Assembly: GCF_000337615.1 (NCBI RefSeq)
Contig: NZ_AOII01000091.1
Span: 1-64,000 of the forward strand
Direction of reading: 5' to 3'
Origin: Natrinema pallidum DSM 3751
GTDB taxonomy: Archaea > Halobacteriota > Halobacteria > Halobacteriales > Natrialbaceae
DNA length: 64,000 nt
Shown here: positions 1 through 64,000 of the stretch, one piece after another
Layout: the number at the start of each line of letters is the position of its first letter
Position numbering within the stretch: the stretch's first letter is position 1
Translations under genes and position numbers: made by a program
Notes under the pieces: generated by a model
Told to the model about the DNA's origin: nothing
Databases searched by the model: none
What the model saw: only the letters and a program-made list of their open reading frames with translations

Positions 1-176
1 CGGATCGTCATTGCAATCACCAACTACGAGCGAGGACACGATCCAGGACGTGAGATGCTCAAGCTATGAGTTGGATTCTATGACACGCTCAGCGACTGTA
101 TGAATTGCTGACGGGGTGCAACGGCAATATGCCGCCCTCTTGCGGTTTACTACGTCACGTGGAGCAAGGCGACGAG
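1..176. other. Window edge without a supportable gene
   Basis: The first 69 bases read through in plus frame 1 to a TGA, so this could be the last 22 codons of a gene entering from the left. The residues match nothing I recognise. A short inverted run near 130-146 (gccgccctc...tgcggt) is the only other structure. I see no RNA gene here apart from the tRNA that follows. Confidence 0.2.
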
Positions 177-251
177 TGGGTTGGGGCAGATTCGAACTGC
201 CGACTTCCTCCGTGTGAAGGAGGTATCATAACCGGACTAGATCACCAACCC
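177..251 (-). tRNA. tRNA-Val (anticodon CAC)
   Basis: Read on the minus strand, the acceptor stem GGGTTGG pairs with CCAACCC, followed by discriminator A; CCA is not encoded. The anticodon stem CCTCC/GGAGG encloses a TTCACAC loop, giving anticodon CAC (valine, GUG codons). The T arm is GGCAG-TTCGAAT-CTGCC. There is no intron. A TATA-like CTTAAGT at about 279-285 lies roughly 30 nt upstream of the 5' end and is a likely promoter. Confidence 0.96.
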
Positions 252-470
252 GCACGAGGTGCTTCCCGTGCGTTCGACTTAAGACTTCCTTTCACCGATC
301 GTCGGTAGCCCCGCTCGAGCGACCCGCGGTTCCCCGGTGTCGAATCGAGCCGAACGCGTCGCCCGTTCGCGTCGCCTCCGCTGCTCGAGGGCACCGATAA
401 CTCGCTTTTCACCCGGTAACACTCCCGTTAGCGAGCGTATAACTGGTTCTGGTACGTACCTGGTAACGTA

Positions 471-563
471 ATGCAACTACAACTGCGATTCGCGGATCGG
501 AATCGACGCCACCAGCCGACCGAAGGGAACGCCGCTGCCTCGCGAGCGGAGGTGAGCGACTGA
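471..563 (+). CDS. Short upstream ORF (30 codons) coupled to the DoxX gene
   Basis: An ATG at 471 lies about 30 nt after a TATA-like GTATAAC (436-442), where a leaderless transcript would begin. The frame runs 30 codons and stops with TGA at 561-563, whose last A is the first base of the doxX ATG (TGATG). A strong Shine-Dalgarno GGAGGTGA (548-555) lies inside this ORF, just before the doxX start. The peptide is Arg/Gln-rich and matches no family I know. It could be a translated leader or simply part of a 5' UTR. Confidence 0.35.
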   Translation: MQLQLRFADRNRRHQPTEGNAAASRAEVSD

Positions 564-979
564 TGGCGTTCGAGAGCGGACTCGGTGCAGTCGTCCTGCT
601 CGTCGGCCGCCTGCTCTTCGGTGGCCTGCTGGTCTACCAGGGCCTGAATCACTTCGCGGCGACGGACACCATGGTCGGCTACGCGGAGGCAAAGGGCGTT
701 CCCGCGGCCAGGTTCGGCGTCGTCGCGTCGGGTGTGATGCTCGTTCTCGGTGGCGTCGGGATCGTACTCGGCGTCTACCCCGTCATCGCTGCGGGGATGC
801 TCGCGGTGTTTTTCGTCCTCGTGACGCCGTTCATGCACGATTTCTGGGCGGTCCCCGAGGAGCAGCAACAAGACGAGTTGATCCACTTCATGAAGAACGT
901 CGAACTGCTGGGCACCGCCCTGCTCGTGTTCGTCCTCGCCGGCGAGCCCTGGGGCTACGCGCTGAATATCGGGCTGTAA
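563..979 (+). CDS. DoxX family membrane protein
   Basis: A 138-residue protein with four predicted transmembrane helices (about 8-28, 48-70, 75-95 and 113-132) and the DoxX-type first helix ending in a GLNHF segment. DoxX proteins are small quinone-linked or redox-associated membrane proteins whose exact role is often unknown. This start is supported by a GGAGGTGA ribosome binding site 7 nt upstream. Translation may be coupled to the short ORF ending on the same bases. The next gene is convergent, so this is probably a single-gene unit. The substrate cannot be inferred. Confidence 0.85.
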   Translation: MAFESGLGAVVLLVGRLLFGGLLVYQGLNHFAATDTMVGYAEAKGVPAARFGVVASGVMLVLGGVGIVLGVYPVIAAGMLAVFFVLVTPFMHDFWAVPEEQQQDELIHFMKNVELLGTALLVFVLAGEPWGYALNIGL

Positions 980-1089
980 CGAGCGGGGATCGCATCCGTC
1001 GAACCTCCGGCACCGACGCGCGATAGCCGACCAGCGGAGCGTGTGTTCGCCACGCGCTGGGCCGTCTCGAGTCGCGCACTCCTGGTTTG

Positions 1090-1623
1090 CTAATACTCGG
1101 GGGCCTCTTCCGGTTCCCCGTCGCGAGCGTTGACGACGCGGGCGAAGGTGAACAGACCGTCAGAGAGCCGATTGAGGTACTGGACCGCGTCCTCGTTGAT
1201 CCGCTCCTCGGCTGCGAGCGCGACCGCACGGCGTTCGGCGCGCCGGCAGACGGTACGGGCGTGGTGTAGCGCCGCGCCGTGTTCGCTGCCGGTCGGCAGG
1301 ATAAAGGAGGTCAGGGGCTCGAGTTCCTCGTCGTACGCGTCGATCCAGTCCTCGACGGTCTCGACGTGGGCGGGGCGGATCGCGGGGTCGTCCTCGTCGG
1401 GGTTGGGGTTCGCGAAATCCGCCTGCACGACGTGGAGGTGGTTCTGGATGGCGGACAGTCGGTCGTTGATGTCGTCGTGATCGGTCGGACGAACCGTCCC
1501 AAGCAGGGCGTTGAGTTCGTCGACGGTCCCGTAGGCTTCGATGCGGGCACTCGCCTTCGAGACGCGAGTCATGTCCCGGAGGTCGGTCTCCCCGTCGTCG
1601 CCGCGGCCAGTGTAAATCGACAT
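1090..1623 (-). CDS. Cob(I)alamin adenosyltransferase, PduO type
   Basis: A 177-residue protein of normal length for the PduO-type ATP:corrinoid adenosyltransferases, which attach the 5'-deoxyadenosyl group of ATP to cob(I)alamin in the cytoplasm. The N-terminal YTGRGDDGET is the family's ATP-binding segment (classically YTRTGDxG), and CRRAERRAVAL near residues 128-138 is the conserved Arg-rich helix that contacts ATP. The rest is an all-helical bundle with an acidic surface. It stands alone between convergent neighbours, and no cobalamin biosynthesis gene is nearby, so it may serve salvage or B12-dependent enzymes elsewhere. Start at ATG 1623. Confidence 0.92.
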   Translation of the reverse strand: MSIYTGRGDDGETDLRDMTRVSKASARIEAYGTVDELNALLGTVRPTDHDDINDRLSAIQNHLHVVQADFANPNPDEDDPAIRPAHVETVEDWIDAYDEELEPLTSFILPTGSEHGAALHHARTVCRRAERRAVALAAEERINEDAVQYLNRLSDGLFTFARVVNARDGEPEEAPEY

Positions 1624-1755
1624 GGCTGGATCGACGGCCGGACTCCACTTAACTTCCCTGTCACCTGTGGCGCTGTGACGGGCGGCCGTCCCGACATCCC
1701 GCTCGTCGCCGTCGGAACCAGTACGTTAAACTCGCTTCGCTCGCTACCGTCGGCT

Positions 1756-1932
1756 ATGGCTCTGGAACTCGAGCACGAGTGTCCGAACTGCGGGGGCGAA
1801 AAGACGTTCTATCGCGCCGCCAGTACGACGCTGCACCTCGGCGAGAAGGTCAAGTGGCACTGTCCGGACTGCGACTACGGGTTCGTCCGTATCGGCGACA
1901 ACGGCACCGCCGTCGACTCGAGTACGGCGTAA
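1756..1932 (+). CDS. Small zinc-ribbon protein
   Basis: A 58-residue protein with two CxxC knuckles (CPNC at 9-12 and CPDC at 35-38) that would bind one zinc ion. The spacer resembles transcription-factor zinc ribbons. Proteins of this size and layout are conserved in haloarchaea, but no function is established. The frame is open well upstream. The ATG at 1756 was chosen because the family begins MALELEHECPNC-like, close to the first knuckle. It is convergent with the aldehyde dehydrogenase downstream. Confidence 0.8.
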   Translation: MALELEHECPNCGGEKTFYRAASTTLHLGEKVKWHCPDCDYGFVRIGDNGTAVDSSTA

Positions 1933-1989
1933 CTCGTCGGGGGCGGCGATTCGACGCGGTCGGAATCACGGCATGGAGACGACGCGCTC

Positions 1990-3507
1990 TTATGTAAGCG
2001 AGAGATTGATGGTTTTCGTCTGCTGATAGTGGTCGAGCGTGTCGGCACTGAGTTCGCGGCCGATTCCGGACTGTTTGTAGCCGCCGAACGGGAGGCCGGG
2101 AGCAAGGTCGTGATAGCTGTTGATCCAGATGTACCCCGCTTCGATATCCCGTGCCGCGTCGTTCGCTCGCTCGAGATCGTCCGTGATAACGCCGCCTGCG
2201 AGCCCGTAGTCGACGTCGTTTGCCAACTCGATCATCGTCTCGTAGTCGTCCCAGCGGAACACCTCGAGCACCGGGCCGAAAATCTCCTCTTGGACCGCGG
2301 CGTGATCGTGATCGAGTCCCTCGATGAGGGTCGGTTCAACGTAACAGCCCTCGGAAAGGACATCGTCGTCGGGTCGATCGCCGCCGGCGAGGAACTCCCC
2401 GCCGGCGTCCTGCGCCGCGTCGAGGTAGTCGATGGTTCGATCGACTTGCTCGCGAGACACCTTCGGACCGAGGTCCGTTTCGTCGCGTAACGGGTCCCCG
2501 AGTTCCATCCCATCGATCGCCTGGACGAGGCCCTCGAGGACGTCGTCGGCAACGTCCTCGTGAATGAACAGCCGTGATCCGGCCTCGCAACACTCGCCGG
2601 TGTTGTAGAAGATCGCAGCGGTGACCAGTTGGACGGCCGTCGAGACATCGACATCGGGGAAGACGACGACGGGGCTTTTGCCGCCGAGTTCGAGCGTCAC
2701 ATCGGTAACGGTTTCGGCGGCGTTTTTCATTACCTGTTTGCCGACGGCCGTCGAGCCGGTGAACGCGACTTTCCGAACGTCGGAATGCCGGGTCAGCGGT
2801 TCGCCCGCTTCCTCACCGAACCCGGTCACGACGTTGACGACGCCGTCCGGGACGATGTCGTCGATCAATTCGGCGAGCCGCAGCGCGGAAAGCGGCGTCT
2901 GTTCGGCTGGTTTCAACACCGAACAGTTACCGGCAGCGAGTGCCGGTGCGAGCTTCCACGAGGCCATCAATAGCGGAAAGTTCCACGGGATAACCTGTCC
3001 GACGACGCCGTACGGTTCCGCGATGACCTGTCCGTACCTCGAGCCGTCGGTCATCGTCTCGCCGCCGTTCTCGCGGACGATGCCCGCGAAGTATCGGAAC
3101 TGTTCCGCGGCGGAGTGGACGTCGATCGTCGCCTCCGTGATCGGTTTCCCGTTATCGAGGGTCTCTAACTGGGCGAGTTCGTCGGCGTGCGCCTCGATCG
3201 CATCGGCGATCGCCATCAGTACGCGCTGGCGGTCCCCGGCGTCGTATCCCGACCACTCTGTTTCGAACCCGTCCCACGCGGCGTCGACTGCACGGTCTAC
3301 GTCCGCCGTTCGGCCGCGGGCGACCGACGCGAGCTCCTGATTCGTCGTCGGATCGGTCGTTGCGAACGTTTCGCCATCGGCTGGCTCCGTGAACTCGCCG
3401 CCGATATACAGGGATGTCCGTTCGGGAACGACGGCATCGGCTGTATCCCGGTGGCGCTGGAGGACGTCGCTTCGGCTGTCATCGACCGAGTCTGATTGGC
3501 TAGACAT
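1990..3507 (-). CDS. Aldehyde dehydrogenase family protein (betaine/phenylacetaldehyde type)
   Basis: A 505-residue NAD(P)-dependent aldehyde dehydrogenase oxidising an aldehyde to its acid. The whole fold is visible: PWNFPL near 174-179, the GSTAVGK nucleotide-binding turn at 251-257, general base Glu273 in LELGGKSP and catalytic Cys307 in GECCEAGSR. The C-terminal PFGGYKQSGIGRE motif is present. The sequence is closest in style to the class 1/2 and betaine-aldehyde branch, but substrate cannot be read from it. An upstream GTG at 3522 is in frame. I prefer ATG 3507 because a TATA-like TTTTTAC (3532-3539) lies about 28 nt upstream. It appears monocistronic. Confidence 0.93.
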   Translation of the reverse strand: MSSQSDSVDDSRSDVLQRHRDTADAVVPERTSLYIGGEFTEPADGETFATTDPTTNQELASVARGRTADVDRAVDAAWDGFETEWSGYDAGDRQRVLMAIADAIEAHADELAQLETLDNGKPITEATIDVHSAAEQFRYFAGIVRENGGETMTDGSRYGQVIAEPYGVVGQVIPWNFPLLMASWKLAPALAAGNCSVLKPAEQTPLSALRLAELIDDIVPDGVVNVVTGFGEEAGEPLTRHSDVRKVAFTGSTAVGKQVMKNAAETVTDVTLELGGKSPVVVFPDVDVSTAVQLVTAAIFYNTGECCEAGSRLFIHEDVADDVLEGLVQAIDGMELGDPLRDETDLGPKVSREQVDRTIDYLDAAQDAGGEFLAGGDRPDDDVLSEGCYVEPTLIEGLDHDHAAVQEEIFGPVLEVFRWDDYETMIELANDVDYGLAGGVITDDLERANDAARDIEAGYIWINSYHDLAPGLPFGGYKQSGIGRELSADTLDHYQQTKTINLSLT

Positions 3508-3716
3508 GGTCGATGGAGACACCGGGGCGGCGTAAAAAGATTTGTTCTGAGTAACACGATTGAAACCGATACCAGTTTACATTGGTCTCCTCCGATAGTG
3601 CCCGGTGGGACGAATCTCAATTACGCGTAACGTGTTCCGATTACTTGCCTGCCGGGGCGTCACGCTCGAGCGGTCCGACGGCAGGGGATGTCGGTGAGTG
3701 CTGGCCGCGTCCGCGA

Positions 3717-5225
3717 TCAGGCGTCGTCCTCGAGCGCCTGCCACGACAGCCGCGGGGTCCGTGCGGCGGTCGTCTGGTCGATCCGGCGCGCGGTGGTCCG
3801 TTCCGGCGCGGTCTCGAGGGCGTCGTCGTCCTCGCCGGCGACGGCGTTGAACGCGGCGGCGAGGCGATCGAGCGTGTCCTTGCTCTCGACTTCGGTCGGT
3901 TCGGTCATCAGCGCCTCGGGGACGATCTCGGGCCACTTCGTCGTCGGCGGGTGGACGCCGTAGTCGAGCATCCGTTTGGCCACGTCGGCGGCGTCCTGTT
4001 CGCCGGCGCTGGCGACGAACTCGTGGTGGAACGGGCCGTAGGGAACGTCGTACTCGATCCGCTCGGCGAGGTAGTTCGCGTTGAGCACTGCCGACGCGCT
4101 CGCGTCCGCGAGCCCTTCGTCACCGAGGCGGGCGATGTAGGCGAAGGCCTTGAGCAGCACCAGCCAATTGCCGTCGAACCCGTGGACCTTGCCGATGGTA
4201 TGCTCGGGGTCGAAGCGCTCGTAGACCGGTTCCCCGGCCGGTGATTCCGTGGCGCGCTCGCGGACGCGGGGCGCGGGCAGGAACGGCGCGAGGTCGGAGA
4301 CGACGCCGACCGGACCCGCACCCGGCCCGCCGCCCCCGTGAGGTGTCGCGAACGTCTTGTGGACGTTGTAGTGCATCACGTCGAACCCCATGTCGCCCGG
4401 TCGGGCGCGGCCGAGCAAGGCGTTGAGGTTCGCGCCGTCGTAGTAGAGCAGTCCCCCCGCCTCGTGGACCATGTCGGCGATCGTCGTGATCTCACGTTCG
4501 AACAGCCCGAGCGTGTTCGGGTTGGTCAGCATGAGCGCCGCGGTGTCCTCGGAGAGGGCGGCCTCGAGCGCCTCGAGATCGACCCGGCCATCGTCGTCGC
4601 TTGGTAGCGACACGACATCGTAGCCGCCCAGGGCGGCGCTGGCGAAGTTGGTGCCGTGGGCGCTCTCGGGGACGATGACTTCGTCCCGATGGCCCTCGCC
4701 GTTGTGCTCGTGGTAGGCCGCGGCGACGCGAATGCCGACGAACTCGCCCGCCGCGCCCGCGGGCGGCTGGAGCGTCACGGCGTCCATTCCGCCGATCCTG
4801 CCGAGGTAGTCCTGCAGCCGATACAGCACCTCGAGGGTCCCCTGTACGGACGCCTCGGTGCGGTCGGGATGGACGGCAGCCGACGGCAACGCGGCCACGT
4901 CTTCGGTGAATGTGGGGTTGTACTTCATCGTACACGAGCCCAGCGGGTAGGGGCCGCTGTCGATCCCGTAGATCATCTGGGAGAGGCGCGTGTAGTGGCG
5001 GGCCAGTTCCGGCTCGGAGAGTTCGGGGAGTTCGAGGGAGTCGCGGGTGAGGTCGTCGGGAAGCGGCGAGCCGTCGGTATCGTTATCACCGCTAATCTCG
5101 ACGCGTGTCAGATCTTTCTCCGAGAGCAGCGGTTCGTACTCGCCGTTCTCGACGTATCGGGCCTGGTCGTACCGCGATTGTGGGACGTCACCATCGTCGG
5201 ATCCGTCGGGTCGGTCGCCGCTCAT
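3717..5225 (-). CDS. gcvPB: Glycine dehydrogenase (decarboxylating) subunit 2
   Basis: The PLP-carrying half of the split P protein of the glycine cleavage system (502 residues). It binds glycine as a PLP Schiff base, releases CO2 and passes aminomethyl to lipoyl-GcvH. Lys290 in [18 protein letters not shown] is the PLP lysine followed by the glycine-rich phosphate loop. GSCTMKYNP at 97-105 is another family signature. The start codon overlaps the gcvPA stop by 4 bp (ATGA), so the two subunits are translationally coupled. GcvT and GcvH are encoded about 16 kb away at 22.1-23.7 kb. The C-terminal tail is Thr/Arg-rich and variable. Confidence 0.97.
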
Positions 5226-6559
5226 CGCGTCACCTCCTCGACCGCCGCGACGAACCCATCGATCCGCTCGTCGGAGACACCGGCGATACAGATCTGAATC
5301 TCGTGATCGCCGACGACGTGGACCGCGAAGCCCCGCTTCTCGAGGGCGTCCGCGACGGCTCGAGCTGGCTGGTCGACGCGGGCGACGAACTCCCGGAGGT
5401 GGTGGCGATCGTGGACCGGTGCGATGACGCCGACGAGGTCGTCGAGACGCGCTGCGAGGTCCCGCGCCCGCCGAACGTCCCGTTCCGCGAGGTCGACCAG
5501 CCCGCTCGGCCCGAGCACGGCGGCGTGCATGGCGGTTCGAAGCGCCACCCAGGCCTGATTCGTACAGATGTTACTCGTCGCGCGTTCCCGGCGAATGTGC
5601 TGTTCGCGGGTCTGCAGGGTGAGGGTGAACGCCCGGCGGTCGGTCGCGTCCTCGCTGGCCCCGACCAGCCGGCCGGGGACCTGGCGGAGGTAGTCCGCCC
5701 GCGTCGCGAACAGTCCCAGCCCCATCCCGTAGCTCGTCGGCAACCCGAGTACGCTCGCGTCGCCGACGACCACGTCCGCACCGACATCGACGGGTCGCTC
5801 GAGCAGGGAGAGGGCGACCGGGTCGGACCCGAGCACGAAGAGGGCCTCGGTGTCGGCCGCGAGGTCGCCGATGGCCTCGAGGTCCTCCTCGATGGTCCCG
5901 CGAACGGTCGGGCTCTCGGCGTAGATCATGACGACGCCGTCGTCGACGAGGTCGGTGAGGCCCGCGAGGTCGACGGTCCCGTCCGCTACGGGGTACGTCT
6001 CGACCGCGAGGTCGGTGCCGGCGACGTAGTTCTCGAGCGTGCTTCGCCGTTCCTCGCGCAGGAGTTCGGGAACGAGCACGCGGCGGCCCGTGGTGTCGCG
6101 GACGCGGTCGGCCAGCGTGGCAGCCTCGCCCAGGGCCGTCGCGGCGTCGTACATCGAGCAGTTCGCGACCTCGAGGCCGGTCAACTCGACCAGCAGCGAC
6201 TGGTACTCGAACAGGGCCTGTAGGAATCCCTGTGAGACCTCCGGCTGGTACTGCGTGTACGACGTGAGAAACTCCGAGCGATCCGCGAGGTGGTCGACCA
6301 GCGACGGGACGTAGTAGCCGTAGTGGCCGCGGCCGAGCAGTTCCGTCACGTCGTCGTTGCGGTCCAACATCGACCGAACCAGGCGTCTCGTTTCCCGTTC
6401 CGTTCGCGCGTCGATGTCGAACCGGCCGTTGAACCGGACATCGGCCGGAATGTCGAAGAGTTCGTCGACGGCCTCCGCACCGACCGTCTCGAGCATTGCC
6501 GTACGGTCCTCCTCCGTGTAGGGAGCGTAGGGGCTCCCCGTGGCGTGTGATCCGTGCAT
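5222..6559 (-). CDS. gcvPA: Glycine dehydrogenase (decarboxylating) subunit 1
   Basis: A 445-residue partner of GcvPB and the non-PLP-lysine half of archaeal two-subunit glycine decarboxylase. It has the typical [15 protein letters not shown] start and [22 protein letters not shown]-type region (given here only in part: [16 protein letters not shown]), plus the NICTNQAW segment conserved in GcvPA. The frame is open 32 codons further upstream, but ATG 6559 gives the standard N terminus. It is the first gene of a two-gene operon with a 4-bp overlap. I looked for a glycine riboswitch upstream and saw none. A divergent DUF2270 gene starts about 216 bp away. Confidence 0.96.
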
Positions 6560-6775
6560 GCTTACCAGTGGTCTCGAGCGAGCGATCGGTCCGTTCCCCA
6601 CCGGCGTCGGTGTCGGCGTTCGATTCGAGACACGATACTGGCCCTTAGCGGGCACGGGGTAATGAACGCACTCGTTTCGGTGCCGACGCGCAGTGGTCGC
6701 CCGCCGGACCGACCGCCGCAGGCCCTGCAGTCGCTACACGGAGGACTATGCACCGCGACGGCGTCAAACGACCGC

Positions 6776-7549
6776 ATGGTGGACGAGTTCGATGACGATT
6801 CCGGACCGAGCAGCGATGCGGACCCGAGGGGACGGGTGGCGGGGGGCGATCGGGCGGATCGAGACGGCCCGCTCGATCGCGACGATCAGGAAATCGGCGC
6901 GGCGGCCGCGGCGGACACCGACTCGTTGCTCGGCGTCCTCCCCCACTTCTACCGTGGGGAGGTCAATCAGGCCAACAGCGCACAGGACCGGATCGATCGG
7001 ACGACCGACTGGGCGATCACGCTGCTGGCCGCACTCCTGTCGCTCGTCTTCTCGAGTCGCACTATGCCGGCGTTCCTGCTCTTGATCGGGGTCTTCGTCC
7101 TGTCGATCTTCCTGTTCTACGAGGTGCGTCGATACCGGTTCTACGACCATTGGCGCGCCCGCGTCCGCTTCATACAGGAGAACGTATTCGCGAACGCGCT
7201 GGAGCCCACCGGCGTGGAACATCCGGCGTGGCGCGAGGAACTGAGCGACGATCTCAGAAACCCGACGTTCAAAGTCTCGAGTCGAGAGGCCGTCTCACGG
7301 CGAATCCGTCGCGTGTACGGGTTGTTATTCGCGGTGGCCGGGGTCGGCTGGGTGTTCAAAATCACGATGTTTACCCCGGAACAGCGGTGGACCGAAGCCG
7401 CCGAACTGCCGGGGATTCCGGGTACGGTCGTGGCGGGAGTCCTCGGCCTCTTCTTCGCGAGCGTGATCGCGGTCGGACTGTGGCCGGGCGGACGCGAGGC
7501 GAAAGGCGAGATCCACGGGGTCGAGACGGGTGCCTGGAAAAACGAGTAA
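6776..7549 (+). CDS. DUF2270 family membrane protein
   Basis: A 257-residue protein with a 50-residue acidic disordered N terminus, then LLGVLPHFYRGEVNQAN, which is the start of the DUF2270 domain. Two helices follow at about 80-116 and two more near 183-202 and 220-240. The loop between the pairs is soluble and rich in Arg and Glu. DUF2270 is a predicted integral membrane family common in haloarchaea with no assigned function. The frame is open to 6554. ATG 6776 was chosen because it directly precedes the acidic leader; ATG 6662 is possible. It is divergent from gcvPA. Confidence 0.82.
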   Translation: MVDEFDDDSGPSSDADPRGRVAGGDRADRDGPLDRDDQEIGAAAAADTDSLLGVLPHFYRGEVNQANSAQDRIDRTTDWAITLLAALLSLVFSSRTMPAFLLLIGVFVLSIFLFYEVRRYRFYDHWRARVRFIQENVFANALEPTGVEHPAWREELSDDLRNPTFKVSSREAVSRRIRRVYGLLFAVAGVGWVFKITMFTPEQRWTEAAELPGIPGTVVAGVLGLFFASVIAVGLWPGGREAKGEIHGVETGAWKNE

Positions 7550-7629
7550 GCTCTCCCCATTCGATCCGCCCGTCCGCCTCCTCGCGAGGCCGGCCGTTCT
7601 ACCGTGAGTTGTGCCGGGCCGTCGGCCGA

Positions 7630-8718
7630 TCAGGGGTCTTCCTCCGGGTCGCTGTCGGATTCGGTGTTGGTGACGGCTCCGGCTCCTGCCGCCCCATCGG
7701 CGCGTTCTCGAGCGAAGATATCGAGGACGACCTTCACGCCGCCGAGGACGACGGGACCGATGAACAGCCCCACAGCACCGAACGTGATGAGTCCGCCGAA
7801 GATACCGACGACGGCGATCGTCGAGTTGAACGCGCTCGTCCGGCCGATGAGTGCGGGCCGGAGATACGTATCGGAGACCATGACGAGCAGACCGTAGAGC
7901 GTGAGCCCGACCGCGGCGATCGGCCGGTTGAGCGCGACCAGATAAATCGAGACGGGAAGCCAGACACCGAACGAGCCGACCAGCGGGAGGAGCGTGAGCA
8001 CGAAGGCCACAACGGTGAGCAGGACGACGGCGGGAATCCCCAGCACCGCGAGTCCGACCCCGATCAGCACGGCCTGAATCGCCGCGACGAGGACGTTACT
8101 GATAACCGACGCCTGCATGAGTTGGTCCAGTTCCGTGAACAGTTCCCGCTGGATCGCGTCGTCGATCGGGACGACGCAGTACAGCCACTCGATCAGTTGC
8201 TCCCTGTCCCGTAACAGCGCAAAGCAGACGAACAGCGTGATCGTCACTCCGATAGCGATACCGGGCAGCCCGCCGACGATATCGAGAAGGCCGGTCGCCA
8301 GTCCTTCCACCCCGCTCGTAATTGCGTCCTGATACGATCCATACAGCCCGGTAAGATTCACCGAATACCCGCGCTCGGCGAGCGTCCGCTCGATGGTCTC
8401 GAGGTCGACGTTCCCGTTCCGGACGGCGGTCACGAGCTGCGACGTCTGCCTGAGTGCGACGCTGAGGATGTAGACGAGCGGCAGCAAAATGACGATGATC
8501 GCAACGAGTATTGTGACCGACGCGGCGATCATCGGCCGCAGGTACTCCTCGAGTCGCCGCTGAAGGGGAAGCAGGATGTACGCGAGGACGATCCCGAAGA
8601 GGACGTACTGCAAGTAGGGGAGAACGACGAGGAGCCCGAGGGCGACGCCGAGCAGCGCGAGCGCGGTCAGGACTGGTTGTTCGACGATCCAGTCCGGGGG
8701 ACTGGCACGGTCAACCAT
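7630..8718 (-). CDS. AI-2E family transporter (UPF0118 permease)
   Basis: A 362-residue polytopic membrane protein with about eight helices, a large central soluble segment (about 120-200), and the family's repeated Gly-rich helices near the C terminus (IFGGLITFGAVGLFIGPV, part of TM7-8). The family was named for autoinducer-2 export, but members include Na+(Li+)/H+ antiporters and many of unknown substrate, so only transporter is supported. The last 25 residues are Glu/Asp-rich. ATG 8718 gives the family N terminus; in-frame ATG 8745 would add nine residues. It is convergent with DUF2270 and divergent from the split protease gene. Confidence 0.85.
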   Translation of the reverse strand: MVDRASPPDWIVEQPVLTALALLGVALGLLVVLPYLQYVLFGIVLAYILLPLQRRLEEYLRPMIAASVTILVAIIVILLPLVYILSVALRQTSQLVTAVRNGNVDLETIERTLAERGYSVNLTGLYGSYQDAITSGVEGLATGLLDIVGGLPGIAIGVTITLFVCFALLRDREQLIEWLYCVVPIDDAIQRELFTELDQLMQASVISNVLVAAIQAVLIGVGLAVLGIPAVVLLTVVAFVLTLLPLVGSFGVWLPVSIYLVALNRPIAAVGLTLYGLLVMVSDTYLRPALIGRTSAFNSTIAVVGIFGGLITFGAVGLFIGPVVLGGVKVVLDIFARERADGAAGAGAVTNTESDSDPEEDP

Positions 8719-8927
8719 ACGGAGGCATGTGATCGCGGTAGACATTAGTCTGCTGATACTACTGACTCCCACGTGTCATCGAGGTCGGACAGTCCCTGGC
8801 TGCACTCGCTTCCGATCCCGGTCCGTCACGAACAGGAGCGTAACTCAATGCTCGCTCCGCTCGAGTGACTGTGTGTGACCTGTAACACAGGTACTGTTCC
8901 GATGTGGGATTATACGTCACAGACCAC

Positions 8928-8987
8928 TATTTATTCAGGCCATAATATAATTTATATAAAATTTATAATTAAGTTCGGAAATGTATT
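8928..8987 (+). promoter_or_regulatory. AT-rich promoter of the split metalloprotease gene
   Basis: This stretch is almost pure A/T (TTTATTCAGG, TTTATATAAA, TTTATAATTA) inside GC-rich DNA. The TTTATAATT at 8961-8969 lies 20-27 nt before ATG 8988, the distance expected for a haloarchaeal TATA box of a leaderless transcript. The surrounding low GC also hints at foreign origin or strong strand opening. The divergent AI-2E gene starts about 200 bp to the left. Confidence 0.6.
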
Positions 8988-9434
8988 ATGTGCATGTCGG
9001 ACCATACTCGAAGAAGGGTGTTGAAAGCGAGTGCTGGAACGGCGGCGGCAAGTGGGTTGACGGGTGTCGCAAGCGCAACGGAAGCGGTGACCGATGAGAG
9101 CCATGCCAACCGATCGGATAAGGAGCGGCGAACGCCTGATCTCCACGTCCGAGATAGTCCCGATCCGAACGAGCACGTAAGCGTCACCGTGACCGACGAA
9201 GAGTCGGAGGCGGAGGTGTTCACCTACACGACCGAAACGCAGAACGAACAACTCGCGACGATAGCGGATATCGGTATCGACGACGCCGGAGACTACAAGA
9301 TCGTCGCAACGTACGGCGACCAGAAGGTCGAGAGGCGACTGACCGTATTCGGCGAGGGGTTCTCGGCCGCAGCAGGGTACCACGTCGACGTTTCGCCAAA
9401 CGATGAGCTCAGGGTCTCGAAACGGGTGATCTAG
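8988..9434 (+). CDS. Tat-exported beta-sandwich protein, 5' half of an amber-interrupted gene
   Basis: This 148-residue frame opens with a Tat signal (TRRRVLKASAG, then an Ala/Gly-rich stretch ending ASA near residue 31). An Ig-like beta-sandwich of about 75 residues follows, containing DDAGDYKIVATYGDQ. It ends at a single TAG (9432-9434). The next codon is ATG of the metalloprotease in exactly the same frame with no gap. The simplest reading is one original 412-codon gene (secretion signal, Ig-like domain, protease) broken by one nonsense codon. An alternative is a two-gene unit. ATG 8994 is an equally possible start. Confidence 0.7.
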   Translation: MCMSDHTRRRVLKASAGTAAASGLTGVASATEAVTDESHANRSDKERRTPDLHVRDSPDPNEHVSVTVTDEESEAEVFTYTTETQNEQLATIADIGIDDAGDYKIVATYGDQKVERRLTVFGEGFSAAAGYHVDVSPNDELRVSKRVI

Positions 9435-10226
9435 ATGAGCGAGTACGAATTCACCGTCACGATGTCGCGGTCGCTTTACGAGGCGAAGGGGACCGGGAAC
9501 TTCCTCGGTAAAGTCAAAGAATATATTGAACATGCGTTCGATTCGTCGCCCCACACTGCGTTCGTGAAAGTGTACGCACCTGCTGCCAGCGATCTACCCG
9601 ATCCGCCGATCGAAAACTACGTGAGCGAGTGTCTGGAAACGGACTCCGACGACGATTGTGTCAGAAGGCGAAAGCACTATGATACGCTCTGCGGAGAGCA
9701 GAGAGCGTACACCTGGATGAACGACTGGTTCCGAGACTGGGTCCAATGTGAGAGCCCATCGTACATGCAAGCGGACGACTGTCACATCCTGTTGACGAAC
9801 GAAAGCGGCGGTGGCGTCACTGCCGATGATAACGGCGAGACCTACATCGTCGCCGAGGCGAAACACGTCGACGAGGCTCCCGATACCTATCAGCGGTACA
9901 ATACGGGACGCGGACACGGAGACATGCAGACGATCATCCACGAGATCGGACACCAGATGCTCGAGTTCGATCCGGAGGCCGACGAAAAACGCGAACGGGA
10001 CTACGATTTCCCCCACGGAGGACACACGACGGGCGAAGTCACGAAAACGAACGATTCAATCTGGTCCCAATCGTACCATTTCGTGACTCCCCTTGGCATG
10101 AACGGCCCGGAGAAGACGACGAACTTCTGTAACGAAAGCTTCGACCGCCCCGGCGAACGGCGCTGGGATCTGCAGTTGGCGTCGGATTGTGGCCAGGACC
10201 GCTGGGTCGATCCCGGAGAGAACTAA
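9435..10226 (+). CDS. Zinc metalloprotease domain without its own signal peptide
   Basis: A 263-residue protein whose IIHEIGHQMLEFD motif supplies H169 and H173 as zinc ligands and E170 as base. D179 is placed where snapalysin-like metzincins use Asp as third ligand, and a possible Met-turn GMNG lies at 221-224. H194/H197 in DFPHGGH are other candidate ligands. Seven cysteines are unusual for a cytoplasmic haloarchaeal protein and fit an exported, disulfide-bonded one, yet this frame has no signal peptide. The signal lies upstream in the same frame, before a TAG. If the stop is real, the product would stay inside and may be inactive or never made. No exact family is recognised. Confidence 0.7.
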   Translation: MSEYEFTVTMSRSLYEAKGTGNFLGKVKEYIEHAFDSSPHTAFVKVYAPAASDLPDPPIENYVSECLETDSDDDCVRRRKHYDTLCGEQRAYTWMNDWFRDWVQCESPSYMQADDCHILLTNESGGGVTADDNGETYIVAEAKHVDEAPDTYQRYNTGRGHGDMQTIIHEIGHQMLEFDPEADEKRERDYDFPHGGHTTGEVTKTNDSIWSQSYHFVTPLGMNGPEKTTNFCNESFDRPGERRWDLQLASDCGQDRWVDPGEN

Positions 10227-10276
10227 CCGCATTCCGGCGGTCCTCGCGTCGGCCGGCAACAGTCCGATACCCGCAG

Positions 10277-11614
10277 CTAGTCCACGTACCGATACTTCCG
10301 CTCGCCCATGCGGCCCCAGCCGTCGAAAACGAACTCCTCGCTGGGCGTCGTGAACTCCTCGATGTCGACGTCCATCTCGTGGTTGTGGGCGTCGTGGATC
10401 TCCTCGTAGTCGGCCCACTCCATCTCGTAGCGCTCGGCGAGTTGGGCGTCGACGTTCAGGGCATCGATCTCCTCCGCCCAGCCCTCCCGAATCGTTTCGG
10501 CGTGGATCTCCGCCTGCGCACCGCTGCCGTAGGAGCCGACGAGGAGTTTCGTGCCGGCCAGGTCGCGGTCGTTCTCGAGGGCGTGTTTGAGCGCGCTCGC
10601 GCGGGCGACGTGGACTGACCCGGTGTACCAGTTGCCGACCTCGCGGGAGATCGTCAGCGTGGGATCGATCGTCGTGTCGTACCACTCGGCGTAGCGGTCG
10701 GTGTCCTTGAGGAGGTCCATGTACTCCCGGAGGGCGTCGCGGTAGTCGTCGTCGGAGTCGAACGCCTCGGGTCGGGGCTGACGACCGATTTCGTCGGCCA
10801 GTTCGTCCTCGACTTCGGTGTCCCGCGTCACGTGGCGGAACGCGAGCAGGGCGGCTTTCCGGACCATGCCCGGGAACGGCGTGTGGAACGGCGCGTAGAC
10901 GAAGTCCTCCTCGTGGACCTCGCCCGCGACGCTCTCGAAGTCCTCGAGGGCTTCGCGCATCCGCGCGAGGTAGACCTGCACGGAGCGTTTGCCGTCGACC
11001 GACGGGAACTGCTGGTTGGGCTTGAGGAAGTCGGTCTCGTCGGCCGAACCGTAGCCCTGCTCGGCGGAGAGTTCGACCAGGTTCGGGTCCTCGCTGATGA
11101 GCATCGCGACGGCACCGGCTCCTTGCGTCGCCTCGCCGTCGTCGCCGCGGGCGTACAGCGCCGTGTCGGTCGCGATGACCAGCGCCGAGCGGCCGCGATT
11201 CCGGCCCGCACGGATCCAGTTGTACGCGTCGTCCAAGCTCTGGGTCCCCGCGATGCAGGCGAACTTCCGTTCGCCCTTGTTCGCGTGGTGGAAGTCGCCC
11301 TCGTAGACTTGCTCGAGGCAGCCAGCGACGTACGTCGAAACCGGCTTCGAGTTATCGAACGCGCTCTCGGTCGCGACGTCGATACGACCGATATCGTCGG
11401 GCTCGAGGCCTTTACGCTCCATCAGCCGGTGGGCAGCGTTGGCCCCCATCGTGACGATGTCCTCGTAGCTGTCGGGGAAGGAACTGGCGTTGAGGCCGAG
11501 CCCTTTCGTATACTTTTCCGGGTCTTCGCCCTTCTCCGGGGCGAACGTGCCGGGAAGGTCGAGTTTGAGGTTCCCGGTCCAAATTTCGACGGCGTCGATG
11601 CCGACTGCAGTCAT
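10277..11614 (-). CDS. mvaS: Hydroxymethylglutaryl-CoA synthase
   Basis: A 445-residue enzyme condensing acetyl-CoA with acetoacetyl-CoA to HMG-CoA, the committed route to mevalonate and archaeal isoprenoid lipids. The catalytic triad is visible: Glu83 (ATESAFD), nucleophile Cys120 (KFACIAGTQS) and His244 (APFHTPFPG). Length matches the haloarchaeal and eukaryote-like HMGS family, which is longer than bacterial enzymes. ATG 11614 has a TATA-like GATATTG at about 11640-11648. No thiolase or HMG-CoA reductase lies in the window. It is convergent with the protease gene. Confidence 0.96.
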   Translation of the reverse strand: MTAVGIDAVEIWTGNLKLDLPGTFAPEKGEDPEKYTKGLGLNASSFPDSYEDIVTMGANAAHRLMERKGLEPDDIGRIDVATESAFDNSKPVSTYVAGCLEQVYEGDFHHANKGERKFACIAGTQSLDDAYNWIRAGRNRGRSALVIATDTALYARGDDGEATQGAGAVAMLISEDPNLVELSAEQGYGSADETDFLKPNQQFPSVDGKRSVQVYLARMREALEDFESVAGEVHEEDFVYAPFHTPFPGMVRKAALLAFRHVTRDTEVEDELADEIGRQPRPEAFDSDDDYRDALREYMDLLKDTDRYAEWYDTTIDPTLTISREVGNWYTGSVHVARASALKHALENDRDLAGTKLLVGSYGSGAQAEIHAETIREGWAEEIDALNVDAQLAERYEMEWADYEEIHDAHNHEMDVDIEEFTTPSEEFVFDGWGRMGERKYRYVD

Positions 11615-12051
11615 ACCTCGTCAATACGGGCGATGGTACATGATATTGTCGTTCGCTGTTTCGACAGCCGTCGAAAAGGTATCGTCGGTGGTCGGGCGAA
11701 ATTGATTGCGGGATGGTGCTTTGTGACATATCATATGCGACAGCGCCGCGCGTGCCTACGGGGTGTCGTCGCCGCTACTCGCTGCGTTCTCGGCGGGACG
11801 ACGCTGGCGGGAGACGAAGGTAAGGATTGCCGGCCTAGAGGAGACCCGAACGACAGTCGCGACTACACGTCATTCCCACCCGATCGCACGGCACCAACGG
11901 CGACGGGACGTGGGTGTGTGACTCGTTTCAGTTCGGACTAGACATAGTCACGATACGGTCGTCTCCTGTCGGAGTCCGCGGAGCGAGTCACCGAGCGGAA
12001 TCGGCCAGTAGCTACCGCGTGCCGAAAACGTGATCGACTCCGTCGACAGAA
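11615..12051. other. Gene-poor interval between HMG-CoA synthase and DUF2150
   Basis: The left end carries the HMG-CoA synthase promoter. The centre (11734-11941) holds an open frame of 68 codons that begins like a Tat signal, MRQRRACLRGVVAAT, and then becomes low-complexity. Another frame nearby (about 11872-11950) reads like a secreted-protein fragment. This could be a decayed exported-protein gene, but it is weak. I see nothing else. Confidence 0.3.
11734..11941 (+). pseudogene. Possible remnant of a small Tat-exported protein
   Basis: The first 30 codons have the shape of a Tat signal (QRRACLRGV, then Ala/Gly/Leu-rich). The remaining residues are Arg/Asp/Thr-rich and resemble no fold. 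Haloarchaeal Tat signals rarely contain the Arg and Cys residues seen in the hydrophobic core here, which suggests decay or chance. There is no clear TATA element at the right distance. Confidence 0.2.
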
Positions 12052-12630
12052 CTACTCGTCTTCCTCGACGACTTCCGGATCGCTCATCGCGCTCTGGAGG
12101 CTGTCGAGGCCGTTGATCCACTCCGTAACGAGTCCATACTCGAGGTCCTCCGCGACGCTCATATCGAGTTCCTGCTCGTCGATGATGAGGGTCCCGGCCT
12201 GTGCCGCGTACCCGAGCGCGGCGTCGAGATCCTCTTCGGCCTCGGCATCGGCCGCGGCGCTGAGGTAGTCGCCGACGGTCCCCTCGTCGGCCGGCCCGTT
12301 CGCGACGTACTCCTCGGCCGCGAAGAAGACACAGACCAGACTCGTCTGGACGCCGTCGACGAGGATCAGTTTCTCCTCGTCTTCGATATCGATCTCGCTG
12401 AGGACGATCTCGCGAACGTCGTTGATCTCCTCGAGCGTCTCTTCCTGGTCGAGTTCCCCGTCATCGTACGCGGCGACGATCTTGGCGATCGCGATCGCCG
12501 TATCGTCCTGCAGGTTCAACAGGAGCCGAGCCGACGATTCGTCTTCCGGATCGATGTCTTCGTCTTTGATGCGATCGATCCAGTTCTGCCAGCGTTCCTC
12601 CGAGTAGAACTCGGTCGGGGGATTGCTCAT
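12052..12630 (-). CDS. DUF2150 family protein
   Basis: A 192-residue, very acidic, mainly helical cytoplasmic protein beginning with an EFYSEERWQNWI-type segment and ending in Glu/Asp. This matches the haloarchaeal DUF2150 family in length and layout. No catalytic motif is visible and function is unknown. It starts at ATG 12630 and appears to be a single-gene unit. The neighbours, HMG-CoA synthase and a TatD-type hydrolase, are on the same strand but separated by 436 and about 180 bp, so they are no guide to its role. Confidence 0.8.
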   Translation of the reverse strand: MSNPPTEFYSEERWQNWIDRIKDEDIDPEDESSARLLLNLQDDTAIAIAKIVAAYDDGELDQEETLEEINDVREIVLSEIDIEDEEKLILVDGVQTSLVCVFFAAEEYVANGPADEGTVGDYLSAAADAEAEEDLDAALGYAAQAGTLIIDEQELDMSVAEDLEYGLVTEWINGLDSLQSAMSDPEVVEEDE

Positions 12631-12812
12631 ACAGACACCTACACCGGCCGCTTGAAATGCCTTTCTCTACACTAGCCGCCGAAAGCGAACGTTTGGGACG
12701 ACCGGACGACCGACCAATAGCAGCGTACAGCCGTTTAGATGCCTGTTAGCATGATCGGTGACCCGTCGACAGCCGCGATCGAGCGATCGTAATCGGGTCG
12801 TCTCGGTCCCTG

Positions 12813-13661
12813 TCAGTCGCGTTCGAGTGTCGCTTCCGTATCGATGCCGTAGACCCGTTTTGGCGTCTCGACGTGGGCCATCCGAACGGCCTCCTCGAAG
12901 CCGTTCTCGAGCAGCCACCGCACCCGTCGGGGGACCGTCTTGGGGCCGAGTACCGCCCCCGGCCGATCGGGATCGTCGATGTAATCGGTCTCCATCAGGA
13001 ACGGCTCGCCGCGCTCGGCGGCGGTCCGCAGGCGATCTTTATCGGCCATGACGCTCGGAGTCGGTCCCTCGAGTCGGCCGCCCGCGTAGTGTTTGACGAC
13101 GCGATGGGACGGCATGCCGGCGTCGGCGGCCCAGTCGGCGACTTCGGTCATGTCCTCGCTGGCCTCGGCGTGCAGTTGGACGGCACAGTCCAGTTCAGCA
13201 CCGTGCTCGAACGCCCGGCGCATGACCGCGTTCGAAGCCGCCCAGACATCGTCGTCGACCTCGTAGTGGGGCCGTCCGGATTTCAGCGCCAGCGCCGCAC
13301 CCGAGTCGACGTACTCGGCCGCCACGTCGATTCCGGCCTGCATGAGGTCGCGCGCCTCCTCGGGATCGAACCCGCGGTCGTCGACCAGACGCGTTATCAA
13401 CCCCGGATGCACGCCGAGGACGGGCCACGCGTCCCCCTCGAGTTCGCTCGCGGCCTCGTCGACGATCTCGATCGTTCGCTCGAAGACCGTCCGGAAGTCA
13501 GCACCGGTCTCGGCGTCGACGCCGAGGTGCCAGGAGGGTTTGTTCACCACGAGTAGATGTGTACCGCCGACGCGAGCGAAATCTCTGACGGCGTCGATGC
13601 CACGATGGGCGTCCGGATCGAGGTGGAGGTGGTCGTCCACCACCGGCCGATCGTCGATCAT
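12813..13661 (-). CDS. TatD-related metal-dependent hydrolase
   Basis: A 282-residue amidohydrolase-fold protein. VVDDHLHLDP (H11, H13) is the first metal-binding HxH. Later conserved pieces are GVHPGLITR near 105-113, QLHAEAS near 182-188, VKHYAGG near 213-219 and METDYIDDP near 246-254, the Asp of which fits the final metal ligand. TatD relatives are Mg-dependent nucleases, but this archaeal subgroup has no proven substrate. The frame is open 47 codons further up; ATG 13661 places the HxH at the usual distance from the N terminus. Its promoter lies in the divergent spacer with nhaC. Confidence 0.85.
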   Translation of the reverse strand: MIDDRPVVDDHLHLDPDAHRGIDAVRDFARVGGTHLLVVNKPSWHLGVDAETGADFRTVFERTIEIVDEAASELEGDAWPVLGVHPGLITRLVDDRGFDPEEARDLMQAGIDVAAEYVDSGAALALKSGRPHYEVDDDVWAASNAVMRRAFEHGAELDCAVQLHAEASEDMTEVADWAADAGMPSHRVVKHYAGGRLEGPTPSVMADKDRLRTAAERGEPFLMETDYIDDPDRPGAVLGPKTVPRRVRWLLENGFEEAVRMAHVETPKRVYGIDTEATLERD

Positions 13662-13874
13662 ACTCGACAGTGGGTCGGTGAGATCCGAAAGTGCTCCGAT
13701 CCGGCGCGGGCGGCGCTCACGAGCCGATCGCTCTCTCGAGAGCGATTCGATAGATAAATGGTGGTCGTGTGGCGTATTACCGAGCGGATCGATACCGAAC
13801 AACTACCACACTGATCCGGGTCTATCAACAATAGTTATTATGTTCCAATCGAATCAGCACAAGTGTGTTTCAGT

Positions 13875-13892
13875 ATGAGTGATCGACTATGA
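13875..13892 (+). CDS. Five-codon ORF overlapping the antiporter start
   Basis: ATG AGT GAT CGA CTA TGA encodes MSDRL and stops on the bases that form the antiporter start (ATGA overlap). An AT-rich element (about 13830-13843, containing GTTATTATG) lies roughly 35-40 nt upstream. Whether it is translated is unknown. Confidence 0.25.
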   Translation: MSDRL

Positions 13893-15457
13893 GCGAAAAC
13901 GGAGCAGCATCTCCCGGCGACGACCCGTCAGACCAGTTCATCGGGGGGGACAACGATGAAGGTCCTCGGGTCGAGTTCTACGGCGGCCGCGGGATGAGCG
14001 CGTTCCCGATCGCGTTTTTCATCGTGTGGGCGATCGTCCAGACCGCTCTCTGGCGAATCGGCGATACGGGGGGACTTATCGTCGGTATTCTCGTGGGACT
14101 GATCCTCGGGATGTTCTTCGTGCGGGGGAACTGGAAAACCTACGCCAACACCATCTTCGAGGGGATGACCCAACCCGTCGCGGTGACTGCCATCGTGGCG
14201 TGGATCTGGGCCGGCATGTTCGCCCAGTTGCTACAGGACGGCGGCTTCGTCGGTGGCCTCGTCTGGCTGGCCGACGCCGCCGGCGTCGGCGCGACGCTGT
14301 TCCCGGCGATTACGTTCGTCCTCGCCGCCGTCTTCACGACGGGTATCGGGACGGGATACGGCGCGAGCGTCGCCTTCGTCGGCCTGTTCTTCCCGGCCGG
14401 CATCTTACTCGGTGCGAACCCGGTCCTCCTGTTCGGGGCGATCCTTTCGGGGGCCATCTTCGGCGACAACCTCGCACCGGTCAGTGACACGACGATCGTC
14501 AGCGCCGTCACGCAGGATGCCGATATCGGGGGCGTCGTCGCCTCGCGGTTCAAGTACATCATCATCGCCGCCGTCGTCGCCTTCACCGGCTACATCGTCG
14601 CTGGCAGCGCGATGGACGGCCTCGAGATCAGCGGCGAAGCCCAAGCGGTCTTCCTCGAGAGCAGCGAGGCGATCGGCCTCGTTCACGTGATCCCGATGCT
14701 TGCGGTGATCGGTGCGGCGGTCGCGGGCCGTCACATCGTCGAAGCGATTTCGTGGGGGATCGTCATCGCGATCGCGTTCAACCTCATCTTCGGACTGGCG
14801 TCCCTCGGTGACATCGTCATGTTCAACGCACCCAGCGACGCGCCGTTTGCCGGTCCGCTGGAGTTCCTTCCGGTCCTCACGATCGTCGAGTCGTCCGATG
14901 TCGGCGTCACCGGGAGTCTGATGAGCGGGGTGGCCGGGTTCTTCGAACTCTCGATTCTCGTGCTCCTGATCATCGGTGCGGCCCAGATCATGATCCGCGG
15001 CGGTGCCTTCGAGGTGCTGTTGGACTGGTCGCTCGAGAACCTCGCGACCAACGTCCGCAACGCCGAACTCACGATGGTCGCGACCGCGGCGCTGATCAAC
15101 TCGATCATCACGATCAATACGGCCGCCGAAGTCGCGATCGGCCCTTACATCTCGAAGATCGGCGAACGCTTCAATCTGAACGGCTACCGGCGGGCGAACA
15201 TCCTCGACGGCCAGACCGCCGCCATGGGCTACATCTTCCCGTGGTCCGGCGGGGTTCTTGCCGGGTACGGCGCGATGCAGACCCTTCCCGAGCAGTACGA
15301 ATGGCTCGACCAGTCGATGCTCGTCACGCCGATCGACGTCGTTCCGTTCGTCTTTCAGGGCTGGCTGCTGGTCGCGGTCTTCGTCATCGCCGCACTGACC
15401 GGCTTCGGCCGTGAATACATCACCGACCGCGAGACCGAGGAGGTGGCGCGCGTATGA
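13889..15457 (+). CDS. NhaC-type Na+/H+ antiporter family protein
   Basis: A 522-residue membrane protein with a 30-residue acidic cytoplasmic leader and about 11-12 helices. FGDNLAPVSDTTIVSA near 191-206 is the signature of NhaC-type antiporters, with charged and polar residues buried in the ion path. A related half-repeat lies near 402-418 (INSIITINTAAEVAIGP). It probably exchanges cytoplasmic Na+ for H+, important for an extreme halophile, but other members carry amino acids or lactate/malate, so the substrate is inferred. The gene overlaps the next by 4 bp (ATGA), forming a two-gene operon. Confidence 0.85.
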   Translation: MSENGAASPGDDPSDQFIGGDNDEGPRVEFYGGRGMSAFPIAFFIVWAIVQTALWRIGDTGGLIVGILVGLILGMFFVRGNWKTYANTIFEGMTQPVAVTAIVAWIWAGMFAQLLQDGGFVGGLVWLADAAGVGATLFPAITFVLAAVFTTGIGTGYGASVAFVGLFFPAGILLGANPVLLFGAILSGAIFGDNLAPVSDTTIVSAVTQDADIGGVVASRFKYIIIAAVVAFTGYIVAGSAMDGLEISGEAQAVFLESSEAIGLVHVIPMLAVIGAAVAGRHIVEAISWGIVIAIAFNLIFGLASLGDIVMFNAPSDAPFAGPLEFLPVLTIVESSDVGVTGSLMSGVAGFFELSILVLLIIGAAQIMIRGGAFEVLLDWSLENLATNVRNAELTMVATAALINSIITINTAAEVAIGPYISKIGERFNLNGYRRANILDGQTAAMGYIFPWSGGVLAGYGAMQTLPEQYEWLDQSMLVTPIDVVPFVFQGWLLVAVFVIAALTGFGREYITDRETEEVARV

Positions 15458-15726
15458 GCCTCTTCGACAAATACCTCGCGGGCTGGCGTCTCCGGACGTC
15501 TCGGCCGTCGTTCGAAGTGGGAAGCGAAATCGATATCTTCATCGCGGAGTCGAACGGCACGTCGGGTCGCGCGTACGTCGGCGACACCGAACTCGTCGTC
15601 GAGGGTGCCGGTCCGGAAACGATCGAAAAGCAGGTCCGCGTTCGGGTGACCGAATTCGACGAGACAACCGCGAGCGGTCGCGGCGAGTTCGTCGAAGTCG
15701 TCGGCGAGAGTTCCTACGCCGAATAA
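15454..15726 (+). CDS. Small TRAM-like haloarchaeal protein
   Basis: A 90-residue protein with a predicted small beta-barrel, IDIFIAESNGTSGRAYVGDTELVV (quoted in part: GRAYVGDTELVV) and QVRVRVTEFDETTASGRGEF. These resemble TRAM domains, which bind RNA. It ends GESSYAE. Its start overlaps the antiporter stop (GTATGAGCC), so it is co-translated with a transporter, an odd pairing for an RNA-binding-like domain. Its role is unknown. Transcription probably ends at the T-run 25-35 nt downstream. Confidence 0.75.
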   Translation: MSLFDKYLAGWRLRTSRPSFEVGSEIDIFIAESNGTSGRAYVGDTELVVEGAGPETIEKQVRVRVTEFDETTASGRGEFVEVVGESSYAE

Positions 15727-15750
15727 CGACCCGGACCGGGCGAAGCCGAC

Positions 15751-15760
15751 TGTCTTTTTT
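15751..15760 (+). terminator. T-tract transcription terminator of the nhaC operon
   Basis: A run of six T (TGTCTTTTTT) lies 25-34 nt after the stop codon of the TRAM-like gene. Archaeal polymerases terminate at such oligo-T tracts without needing a hairpin. Confidence 0.55.
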
Positions 15761-15944
15761 GCGACGCAACGCGGCCACACAACGCAGCAACGGCGCAATC
15801 GACCCGTCCGGGTCGATGCGTTCGTCGCCGCGAACGGAGCAGCCGGCTTCAGTGAGGGCGCGCCGCGAGCATTCGTTCGGCCCGCTCAAAACCGGATTCG
15901 TGCCGTTCTTGCACCCACCTAAAGCGTCGGGAAGCCGGCTGGCC

Positions 15945-16403
15945 TCATCGGTCGAGCGTGACCGCGTCGTCGGCTGCGTTCTGTAACGCGTCCGAACGGC
16001 CGTGCGAGCCCGGTGCGATCGCGATCGTTTCCACGCCGGCGGTGCCCGCGTACTCGAGGACGGGTTTGAAGTCCGTATCTCGGGAGACGATGGCGAGCCG
16101 GTCGATGGTCCCGTCGCCGACGATCGCGGTCGCATCGACGGCGAGTTTCACGTCGACGTCGCCGCTGGTGATGATGACTTCGAAGCCGCGCGCTTCCGCG
16201 GCCTGGATGAGGCCGGGCGTGGCGTGTTCGTCGAGATAGAGTCGAATAACGCCGACGCGACCGAGCCTGCGAGCGGTATCGCGGAGGTCATCGAGATCGA
16301 CGTCGAATTCGTCGCGGAAGACGTTCGGCCCGTCAACGAACAACCCTACTGCCGGTTCGGTCGCGGTGTCAGGCACGAGACGTGCGCGAACGCGGTCAAA
16401 CAT
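15945..16403 (-). CDS. NYN/PIN-fold nuclease-like protein
   Basis: A 152-residue protein of the NYN (LabA/DUF88-like) family. The acidic residues expected of the PIN-like metal site are present: LFVDGPNVFRDEF near 20-32 (Asp and Asn), DVDVKLAVDATA near 94-105 and IVSRDTDFKPVL near 117-128. Archaeal members are thought to be RNases, but no substrate is established. The frame is open upstream to 16469. ATG 16403 gives the family start MFDRVR. It is divergent from the first subtilase. Confidence 0.85.
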   Translation of the reverse strand: MFDRVRARLVPDTATEPAVGLFVDGPNVFRDEFDVDLDDLRDTARRLGRVGVIRLYLDEHATPGLIQAAEARGFEVIITSGDVDVKLAVDATAIVGDGTIDRLAIVSRDTDFKPVLEYAGTAGVETIAIAPGSHGRSDALQNAADDAVTLDR

Positions 16404-16729
16404 GGTCAGTTGCCCGGATTTTCCCGCGCACGGAAATAGGTGTGACGAAACGTGAGCATCGCTGACCACCGGAGCAATAGTTAGGGGAATAACACGAATC
16501 GTGGCGTTCGCGGCTCGGATTCACCCACAATCAACCACGTCTGAGACAAAAATAAACTGACCCTTGGTTCATTTCAACCACCTACTATTATTACTGTTAC
16601 ACTTGGTAACCCTCAGCATGGGTGCTCGCCTCTCACGTGCCCGATTATAATATTAGTGTTCGAATTTTATTGTATTCCTTGGTGTTTAGGAAGAATTTAA
16701 TATCGTGCTGGAATTCTTTCGATTGCGTT
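16404..16729. promoter_or_regulatory. Divergent spacer with AT-rich promoter of the first subtilase
   Basis: The right 180 bases are strikingly AT-rich (for example 16641-16705). A TATA-like TTTAATAT at 16696-16703 lies about 30 nt before the chosen ATG 16730, fitting a leaderless transcript. No gene is visible. The frame open from 16622 encodes a hydrophobic, Lys/Asn-rich stretch unlike haloarchaeal coding sequence, so I read it as non-coding. Confidence 0.5.
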
Positions 16730-18391
16730 ATGTCCGGTGACAATAACCAACACATTGATCGAAGGTCGCTTTTGCAAACAGTCGGCGCAGTCGGTGCGCT
16801 AGTCGGTCTGGGTGGCATCACGTCCGCGACGCCGGGACGGGAGCCGGGGCCGAAGAAAGACGAGCTAATCGTCGGGGTCGACCCCGACGTCTCGGACATC
16901 GAAGCGGCCGTGGAGCCGAAGATTCCGAGCAACGCGAATATCGTCCACACGAACGAGACGCTGGGCTATGCCGCAGTGGAGATCGCTGACCAGGCCTCCA
17001 TTCAGGCCAAGGAATCCGTCAAACGGACCGTCCTCGACGCCGACGAGGTGACTTTCTCCGAAGACAACGTGACCTACGAGGCTATCGAGGCGGAACCACA
17101 GGAATTGGAAAGCGACGGCGAGACGGCGACGACGCTCTATACCCCGAACGACCCGGATCTCGGGAGTCAGTACGCGCCACAGCAGGTGAACGCCCCGGAC
17201 GCCTGGGACACGACCCTCGGCGATCCGGACGTTACGATTTCGATCGTCGACCAGGGGGTCCAGTACGATCACCCCGATCTCGCGGAGAACATGGACAACA
17301 GCGTCTCGAACAGTGGGTCCGACTTCGTCGATGATAACGGCGATCCGTACCCGGCAAGTGCGAGCGAGAACCACGGGACGCACGTGGCTGGGATCGCAGC
17401 CGGTGGCACCGACAACGGGACGGGGCACGCCGGCATCTCGAACTGTTCGCTGCTCTCGGCCCGCGCGCTCGGTGGCGGGAGCGGCGGTTCGCTCTCCGAC
17501 ATCGCCGATGCGGTCCAGTGGTCGGCCGACCAGGGTGCCGACATCATCAACATGTCCCTCGGCGGCGGCGGTGCCACGGAACTGATGCGGGAGGCCTGCG
17601 AGTACGCCACCTCACAGGGGTCCTTAGTCGTCGCAGCGGCCGGCAACGATTACGGCAGCAGCGTCTCGTACCCGGCCGCCTACGACAGCGTTGTGGCCGT
17701 CTCCTCGCTGGACGAGGGTGAAGCGTTGTCCGACTTCTCGAACGTCGGCCCGGAGATCGAACTGGCCGCACCCGGTGGCAATGTCCTCTCGAGCATTCCC
17801 TGGGACGACTACGATACCTTCTCCGGAACCTCGATGGCGTCGCCGGTCGTCGCCGGCGTCGCCGGGCTCACCCTCTCGGCGTGGCCGAGCCTCTCGAACG
17901 ATCAGCTGCGAGAGCATCTCAAGCAAACCGCTGTCGATGTCGGCCTTTCGGCAAGCGAACAGGGCAGCGGCCGCGTTGACGCCGGCAATGCCGTCACCAC
18001 TGAACCGGGAACCTCTCCGGACCCGGACCCCGATCCCGACCCGGAGCCCGGTGAGTGCGGCGATGAGGTCAACACCGCAAACGAGGACGGCGAACTCAGC
18101 GGTGGCTGGGGCGGCAACCCGAGCGACACCTACACGTACCAGCTTCAGACGGCCGATCCCTGCAGTGCCACCGTCTCGCTCGAGGGACCGGCCGGCGCTG
18201 ACTTCGACCTCTACATGACGCTCGACGGACGGACGCCGTCGACGTACGACTACGACGAGCGCTCGGCGGACCAGGACGCAAACGAAACGATCGAACTCGA
18301 CCTCACGGGCAGCGAAGAGTTCGGCATCCTCGTCACCCGGTACAGCGGGAGCGGCTCCTACTCCCTGACTATCGACGAACGCGGTCGATAG
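16730..18391 (+). CDS. Halolysin-like S8 subtilase, Tat-secreted (copy 1)
   Basis: A 553-residue preproprotease. The Tat signal [17 protein letters not shown] ends near TSATPG (residue 36). An I9-type propeptide spans about 40-120 and the S8 catalytic domain about 140-400. The triad is Asp174 ([12 protein letters not shown]), His215 (NHGTHVAGI) and Ser368 ([11 protein letters not shown]), with oxyanion Asn306 (AAAGND). An (Asp-Pro) repeat linker near 430-443 leads to a C-terminal beta-sandwich (PPC-like) of about 110 residues with two Cys. It is the first of two tandem paralogues, each with its own AT-rich promoter, and would act outside the cell on proteins. ATG 16730 fixes the Tat motif near the N terminus. 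Confidence 0.94.
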
Positions 18392-18769
18392 AGCAGGCGA
18401 CGGCCGCCACCGACTTCTCCGAGAGGACCGCCGGCCGCTCGGAGTTCGGCGACGGCGACCGCAGGGACCGTCGCGACCCGGTCTCGCGTGACGAACCCGT
18501 AGCACGGCGGCGGGCTTAGATGAGCATCGGAGGCCCGATCACGCGGCCGACCGACGGCAAACCGTCCCCTCTGTGGTCGCGTTAGTCCCGGAAACTCCGA
18601 CCCGGTTCTCGTGCCCACACGCTCGGTGATGAACGACCGAGTTCACATGTTCATACTTCATATCTAATAAACGCCAAATCTGACACCATTTAGTGCTTTA
18701 TTTCCAAAATAAATCCGCAGATGGTTCGATAACGCTTTACTAATTTCAGGGCTTGCTGACTGTCGTTCC
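18392..18769. promoter_or_regulatory. Spacer between the tandem subtilases, with promoter of copy 2
   Basis: About 250 bases of GC-rich non-coding DNA are followed by an AT-rich stretch (18650-18755). A TATA-like TTTACTAATTT at 18736-18746 lies about 30 nt before ATG 18770. The promoter design matches that of copy 1, suggesting the promoter was duplicated or selected with the gene. I see no other gene. Confidence 0.45.
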
Positions 18770-20383
18770 ATGACACAGAACGATCCCCCGGACGACCCCG
18801 CTCACGCGTACGATCGCCGCTCGGTCCTGACCGGTGCCGGTTCGATCGTCATCGGCGGCGTAATCGGCTCGAGCGGCGTCGCGACCGCGACTCCGAACCG
18901 CGAACCGGGGCCGAAGAGCGACGAACTCATTCTGGGGATTTCGCCGTCAGCCACGGACGTGGCCGGTGAGGCCCGTGCTGCCGTCCCCGGCAGTGCCGAT
19001 GTCGTCCACGCGAACGAGTCGATCCACTACGCCGTCGTTTCGTTTCCATCGGACGCGCCCGCGAACGCTCGCGAGGACGTCATCGACGCCGTCACTCGCT
19101 CCCCCGCGGTCGAGTACGCGGAACCGAACGTGACGGTCGCGTCGCTGCTCGAACCGAACGATCCCTACTACGACTTTCAGCACGCCCCCCAACAGATCGG
19201 CTGCGAGACGGCCTGGGAGACGACCCGCGGCAGCGAGGACGTCGTTATCGCCGTCGTCGATCAGGGGATTCAGTACGATCATCCCGCGCTCGAGGCGGCG
19301 ATCGACGACCGGATCGGGACGGATCTCCTCGACGCTGATGATGATCCGTATCCCGCCAACGAGGCGAACCACGGCACGCACGTCGGCGGGATCGCGGCTG
19401 GCAGATCGGACGACGGCATCGGCCACGCCGGTATCAGCGACTGCTCGCTGCTCTCGGTCCGTGCGCTCGACGAAAACGGGGTTGGATCGCTCTCCGATAT
19501 CGCCGACGCGATTCAGTGGTCCGCCGATCAGGGTGCCGATATCGTCAACCTCTCACTGGGGGTCGACGGCTCCTACGACACGCTGACTGCGGCCTGCGAG
19601 TACGCGGCCGACCACGGCGTCCTGTTGGTCGCAGCGGCCGGCAACGACGGGAGCGATCGCGTCTATTCGCCGGCCGCGGCGGACAGCGTCGTCGCCGTCT
19701 CGGCCGTCGACAGCGACGATTCGCTCGCCTCGTTTTCGAACACCGGACCGGCGATCGAACTCGCCGCCCCGGGCAGTCGGCTCGTCTCGAGCGTGACCGG
19801 CGACGAGTACGCGCGAATGTCGGGCACGTCGATGGCAGCGCCGGTCGTCGCCGGCGTCGCCGGCCTCGTACTCTCCGCCTATCCGGACCTCTCGCGGACG
19901 GAACTCCGCGAGCATCTTCGGGCGACCGCAGCCGATCTCGGCCTCCGTGAGACCCAACAGGGGTACGGCCGCGTCGATGCGGCTGCAGCGGTCGAGACCG
20001 ATCCGTTCCCGGACGGGGACGACCCCGACGAGGAGGAACCCGGGGAGTGTGGCGACGAGACGATCACCGCGAGCGCGAGCGGCTCCCTCGATGGCAGCGG
20101 CTGGTGGGGCGAGAGCGACCGCTACAGCTACCCGTTGAACGCCGCCACCCCCTGTTCGGCGACGGTCACGCTCGAGGGGCCTGCCGACACTGATTTCGAT
20201 CTCTACGTGACCACGGACGGCAGCAAACCCACCAGATGGGATCACGACGCGTCGTCCGCGGACGCGGGCACGAACGAATCGATCACGGTCCCGCTCGAGG
20301 GCGACGAGGAGATCCGACTCCAGGTACACGCGGTCAACGGGAGCGGCGAGTACACGCTCCGACTCGAGGAGCGCGGTCGATAA
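18770..20383 (+). CDS. Halolysin-like S8 subtilase, Tat-secreted (copy 2)
   Basis: A 537-residue paralogue of the gene upstream with the same architecture: Tat signal (YDRRSVLTGAGSIV), I9-like propeptide (about 48-125), S8 domain with Asp164, His201, Asn292 and Ser354 (GTSMAAPVVAG), an acidic Pro linker (DGDDPDEEEPGECGD) and a C-terminal PPC-like beta-sandwich. Both copies keep REPGPKxDELI right after the signal and the same pair of Cys in the C-terminal domain. Base composition and codon use are more GC-rich than copy 1. A tandem duplication followed by divergence is the simple explanation. It is convergent with the aldehyde dehydrogenase. Confidence 0.94.
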   Translation: MTQNDPPDDPAHAYDRRSVLTGAGSIVIGGVIGSSGVATATPNREPGPKSDELILGISPSATDVAGEARAAVPGSADVVHANESIHYAVVSFPSDAPANAREDVIDAVTRSPAVEYAEPNVTVASLLEPNDPYYDFQHAPQQIGCETAWETTRGSEDVVIAVVDQGIQYDHPALEAAIDDRIGTDLLDADDDPYPANEANHGTHVGGIAAGRSDDGIGHAGISDCSLLSVRALDENGVGSLSDIADAIQWSADQGADIVNLSLGVDGSYDTLTAACEYAADHGVLLVAAAGNDGSDRVYSPAAADSVVAVSAVDSDDSLASFSNTGPAIELAAPGSRLVSSVTGDEYARMSGTSMAAPVVAGVAGLVLSAYPDLSRTELREHLRATAADLGLRETQQGYGRVDAAAAVETDPFPDGDDPDEEEPGECGDETITASASGSLDGSGWWGESDRYSYPLNAATPCSATVTLEGPADTDFDLYVTTDGSKPTRWDHDASSADAGTNESITVPLEGDEEIRLQVHAVNGSGEYTLRLEERGR

Positions 20384-20457
20384 AGCGGTGAAATCGGGCC
20401 AGCGACGGCGGCGAACCGACGACTTGGACGGAACATGACGTCCTGGGTTCGGTAGCG

Positions 20458-21939
20458 CTATTCGAAGACGAAGTAATCGCGTTCCTCGTCCTGGACGGAG
20501 ATCCACTTGGGCTCGGTGAGTTCGCGAGTGATCCACTCGCCGTGGTAGCGGCCGAGGCCGGACTGCTTGATGCCGCCGAAGGGCGCGTTGTGGTCCTCAT
20601 TGATCGGCTGGTCGTTGATATGGACCATCCCCGCCTCGACCCGATCGGCGAGGTCGCGGGCGCGCTCGGCGTCCTCGCAGAAGACCGACGCCGAGAGACC
20701 GTACTCGGTGTCGTTCGCCAACTCGATCGCTTCCTCGTCGTCCGAGAACGGGATCACGGGTGCGACGGGGCCGAAGTGTTCGTTACACGCCGTCGGCATG
20801 TCGTTGGTACAGTCCGAGAGGACCGTCGGCTCGACGAACAGGCCGTCGGCCTCGCCACCCGTCTCGAGGGTGGCACCCGCCTCGAGCGAGCCCTCGATGA
20901 AGTCGACCAGGTCGTCGCGCTGGGTTTCGTTCTGGACGGGGCCGAACGTGACGTCGTCGTTCTCGGAGGGGTCGCCGATGGTGAGCGATTCGGCGTGCTC
21001 GACCAGCAGGTCGACGTACTCGTCGTAGAGATCCTCGTGGACCAGATGGCGGTTGATCGAGATACAGACCTGCCCCTGGTGGAAGAAGGAGCCGAACGCG
21101 CCGGCGCGGGCGGCCTTCTCGAGGTCGGCCTCGTCGGTGACGATAAACGGGGCGTTGCCGCCGAGTTCGAGGGCGGGCAAGGCGAGACTCTCGCCGGCCT
21201 GCTCGGCGACGCCCTTGCCGACGGCCGTCGAACCGGTAAACGAGACGACTCGCGGCGTCGGGTGGCCGGCGATTCGATCGCCGATATCGGAGCCGCGGCC
21301 GGTAACGACGTTGAGGACGCCGTCGGGGATGCCGGCCGCCTCGCACAGCTTCGCGATGAGCAGCCCGCCCGTGATCGGCGTGTCCGTCGCCGGCTTCAGA
21401 ACGACCGTGTTGCCCAGTGCGATTGCGGGCGCGACCGCACGCATGGTGAGATGGAGCGGGAAGTTCCACGGCGAGATGACGCCCACGACGCCGACCGGTT
21501 CGTGGACGATGTGGTTGTCCTTCCCCTCGACCGACGGGGAGGGCCGGACCTCCTCTTCGGGTGGCTCGAGTTCGAGCGCCATCTCCACGTCGCCGGTCGT
21601 GGTCGCGAACTCGCCCATGGCCCGGTAGCCCGGGGTGCCGGCCTCCGTCGCAAGCAGTCCGGTGATCTCCTCGACGTGCGCGTTCAGTTCGTCCAGCAGG
21701 TTTTGAACGATCTCGTTGCGCTCCTCCCGCGGCGTCGCCGCCCAGTCGGACTGGGCTGCCTCGGCCGCCTCGTAGGCGGCGTCGACATCGGCTTCCGTCC
21801 CCGCGGGGACCTCGGTAAACACGTCCTGTTTCGCCGGGTTTTCGACGGGGATCGTTTCGCCGCTCGCTGCGTCCCGCCAGTCGCCGTCGACGTATATCTG
21901 ATCCCAGTCGGCCTGTGGGTCGAGTGCTGGCGTGCTCAT
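20458..21939 (-). CDS. Aldehyde dehydrogenase family protein (benzaldehyde/vanillin type)
   Basis: A 493-residue NAD(P)-dependent aldehyde dehydrogenase. SPWNFPLHL near 156-164, GSTAVGKG near 236-243, general base Glu258 (LELGGNAP) and catalytic Cys292 (HQGQVCISINR) are all in place, as is PFGGIKQSGLGRYHG at the C terminus. The VCISINR context and RAMGE region are characteristic of the benzaldehyde or vanillin dehydrogenase branch rather than the betaine type at 2-3.5 kb, so the two are not recent duplicates. Substrate is not determined. It is divergent from gcvT. Confidence 0.92.
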   Translation of the reverse strand: MSTPALDPQADWDQIYVDGDWRDAASGETIPVENPAKQDVFTEVPAGTEADVDAAYEAAEAAQSDWAATPREERNEIVQNLLDELNAHVEEITGLLATEAGTPGYRAMGEFATTTGDVEMALELEPPEEEVRPSPSVEGKDNHIVHEPVGVVGVISPWNFPLHLTMRAVAPAIALGNTVVLKPATDTPITGGLLIAKLCEAAGIPDGVLNVVTGRGSDIGDRIAGHPTPRVVSFTGSTAVGKGVAEQAGESLALPALELGGNAPFIVTDEADLEKAARAGAFGSFFHQGQVCISINRHLVHEDLYDEYVDLLVEHAESLTIGDPSENDDVTFGPVQNETQRDDLVDFIEGSLEAGATLETGGEADGLFVEPTVLSDCTNDMPTACNEHFGPVAPVIPFSDDEEAIELANDTEYGLSASVFCEDAERARDLADRVEAGMVHINDQPINEDHNAPFGGIKQSGLGRYHGEWITRELTEPKWISVQDEERDYFVFE

Positions 21940-22141
21940 GCATCGATTCGTAGGTCACTTCCGGCCATATGTTTTCGGCAACCGGAGACGATAGGTCGAG
22001 CAGTTGTAACTGGAATCGGTTATCGAGTGGCCACGAAGGAGGGGCAGCCGTCGAACCTGCCGACTCGGCGGGGAGGGCAGGGGCCGTCGTCGCGGCCAGC
22101 CGACGAAAAGACATTACTACACCGCGGGAGATGTCTCGACC

Positions 22142-23278
22142 ATGCCGCTTCAGACGCCGCCGTTACGTGGGATTCACGACGAACGTGGAGCGAAGTTCAC
22201 GGAGTTTGGCGGCTGGGACATGCCGGTCGAGTTCGATTCCATTCAGACGGAACACGCGGCCGTCCGGGAGGACGTCGGGATCTTCGACGTTTCGCATATG
22301 GGTCAAATTCACGTGACCGGCCCGGACGCGACCGAGTTGATGCAACGGCTGACGTCGAACGACGTCTCCCGGCTCGAGGTCGGCGACTCCCAGTACGCCG
22401 CGATCACCGACGATGACGGGATCGTCATCGACGATACCGTCGTCTATCGGCTGCCCGACGAGGGCGAGACGCCACAGGAGTCCCACGGAGACGGCGACGC
22501 CGACGGGGAGCCGACCTATCTGTTCGTCCCCAACGCCGGCACCGACGAGGCGACCCACGAACGGTGGCTCAGCTACCGCAACGAGTGGGACCTGGAGGCG
22601 ACCGTCGACAACCGGACCGACGAATACGCGATGTTCGCCGTCCAAGGGCCGAACGCGGTCGATCTAGTGGCGAGCGTCACCGCGGACCCCGTCGACGACC
22701 TCGAGCGGTTCGAGGCCCGGTACGCGACGATCGACGGCGTCGACTGCTGGACCGCCCGGACGGGCTACACCGGCGAGGACGGTTTCGAACTGATCGTCCC
22801 CTGGGCGGACGCCGCGGAGATCTGGACGGCACTCGACTGCCAACCCTGCGGCCTCGGCGCGCGGGACACGCTCCGCATCGAGGCCGGCCTGCTGCTCGCC
22901 GGACAGGATTTCGATCCCGAGGACAACCCGCGGACGCCCTACGAAGCCGGCATCGGCTTCACCGTCGCGCTCGAGACCGAATTCGTGGGCCGGGACGCCT
23001 TGGCGGCGGTCGACGCGGCGGGCGTCGACGAGCGACTCGTCGGCTTCCAGCTGATCGACCGCGGCGTTCCCAGACACGGCTACGACATTACGACGACCGA
23101 GAGCCGAGTGATCGGCACCGTCACCAGCGGGACGATGAGTCCGACCCTCGAGAAGCCGATCGGCCTCGGCTACGTGCCGGTCGAGTACGCGGAGCCGGGG
23201 ACCACGCTGCAGGTCGTCGTCCGCGGGCAATCGAAGAAAGCAAGAGTCGAAACCACACCCTTCATCGATACAGTATAA
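22142..23278 (+). CDS. gcvT: Aminomethyltransferase (glycine cleavage T protein)
   Basis: A 378-residue tetrahydrofolate-dependent enzyme that takes aminomethyl from lipoyl-GcvH, releasing ammonia and methylene-THF. The N terminus ([18 protein letters not shown]), the substrate loop near 40-55 ([15 protein letters not shown]) and the catalytic Asp region LTSNDVSRL are family hallmarks. The C-terminal barrel ends in [20 protein letters not shown]. An acidic insert near 118-124 (HGDGDAD) is a haloarchaeal feature. The stop TAA overlaps the gcvH ATG by one base (TAATG), so the two are one operon. The P-protein subunits are at 3.7-6.6 kb on the other strand. Confidence 0.96.
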
Positions 23279-23661
23279 TGAGCTTCGACGTTCCCGACGA
23301 GAGACGGTATCTGGAATCGCACGAGTGGGCACTCGAGACCGACGGCGTCGTCCGCGTGGGCATCTCCGACTTCGCACAGGACGAACTCGGCGACGTGGTC
23401 TTCGTCGAACTCCCCGACGAGGGCGACGACCTCGAGCAAGAGACGGAGTTCGGCGTCGTGGAATCGATCAAAGCCGTGTCCGATCTCTACGCACCCGTCG
23501 GCGGCGAAGTCGTCGCGATCAACGACGACCTGTTCGACGCCCCCGAACTCGTCAACGAGGACCCCTTCGGCGAGGGCTGGATGCTCGAGATCGAGGCCGA
23601 CGATCCCGACGAACTCGAGGCGTTGCTGACCGCCGAGGAGTACGAAGACCAGATCGCCTGA
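23278..23661 (+). CDS. gcvH: Glycine cleavage H protein (lipoyl carrier)
   Basis: A 127-residue lipoyl protein, usual length. Lys65 in [15 protein letters not shown] is the lipoylation site. It shuttles the aminomethyl group between GcvPA/PB and GcvT and the electrons to dihydrolipoyl dehydrogenase. The ATG shares its A with the gcvT stop codon, so coupled translation is likely. No lipoate ligase or synthase is in the window. The disulfide oxidoreductase at 58 kb is a possible but unproven L protein. Confidence 0.97.
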
Positions 23662-23823
23662 GCCGCAGTCCCGTCTTCGGTTTCGGTGAGGCCGTCGTTT
23701 CGGGAGCGACTGCACCGTCGGTTTTCCGGAGTGCCGGCCGTCCGAGACGGCGGCCCTCGTCCGTCGAACCGCTCGCGGACTCGCCCGAAACGGTTAGGAA
23801 CGTACACACGTCAGCAGACGGTA

Positions 23824-24882
23824 ATGGCTTCCCTCGCAGCGTCGTCGACCGGCCCGGCCACCGCAGCCGCGATTTCCGGTCTCGACCTGGTCGTCTTGCT
23901 GGGACTCCTGCACGTCTGGGGTCTCGTTGTCGGGATAGACGCCGCCAACGACGACGTACTGTCGGGACTCGACTGGACCAGACACCGACTCCACGTCGGC
24001 ACGCGATTGTACGCACTCCTCATGCTCGGTGCGACGGTCGTCATCTGGCTGCCGTTTGCCGTCGGCTCGTACCCGTTCTTCGGAACCGGTCCCGTCGGCG
24101 GATCGCGGCGCGTCATCGTCCCCATCGCCGTCGGTGGCCTGCTGGTGGGCAGCGGGTGGTACTTCGTCGGCGGGCTGCTCACGACGCTTCGCTCCTATGT
24201 CACCCTTCGGCGGGCGACTGTCACCGATGCCGGTGCCGTCGAGGGCGGACTCGTCGCCGTCTCCGGGCGCGTCACTCCGCTCCGAGAGCCGCTCGAGGCA
24301 CCCCTCACGGGCTGTGACGCGGTCTGGTATCAACTCACGGCGACGACGCTCCGCTCGGAGGATGCCGAGGACCGGGCCGACGGCGCTGCCGACTCACTGC
24401 TTCGGAGCGTCCTGACCTACTCGACCGATCCGCCCCGTCTGCTCGCGGATCGGCGGCTCCCGTTCGCCATCGAAACCGAGGCCGGTCGGGTCGTCGTCGA
24501 TCCCGCGGCGGCGGCGTGCCGACTCGAGCGGCGGGCGTCGAAACGGATCGCCGCCGAGGAGTGCCCGCCGGAACCGCTCGCGAGTCGGCTCCGAGAGGCG
24601 GCCGACTTCGAGACCAGTGACAATGATCGGTGCTACCACGAGGCGGTCCTCGCGGTCGGCGAGACGGCAACCGTGCTGGGCGTCGCCGACGCCACGGACG
24701 GCAGGGAGTCGATCGCAGCGACCGACGACTGGCACACCGACTTCATCGTCGCGCCCGGTGGCACCCACGAAGTCGCTCGAGCCCTGCGGGAGACGATCGG
24801 TGGCTGTGCCCTCGCCGCGGCCGTCTTGATCGGCAGCGGGACCGCTCTCCTGTGGTGGCTCGCCGGACACGGCTTCCCGTGA
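23824..24882 (+). CDS. Membrane protein with GIDE-like (E3 ligase-type) domain
   Basis: A 352-residue protein with three N-terminal helices (about 15-36, 58-80 and 98-120), a soluble region (about 130-310) and one C-terminal helix (about 325-346). The soluble part, VAVSGRVTPLREPLEAPLTG then CDAVWYQL, resembles the GIDE domain of prokaryotic relatives of the mitochondrial ligase MULAN, including the conserved Cys-x4-Tyr. No RING finger is visible, so ligase activity should not be assumed. The frame is open upstream; ATG 23824 gives a short hydrophobic leader. It lies about 160 bp after gcvH, so it may be read from the same promoter but shows no functional link. Confidence 0.6.
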   Translation: MASLAASSTGPATAAAISGLDLVVLLGLLHVWGLVVGIDAANDDVLSGLDWTRHRLHVGTRLYALLMLGATVVIWLPFAVGSYPFFGTGPVGGSRRVIVPIAVGGLLVGSGWYFVGGLLTTLRSYVTLRRATVTDAGAVEGGLVAVSGRVTPLREPLEAPLTGCDAVWYQLTATTLRSEDAEDRADGAADSLLRSVLTYSTDPPRLLADRRLPFAIETEAGRVVVDPAAAACRLERRASKRIAAEECPPEPLASRLREAADFETSDNDRCYHEAVLAVGETATVLGVADATDGRESIAATDDWHTDFIVAPGGTHEVARALRETIGGCALAAAVLIGSGTALLWWLAGHGFP

Positions 24883-25015
24883 ACTCGTCGAAACAACTGA
24901 AACCGGAGCAGCAGGCGGTCGGAATACTCGCCGTGAGCGGCAGCCGAACCGGCCGCCGAGCCGTCCGACCGGAACCGGTCACCGATCGCATCCCGGAAAA
25001 CGACCCGCTCGGGAG

Positions 25016-25726
25016 TTAGTCGAGCGTCATGAGGTGCTCGAGTACGTCGTCGAGCGGGGCCGAGGTGACCGCCAGCGAGTAGCCGTCGATGCGCGCGAGT
25101 TCCCTCGCGTGGTCCCAGAGGTCCTCCTCTTCGAGTCCGTGAAGGATCACGGCGTTCGGCGTCGGGTTGACGACCCGCAGCGCGATGCCGACGCCCTCAC
25201 CCTGCGTGACGTTGGTGAACACGAGGACGCGGTTCGTACTCTGCCCGTAGAGGCGAAAGAACTCCTCGCTCGAGAGGCGGGTGATCGCCTCGATGCTGTC
25301 GATGACGGTGTGGCCGCTGACCTGCTCGGTACCGCTCGAGGCCACTTCAGTCGCCTCGAGATCGTCGTACAGTCGCGTGAGGGGAAGCGAGGTGGCGTAC
25401 TCCCGGAGGTCATAGACGACGTCGCTCTCGAAGCCAGCCGAGAGGACGCGGCCGTACTGTCGGATGCGCTCACCGCCGCGGCGTTCGTCGATCGCGAGCA
25501 TTCCCTCGACGAGTCGCCCGACGACGCCGATACCGGGGCTCTCCCGGCGGCCGCTCTCGTAGTCGGAGATGACCGACGACGAGACGTCGAGTTCGGCCGC
25601 GAGATCGGTCTGTGAGACGTCGAAGTCGGTCCGCCACTTCCGAAGCGTCGCACCGGGATCCTCACTCAGGGTGATCTCCCCGGCGATTTTCTCCGCGAGT
25701 TCCCGTTTCGGTCCGCGTCCGCTCAT
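25016..25726 (-). CDS. XRE-type HTH transcriptional regulator with C-terminal ligand/effector domain
   Basis: A 236-residue protein. An N-terminal Cro/C1-type helix-turn-helix spans about 28-75 (FDVSQTDLAAELDVSSSVIS followed by DYESGRRESPG). A longer alpha/beta domain (about 95-236) contains RLSSEEFFRLYGQSTNRVLVF-like text (quoted in part: RLYGQSTNRVLVF). This domain pairing is conserved in archaea as a putative regulator family, whose targets and ligand are unknown. It is transcribed divergently from the membrane protein at 25.85 kb, which it could control. Confidence 0.82.
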   Translation of the reverse strand: MSGRGPKRELAEKIAGEITLSEDPGATLRKWRTDFDVSQTDLAAELDVSSSVISDYESGRRESPGIGVVGRLVEGMLAIDERRGGERIRQYGRVLSAGFESDVVYDLREYATSLPLTRLYDDLEATEVASSGTEQVSGHTVIDSIEAITRLSSEEFFRLYGQSTNRVLVFTNVTQGEGVGIALRVVNPTPNAVILHGLEEEDLWDHARELARIDGYSLAVTSAPLDDVLEHLMTLD

Positions 25727-25854
25727 ACTCGACCGTCTCCCGGTCGATGCAAGTAGCTACCGGAGACCGACCGCTCGTCAGGACCGAGAGTCGACGATCG
25801 GTTCCGACTCGAGCGGCCCAACAGTCAAGCCCCCGCGGTTCGAGTCCGCGGAAC

Positions 25855-26499
25855 GTGCCATCGACCGTCGTCCACGTCGCGTTCGCAGGCTTGCTCGGGG
25901 TCGCGCTGCTCGGCGACGAATTCGATACCCGCGCGATCGTGCTCGTGATGGGCTGTGCCGCCGTCATCGATCTCGATACGCTGATCGGCATCGTCGTCCC
26001 GGGGACACATCGCGCGGCGTTGCACAACGTCTGGATCGTTCTCGTCCCCGCCGCCGCGTTGCTGTGGGACGGGACGATCCGCGCGGAATCGACGCTCCGG
26101 GACCGGTGGGGGAGCTACGGCCACCGCGTCGCGTGGGCCAGTTTGGCCGGGGTGTTCGTCGCACACGTCCTGTTCGACGCGTTCTTCAACGGCGTCAACC
26201 TCTTCTGGCCGCTCCACGACCGGTTCTACGACCTCTCGGGCGAACTCCTCGTCACGGATCAACGCGGCCTCGTCCAGACGTTCGTCGAACTCGACGCCGG
26301 AAGCCTGGCCGAGTCGACGGCTCGCGGGACCACCGAGAACACCCACTACAGAACCGGGTTCGATCCCACTCGAGACGAGCCGGCGACTGCCGTCGAGCGG
26401 ATCTTCCCCATCGCGGCGACCGGTGAACGATTCGTGCTCACCGTCGCCGGACTCGGAACGGTACTCGTTCGACTCGTCGAGGGACGGCGGGCCGACTGA
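25855..26499 (+). CDS. YdjM/DUF457-type membrane-bound metal-dependent hydrolase-like protein
   Basis: A 214-residue protein whose start VPSTVVHVAFAG, DLDTLIG, AALHNVW and HVLFDAFFNGVNLFWPL keep the spaced His and Asp residues of the YdjM/DUF457 family, believed to be a membrane phospholipase-like fold. Helices lie near 8-24, 30-46, 55-75 and 92-110. The last 100 residues form a soluble tail ending in a hydrophobic helix. The frame is open to 25747. I chose GTG 25855 because the family starts right at PSTVVH. It is divergent from the HTH regulator. Confidence 0.75.
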   Translation: MPSTVVHVAFAGLLGVALLGDEFDTRAIVLVMGCAAVIDLDTLIGIVVPGTHRAALHNVWIVLVPAAALLWDGTIRAESTLRDRWGSYGHRVAWASLAGVFVAHVLFDAFFNGVNLFWPLHDRFYDLSGELLVTDQRGLVQTFVELDAGSLAESTARGTTENTHYRTGFDPTRDEPATAVERIFPIAATGERFVLTVAGLGTVLVRLVEGRRAD

Positions 26500-26563
26500 G
26501 AGTGACGGCTCGACCGCAGCCGGCGACTCGACAAGGCCGTTGTCGCGAGTTACAGCGGACCGG

Positions 26564-27325
26564 TCACTTGGATCCCCCCTCGCTCGTGGACGGCGGCGCG
26601 GTCGTCTCGACGCGATCGCGGAGCCACGCCATCGCCGCCGCGACCGTTTCCGGGTCGGTACTCGAGACGCGAATCCGGCCGGGCCGGTTCTCACTGCGCG
26701 GATAGCTGCCGACCGAGACGTCGAAGCGCTCGGTAACCCCCTCGAGCGCCTCGTGTAGCGACCCCTCGGGTGCCGGCGTGTACAGCGTCTCCGCGGTCGA
26801 ATCGCCCTGGAACTCGTCGCCGACCGAGTCGAACATCGCCCGCATCTCGTCGGGGATGCCGGCGAAGACGTAGACGTTCTCGACGAGACAGCCCGGTGCC
26901 CAGCCGTCGGTGACGACGATCGGCGTCGCACCTTCCGGAATCGAGGCCGCGGCGTCGATATCGAGCTGGAGATCGTACTCCTCGACCAGCTCGGGGTTCT
27001 CGTCGCGGAACGCGGCTGCCTTCTCGAGGAGTCGCTCCCGGATCTCGTCGTGGACGACGAACTCGCGTTCCAACCCGTCGGCCACGGCTTCGACGGTCAC
27101 GTCGTCGGGTGTGCCGCCGATGCCGCCGGTAACGATCACCGCGTCGAACGCGTCGCTCCAGCGGTCGACGTAGTCCGCGATGAGTTCGCGGTCGTCCGGG
27201 ATCGTCAGGATTCGCTGGACCGTGCTGCCGCGCTCGGTGAGCCGCTCGGCCAGCCACGATGCGTTCGTGTTGGTCGTCGATCCCGCGAGAATCTCGTCGC
27301 CGACGGTGACGATCGCGACGTTCAT
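26564..27325 (-). CDS. CinA-like molybdopterin-binding domain protein
   Basis: A 253-residue protein of the MoCF_biosynth/CinA-N fold. It opens MNVAIVTVGDEILAGSTTNTN and continues with VIVTGGIGGTPDDVT near 64-78, the conserved GGxGxTPDD loop. It lacks the CinA C-terminal nicotinamide-nucleotide deamidase domain. Archaeal stand-alone members have unclear roles (nucleotide pyrophosphatase-like activity is known in some CinA proteins), so no reaction is assigned. It starts at ATG 27325 and is divergent from the CNNM gene. Confidence 0.85.
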   Translation of the reverse strand: MNVAIVTVGDEILAGSTTNTNASWLAERLTERGSTVQRILTIPDDRELIADYVDRWSDAFDAVIVTGGIGGTPDDVTVEAVADGLEREFVVHDEIRERLLEKAAAFRDENPELVEEYDLQLDIDAAASIPEGATPIVVTDGWAPGCLVENVYVFAGIPDEMRAMFDSVGDEFQGDSTAETLYTPAPEGSLHEALEGVTERFDVSVGSYPRSENRPGRIRVSSTDPETVAAAMAWLRDRVETTAPPSTSEGGSK

Positions 27326-27682
27326 AGCCGGGGTTCGGCAGCCGGCCAGTTATCCGCTCGGGTTCCGGCCGGCGGTCGGTGGGGGATGGGACCGAGGAAC
27401 GATTGCCGGACCTGTCACCGCGCGATCGAACCGCGCTCGCGGCCGTCGGACCCGGTCGCCGTTCGTCGATCGCCAGCGCCACGATTTTGTAAGCCCTGTG
27501 TTAAGTGACCGTATGGAAGTTTTCACCGGCGACGAACGTTTCGCCGTGTCCCCGTCGCCGAACGAGAGCCGCCGCCGGCCCGGTGCTGACCCGGCGGCGG
27601 AGCGAACCGGCGATCGAACCCGATGCGGATTCGATGCGAGCCCGACGACGCGGGAGCCGTTGCGACGACCGGGGTGGGCCCG
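27326..27682. promoter_or_regulatory. Divergent spacer before the CNNM gene
   Basis: The left half is GC-rich with no gene. A TATA-like ATTTTGTAA at 27483-27491 lies about 25 nt before ATG 27513, which starts a 58-codon ORF overlapping the CNNM start. Transcription of the CNNM gene therefore probably begins near 27513, leaving a 170-nt leader, unless the CNNM frame starts at the earlier ATG 27623. Confidence 0.45.
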
Positions 27683-27689
27683 ATGGTAG
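27513..27689 (+). CDS. Short upstream ORF (58 codons) overlapping the CNNM start
   Basis: The ATG at 27513 sits where a leaderless transcript would start. The frame runs 58 codons, rich in Arg, Pro and Asp, and stops at TAG 27687-27689, 7 nt inside the CNNM gene (ATG 27683). No family is recognised. It may be a regulatory leader or a chance frame in GC-rich DNA. Confidence 0.3.
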   Translation: MEVFTGDERFAVSPSPNESRRRPGADPAAERTGDRTRCGFDASPTTREPLRRPGWARW

Positions 27690-29044
27690 CCGCCGACCTC
27701 GCGTTCTCGTTCGGGCGGCTCCTCTTTGCCCTCTTCTTGGTCTTCCTGAACGGCTTTTTCGTCGCCGCTGAGTTCGCGTACGTCCGCATTCGGCCGACAC
27801 AGATCGAAGAACTCGTCGCGGAGGGGCGGTCGTCGGCGAAACTCGTCCAGGAGGCCGAGGAGAACCTAGACGACTACCTCGCGACGACCCAACTCGGCAT
27901 TACGATCGCCTCGCTGGGGCTCGGCTGGGTCGGCGAACCGGCCATCGCCTCGCTGCTCGAGCCCGTGCTGGGGCCGGTGCTTCCCGCAGGAACGCTTCAT
28001 CTGGTCTCCATCGCGATCGGGTTCAGTATCATCACGTTCCTGCACGTCGTCTTCGGGGAACTCGCGCCAAAGACCCTCGCGATCGCGGACGCCGAACGGA
28101 TCGCGCTGCTCGTCGCCGCGCCGATGAAGTTCTTCTACTACATCTTCGTCCCTGGGATCATCGTCTTCAACGGCACGGCGAACTTCTTCACGCGGCTCAT
28201 CGGCGTCGCGCCGGCCTCCGAGCGCGACGAGGGCCACAGCGAAGAGGAGATCCGACGGATCGTCGCCCAGTCGGGCGAACAGGGTGTCGTCGACGCGGAC
28301 GAAGTCGAGATGATCGAATCCGTCTTCGACCTCGATGAGACGGTCGCCCGCGAAGTCATGATTCCGCGTCCCGACGTCGTCACCGTCCGTGCTGGCATGC
28401 CCCTCTCCGACCTCCGCGGCGTCGCCGCCAGCGGCACCTACACGCGATTCCCCGTCGTCGACGAAGACGCCGACGAACCGGTCGTCGGATTCGTTCACGC
28501 GAAGGACGTCCTCAAGGCCATCGAAGCCACAGACGGCCACGACGGCCGAGCGGGCGACGAACCGACCGCACGCGACCTCGCTCGAGAGGTCCTCATCGTC
28601 CCCGAGACGCGCCGAATCGACGAAATCCTCGCCGAGTTCCGCCAGCGGAACGTCCAACTGGCCGTCGTCATCGACGAGTGGGGTGCGTTCGAAGGGATTC
28701 TGACCATCGAGGACGTCATCGAGGAGGTGGTCGGCGAGATCCAAGACGAGTTCGACGTCGCCGACATGGAGCCCTCGATCGACGACCTCGCCGACGGCCG
28801 ATACGCCATGGACGGCGGCGTCCCGCTCGCTGATGTCAACGAAGCGCTCGGAACGACGTTCGAAGGCGACGCGTTCGATACCATCGGCGGCCTGGTGTTG
28901 AGTCGCATCGGCCGCGCTCCCGAAGTCGGGGACGCGATCGGGGTCGACGGCTACGAACTCACCGTCGACGCCGTCGAAGGGACGCGCATCTCGCGAGTGA
29001 CCGTCAGCGAGGCCGTACCGGAGGCCGACGAGTCGTCCCACTGA
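27683..29044 (+). CDS. CNNM/CBS-domain/CorC membrane protein (hemolysin C family)
   Basis: A 453-residue protein: CNNM (DUF21) membrane domain about 1-180 with three to four helices (LVFLNGFFVAAEFAYVRIR at the first), a CBS pair about 205-330 (VMIPRPDVVTVRAGMPLSDL, then the FHAKDVL-type segment FVHAKDVLKAI), and a C-terminal CorC_HlyC domain about 350-440. Family members export or sense Mg2+ or Co2+, with CBS domains binding adenine nucleotides. Substrate here is inferred. ATG 27683 matches the family start; ATG 27623 would add 20 Arg-rich residues. Confidence 0.9.
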   Translation: MVAADLAFSFGRLLFALFLVFLNGFFVAAEFAYVRIRPTQIEELVAEGRSSAKLVQEAEENLDDYLATTQLGITIASLGLGWVGEPAIASLLEPVLGPVLPAGTLHLVSIAIGFSIITFLHVVFGELAPKTLAIADAERIALLVAAPMKFFYYIFVPGIIVFNGTANFFTRLIGVAPASERDEGHSEEEIRRIVAQSGEQGVVDADEVEMIESVFDLDETVAREVMIPRPDVVTVRAGMPLSDLRGVAASGTYTRFPVVDEDADEPVVGFVHAKDVLKAIEATDGHDGRAGDEPTARDLAREVLIVPETRRIDEILAEFRQRNVQLAVVIDEWGAFEGILTIEDVIEEVVGEIQDEFDVADMEPSIDDLADGRYAMDGGVPLADVNEALGTTFEGDAFDTIGGLVLSRIGRAPEVGDAIGVDGYELTVDAVEGTRISRVTVSEAVPEADESSH

Positions 29045-29292
29045 CGCCATCGACGGGGTTTCGCTGCGTGCTCGATAGATTGAGCGCTCGAGCGAGCCGG
29101 CCACCACCGGTCCGGGGTGGAGACCCGTTCGAACCGCAGAGCGGTTCGCGGTCGGACGCGACGACCCGCGGCAGACGTAATGCTCTGGGACGACGGTCGA
29201 GTACGACGAACGCGCACGTCCGTGCCGATGACTGTATTCGGACATGATACTCGACCTATATTTTTATCAAGTGAGATGTCCTCCGTCGGAGT

Positions 29293-30237
29293 ATGAACCG
29301 TCGGACGTTCATCGGCGTCTCCGGTCTCGGACTCGGTTTCGCGGGCTGTCTCGACACGCATTCGGAGACGCCCACTGATTCGAACGGGTCGCGTAGCGAC
29401 CCCGACCTCGCTACCGAGAACGCGACGGACGGGGCCACCGAAGAGGCGGATCGGAACGCCGATCCGTCGACGGGGACCGAGGCCGAGACGGAGACTGCGG
29501 GGACCGGCGACGACTCCGATGGCGAGAGCGGGGACTCGGAGCCGACCGTAACGTTTCCCTCGTGCACTCGAGCGGAGGTTACGGGGACGTTCGCGGCCGA
29601 CGATGTCGCCTTCGCGAGCACGGGCTTCTACGAGGACGGACTGTACGGAAACACCGTGCTCGAGGACGGGATCGTGTTCGGCGAGGACGTGGCTGCACCG
29701 TTCTCCGGCACGGTCGCGTTCGAGATCGGGGAGACAGCGGCCGTTCGCGAGGCGGCCGACGAGATCGTCGTCGAACTGCCGCCGTACGGCAGTGACGGGA
29801 CCGTCATCTCGTCGGTCACGACCGAGCGGGAGGCATATCTCACCGGCGGTGTCTCCCACGGGAATCCCCACGCCCGCGAGTGTCTGCGCGAAATCGAAGC
29901 CGACGATGGCGGGGATGCCGCCGTCGAAACCCCCGCGGCGTTCGAGATCGTCCGTCTCGAGACGAACGCGCCGATCGATGCCGGCGATTTCCTCGACGTG
30001 AGCGCGACGGTCGAGAACACCGGCGGAACCGACGGCACGCACGACCTCGCGTTGATCGTCGGCCACAGTGCCGAACGGGTCGAACGGCGGACGGTGAGCC
30101 TCGCGGCCGGCGAGCGGACGACCATCACGACGGGATACGAAACGCCGCGCGTCGACGCCGATCAGGAGTTTCCCGTCCGCATCGAAGTGGGCGACGACGC
30201 GGCCGAACGATCCGTACTCGTCCACGGGACGGACTGA
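29293..30237 (+). CDS. Tat-exported lipoprotein with CARDB-like domain
   Basis: A 314-residue protein. MNRRTFIGVSGLGLGFAGC is a Tat signal ending in a lipobox with Cys19 as the lipidated residue, so it is anchored outside the membrane. A 75-residue acidic Thr/Asp/Glu linker follows. Two beta-rich parts come next: about 100-200 (TFAADDVAFASTGFYEDG) and a C-terminal CARDB/Ig-like domain about 225-314 (SATVENTGGTDGTHDLAL). It is probably a cell-surface binding protein, with unknown ligand. A TATA-like ATATTTTTAT at about 29260-29269 precedes ATG 29293. Confidence 0.82.
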   Translation: MNRRTFIGVSGLGLGFAGCLDTHSETPTDSNGSRSDPDLATENATDGATEEADRNADPSTGTEAETETAGTGDDSDGESGDSEPTVTFPSCTRAEVTGTFAADDVAFASTGFYEDGLYGNTVLEDGIVFGEDVAAPFSGTVAFEIGETAAVREAADEIVVELPPYGSDGTVISSVTTEREAYLTGGVSHGNPHARECLREIEADDGGDAAVETPAAFEIVRLETNAPIDAGDFLDVSATVENTGGTDGTHDLALIVGHSAERVERRTVSLAAGERTTITTGYETPRVDADQEFPVRIEVGDDAAERSVLVHGTD

Positions 30238-30368
30238 GACGCCGCGCGATCACGCCGGCCTCCGCTTCGAGACGGCGCGTTCCGCCTCACCAACCCGAAC
30301 GACGATCGCAAGGGCTCGAGCGAGGACACGTTCGAAGCGTCCGACCCGCCTCGAGCGAGGCGTACCGC

Positions 30369-30430
30369 TCCGCAACCACTAAACGCGGCTCACCCCTACG
30401 AACGTCCAATGACCGACTGGACGGAGAAGT
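30369..30430 (+). repeat. Direct repeat, copy 1 of the rfcL promoter and 5' end
   Basis: These 62 bp match 31194-31255 with one mismatch (30423 g versus 31248 c); the first 54 bp are identical. The copy holds the rfcL core promoter (CCACTAAACG) and the first seven rfcL codons. The single mismatch is silent (ACG/ACC, Thr). Identity ends abruptly on both sides. Between the two copies lies the VapBC cassette. Confidence 0.97.
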
Positions 30431-30462
30431 CCGGAAAATACGATATAGATTCGATGTACTGA
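30409..30462 (+). pseudogene. Truncated rfcL 5' copy (17 codons)
   Basis: From ATG 30409 the frame gives MTDWTEK, identical to the RfcL N terminus, then leaves the homology and stops at TGA 30460-30462. It is a by-product of the duplication. It retains the rfcL promoter, which may now drive transcription into the VapBC genes. Confidence 0.85.
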
Positions 30463-30585
30463 GAACGTCGAATACCTCTCGTCGTTCGCTCGTCGATGCG
30501 GAGATGAATTCCGGCCAGTAGAGATAGAATGGGTAGCTCTGTATATCGGGGAACATTTTTGCTTTCGCCCACCATACGCCAAGAT

Positions 30586-30816
30586 ATGTCAGACGTAGCG
30601 CTGGACGACCGCGGTCGTCTCACGCTCCCCAAGGAGGTCCGAGAGCGATACGGGGACCGATATCGCGTTGTTCAGCTTCCAGACGGAGTCAAATTGGTTC
30701 CGGTCGCTGACGACCCGCTCGAGGCACTCAGAGACGAGTTTGCGGATGTCGAGAAGTCGGCCGACGAACTTCGTGAAGAAGCACGCGAAGCAGCGCTCGA
30801 CGAGGCCGGACAGTAA
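30586..30816 (+). CDS. vapB: VapB-type antitoxin, AbrB/SpoVT-fold
   Basis: A 76-residue protein. MSDVALDDRGRLTLPKEVRERYG is an AbrB/SpoVT swapped-hairpin DNA-binding domain (quoted start: DDRGRLTLPKEVRERYG). The acidic C-terminal helix (about 45-76) would wrap the toxin. It should neutralise the PIN toxin and repress its own promoter. Its stop codon is directly followed by the toxin ATG. The DNA is less GC-rich than the flanks, especially 30430-30585. The whole cassette lies between direct repeats of the rfcL 5' end. Confidence 0.88.
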   Translation: MSDVALDDRGRLTLPKEVRERYGDRYRVVQLPDGVKLVPVADDPLEALRDEFADVEKSADELREEAREAALDEAGQ

Positions 30817-31191
30817 ATGTATGCGGAAACCGACTTTCTGCTCGCGCTCATCAAGGATGAAGACTGGCTCGGAGACGCCGCCGAAGCGGTATACCGAGAC
30901 CGACAGGACGAGTTGTGGACGTCGCAATTCACGCTCATCGAACTCCTGTTAGTAGCCTACCGCGAGGACCGCGATACCGAACGGGTCGTTTCGAACGCCG
31001 CCAACCTCGTCGAGGTACGCGGTGACGCGGAGACGGTCGTTACGGCGGCGACGTACGTGGAGGACCACGGGTTCACACCGTTCGACGCCCTTCACCTCGT
31101 CGAATCCAACGGGGATACTATGGTCTCGAGCGATGACACATACGAGGACGTGACGCCTCGTCTCGACTTGAAGACCGTCACCGAAGAGTAG
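30817..31191 (+). CDS. vapC: VapC-type PIN-domain ribonuclease toxin
   Basis: A 124-residue PIN protein. The acidic metal-binding residues are in order: Asp6 (YAETDFLLALIK), Glu42 (FTLIELLL), Asp90 (FTPFDALHLV) and Asp106/107 (SSDDTYED). PIN toxins cut specific RNAs such as initiator tRNA or rRNA; the target here is unknown. The gene follows vapB with zero spacing, typical of a toxin-antitoxin pair. Its stop codon (31189-31191) is only two bases before the second rfcL repeat, so there is no spare DNA on its 3' side. Confidence 0.9.
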   Translation: MYAETDFLLALIKDEDWLGDAAEAVYRDRQDELWTSQFTLIELLLVAYREDRDTERVVSNAANLVEVRGDAETVVTAATYVEDHGFTPFDALHLVESNGDTMVSSDDTYEDVTPRLDLKTVTEE

Positions 31192-31193
31192 CG

Positions 31194-31255
31194 TCCGCAA
31201 CCACTAAACGCGGCTCACCCCTACGAACGTCCAATGACCGACTGGACCGAGAAGT
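31194..31255 (+). repeat. Direct repeat, copy 2 (functional rfcL promoter and 5' end)
   Basis: Matches 30369-30430 over 62 bp with one silent mismatch. It begins about 40 bp before the rfcL ATG, just enough to include a BRE/TATA-like element (CCACTAAACG at 31201-31210, about 28 nt upstream), and ends after codon 7. rfcL therefore keeps a complete promoter despite the insertion. Confidence 0.97.
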
Positions 31256-32736
31256 ACCGTCCGACGACGCTGTCGGAGGTACGCGGCAACAACAAGGCCC
31301 GCGACCAACTCGAGGAGTGGGCCGAAAGCTGGGACGACCACCGCAAGTCGGTGATCGTCCACGGCAGCCCCGGCGTCGGGAAGACCTCCGCCGCCCACGC
31401 GCTGGCCACCGACATGGGTTGGCCGGTAATGGAGTTGAACGCCAGCGACAGCCGCGGAGCCGACGTCATCGAGAAGATCGCCGGCGAGGCCGCCAAGAGC
31501 GGGACCCTCACCGGCGGCGAGGCGGGCCGCCGGCTTGTCGTTCTCGACGAGGCGGACAATTTCCACGGCAACGCCGACTACGGCGGTTCTCGAGAGGTCA
31601 CGCGCGTCGTCAAGGACGCGAACCAGCCGATCGTCCTCGTCGCAAACGAGTTCTACGACATGAGCAAGTCGCTGCGAAACGCCTGTGAGACGATCGAGTT
31701 TCGCGACGTCTCGAAGCGATCGATCGTCCCCGTCTTGCGGGACATCTGTCGGCGCGAAGGGGTCGAATTCGAGGAGGGCGCCCTCGAGAAGATCGCCGAA
31801 TCGACCAGCGGCGACCTGCGCTCGGCGGTCAACGACCTGCAGGCGGTCGCCGAGGAGGCCGAGCGCCTGACCGTCGACGACGTGGTGACGAGCGAGCGCG
31901 ATACCACCGAGGGCATCTTCGATTTCCTCGACGAACTGATCAAAGAGAAAGACGCCGAGGGTGCGCTGCGAGCCTCCTACGACGTCGACGAGACGCCGGA
32001 CGATCTGCTCAACTGGATCGAGGACAACGTGCCGAAGGACTACGAGGGGGCCGAACTCGCCGACGCCTACGAGTTCCTCTCGAACGCCGATCGCTGGCTG
32101 GGTCGCGTCCGGGCCACACAGGACTACTCCTACTGGCGGTACGCGACGGACAACATGACCGCCGGCGTCGCCGCTTCGCGACGGGGCGAGAAGGGTGGCT
32201 GGACCCGCTACGGCCCGCCGAGCTACTGGTCGAAACTCGGCCGCACCAAAGGCACCCGGAACACCCGCGATTCGATCGCCGAGCGCATCGCCGAGCGGGA
32301 AGGCGCAAGCGTCGCAACCGCCCGCCGGGAGATCCTTCCGTTCCTATCGGCGATGACCCACCACTGCAAGAACCGAGCACTGACCGTCCGCATGGCTGCG
32401 GCCTACGATCTCGACGAATCCGAGGTCTCCTTCGTTACCGGCAGCGGAAAGGACACCAACAAAGTCGAATCGGTCGTCGCGGACGCCGACGAACTGAAAG
32501 CCGAAAAAGCGGTCGAGCACTCGGGCAACGCCTTCTTCGAGGCCGAGCGCTCGAGCGGTGCCGACGAGACGGCCGCCGCTGCGACCGACGAAAGCGGCGA
32601 CGGCGACGACTCGAGCGGGCAGCAGGCGCTCACGGCTGCGAAGTCGGACGATAGTGACGGCGGCTCCGTGTCGGACGACTCGTCGTCGGTCGACGACCCC
32701 GACGACGATCAGGCCGGGCTAAGCGACTTCATGTGA
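31234..32736 (+). CDS. rfcL: Replication factor C large subunit
   Basis: A 500-residue clamp-loader subunit that, with RfcS, opens the PCNA ring and loads it on primed DNA. The AAA+ core has Walker A HGSPGVGKTSAAHAL (42-56), Walker B LVVLDEADN near 99-107 and the sensor/arginine region through about 230. The helical collar follows. The C terminus is an acidic Ser/Asp/Glu-rich tail (from about 415) ending QAGLSDFM, a good PIP-box (QxxLxxFM) for PCNA contact. The start at 31234 lies in the second 62-bp repeat. Replication genes are not otherwise clustered here. Confidence 0.97.
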   Translation: MTDWTEKYRPTTLSEVRGNNKARDQLEEWAESWDDHRKSVIVHGSPGVGKTSAAHALATDMGWPVMELNASDSRGADVIEKIAGEAAKSGTLTGGEAGRRLVVLDEADNFHGNADYGGSREVTRVVKDANQPIVLVANEFYDMSKSLRNACETIEFRDVSKRSIVPVLRDICRREGVEFEEGALEKIAESTSGDLRSAVNDLQAVAEEAERLTVDDVVTSERDTTEGIFDFLDELIKEKDAEGALRASYDVDETPDDLLNWIEDNVPKDYEGAELADAYEFLSNADRWLGRVRATQDYSYWRYATDNMTAGVAASRRGEKGGWTRYGPPSYWSKLGRTKGTRNTRDSIAERIAEREGASVATARREILPFLSAMTHHCKNRALTVRMAAAYDLDESEVSFVTGSGKDTNKVESVVADADELKAEKAVEHSGNAFFEAERSSGADETAAAATDESGDGDDSSGQQALTAAKSDDSDGGSVSDDSSSVDDPDDDQAGLSDFM

Positions 32737-32877
32737 GCAGTGTGCCGGCGGCGGCGTACGGACGCAGGGGGATATCGGAGCGGCGTTCGGATACCCTCGG
32801 CAACATCTGTCTACATATTGACTGACCGGCACTATTACGTCGCTGAACGATGAGAGTACTTCTTGGTGACCCGCCGA

Positions 32878-33075
32878 ATGACTGAGACACATAGCTGCCC
32901 GCTCTGTACGGAGACGTACGACGATCGCAACGACCTCCGCGTCCATCTCGAGGTGACCCACCGGAAATCCGAAGTCGTCTCCTCTCTGGTCGAACTCGAC
33001 GCGGCGGTGACCGATATCCCGTCCGATCACGAGTCGACGACCGTCGACGAAGAGCCACGGGCACCGTCCGCCTGA
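32878..33075 (+). CDS. Single C2H2 zinc-finger protein
   Basis: A 65-residue protein with one classical C2H2 finger: CPLC, 12 residues, then HLEVTH (C-x2-C-x12-H-x4-H, residues about 6-27). The tail is acidic and Ser/Thr-rich. Haloarchaea carry many one-finger proteins of this size, and a few regulate lipid or biofilm genes, but most are uncharacterised. ATG 32878 was chosen so the finger sits at the N terminus; an in-frame start 15 nt upstream is possible. It is convergent with bioD. Confidence 0.82.
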   Translation: MTETHSCPLCTETYDDRNDLRVHLEVTHRKSEVVSSLVELDAAVTDIPSDHESTTVDEEPRAPSA

Positions 33076-33092
33076 ACGAGTGCGAACACGGA

Positions 33093-33800
33093 TCAGCGGT
33101 CTTCTACCGGGAGTCGATCGCGAAACGCCGACGACAGTGCCTCGCTAACGCCTGCAGCGAGGGCAGGCGGCTCGCGATCGCCGTCGGGTTCGGTCCCGTC
33201 CAGCGGCGGGACCGTCGTAACTGGATAGTCGGTCATCCGCTCGAGTTCGTCGGGATTCGTCCGCTCCGCGGTCGTTTCGCCCGCGTACTCGTTGACGACG
33301 ATCCCACAGATATCGATGTCGTGGGCCTCGAGTGCGTCGACCGAGAGCGCGGTGTGATTGAGCGTGCCCAGTCCCGACCGCGTGACAATGACTGCCGTGG
33401 CTTCGAGATCGGCAACGAGATCGATCACCTCCCGGTCGCCGGCCAGCGGGACGCGGAGGCCCCCGATCCCTTCGACGATCGGGACCGGGGTCGCTTCGAT
33501 CTCCCGCTCGCAGGCCGTGCGGATCGACTCGTAGAAGAGGTCCTCCCCGGCGACCTCGGCCGCGACCCGCGGTGCGAGCGCTGGCTCGAGATAGCGGGGA
33601 CAGGTCGCGGCCTCCGGAGCGCCACAGGCGGCGGCGACGAACGCCGCGTCGTCGTCCGGCGGATGCCCGGTCTGGGCCGGTTTGATCGCCCGGGCGTCGT
33701 GGCCCTCCTCGCGGAGCAGGCGCGTGAGCCCGGCCGTCACGACCGTCTTCCCGACGCCCGTTCCGGTGCCGACGACGGCGATCGGTCGCCGGGCGCTCAT
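33093..33800 (-). CDS. bioD: Dethiobiotin synthetase
   Basis: A 235-residue ATP-dependent carboxylase-ligase that closes the ureido ring of dethiobiotin. The P-loop GTGTGVGKTVVTAGL is at about 11-25, KPAQTG follows near 40-45, and PIVEGIGGLRVPLAGD near 112-127 is the conserved VEGxGG loop. The start ATG overlaps the bioF stop by 4 bp. It is the last gene of bioB-bioU-bioF-bioD. If the third gene is BioU, BioD may receive a carbamoylated diaminopelargonate, for which the CO2-adding half of the reaction is already done. Confidence 0.94.
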   Translation of the reverse strand: MSARRPIAVVGTGTGVGKTVVTAGLTRLLREEGHDARAIKPAQTGHPPDDDAAFVAAACGAPEAATCPRYLEPALAPRVAAEVAGEDLFYESIRTACEREIEATPVPIVEGIGGLRVPLAGDREVIDLVADLEATAVIVTRSGLGTLNHTALSVDALEAHDIDICGIVVNEYAGETTAERTNPDELERMTDYPVTTVPPLDGTEPDGDREPPALAAGVSEALSSAFRDRLPVEDR

Positions 33801-35020
33801 AGCAGTCCGACCTCCTTGCCCGCGGCGCGAAACGCCTCGAGACAGGCGATGATGTCGCTCCGATCGTGGGTGGCCATCGGAACGACGCGGATGCGACTGG
33901 TTCCCTCCGGAACCGTCGGCGGCCGGATCGCCGGCGCGACGACATCCCGTTCGCGGACCCCGTCGGCGAGCGTGATGGCGTCCTCGCGGTCGCCCACGAT
34001 GACGGGGAGAATCTGGGAGTCGCCCCACACGTCGAACCCCATCGATTCGAGGCCGTCCCGGAGGTGGGCGACGTTCTCCCAGAGTCGCTCCCGTGCACCG
34101 CCGTGACGGGCGACGTGGAGCGCCTCGCTCGCCGCCGCGGCCGCCGGCGGCGCGAGTCCGGTCGAGAAGACGAACGAGCGCGCGTCGTTGAGTACGCATT
34201 CGATCAATTCCGCGCTACCGGCGACGTACCCGCCCTGACTGGCCAGCGCTTTCGAGAGCGTTCCCATCTGAACGTGGACACGGTCCTCGAGCCCCTCCGC
34301 CTGGACGACGCCGCCGCCGTTGGCGTAGAGGCCGGTCGCGTGGGCCTCGTCGACCATCACCCACGCGCCGAACTCCTCGGCGGCGTCACAGATCGCATCG
34401 AGGGGTGCGACGGTGCCGTCCATGCTGAACACCGAATCGGTGACGATCAGCCAGGACTCGTCGGCCGGCTGGCGGCCGTCTCGGGCCGCCCGTTCGGCTC
34501 GGTCCGCGAGCTTCGATCGCAGGCTCGCCGCATCGCAGTGGTCGTAGACGACCGTCTCGGTGTCCGTGAGTCGACAGCCGTCGATGATGCTCGCGTGATT
34601 CAACTCGTCGGAGAAGACGACATCGGGCTCGAGCGCCGTGATCGTACCGACGTTCGCGGCGTACCCCGACGAAAAGGCCAGCGCGCGCTCAGTGCCTTTG
34701 ACCTCGGCGAGTTGCCGCTCGAGGTCTCGGTGGACCATCGTATCCCCGGTCACGAGTCGGCTCGCCCCGGCACCCGTTCCGACGGTCGCGGCGGCCTGCC
34801 GGGCCGCGTCCTGTACCCGCTGGTCGTCGGTCAATCCCAAGTAGTTGTTCGAGGCGAAAACGAGCGCCTCCGCCGTCTCGAGGACGGGCAACTCGCCGCC
34901 CGATGGCTCGGCGAAGTAGCCGTGCTCGGCGACCCGGTCGACGGGCGAGAGGGCACGTTTCAAATCGTTTTCCTCGAGCGTCTCGAGTCGCGTCTCGAGG
35001 TCGAACCCGCGGTCGGCCAT
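33797..35020 (-). CDS. bioF: 8-Amino-7-oxononanoate synthase
   Basis: A 407-residue PLP enzyme of the alpha-oxoamine synthase family that condenses L-alanine with pimeloyl-CoA or pimeloyl-ACP to KAPA. FASNNYLGLTDD near 53-64 binds substrate, DEAHATGLYANGGGV near 216-230 carries the PLP Asp and His, and GTLSKALASQGGY near 248-260 holds the PLP lysine. The frame is open further upstream, but ATG 35020 gives the normal N terminus. It lies 145 bp after bioU and overlaps bioD by 4 bp. The source of pimeloyl donor is not encoded here. Confidence 0.94.
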   Translation of the reverse strand: MADRGFDLETRLETLEENDLKRALSPVDRVAEHGYFAEPSGGELPVLETAEALVFASNNYLGLTDDQRVQDAARQAAATVGTGAGASRLVTGDTMVHRDLERQLAEVKGTERALAFSSGYAANVGTITALEPDVVFSDELNHASIIDGCRLTDTETVVYDHCDAASLRSKLADRAERAARDGRQPADESWLIVTDSVFSMDGTVAPLDAICDAAEEFGAWVMVDEAHATGLYANGGGVVQAEGLEDRVHVQMGTLSKALASQGGYVAGSAELIECVLNDARSFVFSTGLAPPAAAAASEALHVARHGGARERLWENVAHLRDGLESMGFDVWGDSQILPVIVGDREDAITLADGVRERDVVAPAIRPPTVPEGTSRIRVVPMATHDRSDIIACLEAFRAAGKEVGLL

Positions 35021-35165
35021 TCGGCTAAACCGACTCAACGCCACGGTTTGACTCTCACGGTTCGGACCGAGCAGCAAGCTCGGCGTCGCTGCGGCTCGAG
35101 GCGGCCGATAGGCGACGGTTTGGGGGATCGTAGTCGCTCCCTCATCGAAACGGACTGCGACGAGA

Positions 35166-36275
35166 TTAGAAGCCGGGCAACAGGTCGGCTGGGCCGAAGA
35201 CGCCGTACTCGCCCGCTCGGTTCCGGCGGACGCCGGCTTTCAGATAGCCCAGCGCGGGCCCGTTGACGTTGGCCTCCATGCTCGTTTCGTCGCCCAGTTG
35301 GAACGTGTTCGTCGCCGTCTCACCGTCGAAGGTGCGGCCGGTCACGCGGACCGTCGTCGTCGTCGGCTTCTCGTCGTTGCGAACGTCGAGAACCCCGCCG
35401 ACGGTGACATCGTCAGCGTCACAGACACCGGCGCGCTCGAGCAGGACGTCGTCGGCGTGTTCCATGTCCTCGAACTCGATGACGCCGTCGTGGTCGTCGA
35501 TGATGGCCTCGATCTCCGCCTCGGAGAGGTTGCGGGCGGTCTCGATGTCGTACTCGGGGAGGTGTGCGATGTCCTCGCGGACGGTCCCGCGGTTGTCCTC
35601 GTAGCCCGACTTGAGGCCGACACCCCAGTGGATGTCGACGTCGGTGACCTCGACGAACGACTGGGCGGCCAGCGCGGCCGCGCCGGTCAGCAGGCCGGGG
35701 GTCGCGCCCGCCCCGCAGATGAACGTGATACCGTTCTCCTCGAACTCGTCGCTGCGGTCGTCGAGCATGTCGATCACGCGCGAGCGCTTGAGGACGTCGA
35801 TCATGACCCCGGAGTAGCCGCCCTCGGCGAAGCGGTCGGCGGTTCGGGGGATGAAGTCGTGTTCGTAGTTCGGCAGCGCCAACAACACGGCGTCGATCCG
35901 GTCGCCGCGGTCGATGATCTCCTGAATGGCGTCCTCGCTGGGCCGGGCCTGACTCGAGGCGACGACGCCCCTGTCCTCGCCGTGTTGTTTGACGCCGCCC
36001 CCGGCGGTCGTCGCGCCCGTACCGCCGTCCGTCGCGACCTCGCTGTCTCGCGGCTCATCGCCGCTCGACTCTTCCGAGCCGCTTCGCGGCTCGCTGTCTA
36101 TGTTGCCCTCGGTCGCAGCCAGCAACTCGTCCACATCGAGGCCGTCGAAGTCGACGGCGACGCCGTGGCGGTCACACGCCGCGACGGGGGTCAGCGCGTC
36201 CTTGTGCTGGCTCACTTCGAGCGCTCGTCGGCCGATACCTCCGGTTCCGAGTACCGCAAACGTAATTTCGTCCAT
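35166..36275 (-). CDS. bioU: BioU-like (saccharopine-dehydrogenase-like) enzyme, probable DAPA-forming step
   Basis: A 369-residue Rossmann-fold oxidoreductase (VLGTGGIGRRALEVS at 8-22) resembling saccharopine dehydrogenase. In a biotin operon with bioB, bioF and bioD but no bioA, it fits BioU, which in cyanobacteria converts KAPA to a carbamoylated DAPA using NAD(P)H, CO2 and an active-site lysine as amino donor. LKRSRV (Lys163) and LKSGYEDNRG (Lys222) are candidate lysines. Residues about 57-113 are an acidic Ser/Gly-rich insert inside the Rossmann domain, encoded by DNA with a perfect 8-bp-stem hairpin. ATG 36275 lies 29 bp after bioB. Function is inferred from fold plus context. Confidence 0.72.
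   Translation of the reverse strand: MDEITFAVLGTGGIGRRALEVSQHKDALTPVAACDRHGVAVDFDGLDVDELLAATEGNIDSEPRSGSEESSGDEPRDSEVATDGGTGATTAGGGVKQHGEDRGVVASSQARPSEDAIQEIIDRGDRIDAVLLALPNYEHDFIPRTADRFAEGGYSGVMIDVLKRSRVIDMLDDRSDEFEENGITFICGAGATPGLLTGAAALAAQSFVEVTDVDIHWGVGLKSGYEDNRGTVREDIAHLPEYDIETARNLSEAEIEAIIDDHDGVIEFEDMEHADDVLLERAGVCDADDVTVGGVLDVRNDEKPTTTTVRVTGRTFDGETATNTFQLGDETSMEANVNGPALGYLKAGVRRNRAGEYGVFGPADLLPGF
36075..36093. repeat. 8-bp-stem hairpin inside the BioU acidic insert
   Basis: CGAGCCGC-TTC-GCGGCTCG forms a perfect 8-bp stem with a 3-nt loop, within the stretch that encodes the low-complexity insert. It may be the scar of a small palindromic repeat that entered the gene in frame. Confidence 0.6.
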
Positions 36276-36304
36276 GGTGTCGATGTGCTGTGTTCGTCGT
36301 GTCG

Positions 36305-37408
36305 TCAGTCGTCGCTCGGTTCCGCGCCCATACTCGCCGTCTCGCTCGACGATTCCGCCGTCTCGCTGTGACGGGCCTTCACCGCCTCCGGATCGAAGTC
36401 GTTCGTGTCCGTATTGGGCTCCAGTCCCGCACGCTCGACGATCTCCAAGTCCTTGCCGGGAGATTGGCCTCCGGTGGTCAGATAGTCGCCGGTGAGGAGG
36501 CCGTCCGCGCCGGCCTCGAGCGGCAGGTGCTGCTCGTCCGGCGCTAAGTTGACCTCGCGGCCGCCGGTCAAGCGGACCCGGGACTCGGGGTGGAGTAGTT
36601 TGTACACCGCGACCGTCTTGACGATCTCCTCGGTGCTGATGTCGACGCCCTGCTCGGCCAGCGGCGTCCCGGCGACCGGGTTCAGGACGTTGACCGGCAG
36701 CGAGGAGATGCCGATGTCCTGCAGGGCGATGGCTGCCTCGACGCGGTCGGTCGGGCTCTCCCCCATTCCGAGGATCACGCCCGCACAGAGGTCCATCCCG
36801 GCCTCCTTGGCGACCTCGAGGGTCTTCACCCGGTCCTCGAAGCTGTGGGAATCGACGATCTCGGGGAAGTAGTTCGGGGAGGTCTCGATGTTGTGATTGT
36901 AGTGATTGATCCCCTCCTCGGCGAGGATCGCGGCCTCCTCCTCGGTCAGAATGCCCAGCGAGGCGTCGACCTCGAGGTCGCACTCGTCGCGGACGCGGCG
37001 GATCGACTCGAGAACCTCTTCCCACTCGTCGGGGCGGTGTTCCTTCGAGACGCCCTTCTCGGCGACAACGATGCCAAAGCGCTGGGCACCGTCGCGTTCG
37101 GCCCGTTTGGCGGCCTCGAGGACCTTCTCGGGACCGAGGAAGCCGTAGGTGTCGATCCCGGTGTCGAAGTGGACCGACTGCGCGCAGAACCCGCAGTCCT
37201 CGGCGCAGTTGCCTGCCTTCGCGTTGACGATCGAGCAGGCGTCGACCGTGCCGTCGCCGAAGTGATCGCGGACGGCCGCACCCGCCTCCGCGAGCGCGTC
37301 GGTCGGCTGGGCCATCAACGCGACTCCGTCGGTCCGATCGAGTCGCTCGCCGGCCATCACCCGCTCGAGCGCGTCGTCGACCGTCTCGTTTCCAGTCTCG
37401 TAAACCAC
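36305..37408 (-). CDS. bioB: Biotin synthase (radical SAM)
   Basis: A 367-residue radical SAM enzyme inserting sulfur into dethiobiotin. C68, C72 and C75 in NCAEDCGFCAQS form the CxxxCxxC [4Fe-4S] site. YNHNIETS near 169-176 and VRLTGGREV near 284-292 (with the Arg ligand of the second cluster) are also present. The C-terminal 40 residues are an acidic Ser/Thr tail. The start is GTG 37408, about 26 nt after a TATA box, consistent with a leaderless mRNA. It leads the operon bioB-bioU-bioF-bioD, and its start codon lies inside the inverted repeat described separately. Confidence 0.96.
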   Translation of the reverse strand: MVYETGNETVDDALERVMAGERLDRTDGVALMAQPTDALAEAGAAVRDHFGDGTVDACSIVNAKAGNCAEDCGFCAQSVHFDTGIDTYGFLGPEKVLEAAKRAERDGAQRFGIVVAEKGVSKEHRPDEWEEVLESIRRVRDECDLEVDASLGILTEEEAAILAEEGINHYNHNIETSPNYFPEIVDSHSFEDRVKTLEVAKEAGMDLCAGVILGMGESPTDRVEAAIALQDIGISSLPVNVLNPVAGTPLAEQGVDISTEEIVKTVAVYKLLHPESRVRLTGGREVNLAPDEQHLPLEAGADGLLTGDYLTTGGQSPGKDLEIVERAGLEPNTDTNDFDPEAVKARHSETAESSSETASMGAEPSDD

Positions 37409-37433
37409 GATATGAGTTGTGGTTAACGAGACT
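37394..37433 (-). promoter_or_regulatory. BirA-box-like operator over the bio promoter
   Basis: A 15-bp inverted repeat, AGTCTCGTAAACCAC at 37394-37408 and GTGGTTAACGAGACT at 37419-37433, with 14 of 15 positions paired and a 10-bp spacer. The core, CGTAAACC-N14-GGTTAACG, resembles the BirA sites known in bacteria and some archaea (TTGTAAACC-N14/16-GGTTTACAA). It runs from the TATA box (ATTATAGT, about 37431-37438) to the bioB GTG, so a bound repressor would block initiation. The regulator is presumably an HTH-bearing BirA encoded elsewhere. Confidence 0.75.
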
Positions 37434-37685
37434 ATAATGATTGTGGATTCTCACTGTGGGTGAATCGTCCCGATCCGTTGGAGAGACGACCGGCGAGCGC
37501 GGGACGACCGATCGTGGCGAGGAGTGACCGGCGCGGGCGGTGCATGGTCGTTCTGTCACGCAGCACTGGTACGTATTTTGTTACTATGCCGCGGCGGGTC
37601 ACCGACGGTGTCCGAACGGAACACCGAGCGCGACGTTCGTATCGATTTCCCAACGCTTGTATGATGTCGTATGGTGTCGTGCAGT

Positions 37686-38585
37686 ATGGCCCTCAGTATC
37701 TCGGAGGAACACTTCGAGGACGTTCCGGACTTCGACTACGAACCCCAGTATGTCGACATCGGCGAGTTAGACATGGCGTACGTGGAAACGGGCGGTGGCG
37801 AGGGCAGCAACGACGCCGAGGAGACGTTCCTCTGTCTGCACGGCGAGCCGACGTGGTCGTTTCTCTACAGCAAAATGATGCCGACGCTGGCCGAGCGCGG
37901 CCGCGTCGTCGTCCCAGACCTGATCGGCTGCGGACGGTCGGATCGATACGAGGACCGCGACAACTACACCGTCGAGATGCACTACGACGCGCTCCGGACG
38001 TTCGTCGAGGAACTCGACCTGACGAATATCACGCTCGTCTGTCAGGACTGGGGCGGGTTGCTCGGGCTCTCGCTGGCGGCGAATCAGCCCGAACGGTTCG
38101 CCCGCCTGGTGCCGATGAACACCGGCCTTCCCGACGGGACCCAAGAGATGACCGATACCTGGCACGCGTTCGCCGAGTTGGTCGCCACCGCCGACGACCT
38201 CGATATCGGCGAACTCGTGGCGAACGGTTGTCATCGGGACTGCTCCGAGGACGTGCTCGACGCCTACCGCGCGCCGTTCCCCGACGAGCGATACATGGCC
38301 GGCGCGCGGACGTTCCCAGGACTCGTCCCGCAGTCACCCGACGACCCCGGGGCGGACCTGTTCGCCGACGCCCAGGACCGACTCGCCGAGTGGGAGACGC
38401 CGGCGTTCGTCCTGTTCGCCAGCGAGGACCCGATCACCGCCGGCAACCGTGACCCGCTGCGCGAGTTGCTCCCGACCGCGAGCGACCAGCCCGATGTCTG
38501 GATCGACGAGGCCGCACACTTCCTGCAGGAAGACGCCGGCGAGGAAATCGCCGAGCGCATCGTCGCCTTCGTCGATCGAACCTGA
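37686..38585 (+). CDS. Haloalkane dehalogenase-like alpha/beta hydrolase
   Basis: A 299-residue alpha/beta hydrolase. HGEPTWSFLY near 53-62 is the oxyanion loop of haloalkane dehalogenases. VCQDWGG near 118-124 carries an Asp nucleophile (rather than Ser), the mark of dehalogenases, and IDEAAHFLQED near 276-286 supplies the catalytic His. It could cleave carbon-halogen bonds by hydrolysis, but Asp-nucleophile relatives include epoxide hydrolases, so substrate is open. ATG 37686 is preferred; ATG 37671 would add five residues. It is divergent from bioB and convergent with RuBisCO. Confidence 0.82.
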   Translation: MALSISEEHFEDVPDFDYEPQYVDIGELDMAYVETGGGEGSNDAEETFLCLHGEPTWSFLYSKMMPTLAERGRVVVPDLIGCGRSDRYEDRDNYTVEMHYDALRTFVEELDLTNITLVCQDWGGLLGLSLAANQPERFARLVPMNTGLPDGTQEMTDTWHAFAELVATADDLDIGELVANGCHRDCSEDVLDAYRAPFPDERYMAGARTFPGLVPQSPDDPGADLFADAQDRLAEWETPAFVLFASEDPITAGNRDPLRELLPTASDQPDVWIDEAAHFLQEDAGEEIAERIVAFVDRT

Positions 38586-38618
38586 TTCGATCGCTGCCCG
38601 TCGGTCCGATCCGAACCG

Positions 38619-39869
38619 TTACCGCGGCGTCTCCGCGCCCCACTTCTCGAGGGCCGTCGCCAGTTCCGCGTGGTCGTCGGCGTAGGTCTCGAGGTCCGTG
38701 CCCGCCATCGAGGCCTCGACGGACTGTCGGAGCGCTTTCGCACCCGCGTGCGTGCCGTCCGGGTGGCCGTGGACGCCGCCGCCGGCTTGCACGATGATGT
38801 CGGTCCCCAGCGCGTCGATGAGTTGATCGACCACGCCGGGATGCAGTCCACCGGAGGCGACCGGGAGGACGGGCCTGAGGCCGTGACAGTCGCTCGTGAG
38901 CCACGCGTTGATCCCCGGCGTGTCCTCGTTCGCGAGCTTTCCCAGCCCCGCGGTCCCGGTGTGGATGTGGTCGACGCCACAGAGGCGAGCGATCTGGGCG
39001 ATGACGCGCATCGACACCCCGTGGTAGTCCAGTCGGTCGAAGGCGGCGTGCATCGCGCGGTGGGCGTGGATCGCCAACCCGTGGTCCTCGCAACGCTCCC
39101 GAACCGACTGGACGGCCGCCCAGCCGCAGGTAATCACGTCGACCATGACGAACCCGCCGCCGTGTTCGGCGACGAGATCGACCCGCTCGAGCATCTCTGT
39201 GGTCTCGGCGGTCACGTTCACGAGGTAGTCCTTGCGCTCGCCGGTCTCCTCCTGGGCGCGGTCGCGGGCGGCGAGGCTCTCGGCGAGTCGGTCCGCGAAT
39301 GGGTTAAACGCCTGGTCAGTGAGATTTTCGTCGTCTTTCAGCAGGTCGATGCCGCCGCGCCAGGCCTCCTCGCCGATGCGGGCGTGGGCGTCGGTCGAGA
39401 GGCCCACCTTGGGTTTCGGCACCGTCGCCAACACCGGCCGCTCGCCCGCGTCCAGTTTCTCGCGCGCGACGCTCGGCCCGAACTGCGGGCCCGGAAACCC
39501 GCCCGCGATCGATTCCGGCCAGTCACAGTCCTCGAGTCGGATCGAGTCGACGGCTTTCATCCCCAGGATGTTGCCGGCGATACACGAGAGGATCTGGGGC
39601 ATGCTGCCGGCCTCGAACAGCGCGGCCGGGTACGCGACCGTAACCGTCGGTCCGTCAATACCACAGGCGACTGCACCGAGGTCCGTGAGTTCGTCCTCGT
39701 CGACGTGTAAGGCGGCCCAGGTGCCGTTCGATGACTCCGAGGCGACGCGACTCGCTGCCGCCTCCATGGACATCCCGTCGGCCGGTTCGATCGTGAATTC
39801 ACAGACCAGTTCCGTCGCGGCGGGTTCGTATCCGAGGTCCAGAAAGTCGTCGTACTCGATCCCTGTCAT
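38619..39869 (-). CDS. rbcL: Ribulose-1,5-bisphosphate carboxylase, archaeal form III
   Basis: A 416-residue form III RuBisCO large subunit. Lys152 and Lys154 in VPKPKVGLS, and GGIDLLKDDEN with Lys178 (to be carbamylated), Asp180 and Glu181 (Mg ligands), keep the canonical spacing of 26 between the two active-site lysines. HRAMHAAF and GVDHIHTGTAGLGK (loop 6 lysine) are intact. In archaea it acts in AMP/nucleoside degradation, converting RuBP plus CO2 to 3-phosphoglycerate. The AMP phosphorylase and ribose-1,5-bisphosphate isomerase genes are not in the window. ATG 39869 gives the family start; ATG 39884 is 15 nt upstream. A TATTACTC element is near 39896-39903. Confidence 0.95.
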   Translation of the reverse strand: MTGIEYDDFLDLGYEPAATELVCEFTIEPADGMSMEAAASRVASESSNGTWAALHVDEDELTDLGAVACGIDGPTVTVAYPAALFEAGSMPQILSCIAGNILGMKAVDSIRLEDCDWPESIAGGFPGPQFGPSVAREKLDAGERPVLATVPKPKVGLSTDAHARIGEEAWRGGIDLLKDDENLTDQAFNPFADRLAESLAARDRAQEETGERKDYLVNVTAETTEMLERVDLVAEHGGGFVMVDVITCGWAAVQSVRERCEDHGLAIHAHRAMHAAFDRLDYHGVSMRVIAQIARLCGVDHIHTGTAGLGKLANEDTPGINAWLTSDCHGLRPVLPVASGGLHPGVVDQLIDALGTDIIVQAGGGVHGHPDGTHAGAKALRQSVEASMAGTDLETYADDHAELATALEKWGAETPR

Positions 39870-40035
39870 GATACCGTCCGACATACGACGCGTCGAGTAA
39901 TAGTGCTTGTGCCGGCACCCGGCGAGTCGCTACGAACGGGCAATATAGTCCGACTCTCGCCCCGTACAGCGATTCTCACGATCGCCCTCTTTCTCACCCA
40001 TATTATGCACGATCGTCAACTGTAACCGCCATCGA

Positions 40036-40051
40036 TGGCCGCTAGCGGCCA
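40036..40051. promoter_or_regulatory. Perfect 16-bp palindrome in the rbcL divergent spacer
   Basis: TGGCCGCTAGCGGCCA is a perfect palindrome with no spacer. It lies about 165 bp upstream of the rbcL start and about 90 bp upstream of the acidic-protein start. Its central CTAG is normally rare in haloarchaeal DNA. A dimeric regulator site is the plain reading, and a modification or cleavage target is another. Confidence 0.4.
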
Positions 40052-40143
40052 GTACACTAATATTGCACTTCGCGCATCTATCGCACCGGGAAAAATTCCG
40101 AAAATTAAAGTCGTGTGATAATCCAGTAATAGCAAGCGGGTTC

Positions 40144-41028
40144 ATGACAGATAGTACGACAAACAGTCCGGGCGACGGGAGGCTCGACGTGGGTGCGAGC
40201 ACCGACGAGCTGTTCGGGGACCTCGAGGAAACCGACACGGGAGCCGGGCAGCGGACAGAACGGGTGGACGAGGACGAACCGGACGGGGTCGAAGACAGGA
40301 CGGCCGCTGAAGTCTTCGATCAGCTCCGTGCTGAAGCCGCGGACGAGGGCGATACCGACGACGTGCTCGCGGACGAAACGCCGGACGACATCATCGCGAG
40401 CGCGGCGGAGCCGGAACCCGACCCGGCGATACCCGTCGACGACGAGCTGCGAGCCGACGAGGACGAACTCACGGATCTGCTTCTCACCGGCCGCACGAAA
40501 GACGGGGAGTTCCTCTGGGTCGACACCGCTGGTTCCGACGACCGACGGGACGACGACCCCGTCGACTCCACCACCTCCACGAACGAGGGGCTCGACAGCG
40601 GCGACGCCGAGCCGCCGACCGTCGAGGCGCAGGCCGACTCGCAGACCGCGACGACGACCCCCGAGACCGCGGACGAGCCATTCGACGGCGACCCCACCCT
40701 CGAGAACGGGACGGACAGCCCCGTCGAGCCCGACGCGGCTGCGGTGACCGAAACGGACGCGGAGAGCGACGCCGACACCACACGCGATAGCGACGCCGCT
40801 CCGGAGACGCCGTCGGACGCGACTGCCGACTCGTCGGTCCAGAGCGACGAATCGGAGTCGCGTCTCGAGGACGGGGTGGACGCGTCCGCGGTCGACGGTC
40901 CCGACACGGCCGACCGCGACACCGACGCCGGAGGGGGCGAGACCGATATCGATGCGTCCGAGGCCGAGTCCGCGGCCGACGACGGCTCGGCGGGACTGCT
41001 CGGACGAGTGCGGTCGCTGTTCGGCTGA
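40144..41028 (+). CDS. Acidic, mostly disordered protein with C-terminal amphipathic helix
   Basis: A 294-residue protein. The first 140 residues contain ordered-looking pieces: LGASTDELFGDLEE-like text (STDELFGDLEE), TAAEVFDQLRAEAAD and ELTDLLLTGRTKDGEFLWVDT. A stretch of about 135 residues follows that is almost wholly Asp, Glu, Ser, Thr, Ala and Pro. The last 11 residues, AGLLGRVRSLFG, form a short amphipathic basic helix that could touch membrane. It has no Cys and no signal. I recognise no family. AT-rich DNA (about 40090-40135) precedes ATG 40144. The product might be an adaptor or scaffold. Confidence 0.75.
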   Translation: MTDSTTNSPGDGRLDVGASTDELFGDLEETDTGAGQRTERVDEDEPDGVEDRTAAEVFDQLRAEAADEGDTDDVLADETPDDIIASAAEPEPDPAIPVDDELRADEDELTDLLLTGRTKDGEFLWVDTAGSDDRRDDDPVDSTTSTNEGLDSGDAEPPTVEAQADSQTATTTPETADEPFDGDPTLENGTDSPVEPDAAAVTETDAESDADTTRDSDAAPETPSDATADSSVQSDESESRLEDGVDASAVDGPDTADRDTDAGGGETDIDASEAESAADDGSAGLLGRVRSLFG

Positions 41029-41149
41029 TCGTCCGAGCCCGTCGAACGCGCGCCGCCGACCCGCCGTCCGGTCGGTGAGACTCACGACGTCCGTATCGCG
41101 ACAGCTTGGAACCAACCCGTTGGTCCGATCGTCCCCGCCTCGAGTCCGA

Positions 41150-41299
41150 TCAGACCTCGGGATGCCACGCGAGCCCGTTCCGTCGAACCGGAGACGCTTT
41201 TGCACCACACGCCGGACACTGCGTCCCGCCGGTCGTCCGGGTCGTCCGCTCCGGGATGTCCGCGGAGCCACAGCGATCGCATTCGAGCCGGACCGGCAT
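41150..41299 (-). CDS. 49-residue zinc-ribbon protein
   Basis: On the minus strand ATG 41299 to TGA 41150-41152 encodes MPVRLECDRCGSADIPERT-type text: knuckle CDRC at 7-10 and CPAC at 28-31, joined by a Thr/Gly-rich beta-hairpin, ending NGLAWHPEV. The spacing (17 residues) fits one zinc. Codon use is normal for this genome. It lies downstream of, and convergent with, the acidic protein. The function is unknown; such mini-proteins are common and often missed. Confidence 0.72.
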   Translation of the reverse strand: MPVRLECDRCGSADIPERTTRTTGGTQCPACGAKASPVRRNGLAWHPEV

Positions 41300-41480
41300 A
41301 CCACAGTGACGCGCTGGACGACCATGATCTGCTGCGGAAAGCGACGAGGAGCCGGCACCGGGCGGTCACAGTACTGGACGCAGGACCCGCCGCCGCTCGA
41401 GTCGGCTCGAAAAAGGACGCGAGACCGCAACCGGTCGCCCGCGATTGCGGTCGGGTCGTTGCGTACGCGAGACGGGCTAG

Positions 41481-42353
41481 TTACGCGAGGAACTCTTCGA
41501 TGTGATCGGCGACTTCTTCGGGGGTGTCGCCGACGGGGACGCCGGCGTCGTTGAGGGCGCTAATCTTGCTCTCCGCGGTTCCCGTGCCGGAGCCGGAGAC
41601 GATCGCACCGGCGTGGCCCATCCGCTTGCCCGGCGGTGCGGTGCGGCCGGCGATGAAGCCAGCGACCGGCGTGTCGACGTACTCGTCGATGAACGCGGCT
41701 GCTTCCTCCTCGTCTTCGCCGCCGATCTCCCCGCACATGACGATGGCGTCGGTGTCGGGGTCGTCCTCGAACAGCTCGAGGGCGTCGACGAAGTCGGTCC
41801 CGATGATCGGGTCGCCGCCGATGCCGATGGCGGTCGTCTGGCCGATCCCGCGATTAGTCAAGCTATCGACGACCTGGTACGTGAGGGTCCCGGAACGGGA
41901 GACGAGCCCGACGTTCCCCTCGGCGAAGATGTTGCCGGGGAGAATACCGAGCTTCGCCTCACCGGGCGTGATGAGACCGGGACAGTTCGGGCCGATGAGT
42001 CGGGTCTCCGTCTCGGAGAGGCGCTTGTTGACGCGCGCCATGTCCTGGGTCGGGATGCCCTCCGTGATGGCGACCGCGAGGTCGAGTTCCGAGTCGAGCG
42101 ATTCGAAAATCGCGTCGCCGGCAAAGGCCGGCGGAACGAAGATCACGGACGTGTCAGCGTTCTCCTCGTCGACGGCCTCGTGGACCGTGTCGTAGACCGG
42201 CACGCCGCTGACCTCCTGGCCGCCCTTGTCGGGGACCGCGCCGGCGACGACGTTGGTGCCGTACTCCATCATCTGTTCGGCGTGGAACTTGCCTTCCCCG
42301 CCGGTGATGCCCTGTACCACGACGCGCGTGTCGTCGTCGACTAGTACGCTCAT
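41481..42353 (-). CDS. sucD: Succinyl-CoA synthetase alpha subunit
   Basis: A 290-residue subunit that binds CoA and carries the phosphohistidine. The N-terminal CoA-binding Rossmann part contains [17 protein letters not shown] and [11 protein letters not shown]. The phosphohistidine loop is [13 protein letters not shown] near 243-255 (His at about 248). [10 protein letters not shown] is also present. With SucC it interconverts succinyl-CoA and succinate with nucleotide phosphorylation in the TCA cycle. ATG overlaps the sucC stop by 4 bp. Confidence 0.97.
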
Positions 42354-43501
42354 TGGTCGTTCACCTCCCCAGCGTACTCGACAGCACGCTGAACCGCGTC
42401 CTCGAGGGTCTGCTCGACCGTCACGAGGTCCTCGTTGAGAATCTCCATGCCTTCCTCCCAGTTCGTGCCGGCCAGTCGGACGACGACCGGCTTGGGGATC
42501 TCGTCGAACTGCTCGAGCGCCTCGTTGATCCCGCGGGCGACCTCGTCGCCCCGGGTAATTCCGCCGAAGATGTTGAAGACGACCGAATCGACGTTATCGT
42601 CGGAGAACACCATGTCGAGCGCGTTCGCGATCCGGGCGGCCTTCGCGCCGCCACCCACGTCGAGGAAGTTGGCGGGCTGGCCGCCGTAGTGGTCGACCAA
42701 GTCGAGCGTCGTCATCACGAGTCCGGCACCGTTGCCGATGATGCCGACGTTGCCGTCCAGCCGGACGTAGTCGAAGCCGTACTCGTCGGCCTTCTGCTCG
42801 AGTTCGTCGCCGCCGGCGGCTTCCTCTTCCATCTCGGCGAGTTCGGGCTGGCGGAACAGGGCGTCCTCGTCGATGTTCATCACGGCGTCGGCCGCGATGA
42901 CCTCGTCGTCGGCCGTGACCATCAGCGGGTTGATCTCGGCGTCGGCCCCATCCTTGTCGTCCCAGAGCTGGTAGAGCGTGGTGAGGACGCTCGAGACATC
43001 GCGCGCGACCGACTGGTCGACACCGGCGTCGTAGACGGCCTTTCGGGCCTGATAGGGATGCATTCCGAAGGAGGGGTCGATGTGCTCGCGAGCGATGGCG
43101 TCGGGGTCCTCCTCGGCGACTTCCTCGATGTTGACGCCGCCTTTGGTCGAAACCATCGCGACGGGCTTGCCCTCGCCGCGGTCCATCGTGATCCCGACGT
43201 AGAGTTCGTTGACGAAGTCGACCGCTTCCTCGACGAGGACCCGATCGACGTGATATCCCTTCAGGTCCATGCCGAGGATGGAGTCGGCCGCTTCTCGGGC
43301 CTCGTCCGCGTCCTCGACGAGTTTAATTCCGCCGGCCTTCCCACGGCCGCCGACCTGTACCTGCGCTTTTACCGCTACTGGGTACCCGATCTCCTCGGCC
43401 GCGGATACCACACCGTCGACGTCGGACGCGAGTTGCGAGTCCGGCGTCGGAATCCCGGCATCGGCGAAGACGGTCTTCGCCTGATACTCGTGTAATTTCA
43501 T
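42350..43501 (-). CDS. sucC: Succinyl-CoA synthetase beta subunit
   Basis: A 383-residue beta subunit with an N-terminal ATP-grasp domain ([18 protein letters not shown] start, [16 protein letters not shown] near 45-60) and a C-terminal ligase domain with [12 protein letters not shown] and [14 protein letters not shown]. It binds nucleotide and succinate. It is the first gene of sucC-sucD, and the overlap ensures balanced synthesis. The promoter is the TGATTTAAGC element about 26-34 nt upstream. Confidence 0.97.
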
Positions 43502-43819
43502 GCCATTCGAACGGGCGTGCCGACCTTGCTTAAATCATGCCAGTTTCCACTCGCCGCGGGCGTTCCATCGACGCGCATCAACGATACCGGGCACGTCACG
43601 GCCGTACCGTTTTCCCAGTCGCCCTCTTTGTGTAGGTTCTCAACTGAACTCGGGTGTGATGTACCCGCACGTCCGGACTCCGGGCGGATACCTCGCGCTG
43701 AGAGGGCGTCCGATCGCTCGAACGGGTTCCGTTCCGGGGTCGAACGCGAGCGGTCGACGGAAGCCGACACAGCATTCAAACGTCGCCTCTCCTAAGGTCA
43801 CGGACAAGGGGCACCCGCC
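43502..43819. promoter_or_regulatory. Divergent spacer: sucCD promoter and UbiA promoter
   Basis: The sucC side carries a good TATA box, GCTTAAATCA at 43526-43535 on the plus strand, 26-34 nt from ATG 43501. The remainder is GC-rich with several open frames that look like shadows. No clear TATA box was found for the GTG start of the UbiA gene. No RNA gene is visible. Confidence 0.5.
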
Positions 43820-44692
43820 GTGAGAAATTCCACTGCGACGCATCGACCACCGGGCTGGGTAACATCGGTCAAGACCGGGCTCCGCCTGTTGGTCCATAGC
43901 AACCTCTTCATCTCGCTTGCGACGGTTAGCGTCGCCGTGACGACTGTTCTTCTCGCGGACCTGCCACTCGAGCCCCTGCCGCTGTTCATCGTCTTTGCGG
44001 CGACGATGTTCGTCTACACCGTCAATCGATTTACCGATCTCGAGGAGGACGAGCGGAACGTTCCACAGCGCGCGGCGTTTACCAGGCGGTACGGAACGCT
44101 CTGGTTGGCCGCGGGGGTCGGCCTCTACGTCGCCGCAGTCGGAATCGCCGTCGCGGTCGGAGTTCCCGGCGCGGTGTACATGTTCCTCCCGCTCGTGGTC
44201 GTGCTCCTGTACTCCGTCGGCGGGGTCAAGCAACTCTTTCTCGTGAAGAACCTCGTGGTCGGATTCGCCTGGGGCGCGATTCCGCTCGGCGTCGGCTACT
44301 ACTACGGTCAGTTGCGCTCGCCGGCGATCCTGTTTCTGTTCGGGTATATCACGATCATGATCACCATCGCCGCGGTGATCTTCGACGTGAAAGATATCGA
44401 AGGGGACCTCGCGGAGGGCATCCCGACGGTCCCCAACCTGTTCGGCCCGCGCTGGACCCGTCTCCTGTCGTTGGTGGCGACCGTCGCCGTCGCCGCGGCG
44501 GTGATCGCCCTCGTCGCCGGCGGCGCGATTGCACACGAGTTCCTCGTCGTGCTCGCGATGAACGCCTACGTCTGTGCGTACATCCCCTTCGCGACCACCG
44601 ATCGCGGGCCGCTGTATTACGGGTTCGTCGTCGACGGCGAACACGTCTTCCTCGCGGCCGTCGTCGCCGCGCTCGAGTGGCTGATCTGGTAG
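43820..44692 (+). CDS. UbiA family prenyltransferase-like membrane protein
   Basis: A 290-residue protein with eight to nine helices and both Asp-rich Mg-diphosphate motifs of UbiA enzymes: NRFTDLEED near 68-76 (a variant of NDxxDxxxD) and DVKDIEGD near 191-198. UbiA enzymes attach prenyl chains to aromatic or lipid acceptors (menaquinone, archaeol phospholipids, heme). In the first motif Arg stands in place of the usual Asp after Asn, so the acceptor or activity may differ. It starts at GTG 43820. No menaquinone genes adjoin. Confidence 0.82.
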   Translation: MRNSTATHRPPGWVTSVKTGLRLLVHSNLFISLATVSVAVTTVLLADLPLEPLPLFIVFAATMFVYTVNRFTDLEEDERNVPQRAAFTRRYGTLWLAAGVGLYVAAVGIAVAVGVPGAVYMFLPLVVVLLYSVGGVKQLFLVKNLVVGFAWGAIPLGVGYYYGQLRSPAILFLFGYITIMITIAAVIFDVKDIEGDLAEGIPTVPNLFGPRWTRLLSLVATVAVAAAVIALVAGGAIAHEFLVVLAMNAYVCAYIPFATTDRGPLYYGFVVDGEHVFLAAVVAALEWLIW

Positions 44693-44827
44693 CGGCGACG
44701 CTCGACGCGACACGCACTGGCAGCATCGCGACGTTTCGAAAGGGCACGAACCGCGTTCCGTCCGGCGGCGAGTGCCACGAGGACAGCGATCGCTATCGGT
44801 CGGCCGTCGACACTCGGCTCGGGCGAC

Positions 44828-45055
44828 TCAGTCGCGGTCGGCTTCGCTCCAGTCGCAGTCCTGGCACTTCCAGCCGGTGACGAGTTCGGTGACCGACGGC
44901 ATGTAGACGACCTGCAGGACGTTCCCGGCACACTCCGGGCACTCCTCGTCGGCCTCCTCGATCGAGTCGACCTCCATCACGGCGTCGCCCTCGACGAGTT
45001 CCGCGAGTTTTTCGGCCGTCACCATTCGTCCCTGAACGACGCGATTCTCGCTCAC
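44828..45055 (-). CDS. Small zinc-ribbon protein, DUF5795-like
   Basis: A 75-residue protein with CPEC (about 39-42) and CQDC (about 64-67) knuckles around an acidic hairpin, preceded by a short helix-rich start (QGRMVTAEKLAELVEGD). It resembles a conserved haloarchaeal family (DUF5795, from memory) without assigned function. The start is GTG 45055; ATG 45025 is an in-frame alternative. It is convergent with the UbiA gene. Confidence 0.75.
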   Translation of the reverse strand: MSENRVVQGRMVTAEKLAELVEGDAVMEVDSIEEADEECPECAGNVLQVVYMPSVTELVTGWKCQDCDWSEADRD

Positions 45056-45405
45056 ACTCGGGCTACCGGACGCGATGCCCTAAGCGTTTCCTGATCCGGT
45101 CGTCGCCTCGAGCGAGACCGGTTGGGGTTGGGGCAGGGTCGGAGTGAGTCACGATCGAGAAACGAAGCGGTTCCGACGGGTCGGAACCTGGGCCGGCGTC
45201 GCGGCGGCCCTCGCTATCGTCCGCCCGCCGGCATCCCCCATCCAGTAGCCGTCAGCGGCGTCCGAGAGCGCGCTCGAGAGTCTCCACCTACCGCACTCGT
45301 AGGTGCCGAGTGGAAGTGATATCAGTGTATCCCACACAGTCTGTGCACGGCGTGCACGCACCGCGGTCGCGGACCGGCCAGTAGTGACCCGCCGATCGTC
45401 GGCGG
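45056..45405. other. Gene-poor interval
   Basis: I see no confident gene. A 34-codon frame from GTG 45144 to TAG 45246-45248 encodes a basic start and a short hydrophobic segment (TWAGVAAALAIV) that could be a one-helix peptide, but there is no spaced ribosome site or TATA element to support it. An inverted pair TTCCGACGGGTCGGAA at about 45171-45186 forms a short hairpin. Confidence 0.2.
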
Positions 45406-46203
45406 CTACTCGGCACCGTCCATCGCCGTCGCGCGCCGGTCGAGGGCTTCGAATCGATCGACCGCCCACTCCCAGACTCGCGTATCGGTCGATTCGAGAA
45501 GCGCCGTCGGGAGCCCGTTCTCGTCGTGGACGCCGATCTGAACCGCGTCGTCGACGATCCCCAGATAGAACGGGACCTCGTCGGCGACGACCGCGACGGC
45601 AAGCGACTCGGCGTCGGCCATCGCCGCGAACGTCTCCGCGACCGACGGCTCCGTCCGCAGCGTCTCCGCGACCGACTCCGTGACTAGCAACTCGAAGACG
45701 GCCCCCGATTCGAGTGCCTCTCGCGACGCCTCGAGCGGTTTCGCCGCCGTCGCCGGCAGCACGGCCCTGACGTGCTCCGCGTCGGCGAGACTCGCCGCGC
45801 GGTACTCGGTCGGCGCGTAGGGGTTCGCCGTCGTGGACTCGACGACCGTCGCGTCGACCAGCCCCTCGAGATCGAAGCCGAGTTCGATCGCCGGAATCCG
45901 CTCGAGCACCGGCCGCAGCCGAACCATCGCGTCGACCCGGTCCAGCGTTTTCGTCACCGCGCCCGTCGCGAGGGCCCCGGCCGACGTGAGTTCGTACCGT
46001 CGACCCCGTTCGCGGAGCAGGCCGCGTTCTCCCAATCCATCCAGATTCCGTTGTAGCGTCGTTCGCACGACGTCGACCTCGGCCCGTAGCGCATCCCTCG
46101 AGACGGCACCCTCCGCTGCCAGCGTCTCGAGGATCCGTACTCGGGTCGGTGAACGCGCCACGTACTCGAGCGTCTCGATCGCAGCCCCCGTTCGATCACC
46201 CAT
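45406..46203 (-). CDS. Winged-helix regulator with FilR1-like C-terminal domain
   Basis: A 265-residue protein. The ArsR-like winged helix spans about 10-80 (VARSPTRVRILETLAAEGAVS, quoted in part: SPTRVRILETLA, with HTH VSRDALRAEVDVVRTTLQRNL). The 150-residue C-terminal domain is of the FilR1/DUF1724 type found in many haloarchaeal regulators, where it probably binds a ligand. The frame is open upstream; ATG 46203 gives the family N terminus. Targets are unknown. It appears monocistronic. Confidence 0.85.
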   Translation of the reverse strand: MGDRTGAAIETLEYVARSPTRVRILETLAAEGAVSRDALRAEVDVVRTTLQRNLDGLGERGLLRERGRRYELTSAGALATGAVTKTLDRVDAMVRLRPVLERIPAIELGFDLEGLVDATVVESTTANPYAPTEYRAASLADAEHVRAVLPATAAKPLEASREALESGAVFELLVTESVAETLRTEPSVAETFAAMADAESLAVAVVADEVPFYLGIVDDAVQIGVHDENGLPTALLESTDTRVWEWAVDRFEALDRRATAMDGAE

Positions 46204-46382
46204 CACGTCTCGGTTCTCCAACCGAGCCCACTTTATCGCACTGGCCACTGCCGGGGAGTTTCGCCCCCGTAACTGCAATCCGAGCGATCGCTATGGCTGA
46301 ACGCTGTCACCGATCGGGACACTGTGATCGGCCTGTGTCTGCGGGCACAATCGTATAGACGATCACGGCCGAACGACCGGGT

Positions 46383-46712
46383 ATGGAGACGCGATGGGCG
46401 ACCGTCGACGGTGTCACCCTCGAACTACCGGCCGACAGTACCGTCAACGAGCTCCGGGACGCGCTCTACAAACCCGACGACGCGGTGCTGGTCGCGGTGA
46501 CGGGTGATCTCGTCTCGGTCGTCCACGACGAGGATCGACGGCTCTCCGAACTGGTCGCCGGCTGTGCCGAGACCTATTACTTCCGGCGGCAGGCCGGTCC
46601 CGCGCGAAACGATGTGCTAGCCGCGCCGGAACTCGAGGACGTACTGGCTGCCTCGAGCGACGACCGGGAGGAGGCCGAGACGACGTTTCAGCGGCCCGGC
46701 ATCGACCACTAG
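46383..46712 (+). CDS. Small protein with possible beta-grasp fold
   Basis: A 109-residue protein that begins METRWATVDGVTLELPADSTV and then NELRDAL, a hairpin-helix order like ThiS/MoaD/ubiquitin-type beta-grasp folds. DLVSVVHDEDRRLSEL and ETYYFRRQAG follow. It lacks a C-terminal Gly-Gly, so it would not be a sulfur carrier. Its stop codon overlaps the stop region of the convergent MOSC gene. The function is unknown. Confidence 0.65.
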   Translation: METRWATVDGVTLELPADSTVNELRDALYKPDDAVLVAVTGDLVSVVHDEDRRLSELVAGCAETYYFRRQAGPARNDVLAAPELEDVLAASSDDREEAETTFQRPGIDH

Positions 46713-47482
46713 TTCCGGCGGGTTTCGACCGGATCGCCGACGCTGAGCGTCCGGCCGCGATCGGACTCGGGGACGCGTGTGATGATCATCAGCGAGTAGT
46801 AGTGATCGAACGCGTCGAGGTCGGCCCACTCGGGAAACGTCGCCTCTCGCTTTCGAACGAACCGCGTTCGGAACTCCTCGATCGGCTCCCCCGTATCGGG
46901 ATCGCGCCGGGGGACGACACAGCGGCCACAGGGTGTCACCCCGTCGAATCGGACCCCACCGATCTCGAACGCCGGTGCGTCCGCGCCGACGAACCGATCC
47001 TCCCAGAACGGGTCGACGCCGGCGATCTCGATGTTTGCTCGGAGTCGTCGTCGCGCACCCTCGACGGTCATCTCGTCGAACCAGGACGCGACCGTCTCGA
47101 GCGTCGCCGTACTGATCACCGACGGCCCCATTTCGCGCCGATCGACGAACCCCAGTGACGTGTCCCGCTCGAGCGACAGTTCGACGTCGAAAAACTCGCT
47201 GAACCAGGAGGCGGCGGTCCCACGGTCGGACTCGAGATCGAACTGCCGCACCTCGCCGTCGGGCGTCTCGACCGCGAGCAGACCCGTCGCCGGATCGTAC
47301 TCGGTATCCAGAGCGTGGACGCGCTCGGTCCGTGTGCCGTTGAGAACGTCGCCATCGGTATCGAACAGTGCGAACTCCCTGTCGTGGGCCACCGTCCCGC
47401 CGTCGAGGACGTCGGCCGCCTCGAGATCGATGCCGTCCAGCCCCTTCACCGGATACACCCTGAGCCGAGCAAGTCGCGCCAT
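46709..47482 (-). CDS. MOSC domain protein
   Basis: A 257-residue protein with an N-terminal MOSC_N beta-barrel (LARLRVYPVKGLDGIDLEAA; quoted in part: VYPVKGLDG) and a MOSC domain from about 115, with GVTPCGRCVVPRRDPDTGEP near 184-203 holding the conserved Cys. MOSC proteins bind molybdenum cofactor and move sulfur or reduce N-hydroxylated compounds (mARC-like). The Cys context is that of mARC/YcbX-type proteins. ATG 47482 is preferred over in-frame GTG 47491. It is tail-to-tail with the gene at 46.4 kb. Confidence 0.85.
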   Translation of the reverse strand: MARLARLRVYPVKGLDGIDLEAADVLDGGTVAHDREFALFDTDGDVLNGTRTERVHALDTEYDPATGLLAVETPDGEVRQFDLESDRGTAASWFSEFFDVELSLERDTSLGFVDRREMGPSVISTATLETVASWFDEMTVEGARRRLRANIEIAGVDPFWEDRFVGADAPAFEIGGVRFDGVTPCGRCVVPRRDPDTGEPIEEFRTRFVRKREATFPEWADLDAFDHYYSLMIITRVPESDRGRTLSVGDPVETRRN

Positions 47483-47618
47483 TGCCACCACGTACCGGAC
47501 GAACCCCTATCAGTCTTCTTTCGATCGGGGTCGGCGTGCAACTCACGGCCGCGGCTCGCGGCCCACCATCGGCGATCGAACGCGTAACCGAGCGATCGCT
47601 CGGAGACGACCCCCGTGA

Positions 47619-47873
47619 TCAGTCGATCGTCACGATGGGGTCGTCGCGCTGATCGAACTCGACCGTTATCTCGTGGTCGGCGTAGGAAAACCCGATCCGA
47701 CCGGCTCGGCGCTCGCCAGATTCGGTCGTCGCAAAGATCGCTGCGAGGGCATCGGGATCGACCGCCTCAAACAACGGCGGTAACGACAGCGGATCGATAT
47801 CCTCGAGCGTCGCGACGCCGGTGACGATACGCTCGTGGACCTCGTCGGTGTCGACTGCGAGGGATTGGCCCAT
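47619..47873 (-). CDS. HalOD1 output-domain protein
   Basis: An 84-residue protein: SLAVDTDEVHERIVTGVA, then DIDPLSLPPLFEAVDPDAL, then a C-terminal beta pair (GRIGFSYADHEITVEF). This is the HalOD1 layout (haloarchaeal output domain 1), found alone or fused to response regulators, with proposed but unproven signalling roles. A TATA-like CAAGTTATTAATAGC (47898-47912) lies about 30 nt before ATG 47873. Confidence 0.85.
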   Translation of the reverse strand: MGQSLAVDTDEVHERIVTGVATLEDIDPLSLPPLFEAVDPDALAAIFATTESGERRAGRIGFSYADHEITVEFDQRDDPIVTID

Positions 47874-48002
47874 CGATACCTACCGCCACATCGTGCTATT
47901 AATAACTTGCGGAACGATCGATTATTGTGGCTATTACCGAGCCGAACAAGTATTGTCACGTCCCGTTCGCGGTCCGGGTCGGAGACCGCGGTAGTCGGCG
48001 GC

Positions 48003-48458
48003 TTACTCCGTGTCGAGTTCGAACTGTTCGTTCTCCGAGACGGAGTTGAGAACGATGCTCGTATTCGACTGGTTGATATCGGGATCGGTGATCAGCGTCT
48101 TGATCTGATCGTTCATATCGTCCGTGTCCTGGAACTTCCCGATGGCGATCACGTCGTAGTCGCCGGTAACCTCGTACACCGAGATCATCTGCCGATGCTC
48201 CTTCAGCGTCTCCGTGATCTCGGGGAGGGCGTTCCCTTCGGCTTTGAATTGCATGACGGCGGTGACATCGTAGCCGACGGCATCGTAGTCGACTTTCGGC
48301 GTGTAGCCCTCGATCACACCCTCGTCCTCGAGATCGGAGAGGTGGTTCGAGACGGTCGTGACGGAGACGTCGAGTTCCTCGGCGAGGCTTCGCAGACTCG
48401 CGCGGCCGTCGTCGAGCAGTTCGTTGACCAGATCGGAATCCAAGTGTTCGTAGGTCAT
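48003..48458 (-). CDS. Lrp/AsnC family transcriptional regulator
   Basis: A 151-residue feast/famine regulator. The N-terminal HTH (about 18-48, [20 protein letters not shown]) is followed by the RAM amino-acid-binding domain (about 65-150, [16 protein letters not shown]). It probably senses an amino acid (Lrp homologues in haloarchaea regulate glutamine and other amino-acid genes, usually beside glnA, which is absent here). An AT-rich GATATAAATT lies only about 10 nt before the ATG and may be its own operator. Confidence 0.9.
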
Positions 48459-48703
48459 TGTCCGATATAAATTCCCCCACGTACTAGGGGTTTACGAATA
48501 TCCAGTTCTATCCGGTACTATTGAGACGGTGTTGCGATGTGTGCGGACGAGTCGTGGGAGGGCTGAATTAGTGATCGAGACCCGACCAACCTTCGCGGTC
48601 GCTCGCCGAAAACACCACTCCATCTCGGTGTCCGATGGACGCGTCTATAACTCGTGAACAATTCAATGAGTGCGGTCATAGAGACCGAGACGAAACGACC
48701 CGT

Positions 48704-49021
48704 ATGACCGTCCTACTCGTCGGGGCAGTCCTTGTGCTCTGCCTCCTTCCGTCGCTGCTCTTCCTCGGGTTCTGGAACGGACTCGTCCGCATGCAACGGC
48801 GGTCACTGATCGCTCGAACGAGTTCCCGTGCGGGCTACTCCGACCCGACCGTCACGTGGAGCGACGTCATCGACGCGTCCACCGATCCACGACACCACCT
48901 CCTTGCGGCCCCGTCCGAACCGCAGTCGACGACCACTCGTGACGGGCAATGTGCCGCGTGTGCCACAGCAAACGACTCGATCGCGTCGTTCTGTCGCAAC
49001 TGTGGCCGCACACTCGAGTGA
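48704..49021 (+). CDS. One-helix membrane protein with C-terminal zinc ribbon
   Basis: A 105-residue protein: a single transmembrane helix (about 3-25, LLVGAVLVLCLLPSLLFLGF; quoted in part: VLLVGAVLVLCLL), a basic cytoplasmic segment, then CAACATANDSIASFCRNCG near 82-100 as a zinc ribbon. Such membrane-tethered zinc ribbons are widespread in haloarchaea without known role. The frame is open to 48635; ATG 48704 puts the helix at the N terminus. Confidence 0.7.
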   Translation: MTVLLVGAVLVLCLLPSLLFLGFWNGLVRMQRRSLIARTSSRAGYSDPTVTWSDVIDASTDPRHHLLAAPSEPQSTTTRDGQCAACATANDSIASFCRNCGRTLE

Positions 49022-49215
49022 GACGGCCGACCGCCGCTCACGGAGGCGGTCGCCTCGTCGCTTCCTACCGGCCACGCGGACGGATCGCACCCGTGAACTA
49101 TCTCGAGAGCGGACTCGAGGCGTCCTGAAAATGAAAATCGCCTCGCTCGGATGTCCGTGTACTTCAATTACCGGAGCGTTCGCTTTCCGTTTCGTTACGT
49201 CGATCCACAGGAGAG

Positions 49216-49290
49216 TGCTCCGTCTGGGATTTGAACCCAGGTCATCGGCTCGAAAGGCCGAAATGATTGGCCGGACTACACCAACGGAGC
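49216..49290 (-). tRNA. tRNA-Glu (anticodon TTC)
   Basis: Minus strand: acceptor GCTCCGT pairs with ACGGAGC, discriminator A, CCA not encoded. The anticodon stem TCGGC/GCCGA holds the CTTTCGA loop, giving anticodon TTC (glutamate). The T arm is CTGGG-TTCAAAT-CCCAG. No intron. A TATA-like CGTTTTTCATTAGG at about 49317-49330 lies 27-40 nt upstream. Confidence 0.96.
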
Positions 49291-49469
49291 GTGCTTCGCA
49301 ACTGGTTGTTGCCGAGGCCTAATGAAAAACGTTCCGTTCCGATCCAGCAGTGGTACGAGATCACGCACGCTAACCCGTTATTTCGCCGACAACAGACGGT
49401 GGCACCTGATCGGCCGGGCAACCCCACACCACCTCAATCCTTTTCATCTCCTGTGCCCATTCCACCGAC

Positions 49470-50207
49470 ATGAAATACGTCCGCTTTCGCGATCCGGCCG
49501 GTGCGGTCCGCCGCGGCGAGTACGAGAACGGGACGGTTCGGTTCGGCACCGAGCGCTACGCGCTCGAGGACGACGATATCGATATCCTCCCGCCGTCGGA
49601 GCCCTCGAAGGTCGTTTGCATCGGGAAGAACTACGCCGAGCACGCCGCGGAGTTCGACTCCGAGGTTCCCGACCGCCCGATGCTGTTCCTGAAGCCACCG
49701 AACGCGCTCGCGGCCCACGGCGACACCGTGTCCCTGCCCGCGGGAAAGGACCGGATCGACCACGAGGCCGAACTCGGCGTCGTCATCGGTGAGCAGTGCC
49801 GGCACGTCCCCGAGGACGACGCGATGGAGGTCGTGGAAGGGTTCACCTGCGTCAACGATCTTTCGAATCGCGACGACCAGCGCCAGGAGCGAAACTGGAT
49901 TCGCGGCAAGGCGTTCGACGGCGCTGCGCCCATGGGACCCGTACTCGCGACGCCCGACGAAGTACCCGCCGACGCGTCGGTGCGGACGCGAGTCAACGGC
50001 GAGACGAAACAGGACGGCTCCCGCGAGCAACTCATCTTCTCGATCCCGGAACTGATCGCCGAGATCACGACCTACCTCACCTTGGAGCCCGGCGACGTGA
50101 TCGCGACCGGCACGCCCGAGGGCGTCGGACCCCTGTCCGACGGCGACGAGATCGAGATCGAAGTCGAGGGCGTCGGCACGCTCGAGCACGCAGTCCGGAT
50201 TCCCTGA
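49470..50207 (+). CDS. Fumarylacetoacetate hydrolase family protein
   Basis: A 245-residue FAH-fold protein with the normal two-part layout: a 55-residue N-terminal cap and a catalytic core. VCIGKNYAEHAAEF near 48-61, HEAELGVVIGEQC near 97-109 (a metal-binding Glu), TCVNDLSNRDDQ near 126-137 and GDVIATGTPEGVGPL near 208-222 are family motifs. Members hydrolyse or decarboxylate C-C bonds in aromatic or sugar acid pathways; the substrate is open (acylpyruvase or oxaloacetate decarboxylase is common). The tRNA-Glu gene is divergent upstream. Confidence 0.9.
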   Translation: MKYVRFRDPAGAVRRGEYENGTVRFGTERYALEDDDIDILPPSEPSKVVCIGKNYAEHAAEFDSEVPDRPMLFLKPPNALAAHGDTVSLPAGKDRIDHEAELGVVIGEQCRHVPEDDAMEVVEGFTCVNDLSNRDDQRQERNWIRGKAFDGAAPMGPVLATPDEVPADASVRTRVNGETKQDGSREQLIFSIPELIAEITTYLTLEPGDVIATGTPEGVGPLSDGDEIEIEVEGVGTLEHAVRIP

Positions 50208-50279
50208 GTTGCGAGCCGCGAACCGAGCCGTCGACGCGATCGGTGAACCCTTTTCGGGTCGCTCGAGGAACCACTAGGC

Positions 50280-50978
50280 ATGACGGTACGATTCGACGCG
50301 GTAACGCTCGAGTGGGTCGGCCTCGCGACCGTCAGACTCGAGGGAGAGACCGGTGCGGTCGTCTACACGGACCCCGGTCCGGAACGAGCCGGCGTTCTGG
50401 ACGGGTCCGAGCCTCGAGACGGGGATCTGATCCTCGTTTCTCACGGCCACCACTACGATCCCGAATCGATTCGGCGGGTCGCTCGCGATGACGCGCTGGT
50501 CGTCGTCCACGAATCGATCGACGCGAGCGAGGGCAGCAGCGAGCGACCCGAGGACCTGCCGTTCGATGTCGAACGCGTCCGCGCGGACGAGTCGTTCGTT
50601 CTCGGACCGCTCGACCTATTCACGACGCCGGCGTACAACGACCCCGACGGACCGCGCACGGACGACGAGGGCGTGCCCTATCATCCCGACGGTCGAGGCT
50701 GTGGCTTCGGCATCACGATCGACGGTGTTACCACGTTCTGGCCCGGCGATACCGATGTCCACGGCTTTCACGACACTGTGACCGTCGATTGCTTCCTCCC
50801 GCCGATCGACGGAACGGTCACGATGGATCGCCACGAAGCCGCGTTGTTGGCCGAACGGATCGATCCCGACCTCGTGGTCCCGATCCGCTACGATACCGTT
50901 CCCGAGATCGAAGCCGACGCCGACGCGTTCGTCGTCGACGTCGCGAGGCGCGGGATTCCGGTCGCCCTCGACGAATAA
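50280..50978 (+). CDS. MBL-fold metallo-hydrolase
   Basis: A 232-residue metallo-beta-lactamase-fold protein (UPF0173-like). VSHGHHYDPESI near 53-64 supplies the HxHxxD metal ligands. TTPAYNDPDGPRTDDEG near 114-130 and TFWPGDTDVHGF near 152-163 carry further ligands (Asp in GDTD). The usual last His is replaced by PIRYDTVP, so metal coordination may be incomplete. Relatives act on nucleotides or lactones, or are uncharacterised. It lies 72 bp after the FAH gene in the same direction, so co-transcription is likely but a shared pathway is not shown. Confidence 0.8.
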   Translation: MTVRFDAVTLEWVGLATVRLEGETGAVVYTDPGPERAGVLDGSEPRDGDLILVSHGHHYDPESIRRVARDDALVVVHESIDASEGSSERPEDLPFDVERVRADESFVLGPLDLFTTPAYNDPDGPRTDDEGVPYHPDGRGCGFGITIDGVTTFWPGDTDVHGFHDTVTVDCFLPPIDGTVTMDRHEAALLAERIDPDLVVPIRYDTVPEIEADADAFVVDVARRGIPVALDE

Positions 50979-51086
50979 ACGGCGCGGACGGCCGCGCCGA
51001 GAGCGCGTACCTCTCGAGCGACGAACGCGGTTGCTGCGGTCGACACGGACGGTTGGCGGTGGTCGGAAAACATCCTTGTGGTGCGA

Positions 51087-51392
51087 TTAGACGCCCAGTC
51101 GCGACCAGACGAACACCGCGACACCGACGAGTACCACCACTGCGAACGCCGCCCACTGCCCGAACTCGGTGTCCGCGATCGGTGCGAACGGATCGACGAG
51201 ACCGGTCCCTTGCAGGAGGCCCAGCCCGAGCACCACCATGGCCCCGATGGCGATGAGACCGATCGTGACGCCCTCCTTTACCATCCACGCCGTTTCGTCG
51301 GCCTCCTGGGCGGGGGAGGTCGTCGGCTCGTCGATCGCCTCCTCGTCGGGCTCGCTGTGCAACGGCCGTTCGCTGTCGTTGTCGTCGGCCAT
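51087..51392 (-). CDS. Small two-helix membrane protein
   Basis: A 101-residue protein with an acidic disordered first 35 residues, then helices at about 41-60 (VTIGLIAIGAMVVLGLGLL) and 80-98 (AAFAVVVLVGVAVFVW). It has haloarchaeal codon use and composition. It carries no recognisable domain; related short proteins are conserved in the group. It is divergent from the Nramp-like gene. Confidence 0.7.
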   Translation of the reverse strand: MADDNDSERPLHSEPDEEAIDEPTTSPAQEADETAWMVKEGVTIGLIAIGAMVVLGLGLLQGTGLVDPFAPIADTEFGQWAAFAVVVLVGVAVFVWSRLGV

Positions 51393-51549
51393 ATCACGAG
51401 TCTAGCCGAGAAGAGCCGCCACAGACGGGAACCGGTTGCACCTGCAGTCACAGGGCACCGACGGGAGACCCAGCCATCTCGCCGACCTCAGTGGTACCGA
51501 TCCGCAAGTCGCACGATATAAGTGGCCCGTGGGAAATCCTTCGACACCC

Positions 51550-51651
51550 ATGATGTTTGTTACCATTGTCGGAGAGACGATTCGACTCGCCCCCGCGTTC
51601 CCGGGCGCTGAGAGGACATCCGGGGCGATCGGTGATTCGGATGAGCGGTGA
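51550..51651 (+). CDS. Short upstream ORF (33 codons) overlapping the Nramp-like start
   Basis: A TATA-like GATATAAGTGG (51513-51523) lies about 30-35 nt before ATG 51550. The frame MMFVTIVGETIRLAP... ends at TGA 51649-51651, 11 nt inside the Nramp-like gene (ATG 51641). Ribosomes reading this frame would pass over the main start. No family is recognised. It is a candidate translational control, not a proven gene. Confidence 0.3.
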   Translation: MMFVTIVGETIRLAPAFPGAERTSGAIGDSDER

Positions 51652-52993
51652 GGAGACGACGGTCCCCGAACCGGACCTCGAGTACCCCGAGCGGGACTGG
51701 CGGGGGTTTTTCAGGGAACACTTCGGCCCGTCGATGCTGTGGGCCCTCATCAGTATCGGTGGGAGCCACATCGTGCTCGCGCCTACCCTCGGCGGGACCT
51801 TCGGGATCGTCGCGATCTGGATGTTCGGGCTCATCTACGCCGCGAAGTACGGGGCCTGGGAGCTCGGCATACGGTACAACTACGGTGCGGGCGCAAACCC
51901 GATCGAAGCCTACGACCAACTCCCCGGTCCCAAGAACTGGGCGCTCTGGGTGACGATCCTCGTGTTCACCGGCATGTATACGTTCATCACGGCCAGCGTC
52001 GGCATGAGCACGGCCGCGTTCGTCGCCGCGCTCACCCCCGCGTGGTTCACCGCCACCATCGCGTACGTCGTCTTCGTCGGCGGGGCGGGGCTGCTCGTCG
52101 TCGTCTCACGCTACAGCCTGCTCGAGACGGCCCTGATCGCCTTTACGATCGCACTTGGCCTTCTCGTCCTCCTGGGCGTGATCGTCGGACCGCCATCGGG
52201 CGATATCGTCCGTGGGACCGCCTTTGCAGTGCCCGATCTGACCGGGCCGGTCTTTATCGGCCTGTTCGCCGCCGCCGCTGGTTTCGCGCCGACCGGCTTC
52301 AGCACGAGTATCCTGATCGGCAGTTGGAGCATGGCGAAAGGCGAGGGCGCAAGCGAACTCGAGGAGCGCGGGCTCGATCCCGACGACCCGAAGCACCACG
52401 ACTACATCCGGGCGTGGATCAGGACCGGCCGCCGCGATTTCAACATCGGCTACGCGTTCAGCTTCCTGCTGATCGTCGCCATGGTACTGCTGGCGTCGAG
52501 CGTGCTCTACCCGGAGCCGCCGACGGACGCGAATCTCGCCGTCGCGATCGGGGCGATTCTCAGCGACTCCTTCGGCGACTGGTCGTACTACGCCATGCTG
52601 CTCGGGGGGTTCGCCGCGCTATACTCGACGGTCATCACGCTGCTCGATGGGGCTGCCCGGGCCACCGGTGACATCCTGCCGATGGCCCTCGAGAACGACG
52701 ACATCGACAGCGAGCGGGTACGGAAACTCGTCGTCGTCGGCGTCGTCGCCGTCAGCAGCGCGATGGTTCTCGCGCTGGGCGAAGTCCCGGTGACGCTGTT
52801 GCTCTACGTCGCCGCAGTGTTAGCGGTCACCGAGATCTTTTTCTACCCGGCCAACTGGTACGTCGTCGAGAAGAACCTGCCAGACCCGTTCCGTCCCTCG
52901 CGGGCCTGGCACGCGTACTACATCGTCAGCCTGCTCTTGGTGTTGCTTTTCGGGGCGATGGGTGCCGCGGTTCGACTCGGGATCATCGGCTGA
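51641..52993 (+). CDS. Nramp-related divalent-metal-transporter-like protein lacking canonical motifs
   Basis: A 450-residue membrane protein of about 11 helices that resembles Nramp in length and helix order. The first helix is FGPSMLWALISIGGSHIVLA, in which IGGSH stands where Nramp has DPGN, and TM6 is GFAPTGFSTSI where Nramp has the MPH-type Met. A long acidic cytoplasmic loop (EERGLDPDDPKHHD) is typical of this haloarchaeal group. Metal-binding residues are therefore not conserved, so substrate cannot be taken as Mn2+ or Fe2+. ATG 51641 gives the family start. Confidence 0.72.
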   Translation: MSGEETTVPEPDLEYPERDWRGFFREHFGPSMLWALISIGGSHIVLAPTLGGTFGIVAIWMFGLIYAAKYGAWELGIRYNYGAGANPIEAYDQLPGPKNWALWVTILVFTGMYTFITASVGMSTAAFVAALTPAWFTATIAYVVFVGGAGLLVVVSRYSLLETALIAFTIALGLLVLLGVIVGPPSGDIVRGTAFAVPDLTGPVFIGLFAAAAGFAPTGFSTSILIGSWSMAKGEGASELEERGLDPDDPKHHDYIRAWIRTGRRDFNIGYAFSFLLIVAMVLLASSVLYPEPPTDANLAVAIGAILSDSFGDWSYYAMLLGGFAALYSTVITLLDGAARATGDILPMALENDDIDSERVRKLVVVGVVAVSSAMVLALGEVPVTLLLYVAAVLAVTEIFFYPANWYVVEKNLPDPFRPSRAWHAYYIVSLLLVLLFGAMGAAVRLGIIG

Positions 52994-53055
52994 CCGTCCG
53001 AGTTGGAATTCCGACGGCTCCAAAGAGTTAGTGTCGCAGTCACCGACGCACGACT

Positions 53056-54048
53056 ATGCGCAGTGACCGCCCGCGACGCCGGCGCGACGGCCGAACTGGG
53101 TCGCTGTACTGCACCGACTGCGGCGCACCCCTCGAGCCCACGATGCGCTACTGTCCGGACTGTGGCGCGATGATTGCCCGCTCGAGCCGACGGTCGCGGT
53201 CGGCGGCGACATCGTTGTCGCGGCCGGGGACCGAACACCGCCCGCGAACGGATACGAGCCGTGAGCCAGCGGGGACGAGCGGCCGCAATTCGAACCCGGC
53301 GACAGACCGCGACCGCCTCGAGCGTCGAATCGCCGCCGCCTCGCGGGACGGCTGGCGACTGGAACACGACTTCGGCGACCACGCCGTGTTACTCCGGCGG
53401 ACGTTCGGTGGCCTGGCCGACCACCTGGCGGTCGCGCTGCTCACCGGTTGGTGGACGATGGGGATCGGCAACGTTCTCTACGGCGCGTACCGATACGTCG
53501 ACGGTACCGAGCGAACAGTCGTCCGAGCGGAGCCGGTCGATACCGGCCAACCGGACGACACCACGACCGACTCGACCCTGTTCCGGCGGGGGCTCGCAGT
53601 CCTCGGATGGCTGCTGGCGGCGCTCCTCGTCGCGATCGGCGTCCAACTGGGGGTCTCTGCCGTGGGCCTCGGTCTGTTCGCGCTCGCACTCGGCCTCGCG
53701 ATTGCGGCGACGAGCGTGCTCCCGTCGGTCAGTGGCCGCCTCGAGAACCGCCACTCGGTGCTGACGAACGGGCGAACACACACGGTCGACGACCGCACCG
53801 TCATCGCCCCCGACGACCCGTGTGCCGCGTGTGCCGGCCCTATCGACCGCGGCCTCGAGCGGCGCTACCGCGCGGAAGTGTGCGTACTGGGCGTGCCGGT
53901 GACCGCAACCGGCGGCCGCAACTATTACTGTCGACAGTGTGCGAACGCGGAGTCGGCCGCCACCGCCGCGGGCGAGCATGCGCCGGCCGTGGAACCGGAA
54001 CCGAACGATTCGTCGGCGGAGCCGAACGCGGAACGGGACCATGTTTGA
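53056..54048 (+). CDS. Membrane protein with zinc ribbons at both ends
   Basis: A 330-residue protein. An N-terminal zinc ribbon (YCTDCGAPLEPTMRYCPDCG, about 18-37) is followed by a basic Ser/Arg/Thr linker. A soluble part comes next (LERRIAAASRDGWRLEHDFGDHAVLLRR; quoted in part: ASRDGWRLEHDFGDHAVLL, like a half of a small haloarchaeal domain), then a hydrophobic region (about 195-235, two helices) and a C-terminal ribbon (CAAC ... CRQC near 257-298). The function is unknown. It is convergent with top6A. Confidence 0.68.
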   Translation: MRSDRPRRRRDGRTGSLYCTDCGAPLEPTMRYCPDCGAMIARSSRRSRSAATSLSRPGTEHRPRTDTSREPAGTSGRNSNPATDRDRLERRIAAASRDGWRLEHDFGDHAVLLRRTFGGLADHLAVALLTGWWTMGIGNVLYGAYRYVDGTERTVVRAEPVDTGQPDDTTTDSTLFRRGLAVLGWLLAALLVAIGVQLGVSAVGLGLFALALGLAIAATSVLPSVSGRLENRHSVLTNGRTHTVDDRTVIAPDDPCAACAGPIDRGLERRYRAEVCVLGVPVTATGGRNYYCRQCANAESAATAAGEHAPAVEPEPNDSSAEPNAERDHV

Positions 54049-54155
54049 AATCGCCGTTCGTGGGATTCGACCGTCCCTCGGGACACGCCAGCGATCCCGA
54101 GGCGGACTCGATCGCGTCCGAACCGACCCGTCGGGGTTCGACGACCCGCGTCGCC

Positions 54156-55247
54156 TCAGATAACGCCCATCTCGTCCAGTCGCTCCGGCAGATAGGTTTC
54201 GGTCACGAAGTCGAGGCCGTGAGACGCCAGCGACTGCTGTTCGGACTTCTTCCCGAGGTCGAGTTGCAGTTCGATCTGTTCCTCCCAGTAGTCGGTCTGG
54301 AACCGCGGGTCCTCGAGTTCGCTCTCCAGGGCGTTGATGTCCGAATCGGAGAGCGGGTCTGTCGGCAGTTCGTACTCGACGATGTCTGCGGGCTGGATGC
54401 CGATGAAGTCCGCTTCGGGGGTCGCGAGGTACTCCGAGAGGTGGGCGGACTTGATCGAGCCGTAAGCGACGGAGCCGTAGATGCGGTACGACCACGGGTC
54501 GCCGTCGGTAAACACGGTCACCGGGAGCCCGAGTTCGTCGTGGAGTCGCTTTGTGATCCGGCGGGTCGCCCGCGCGGGTTGGCCCTTGAGATGGACGATT
54601 AGGGCGTTGTACTGCTCGTCGAACCCGTTCTCGACGAGCCGGTCTCGCATCCCACCGGTTTCGACGGCGAGAATGAAGTCGGCGTCACAGTCGAGAAACT
54701 CGATCGTGTCCGGGTTGTTCGGAATCTGGTACCCGCCCTCGCCGACGTCTTCCTGACAGTGGATCTCGCGTTCGCCCCGCCGGGTCTGCTCGCGGAGGTG
54801 CAACGGCCCCATGAGGGTCGCCCCGGATTCTTCGGGGCGCATGTGGAAGTCCTCGCGGGTAACCCCGGAGACGATTTCGAGGTCCTCGACCATGCTGTTG
54901 GACTCGTCCTGATCGTTGAACTGGGCCTCGTCGTTGTCCCAGCTCTCCGAGAGGTAGTAGAGCTCACGCAGGGTCGACGAGCGGTCCTCCTCGAGCTGGT
55001 CGGCGAGGAACTCGATCGTGTAGACCGCTTTCAGGAGCTTTCGCGCGCCGCGGACGGAGTTGGCCGACCGCGTCGACTCGCGGTCGCCGTAAACCCAGAC
55101 AGCCATCTCCTCGTCGTACTCGATGTTGTTCTTCGTCCGCGTCGGCACGGACATGTGGGGGATCTCGCCCAGTTCGAACTGGTCGTAGAACTGCGCCGCG
55201 AGATCGATCAACTGCTCTCTGGCTTCCTGGTTGTCGTCTGCGCTCAT
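54156..55247 (-). CDS. top6A: DNA topoisomerase VI subunit A
   Basis: A 363-residue Spo11-like subunit that makes the double-strand break during type IIB strand passage. The winged-helix CAP domain has catalytic Tyr98 ([12 protein letters not shown]). The Toprim domain has ILAVETGGM near 196-204 (Glu) and [12 protein letters not shown] near 249-260 (Asp-x-Asp, Mg). Length is normal. The frame is open upstream; ATG 55247 overlaps the top6B stop by 4 bp, which fixes the start and couples translation. With subunit B it decatenates and relaxes DNA using ATP. Confidence 0.97.
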
Positions 55248-57715
55248 TGGTTTACAGTCAGCTTCTCGCTCTCGACGCCTTTGACGTCCAGATCGAACGT
55301 CGCGTCGGCCGGTACCTCGTACTCGAGGGCCGCATCGTCGTCGCTTTGTACCTCGGGTTCCCATTTGACGAACCACTCGCCGTCCATCTCGACGGTCGTC
55401 GCGCCGTCCGAGAGGGCGGTCGGCTCCGCCGAGACGATGTCGGTGATCTCGAGGGATTCGTTCGTGCTCGAGTTGTTCTCGACGACGACGGAAACGGCCT
55501 TTCCGTCGCCGTTTTCGTTCACCTCGCGCTCGACGAGGACGTTGTTCATGATGCGGGCGATCGCGTCGTCGATGTCGGGTTCGTCGCGGCCGGTGACTTC
55601 GGCGACTTTTGTGGCCATCTCCGGGAGAATTTTCCCGAGGACGTTCTGTTTCTTCCGGCGCTGTTGCATCGACCGGCGCTTGTTGAGGTAGCTCTTGAGG
55701 TCGCGGGCCGCCTCCCGGATCGCAAGCTCGATCTCGTCTTCGATCTCCGGGACGTTCGCGACGGCGTCTTTCGACTCGCTCGTGAAGGGAACGTTCGTCG
55801 AGGCGACGTGGATCATGATGACGACCGGCCCGTTCGGCAGACCGGAGCCACCGGGCTGGTCGAGCCCGTAGTTACGCCAGCCGATCGACTTGACCACGTC
55901 CGTCGTCGCACAGGCACCGCGCTGATAGACCAGCGGCACTCGGTTGGCGAATCGCATGACGTCGCCGGTGCCCTCCGCCGGTAACTCGCCGCCGTAGGCG
56001 ATCCCGGCCTCGACGATGAACGGATCGCCGCCGGAGACGCCCGCATCGCGGGTCGCGGAGGCGTAGAAGTCCGCATCGAACTCCTTCTTGAGACCGGCGG
56101 TGATGAGGTCCTCGGAGATGGGTGCGAGACACCGCGTCGGCGGTGCCATGATGTCGGTCGCGCGCATCGCATCGACGAGGTCGCTGGTGGCGTCGCGGTC
56201 GCCGTCGAGTTCCCGGACGAGCGGCGGGTCGTCGGGGACGGTTGCCATCACGCCCCAGATCGCGTCGGTGACGTTCTCGCGAGCCGTCTCGCCGAAGGAG
56301 ACATCGTCGTACTCCTCGGTGAGGTCGGCGACCCGGTCGACGTGTTCCCGAAGGTCCGTGCGGGTGAGTCGATGGCGAACGTTCCCGCCGTCCTCCTCGT
56401 CGCTCTCGAGTTCGGCGTCGAACTTGGCGGCGAGTCGGTCGGCGAAGGCGTGGATGATCTCGTCGTCCTTGCGGGTACTCGTCGCCTCGTCCGCAAGGTC
56501 GTGGAGGTCGGTGACCAGCCGGGAGTCGCCGTCTCCCTCGGCCCCGTCGCCCTCCGTCTCGGCGGCGTCGATCAGTTCGAGCCAGACCGCTTCGACCGCG
56601 TTCTCGCGGACGGTGTCGCCGAACGTCGTTCCGTGCTCGTCCTCGACCGCTTCGGCCGCCGATTCGACCGTCTCGAGCAGTTCGTGGTGTGCGATGCGGT
56701 CGCGGTCGGCAACTCCATCGGCGATGGCCTCTGCGAACGCCGCCGTCGCCTCGGCACCCTTGTTCGCCGTCGCGTCCTCGACCGCGGCGTGGAGGTCGAC
56801 GTCCTCATGTGTGGCCGGCGGCCGCCAGCGCATTTCGCGGCCGTAGTAGCGGTCGCGGAACGCGTCGATGATCGACCCGGCCGTCTTCTTCCCGACGCGG
56901 GTGAACTCCTCCTGTACGAACCCCGAGACCGTCTGGGAGTCCGTCGCCGTCAGCATCTTCATCACCGTCCCGAGTTCGACGCCGTGGGGGTGGGGCCGGA
57001 TCTCCTCGGTCTCCTCGGGGAGTTGGTCGGTCGCGCGCTCGAACTTGAAGTGTTCCTGGGGTTCGCGCAACTCGAGGCGGGCGTGGGGGTTGACGACCGC
57101 CGTGTGCTTGATGTAGTCGTGAAGTTGCTGGCGGGCGCGCATGTTCGCCTCCATCTCGAGTTCGATGCGCGTCCCGTGGGGGCGATCCCAGGTGGTCGTC
57201 TCCTCGACACTGATCTCGGGCTCGTTGCTGTCGGTGTCGACGATGAGTTCGAAGTACTCGGCCTCCTCGGACCCCTGCGTGCGACTGGTGATCTTGGCGG
57301 GTTTGCCGCTGGTCAGTTGGGCGTAGAGAACGGCGGCGGAGATCCCGATCCCCTGCTGGCCGCGGGATTGTTCGCGTGCGTGAAAGCGAGAGCCGTAGAG
57401 TAGTTTCCCGAAAACCTTCGGGAGCGATTCCTTGGTCAGCCCCGGACCGTTGTCCTCGACGATCAGGCGATAGTAGTCGCCGACTTCCTGAATTTCGACG
57501 TAGATATCCGGGAGAATGCCCGACTCCTCGGCGGCATCTAAGGCGTTGTCGACGGCCTCCTTGACGGCCGTGACGAGGCCTCGAGCGCCGCTGTCGAAGC
57601 CGAGCATGTGCTTGTTCTTCTCGAAGAACTCGGCGATGGAGATCGACTGCTGGCTCTCGGCCAGCTCCTCGGCGATCCCCGGCTCGTCACCGAGTGTCGA
57701 CTGGAACGACGTCAT
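55244..57715 (-). CDS. top6B: DNA topoisomerase VI subunit B
   Basis: An 823-residue GHKL ATPase subunit. The Bergerat fold is intact: EAVDNALDA (Glu53, Asn57), DNGPGL (88-93) and GQQGIGISA (119-127), then the switch lysine region TSGKPAK (Lys138). The H2TH part is about 235-300. Residues about 305-515 are a long acidic insert with an internal repeat ([15 protein letters not shown] at 364-378 and [15 protein letters not shown] at 473-487). The transducer resumes at [11 protein letters not shown] (523-533) and a beta-rich C-terminal domain ends the protein. It is the first gene of top6B-top6A. GyrB/GyrA are not adjacent. Confidence 0.96.
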
Positions 57716-57734
57716 CGTCTCCCTGTACTAACGG

Positions 57735-57744
57735 GGAGGCTAAA
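57735..57744 (-). promoter_or_regulatory. TATA box of the top6B-top6A operon
   Basis: On the minus strand ACCTTTTAGC (57735-57744) is centred about 25 nt before the top6B ATG at 57715, the spacing of a leaderless haloarchaeal promoter. Confidence 0.55.
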
Positions 57745-57834
57745 AGGTGTGTGCTACCGGAGTGAAAGTGAATCCGCAGCGGCGTTTTCACTGCATCGGT
57801 GCCACAAACCGGGACGGTTGCGGGTTCCGCCCGG

Positions 57835-58191
57835 TTAGTAGGTGATGATCTCGTAATCGTCGTCGATCAGCGAGCGGATGCTTGGGTGGCCCTCGTTGTC
57901 GTCGATCGTGACGACCCCGGCATCGTCGATCGCATCCTCGACGCCGAACGCGCCCGCGCAGTAGTCACAGGCCGCCGCTTTGTCGCTGACCGACCGGTAG
58001 CGGTCGTGATAGTCGTGGTCCTCGGCTTCCAGTTCCGGAATCCACTGGGTCCCGGCCCCGTCGAAAATGAGTTCGAGGTCGTCGTCGGGGTTCTCGGCGA
58101 ACCCCCTGGCCGCCTCGAGGCCGTTGACGAGTCGCCCGGTATCGCTGTGCGATTCGGTGCCTGCCAGGATTACGATGGCTGCGTTCGTCAT
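57835..58191 (-). CDS. DsrE/DsrF-like family protein
   Basis: A 118-residue DsrE-fold protein. AAIVILAGTESHSDTGRLVNG is the first strand-helix (quoted in part: IVILAGTESHSD), and ACDYCAGAFGVEDA near 73-86 carries the conserved Cys pair of the DsrE/peroxiredoxin-like group that handles sulfur relay or persulfide. The C terminus ends EIITY. No other sulfur-relay gene is adjacent. The disulfide oxidoreductase upstream on the same strand is a possible functional neighbour, about 150 bp away. Confidence 0.85.
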   Translation of the reverse strand: MTNAAIVILAGTESHSDTGRLVNGLEAARGFAENPDDDLELIFDGAGTQWIPELEAEDHDYHDRYRSVSDKAAACDYCAGAFGVEDAIDDAGVVTIDDNEGHPSIRSLIDDDYEIITY

Positions 58192-58342
58192 TACGGAGGG
58201 AGGGACGCCGGTGAACTACAAAAGGGACCGGCGGTCGTGTGCCGCGGTCGAAGAGCCGTCAACGGCGGCGACTGTCAGTCGACTCGAGGCGTGCGATATC
58301 GGGGGCGGAACGCGATGGGCGGTATCAGCCTGCTGGACGGCG

Positions 58343-59767
58343 TCAGTGATCGTGCCCGTCACCCCGCGTGAACTGCCCCGAAACGGCCCGCTGGACGACC
58401 TCCGAGAGTGCGGGGTGGATGTGGACCGAGTCCCGGATGTCCCGAACCGTTCCGGAGCCGGCCGTCATCGCAACGACGACCTCCTGAATCAGATCCGAGG
58501 CCCCGGGGCCGATGATGTGACAACCCAGAATCTCGCCCTTGAGGTCGATGATCGGCTTGACGAACCCCTCGGCTTTCATCGCCGACCCGCGGGCGGTCTC
58601 CTCGTAGCGGTAGGTGCGCGTGGCGTACTCCCGGTCCGACTCCCGCAACTCCTGCTCGGTCAGTCCGACGCCGGCGACCGCCGGCGAGCCGAAGACGGCA
58701 AAGGGCATCGCCGAGTAGTCGACCGGCTCGAGGTCCTCGCCGAACAGGTTCCGCGCGACGGTCCGTGCCTCGTGGTTGGCGTTGTGTTTCAGCAGGTACT
58801 CGCCGACGACGTCGCCGAGCGCCCAGACGCCGTCGGCGGTCGTGCGTAGGTACGCGTCCGTCTCGACGAAGCCGGCCGCGTCGGTCTCGATCCCCGCGGC
58901 CTCGACGTTCAGCGTGTCGGTGTTGGGGACGCGACCGGCGGCGACGAGCAGTTCGTCGCCGGTGACCGAGACCGTCTCGACGTCGTTCGCCGCATTGCCT
59001 CCCGGTTCCGGGAACGGGCGGGCCTCAAGGGTGATCGCGTCCCCTGACTCCACGACGGCGGTGGCCTCGTAACCGGTGTAGACATCGAACCGGTCGGCGT
59101 AGCGCTCGGTGAACTCGGCGGCGACCGCCGCGTCGGCGTCGGGAAGCAGGTGCGGCCGACGGCCGACGATCGACACGTCGCTGCCGAAGGTGCCGAAGAA
59201 GTGGCCCAGTTCCGCGGCGATGTAGCCGCCGCCGACGATGATCAGGTGGTCCGGCGGGGACTCGAGTTGCAGCGCCTCGCGGCTGGTGAGGTAGTCGACG
59301 GCTTCAAGCCCGTCGATCGGCGGGACTGCCGGGCGGGTCCCGGCCGCCACGAGGACGGTGTCGGCAGTGAGCCGTTCGCCGTCGTGGTCGCCGTCGGCGA
59401 GTTCGATCGTCCGCTCGTCGACGAACCGGGCCTCGGCCTTGTACAGATCGTGGCGGTCCGACGAGGCGAGGCCGCGCTCGATCGCGTCGGAACTGCTGTG
59501 AACGTCCTCGGTGACCTCGCGGACGATCTCGGCGATGTCGACGTCCTCGACGGTCGCGTCGATGTGGAACTCGTCGGCCCGCTCGATCGTCTTCAGGACG
59601 TCGGCGTGATACAGCAACTGCTTCGAGGGGATACAGCCGCGGTTCAGACAGGTCCCGCCCAGCCGCCCCTTCTCGACGATCGCGACCGACTGGCCCTGAT
59701 TCGCCGCCGCGTTCGCCACGTCGAGCCCCGATCCGGAGCCGATGACGAGGAAGTCGTACTCCTCCAT
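58343..59767 (-). CDS. FAD-dependent disulfide oxidoreductase (dihydrolipoyl dehydrogenase/mycothione reductase-like)
   Basis: A 474-residue class I pyridine-nucleotide disulfide oxidoreductase. FAD is bound by VIGSGSGLDVANA near 8-20. The redox-active pair is C40 and C45 (GGTCLNRGCIPSK), the NAD(P) fold is VGGGYIAAELGHF near 175-187, and the His-Glu dyad is VHIHPALSE near 448-456. The GSGSG turn is more like mycothione or glutathione-type reductases than lipoamide dehydrogenases. In haloarchaea a related enzyme reduces bis-gamma-glutamylcystine, so that role is worth testing. An L protein for glycine cleavage is the alternative. The frame is open upstream; ATG 59767 is the family start. Confidence 0.88.
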   Translation of the reverse strand: MEEYDFLVIGSGSGLDVANAAANQGQSVAIVEKGRLGGTCLNRGCIPSKQLLYHADVLKTIERADEFHIDATVEDVDIAEIVREVTEDVHSSSDAIERGLASSDRHDLYKAEARFVDERTIELADGDHDGERLTADTVLVAAGTRPAVPPIDGLEAVDYLTSREALQLESPPDHLIIVGGGYIAAELGHFFGTFGSDVSIVGRRPHLLPDADAAVAAEFTERYADRFDVYTGYEATAVVESGDAITLEARPFPEPGGNAANDVETVSVTGDELLVAAGRVPNTDTLNVEAAGIETDAAGFVETDAYLRTTADGVWALGDVVGEYLLKHNANHEARTVARNLFGEDLEPVDYSAMPFAVFGSPAVAGVGLTEQELRESDREYATRTYRYEETARGSAMKAEGFVKPIIDLKGEILGCHIIGPGASDLIQEVVVAMTAGSGTVRDIRDSVHIHPALSEVVQRAVSGQFTRGDGHDH

Positions 59768-59874
59768 AGGCGGAGGACGGCCCCCAACGCAATGAATAGC
59801 GGGCCACGCTTCTGCAGGACTCGGGCGGAATCCGCTCCGGTGGTGTCCGAAAACTACCGAAAACCAACCCCGCG

Positions 59875-60879
59875 CTACTCCTCGACCGGCGGCCACTCCC
59901 AGGCGTCCGCCTCGACCACGCCGAGGAGTCGCCGTCGCCGCTCGGTCAGGTCGGCGAGTTCCTCGGCGAAGACCCCGTCGGAGACGGTCGGTATGTCGTC
60001 CTCACGCAGGCGCTCGAGGTCCGGCGCTCGCGGAACCGACGGCGCGGGCTCGATGAACGAGTCGTCCAACGTCTCGAGGTAGCTCTGTGCGCTCGAGCGG
60101 CCGTTCTCGACGATGGCGGGGTCGAGCCCCTGTCCCTCGGGCATCGCGTACCGGGACAGCATGAGCGCCTCGTCGAGGATCGGGACGGCGACGGCCGAGG
60201 CCCGAGAGGCCTGCTCGCTGTGGTAGTAGTGCAGGATCGGGTAGGACTTGTGCTGTTCGGCGAGGGTACTCAGGTCCGCCGCGAGCGACTCGACGGTCAG
60301 TTCGAGCCCGCGGAAATCCTCGCCGTTCCAGCCGGTTCGGAGGACCGCTTCGCTGCGGTCGCCCAATCCCGTCACGGTGCTGGCGAAGGAGCGTTTGTCG
60401 GCGACGGCACCGAGGACGGTCAGGACGTAGGAGACGCCGAGCGTGACGAAGGCCATTCCGGAGGCCGTCGTGAACGCGCTGGCGACCTCCCAGACGTTAC
60501 CGCCGTAGACGGGGGTGTAGTCGCCGTTCCCGTCCGTGAACATCGTGTAGGCGACGTAGTAGAACCGCCCCCACCAGTCGGCGGGACCGCCGGTCCGGCT
60601 GTTGACGACGGCAAGGGGCTCGCTCGCGAAGACGATCGTCCAGCCGATCCAGATGAGCCCGATCCACGTCGCGAGCGTGAGCATCAGAATGAGGGGACCC
60701 GCGAGACTGAGCGCGCGGTTGCGGTCCCCCGTCGCGGCGCGCAGCCCCTTCCAGATCCCCGTCGTGAGCCGGCCCGAGACGGGGCCGGAGCCGCCGTCGA
60801 CCCACAGCGTCGTCCAGACGATGTCGACGATGCCGGTGACGAGGATGACGACCCCGATAGCGAGATAGAACGGGTTCAT
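59875..60879 (-). CDS. K+-channel-like membrane protein (Ion_trans_2 fold)
   Basis: A 334-residue protein with helices at about 4-24, 58-84, 106-114 (pore helix) and 133-158. The pore carries T112-xx-T115-D-G-N-G-D120, matching the potassium-channel signature TxxTxGxGD, but the filter reads TDGNGD instead of TVGYGD, so selectivity is uncertain. A 170-residue cytoplasmic domain with His/Ser-rich and acidic helices follows. Its 5' end overlaps the SGNH gene by 4 bp (shared ATGA), so the two are one unit. I know no established family role. Confidence 0.75.
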   Translation of the reverse strand: MNPFYLAIGVVILVTGIVDIVWTTLWVDGGSGPVSGRLTTGIWKGLRAATGDRNRALSLAGPLILMLTLATWIGLIWIGWTIVFASEPLAVVNSRTGGPADWWGRFYYVAYTMFTDGNGDYTPVYGGNVWEVASAFTTASGMAFVTLGVSYVLTVLGAVADKRSFASTVTGLGDRSEAVLRTGWNGEDFRGLELTVESLAADLSTLAEQHKSYPILHYYHSEQASRASAVAVPILDEALMLSRYAMPEGQGLDPAIVENGRSSAQSYLETLDDSFIEPAPSVPRAPDLERLREDDIPTVSDGVFAEELADLTERRRRLLGVVEADAWEWPPVEE

Positions 60880-62135
60880 TCGACGACCGCTCGCCGCTCG
60901 AGGCTCTCGGCCAGCACCTGCGCGATTTCCGCGTTGGTCTCGGGGCTGTAGTGGCCGCCCTCACCGCGTTCGACGTATAGCGACTCGACATCGCCGTCGT
61001 CGGGGATGAGATGCGTGGCCATGTCGATCGTCGTCAACGCGTCGTATCGCTCCTCGAGTCGCTCCATCAGGTCGCCGTGGATCGGCCCGTGTTCTGACTC
61101 GTAGGTCGCGTACCGGAGTTGCTGGACCAGCACGAACGTCGGCTCGAAACCCCGTTCGGCCGCGTAGTCGACGAACTCCTCGACGAGCGCGTCGAAGAGG
61201 AACTCGTGGGTCTCGAACAGCCGCTCGTGATACCGGACGCGGGGCCGTTCGAGCCGCAGCGCCGACTGCGTCTGGGCCAGGTCGAAGTCGATCCCCGGCA
61301 GCGACCGGCCGAGCCGGCGCTCGAGTTCCTTCCCGACCGTATACGCTGCGTACCGGACGTGTTCGTTCCGCTCGAGGAAGGCCGCGGTGTAGGGCCGCGT
61401 CGCGAAGTGCGGTTTGAACCAGTGATCGTAATGGAAGTCGTACTCCCGGAGGACATCGGCTTTCGACTCGAGGTCGAGCAGGTCCGTCTTCTCGTCGACG
61501 GGGCTGTCGATCCGCTCCAACTCGCCGTCCTTGAGGACGTACCGTGGCTTGACCGCGAGGACGTTCCCGAACTCCTGATAGTGTTTCCAGACCGAGAGGA
61601 TGCGCGCGATCGAGGAGGCGGTGACGACCATGAACACGTGGTCGGTCGGATCGTCCGGATACTGGCGCTTGAGCCGCATGAGCGCCTGGTCGAGGCCGTA
61701 GTTCCCGCCGCCGTAGTTGGCGACGTGAGTGTCGAGTTCCGCCGCGAGGTAGTGCTGGAACGTCTCGTCGTTGTCGACCTCCCGGCAGAAGCAGTAGGAG
61801 TCGCCGTACGTCGAGACGGTGAGTTCGGCGTCGGGGTCGCGCTCTGCCGCCGGACAGACCCGGCTCGCGTACTCGTCGGTGGCGTAGGTCACGACGCTCC
61901 GGACCTCCTCGCCGGGAAGGTGGTCGCCGGTGTCTTTCTGTTTTTCCCGATTCGGCTGGGGACACCAGCCCAGTTCGGGGTCGAAACTGCTGAACTTCCC
62001 CAGTAACTCCCGGTCGATCTCGGGGAACTCCTCGGTAGCGACCGAGGGAATCAGTTCGAGCGCCCGGTACGACACGACCTCGAGGACCACCGCACAACCG
62101 ACGAGAACGAGCACGCCGGCGACGAGCGGAAGCAT
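60876..62135 (-). CDS. Membrane-anchored SGNH/GDSL-type hydrolase or acyltransferase-like protein
   Basis: A 419-residue protein with an N-terminal helix (about 3-24) and a large outer domain of SGNH type. VSTYGDSYCF carries nucleophile Ser113, Gly143 and Asn145 in NYGGGNYGLDQ lie where block II/III residues belong, and His395 in GHYSPETN completes the set. Relatives such as AlgX/AlgJ O-acetylate polysaccharides, while others are esterases, so the substrate is unknown. The start is ATG 62135, with a TATA-like CGACTTATCC 22-31 nt upstream. The stop overlaps the channel-like gene by 4 bp, an unusual pairing. Confidence 0.72.
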   Translation of the reverse strand: MLPLVAGVLVLVGCAVVLEVVSYRALELIPSVATEEFPEIDRELLGKFSSFDPELGWCPQPNREKQKDTGDHLPGEEVRSVVTYATDEYASRVCPAAERDPDAELTVSTYGDSYCFCREVDNDETFQHYLAAELDTHVANYGGGNYGLDQALMRLKRQYPDDPTDHVFMVVTASSIARILSVWKHYQEFGNVLAVKPRYVLKDGELERIDSPVDEKTDLLDLESKADVLREYDFHYDHWFKPHFATRPYTAAFLERNEHVRYAAYTVGKELERRLGRSLPGIDFDLAQTQSALRLERPRVRYHERLFETHEFLFDALVEEFVDYAAERGFEPTFVLVQQLRYATYESEHGPIHGDLMERLEERYDALTTIDMATHLIPDDGDVESLYVERGEGGHYSPETNAEIAQVLAESLERRAVVE

Positions 62136-62403
62136 CGGCCCATCCTACCAGAACGGGGGATAAGTCGATTGTGCCGGAGTATGCCACATTCGGAACGACG
62201 GCGACGGCCGTCCCGTTTCGCCCCGGTGGACCGGTTTAGCGGGGATCTCGACAGGCAACTCCCGACAAGCGGGAGGCGGCGGTCGAGACGCACGAACGGT
62301 CCAGCGAGCAGGCCGAAACGCAGTTCGAACGGCGGTGAGACGGACCGTTCCCGACGTATTCATACCGGGATTGGTGACCCCGTCGCTCGCCAACGGGCCG
62401 CTC
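62136..62403. other. Spacer between SGNH gene and Nramp-like gene
   Basis: 268 bases with the SGNH promoter near 62157-62166 at the left. Short frames here are shadows. I see no gene or RNA. Confidence 0.3.
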
Positions 62404-63642
62404 TCAGAGGAGTTCGACGATCGATCGAGTCAGCGATTCGGCCGTCACGAGGGAGATCAGGAACATCAGCACCACGGCGGCGAGGAAGACCGCTTGCTCG
62501 AGTCGACTCGGATCGACGTACCGTTTGATCGCCGCGAACAACGCCAGCGAGGTGATCGGCAGGCCGACGACACCGTTGACCGCGGGCATCAGGAGCGCCA
62601 GCCTGACGGGTGTGAACTCGGTAAACGCCAGGATCGGAATCGCAAGGGCGACGGAGAGTCCGATCAGGAAGTGAACGGTCCGGCGGAAGTGCATGTCGCC
62701 GAACTGCGTGTGCAACGCGTAGGATTGGGGCACCATGAACCCGGCGGCGAACAGCGTGCCGGTTGCGCTCGTAAAGGATGCAGCGCCGACGGCGAGGACG
62801 AACACGCCGAGGACCCACGGCCCGACCATATCGATGAGTGGCCGTGCGGGTGCGGTCAGCGTGAGCGTCCCATCGGGAATGGCCATCGCCGCCGCGATGA
62901 TCACCGTCGCGCTGAGGACGACGACAGCGGCCAGTCCGAACGTGTGGTCTTTCCGGTACCGGGAGACGGCCTCCCAGTCCTTTTCGTGTTGCATGCTCGT
63001 CTGAATGAAGAAGTTCGGATAGTAGACCGTCGTCCCCATCAGCGCGATGATCATCGTCAGATAGTCGAAGTCGGCGGAAATCGTCGGGACGAATCCGAGG
63101 GCGACCCCCCCGAGCGACGGCTGGAGGTTCGCGACGATAACGAGATACGAGGCGAAGATACCGAGCACGAGCGTGGCGATGACGCCCTCGATACGGCTGT
63201 AGACACGGAGTTCGACCAGCGAGATGCCGAGCGCAGCCGTGACGATAATGCCCACGTACAAACTCGAGAGCGGGGTCAGAAAGACCAGTGCAGCCCCGGC
63301 GAGCGCGTAGTTGGCGACGCTCCAGAACTGCATGATGAATGCGATGCCGATGGCAAACGGTTTGGCCGCCGTCGGTCCGATCACGTCCCTGATGTACTCC
63401 ATGAGCGGTTCGTTCCTCGCCGCCAGTCGGGCCGACATCTCGTGCATCGTTAGCCCGACGCCGAGCGCCAGCGGCATGACCCACAACAGACCGAATCCGA
63501 AGCCGACGCCCGCTTGCGTCAGAATGTACACGGACCCGGCTCCGAAAATATTCGCCGCAAAGAGGAGCCCGAGCCCGTATTGATGAACGGTTTCTTTGGC
63601 CTTTTCGACGGAAACGTCCACTGCGGTACTGTGTTTTTCCAT
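62404..63642 (-). CDS. Nramp-family-like transporter with altered metal motifs
   Basis: A 412-residue protein with 11 helices. The first unwound helix reads ANIFGAGSVYILTQAGVGFGF. Its TQAGVGFGFGLLW part aligns with Nramp (TQAGxxFGYxLLW), but FGAGSVY replaces DPGN. TM6 reads GTTVYYPNFFIQTSM, where YYP replaces MPH in the usual GATVMPHNLYLHSS. It is thus a true Nramp-superfamily member with a remodelled site, possibly for a different ion. The frame is open upstream; ATG 63642 (MEKHSTAV) was chosen for its distance to TM1. It differs from the member at 51.6 kb. Confidence 0.8.
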   Translation of the reverse strand: MEKHSTAVDVSVEKAKETVHQYGLGLLFAANIFGAGSVYILTQAGVGFGFGLLWVMPLALGVGLTMHEMSARLAARNEPLMEYIRDVIGPTAAKPFAIGIAFIMQFWSVANYALAGAALVFLTPLSSLYVGIIVTAALGISLVELRVYSRIEGVIATLVLGIFASYLVIVANLQPSLGGVALGFVPTISADFDYLTMIIALMGTTVYYPNFFIQTSMQHEKDWEAVSRYRKDHTFGLAAVVVLSATVIIAAAMAIPDGTLTLTAPARPLIDMVGPWVLGVFVLAVGAASFTSATGTLFAAGFMVPQSYALHTQFGDMHFRRTVHFLIGLSVALAIPILAFTEFTPVRLALLMPAVNGVVGLPITSLALFAAIKRYVDPSRLEQAVFLAAVVLMFLISLVTAESLTRSIVELL

Positions 63643-64000
63643 GAGTCGTGGCGTCCAGAAACGCGGCAGGTGTCTCGGCCACCTCGAGCTACCGACGGCC
63701 GCCGATTTCGAGGCGGGTCGGCCGGAAGCACGCACCTGTGTACACCTGTACGGAATGCTGTACCAGCGTAACGGCTGGGAGTCGGTTGAGGGAACCGCTT
63801 GAAATAGCAGATGGCTCTTTGGCTCACCGACTCGAGACCGGTCGTCGGTACCGGAAACAGAGACGTGTCTCAGCAACGAGAGCGACGCCATCGGACTGTA
63901 ATGGCGACCGCTGAGAGGCTCCACGAGGCGGCGCGTGGGTCGGTCGAACGGCTTCGGCGCTTAACGGGCGGCTCGCTGTCGGCTCCCCGCGATTACGTCG
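63643..64000. other. Window edge with a possible partial gene
   Basis: The left part is the promoter region of the Nramp-like gene. From ATG 63901 a plus-strand frame stays open to the end (33 codons, beginning MATAERLHEAARGSVERL), with a helical, haloarchaeal look. It may be the start of a gene cut by the window edge. On the minus strand a short frame entering from the right stops at 63961-63963. Neither can be confirmed. Confidence 0.2.

Follow-up and report, generated by a model that had tools for sequence, protein, structure and literature searches.

In the window, the whole stretch of 64,000 nucleotides of Natrinema pallidum DSM 3751 analysed here, the start of the replication gene rfcL carries a vapBC toxin-antitoxin pair that seems to be a very small mobile element without an integrase, landing at a site that larger elements with an integrase also use. 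From the comparison of haloarchaeal genomes we consider it likely that vapBC is the cargo of a non-autonomous integrative cassette of ~825 bp, moved in trans by a tyrosine integrase of a clade tied to rfcL. If this is true, it would give very small toxin-antitoxin pairs a way to move that needs no transposase, by means of a borrowed site-specific integrase and a fixed landing site. The rfcL start codons are identified as a dedicated haloarchaeal attachment site, and rfcL is a replication gene with a promoter and N-terminal codons that are exchanged horizontally.

The vapBC cassette between two copies of the rfcL start

The locus includes the following features:

30369..30430, + strand: left copy (attL-like), cut off, with the rfcL promoter, leader, ATG and codons 1-7, from repeat comparison
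30409..30462, + strand: dead rfcL start frame of 17 codons (MTDWTEKSGKYDIDSMY), opened by the left copy
30415..30422, + strand: left attachment core GACTGGAC, from comparison of G009, G015 and G077/G078; the core also bounds integrase-bearing elements
30441..30458, + strand: left arm CGATATA-gatt-CGATGTA, a 7-bp direct repeat with one mismatch and 11-bp spacing
30586..30816, + strand: antitoxin gene of vapB type (AbrB/MazE-like), 76 aa, with weak profile matches under the cut-offs
30817..31191, + strand: toxin gene of vapC type, PIN domain, 124 aa, above the Pfam cut-off
31194..31255, + strand: right copy (attR-like) with the rfcL promoter, leader and codons 1-7, taken as cassette-borne by analogy with G009, G015 and G078
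31234..32736, + strand: target gene rfcL, for the 500-aa large subunit of replication factor C (NCBIfam RfcL, 1.8e-269)
31240..31247, + strand: right attachment core GACTGGAC, from comparison of G009, G015 and G077/G078 and from the ends of integrase-bearing elements

The two repeat copies are 62 nt each, identical at 61 positions and 825 bp apart, and the 763 bp between them contain vapB and vapC; the next-longest direct repeats between 29000 and 34000 are 31 nt long at 71% identity. Their sole mismatch is in codon 5, ACG on the left and ACC on the right, Thr in both, and the vapC stop codon is separated from the right copy by two bases. A previous sequence-only reading had described this arrangement, i.e. 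an intact VapBC-type pair between 62-bp repeats, the silent mismatch, a dead 17-codon start on the left with the real rfcL on the right, and the two-base gap, and all of it was confirmed. The sister species Natrinema altunense AJ2, which was assembled separately, is arranged alike, and the repeat is therefore not an assembly artefact. The attachment core is duplicated at both ends of the cassette, inside a fixed target gene, and the cassette is present as a single copy in its own genome. No integrase gene of its own was found in the 763 bp between the copies, and the cassette was therefore classed as a non-autonomous unit working like a tyrosine-integrase element.

VapC matches the PIN profile PF01850 with 33.6 bits against a cut-off of 23.6. 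VapB is MazE/AbrB-like at an E value of 0.0016, which is under the Pfam cut-off; it scores 18.8 bits with PF04014 (cut-off 24.7) and is likewise under the cut-off of TIGR01439. In a plasmid record, a homologous pair bears the annotation AbrB/MazE/SpoVT and PIN. The vapB start at 30586 was chosen by homology, a longer frame being open from 30529. The sequence-only reading also suggested that vapBC may use the captured rfcL promoter; vapB is preceded by a conserved stretch of its own, and 20 of the 50 full cassettes in the family lack a left copy at the limit of 34/62. Median dN/dS was 0.10 for vapB (1030 pairs) and 0.08 for vapC (1072 pairs), and the frames are open in 49 and 48, respectively, of the 50 full cassettes found in the family. 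By this sequence measure, vapB and vapC are under purifying selection, and an addictive effect of VapBC may select for retention of the cassette.

When members of the genus were compared, the first ~72 bp of rfcL (codons 1-24; window 31234-31305) were found to vary little in their DNA, synonymous sites included, which may reflect recombination at the site or some constraint. Downstream of rfcL, a 70-aa frame at 32863-33075 on the + strand includes a C2H2 zinc-finger-like stretch that scores below the Pfam cut-offs.

Movement of the cassette and the point of exchange

In genomes G009 and G015, of the window's genus, and G078, of another genus, the arm and vapBC are 99.1-99.3% identical and the right leader is 100% identical, while the left flank is 49-58%, the left leader 38-59% and the rfcL body 84.5-88.6% identical. 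As the cassette and right leader are alike and their surroundings differ, it is a unit of ~825 bp that has moved, replacement promoter and first codons included; judged from these identities, the cassette has moved between species and between genera. The right leader in these genomes is that of the cassette and the left leaders differ by host, which means that the right copy did not arise from the target. In the window the two leaders are identical, and its right promoter and first codons may thus be assigned to the cassette by analogy only. The sequence-only reading had a toxin-antitoxin unit entering the 5' end of rfcL with the promoter kept, and this part stands; the idea of a duplicated target was abandoned, since in G009, G015 and G078 the right promoter came with the cassette. 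It had also held that relatives with highly diverged repeats would argue against a recent targeted insertion. Such relatives were in part found, yet which copy differs argues for mobility.

In G077 and G078 the two copies hold different rfcL starts, ATGGACTGG on the left and ATGACCGACTGG on the right. At codon 6, the left copy reads GAA in G009, G015, G077 and G078, and the right copy reads GAG in G009, G015 and G077 and GAA in G078. From these starts and the codon 6 pattern, the exchange was placed in GACTGGACGGA, covering codons 3-6 (+7 to +17 of rfcL), and the insertion point is the same across the 15 genera with left copies. Codon 5 (+15) was considered as a marker of the cassette and dropped, as it varies among cassettes of other genera.

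Distances in vapBC are only weakly correlated with those in rfcL over the 50 cassettes (Spearman 0.14, p 0.09), and vapBC is closer than rfcL in 637 of 1110 inter-genus pairs. The right leader has a partial correlation of 0.22 with vapBC (p 0.005) and of 0.26 with rfcL (p 0.0015); as it correlates with rfcL as well as with vapBC, over long times it does not travel purely with the cassette. G010, which has the cassette, was compared to its sister G011, which has only an older vapC remnant: the left side of G010 is 91.9% like the region upstream of rfcL in G011 and its right side 83.6%. Weaker support comes from the cassette-free G014 and G025, which are 75-79% like the left side of G015 and 64-65% like its right side.

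The rfcL attachment site, its integrases and the proposed mechanism

In three genomes of the family, G079, G062 and G099, the native promoter is split from rfcL by about 29, 14 and 13 kb, respectively, and a Pfam phage integrase gene adjoins rfcL. Thirteen of the 125 family genomes match this integrase at E ≤ 1e-30, and it is found at rfcL only in these three. When the G062 integrase was searched against 391 class-wide genomes, 12 matches at E ≤ 1e-55 were obtained; 11 of them are encoded on the strand opposite to rfcL, 405-657 bp upstream of its start. The 11 rfcL-site integrases group as a single clade, apart from the 10 relatives at other places (support 95/96). Since 11 of the 12 relatives are there and form one clade, the rfcL start is an attachment site. 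The integrase is a tyrosine recombinase (Pfam PF00589) whose profile matches XerC, XerD and XerA chains of solved structures; R, K, H, R, H and Y are invariant in three aligned integrases, and these we take to be the catalytic residues of tyrosine integrases. The sequence-only reading, which found the insertion to resemble att-type integration without an integrase, comes close in that the event looks like att-type integration and the unit carries no integrase; the site does have an integrase, located on larger elements in other haloarchaea.

The left end was recognised for eight of the 11 elements (G375, G333, G157, G257, G062, G099, G079 and G188, the last on another contig), and reads as rfcL promoter block, start and core, followed by the element. 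Lengths where both ends were found range from 7.6 to 35 kb (G375, 35 kb; G333, 24.5 kb; G157, 26.6 kb; G257, 7.6 kb). In G204 the left end, with an arm as in G157, is inverted and 1.7 Mb from rfcL (L259 against L232), possibly through a chromosomal inversion with a breakpoint inside the element; the elements of G212 and G143 gave no recognisable left end. The same core bounds the integrase-bearing elements and the cassette. Unlike the cassette, the large elements leave rfcL behind the element's own sequence. A conserved CTCCGCAACCACTAAACGC block, which we take to be the promoter of the presumably essential rfcL, occurs across most of the family but not in G055, G062, G079, G099 and G119. In G055, two cores enclose an insert of 2.06 kb, and none of the PF00589 matches of this genome is located there.

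Searching for the rfcL promoter pattern gave 26 stretches, of which only L215 had a weak rfcL-like match (24% identity) and L211 one unrelated core-like match; with the aligned integrases as query, a single locus was obtained, at 24%. The insert of about 29 kb in G079 (L176/L177) has low GC3 and encodes an Eco57I-type restriction-methylation gene beside the rfcL integrase, a phrog_1979 gene (a viral family of unknown function) and, by eye, a resolvase-like gene.

Past the core, ten other inserts (eight integrase-bearing, G055 and G002) mostly include two 7-bp direct repeats at 11-bp spacing. The best 7-mer repeat averages 5.7/7 in these inserts, compared to a mean of 3.33 and a maximum of 4.40 in shuffles (n=2000); seven inserts score 6-7, G157 scores a weak 5/7, and G002 (4/7) and G375 (2/7) are without a spacing-11 repeat. 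The left ends of 30 cassettes, with the consensus GTCGGGAAAATACGATGTAGATTCGATGTACTGAG, average 5.13/7 (shuffles: mean 3.22, maximum 3.83, n=2000), a test that overstates independence because the cassettes are related by descent. The distance of the arm from the core agrees within about 2 bp between the cassettes and the seven inserts scoring 6-7, and the integrase-element arm nearest to that of the cassette is CGATGTA-agac-TGATGTA, from G079. An arm scoring at least 20/35 is present in 32 of the 50 full cassettes and absent in 18; the null of 191 window segments has its 95th percentile at 19, and the cassette of the window itself is among these segments and presumably accounts for their maximum of 33. 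Among vapB-bearing loci of named genomes, such an arm was found in 15/36 at rfcL vs 1/21 away from it, the sole off-site case (L309) being a contig that ends inside vapC, and in none of 12 rfcL-site loci from genera outside the family. By eye, no right arm like those of the big elements was seen in the cassette.

In the proposed mechanism, a circular form of the cassette would join vapC to an rfcL promoter with its leader and first codons, followed by the core GACTGGAC and then by the repeats of the arm. An integrase of the rfcL clade, supplied in trans by a larger element, would exchange strands between the cassette core and codons 3-6 of the chromosomal rfcL. The resident promoter and start would be left behind as the dead left copy, and rfcL would continue under the promoter and first codons of the cassette; rfcL would stay expressed because the cassette brings these along. 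In the draft genome to which the window belongs, the integrase finds no match at E ≤ 1e-30, which counts against the trans model. We also lean towards the wider view of the toxin-antitoxin pair as a minimal mobile element in its own right, one that has no integrase, parasitises rfcL-targeting integrases, carries the rfcL promoter and first codons, and is kept by addiction from being lost through its own repeats.

Homologous recombination offers an unlikely though workable alternative, i.e. a single founding insertion that was then spread by ordinary chromosomal exchange between strains, with one crossover within the short left copy and the other in the first 75 bp of rfcL, which are conserved. 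Haloarchaea exchange DNA readily, the cassette is without an integrase and the rfcL promoter stretch is also conserved; the region from +15 to +75 of rfcL, 88-97% identical in six pairs, could have served for the right crossover. However, the left exchange would have to lie within 11 bp beside leaders that are only 38-59% alike, and the presence of an integrase clade at the same core and the common arm repeats would be left unexplained.

Two further explanations fit the data less well. The pair may have entered through some mechanism in which 62 bp of the target were copied, the copies diverging later, and the 61/62 match in the window, like the matches of at least 56/62 in 11 of 30 genomes, is what such a duplication would give. 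We regard it as very improbable, since in G009, G015 and G078 the right leader is cassette-borne and the left leaders are host-specific, and since one insertion point is used across 15 genera. A target origin of both repeats is thus contradicted by the sequences of these three genomes, while the window alone would fit either origin. Hardly credible as a general account is that vapBC is an old, vertically inherited neighbour of rfcL that was often lost, with the repeats as relics: its spread over 19 genera of the family and 12 loci outside, at near-constant spacing to rfcL, fits such a history, but cassettes 99% identical occur in genera whose rfcL differs by 13-15.5% and whose left flanks are unrelated. 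Vertical inheritance may apply to older copies that lack the left end.

Movement by an rfcL-clade integrase has partial counterparts among known systems. Restriction-modification genes in Helicobacter have been described as inserting with long target duplication, and they resemble the rfcL cassette as an addiction-type gene pair between long direct target repeats. The cassette differs in that one repeat is insert-borne where this can be resolved and in that an integrase clade for the site exists. As described in PMC4482086 and PMC8409611, the dusA-associated islands of bacteria have, like the rfcL site, a family of tyrosine integrases dedicated to the 5' end of a single protein-coding gene, and diverse cargo; they are bacterial, use another target gene and carry their own integrase, whereas the window cassette has none and brings a copy of the rfcL promoter. 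SXT at prfC is also mentioned in PMC8409611. Archaeal tyrosine integrases, as reviewed in PMC8371274, share with the rfcL case the PF00589 domain, a target gene that is then expressed from element-borne sequence and tandem insertions at one site. The site section of this review deals with tRNA genes (the pTN3 type uses their 5' half); neither 'replication factor' nor 'rfc' is found in its main text, and elements without an integrase are treated there as presumably due to gene loss after integration. According to PMC9376610, the CR2-sul2 unit is moved in a recA-deficient host by the integrase of the genomic island GIsul2 through shared att cores, as we propose for the cassette; CR2-sul2 lies downstream of guaA, has resistance cargo and was shown experimentally to move, whereas for the rfcL cassette such movement is proposed from sequence. 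Among the matches listed in the open-licence literature, none reports the rfcL start as an attachment site.

Distribution of the cassette and other cargo at the site

A DNA search found rfcL in all 29 genomes of the genus, the window's included. Twelve of these have a full vapBC at rfcL, ten of them with left copies, some degenerate; of the remaining genomes some have only 3'-vapC pieces or a lone vapB-like gene at rfcL, and some have other cargo. Among the Natrialbaceae, 125 genomes were searched, of which G064 and G124 gave no match and G063, G116 and G123 were at contig ends, leaving 120 readable rfcL starts (rfcL is present twice in G021 and one copy was counted). Fifty of these have the full pair (19 genera), 20 only parts or a single gene, and 50 neither. 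Relatives with and without the insert at the same position thus exist, which the sequence-only reading had proposed to look for, and the insert is not peculiar to this genome. A protein search of named genomes found rfcL 44-157 bp downstream of VapC in 37/59 loci; 12 of the 37 are from other genera or unplaced archaea, e.g. Halorubrum, Halorussus and Salinigranum. The rfcL start is a family-wide insertion hotspot.

A left copy of at least 34/62 was found in 30 of the 50 full cassettes (15 genera) and none at that limit in 20, G004 and G023 included. These left copies are not due to chance, as sliding each genome's own 62-mer along the reverse strand of the upstream region gave at most 33/62 in the 120 genomes. 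On the forward strand, G038, G085 and G089 reach 34-36/62 also at places that do not read as copies, and 34/62 is therefore a soft limit. In ungapped comparison the left and right copies are alike at 56/62 or more in 11 of the 30 genomes, the window among them, and at 34-54/62 in the others. The near-identical copies count against the cassette model, which would need conspecific donors or gene conversion to account for them. The full cassettes that lack a left copy or an arm, and the missing right arm, likewise weigh against it.

No flanking repeats of at least 25 bp were found around off-site vapBC in 3.5-kb stretches of three loci. Relatives of the pair, with VapC at 83-88%, were observed in Haloferax, Halogranum and Halorarius (L280, L284-L289, L291 and L292), with no rfcL within the flank examined and no arm of at least 20/35; these loci are possibly the ancestral chromosomal form. 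Neither a VapC relative nor the exact arm motif was found in viral contigs, and phage records gave no match. Four plasmid records matched: two have distant vapBC-like matches (73%), one is a short match in Haloferax larsenii, and one, a record of Natrinema thermotolerans, matches in two pieces (15% of the query) at its rfcL.

Other genes were observed at the same site. G044, G071, G017 and G038 (L095, L120, L058 and L089) have a histidine-kinase-like gene of 645-972 aa, its domain assigned by eye, which in G044 lies between a left copy (56/62) and rfcL and has its own copy of the rfcL promoter. G024 (L045) encodes a NotI-type restriction endonuclease and a DNA methylase beside a vapC piece, another addiction-type cargo. 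In G002 (L046), a BAT/HTH_10 regulator and, by eye, a response-regulator-like gene lie between the left copy and rfcL, the start of which differs here (ATGGATTGG).
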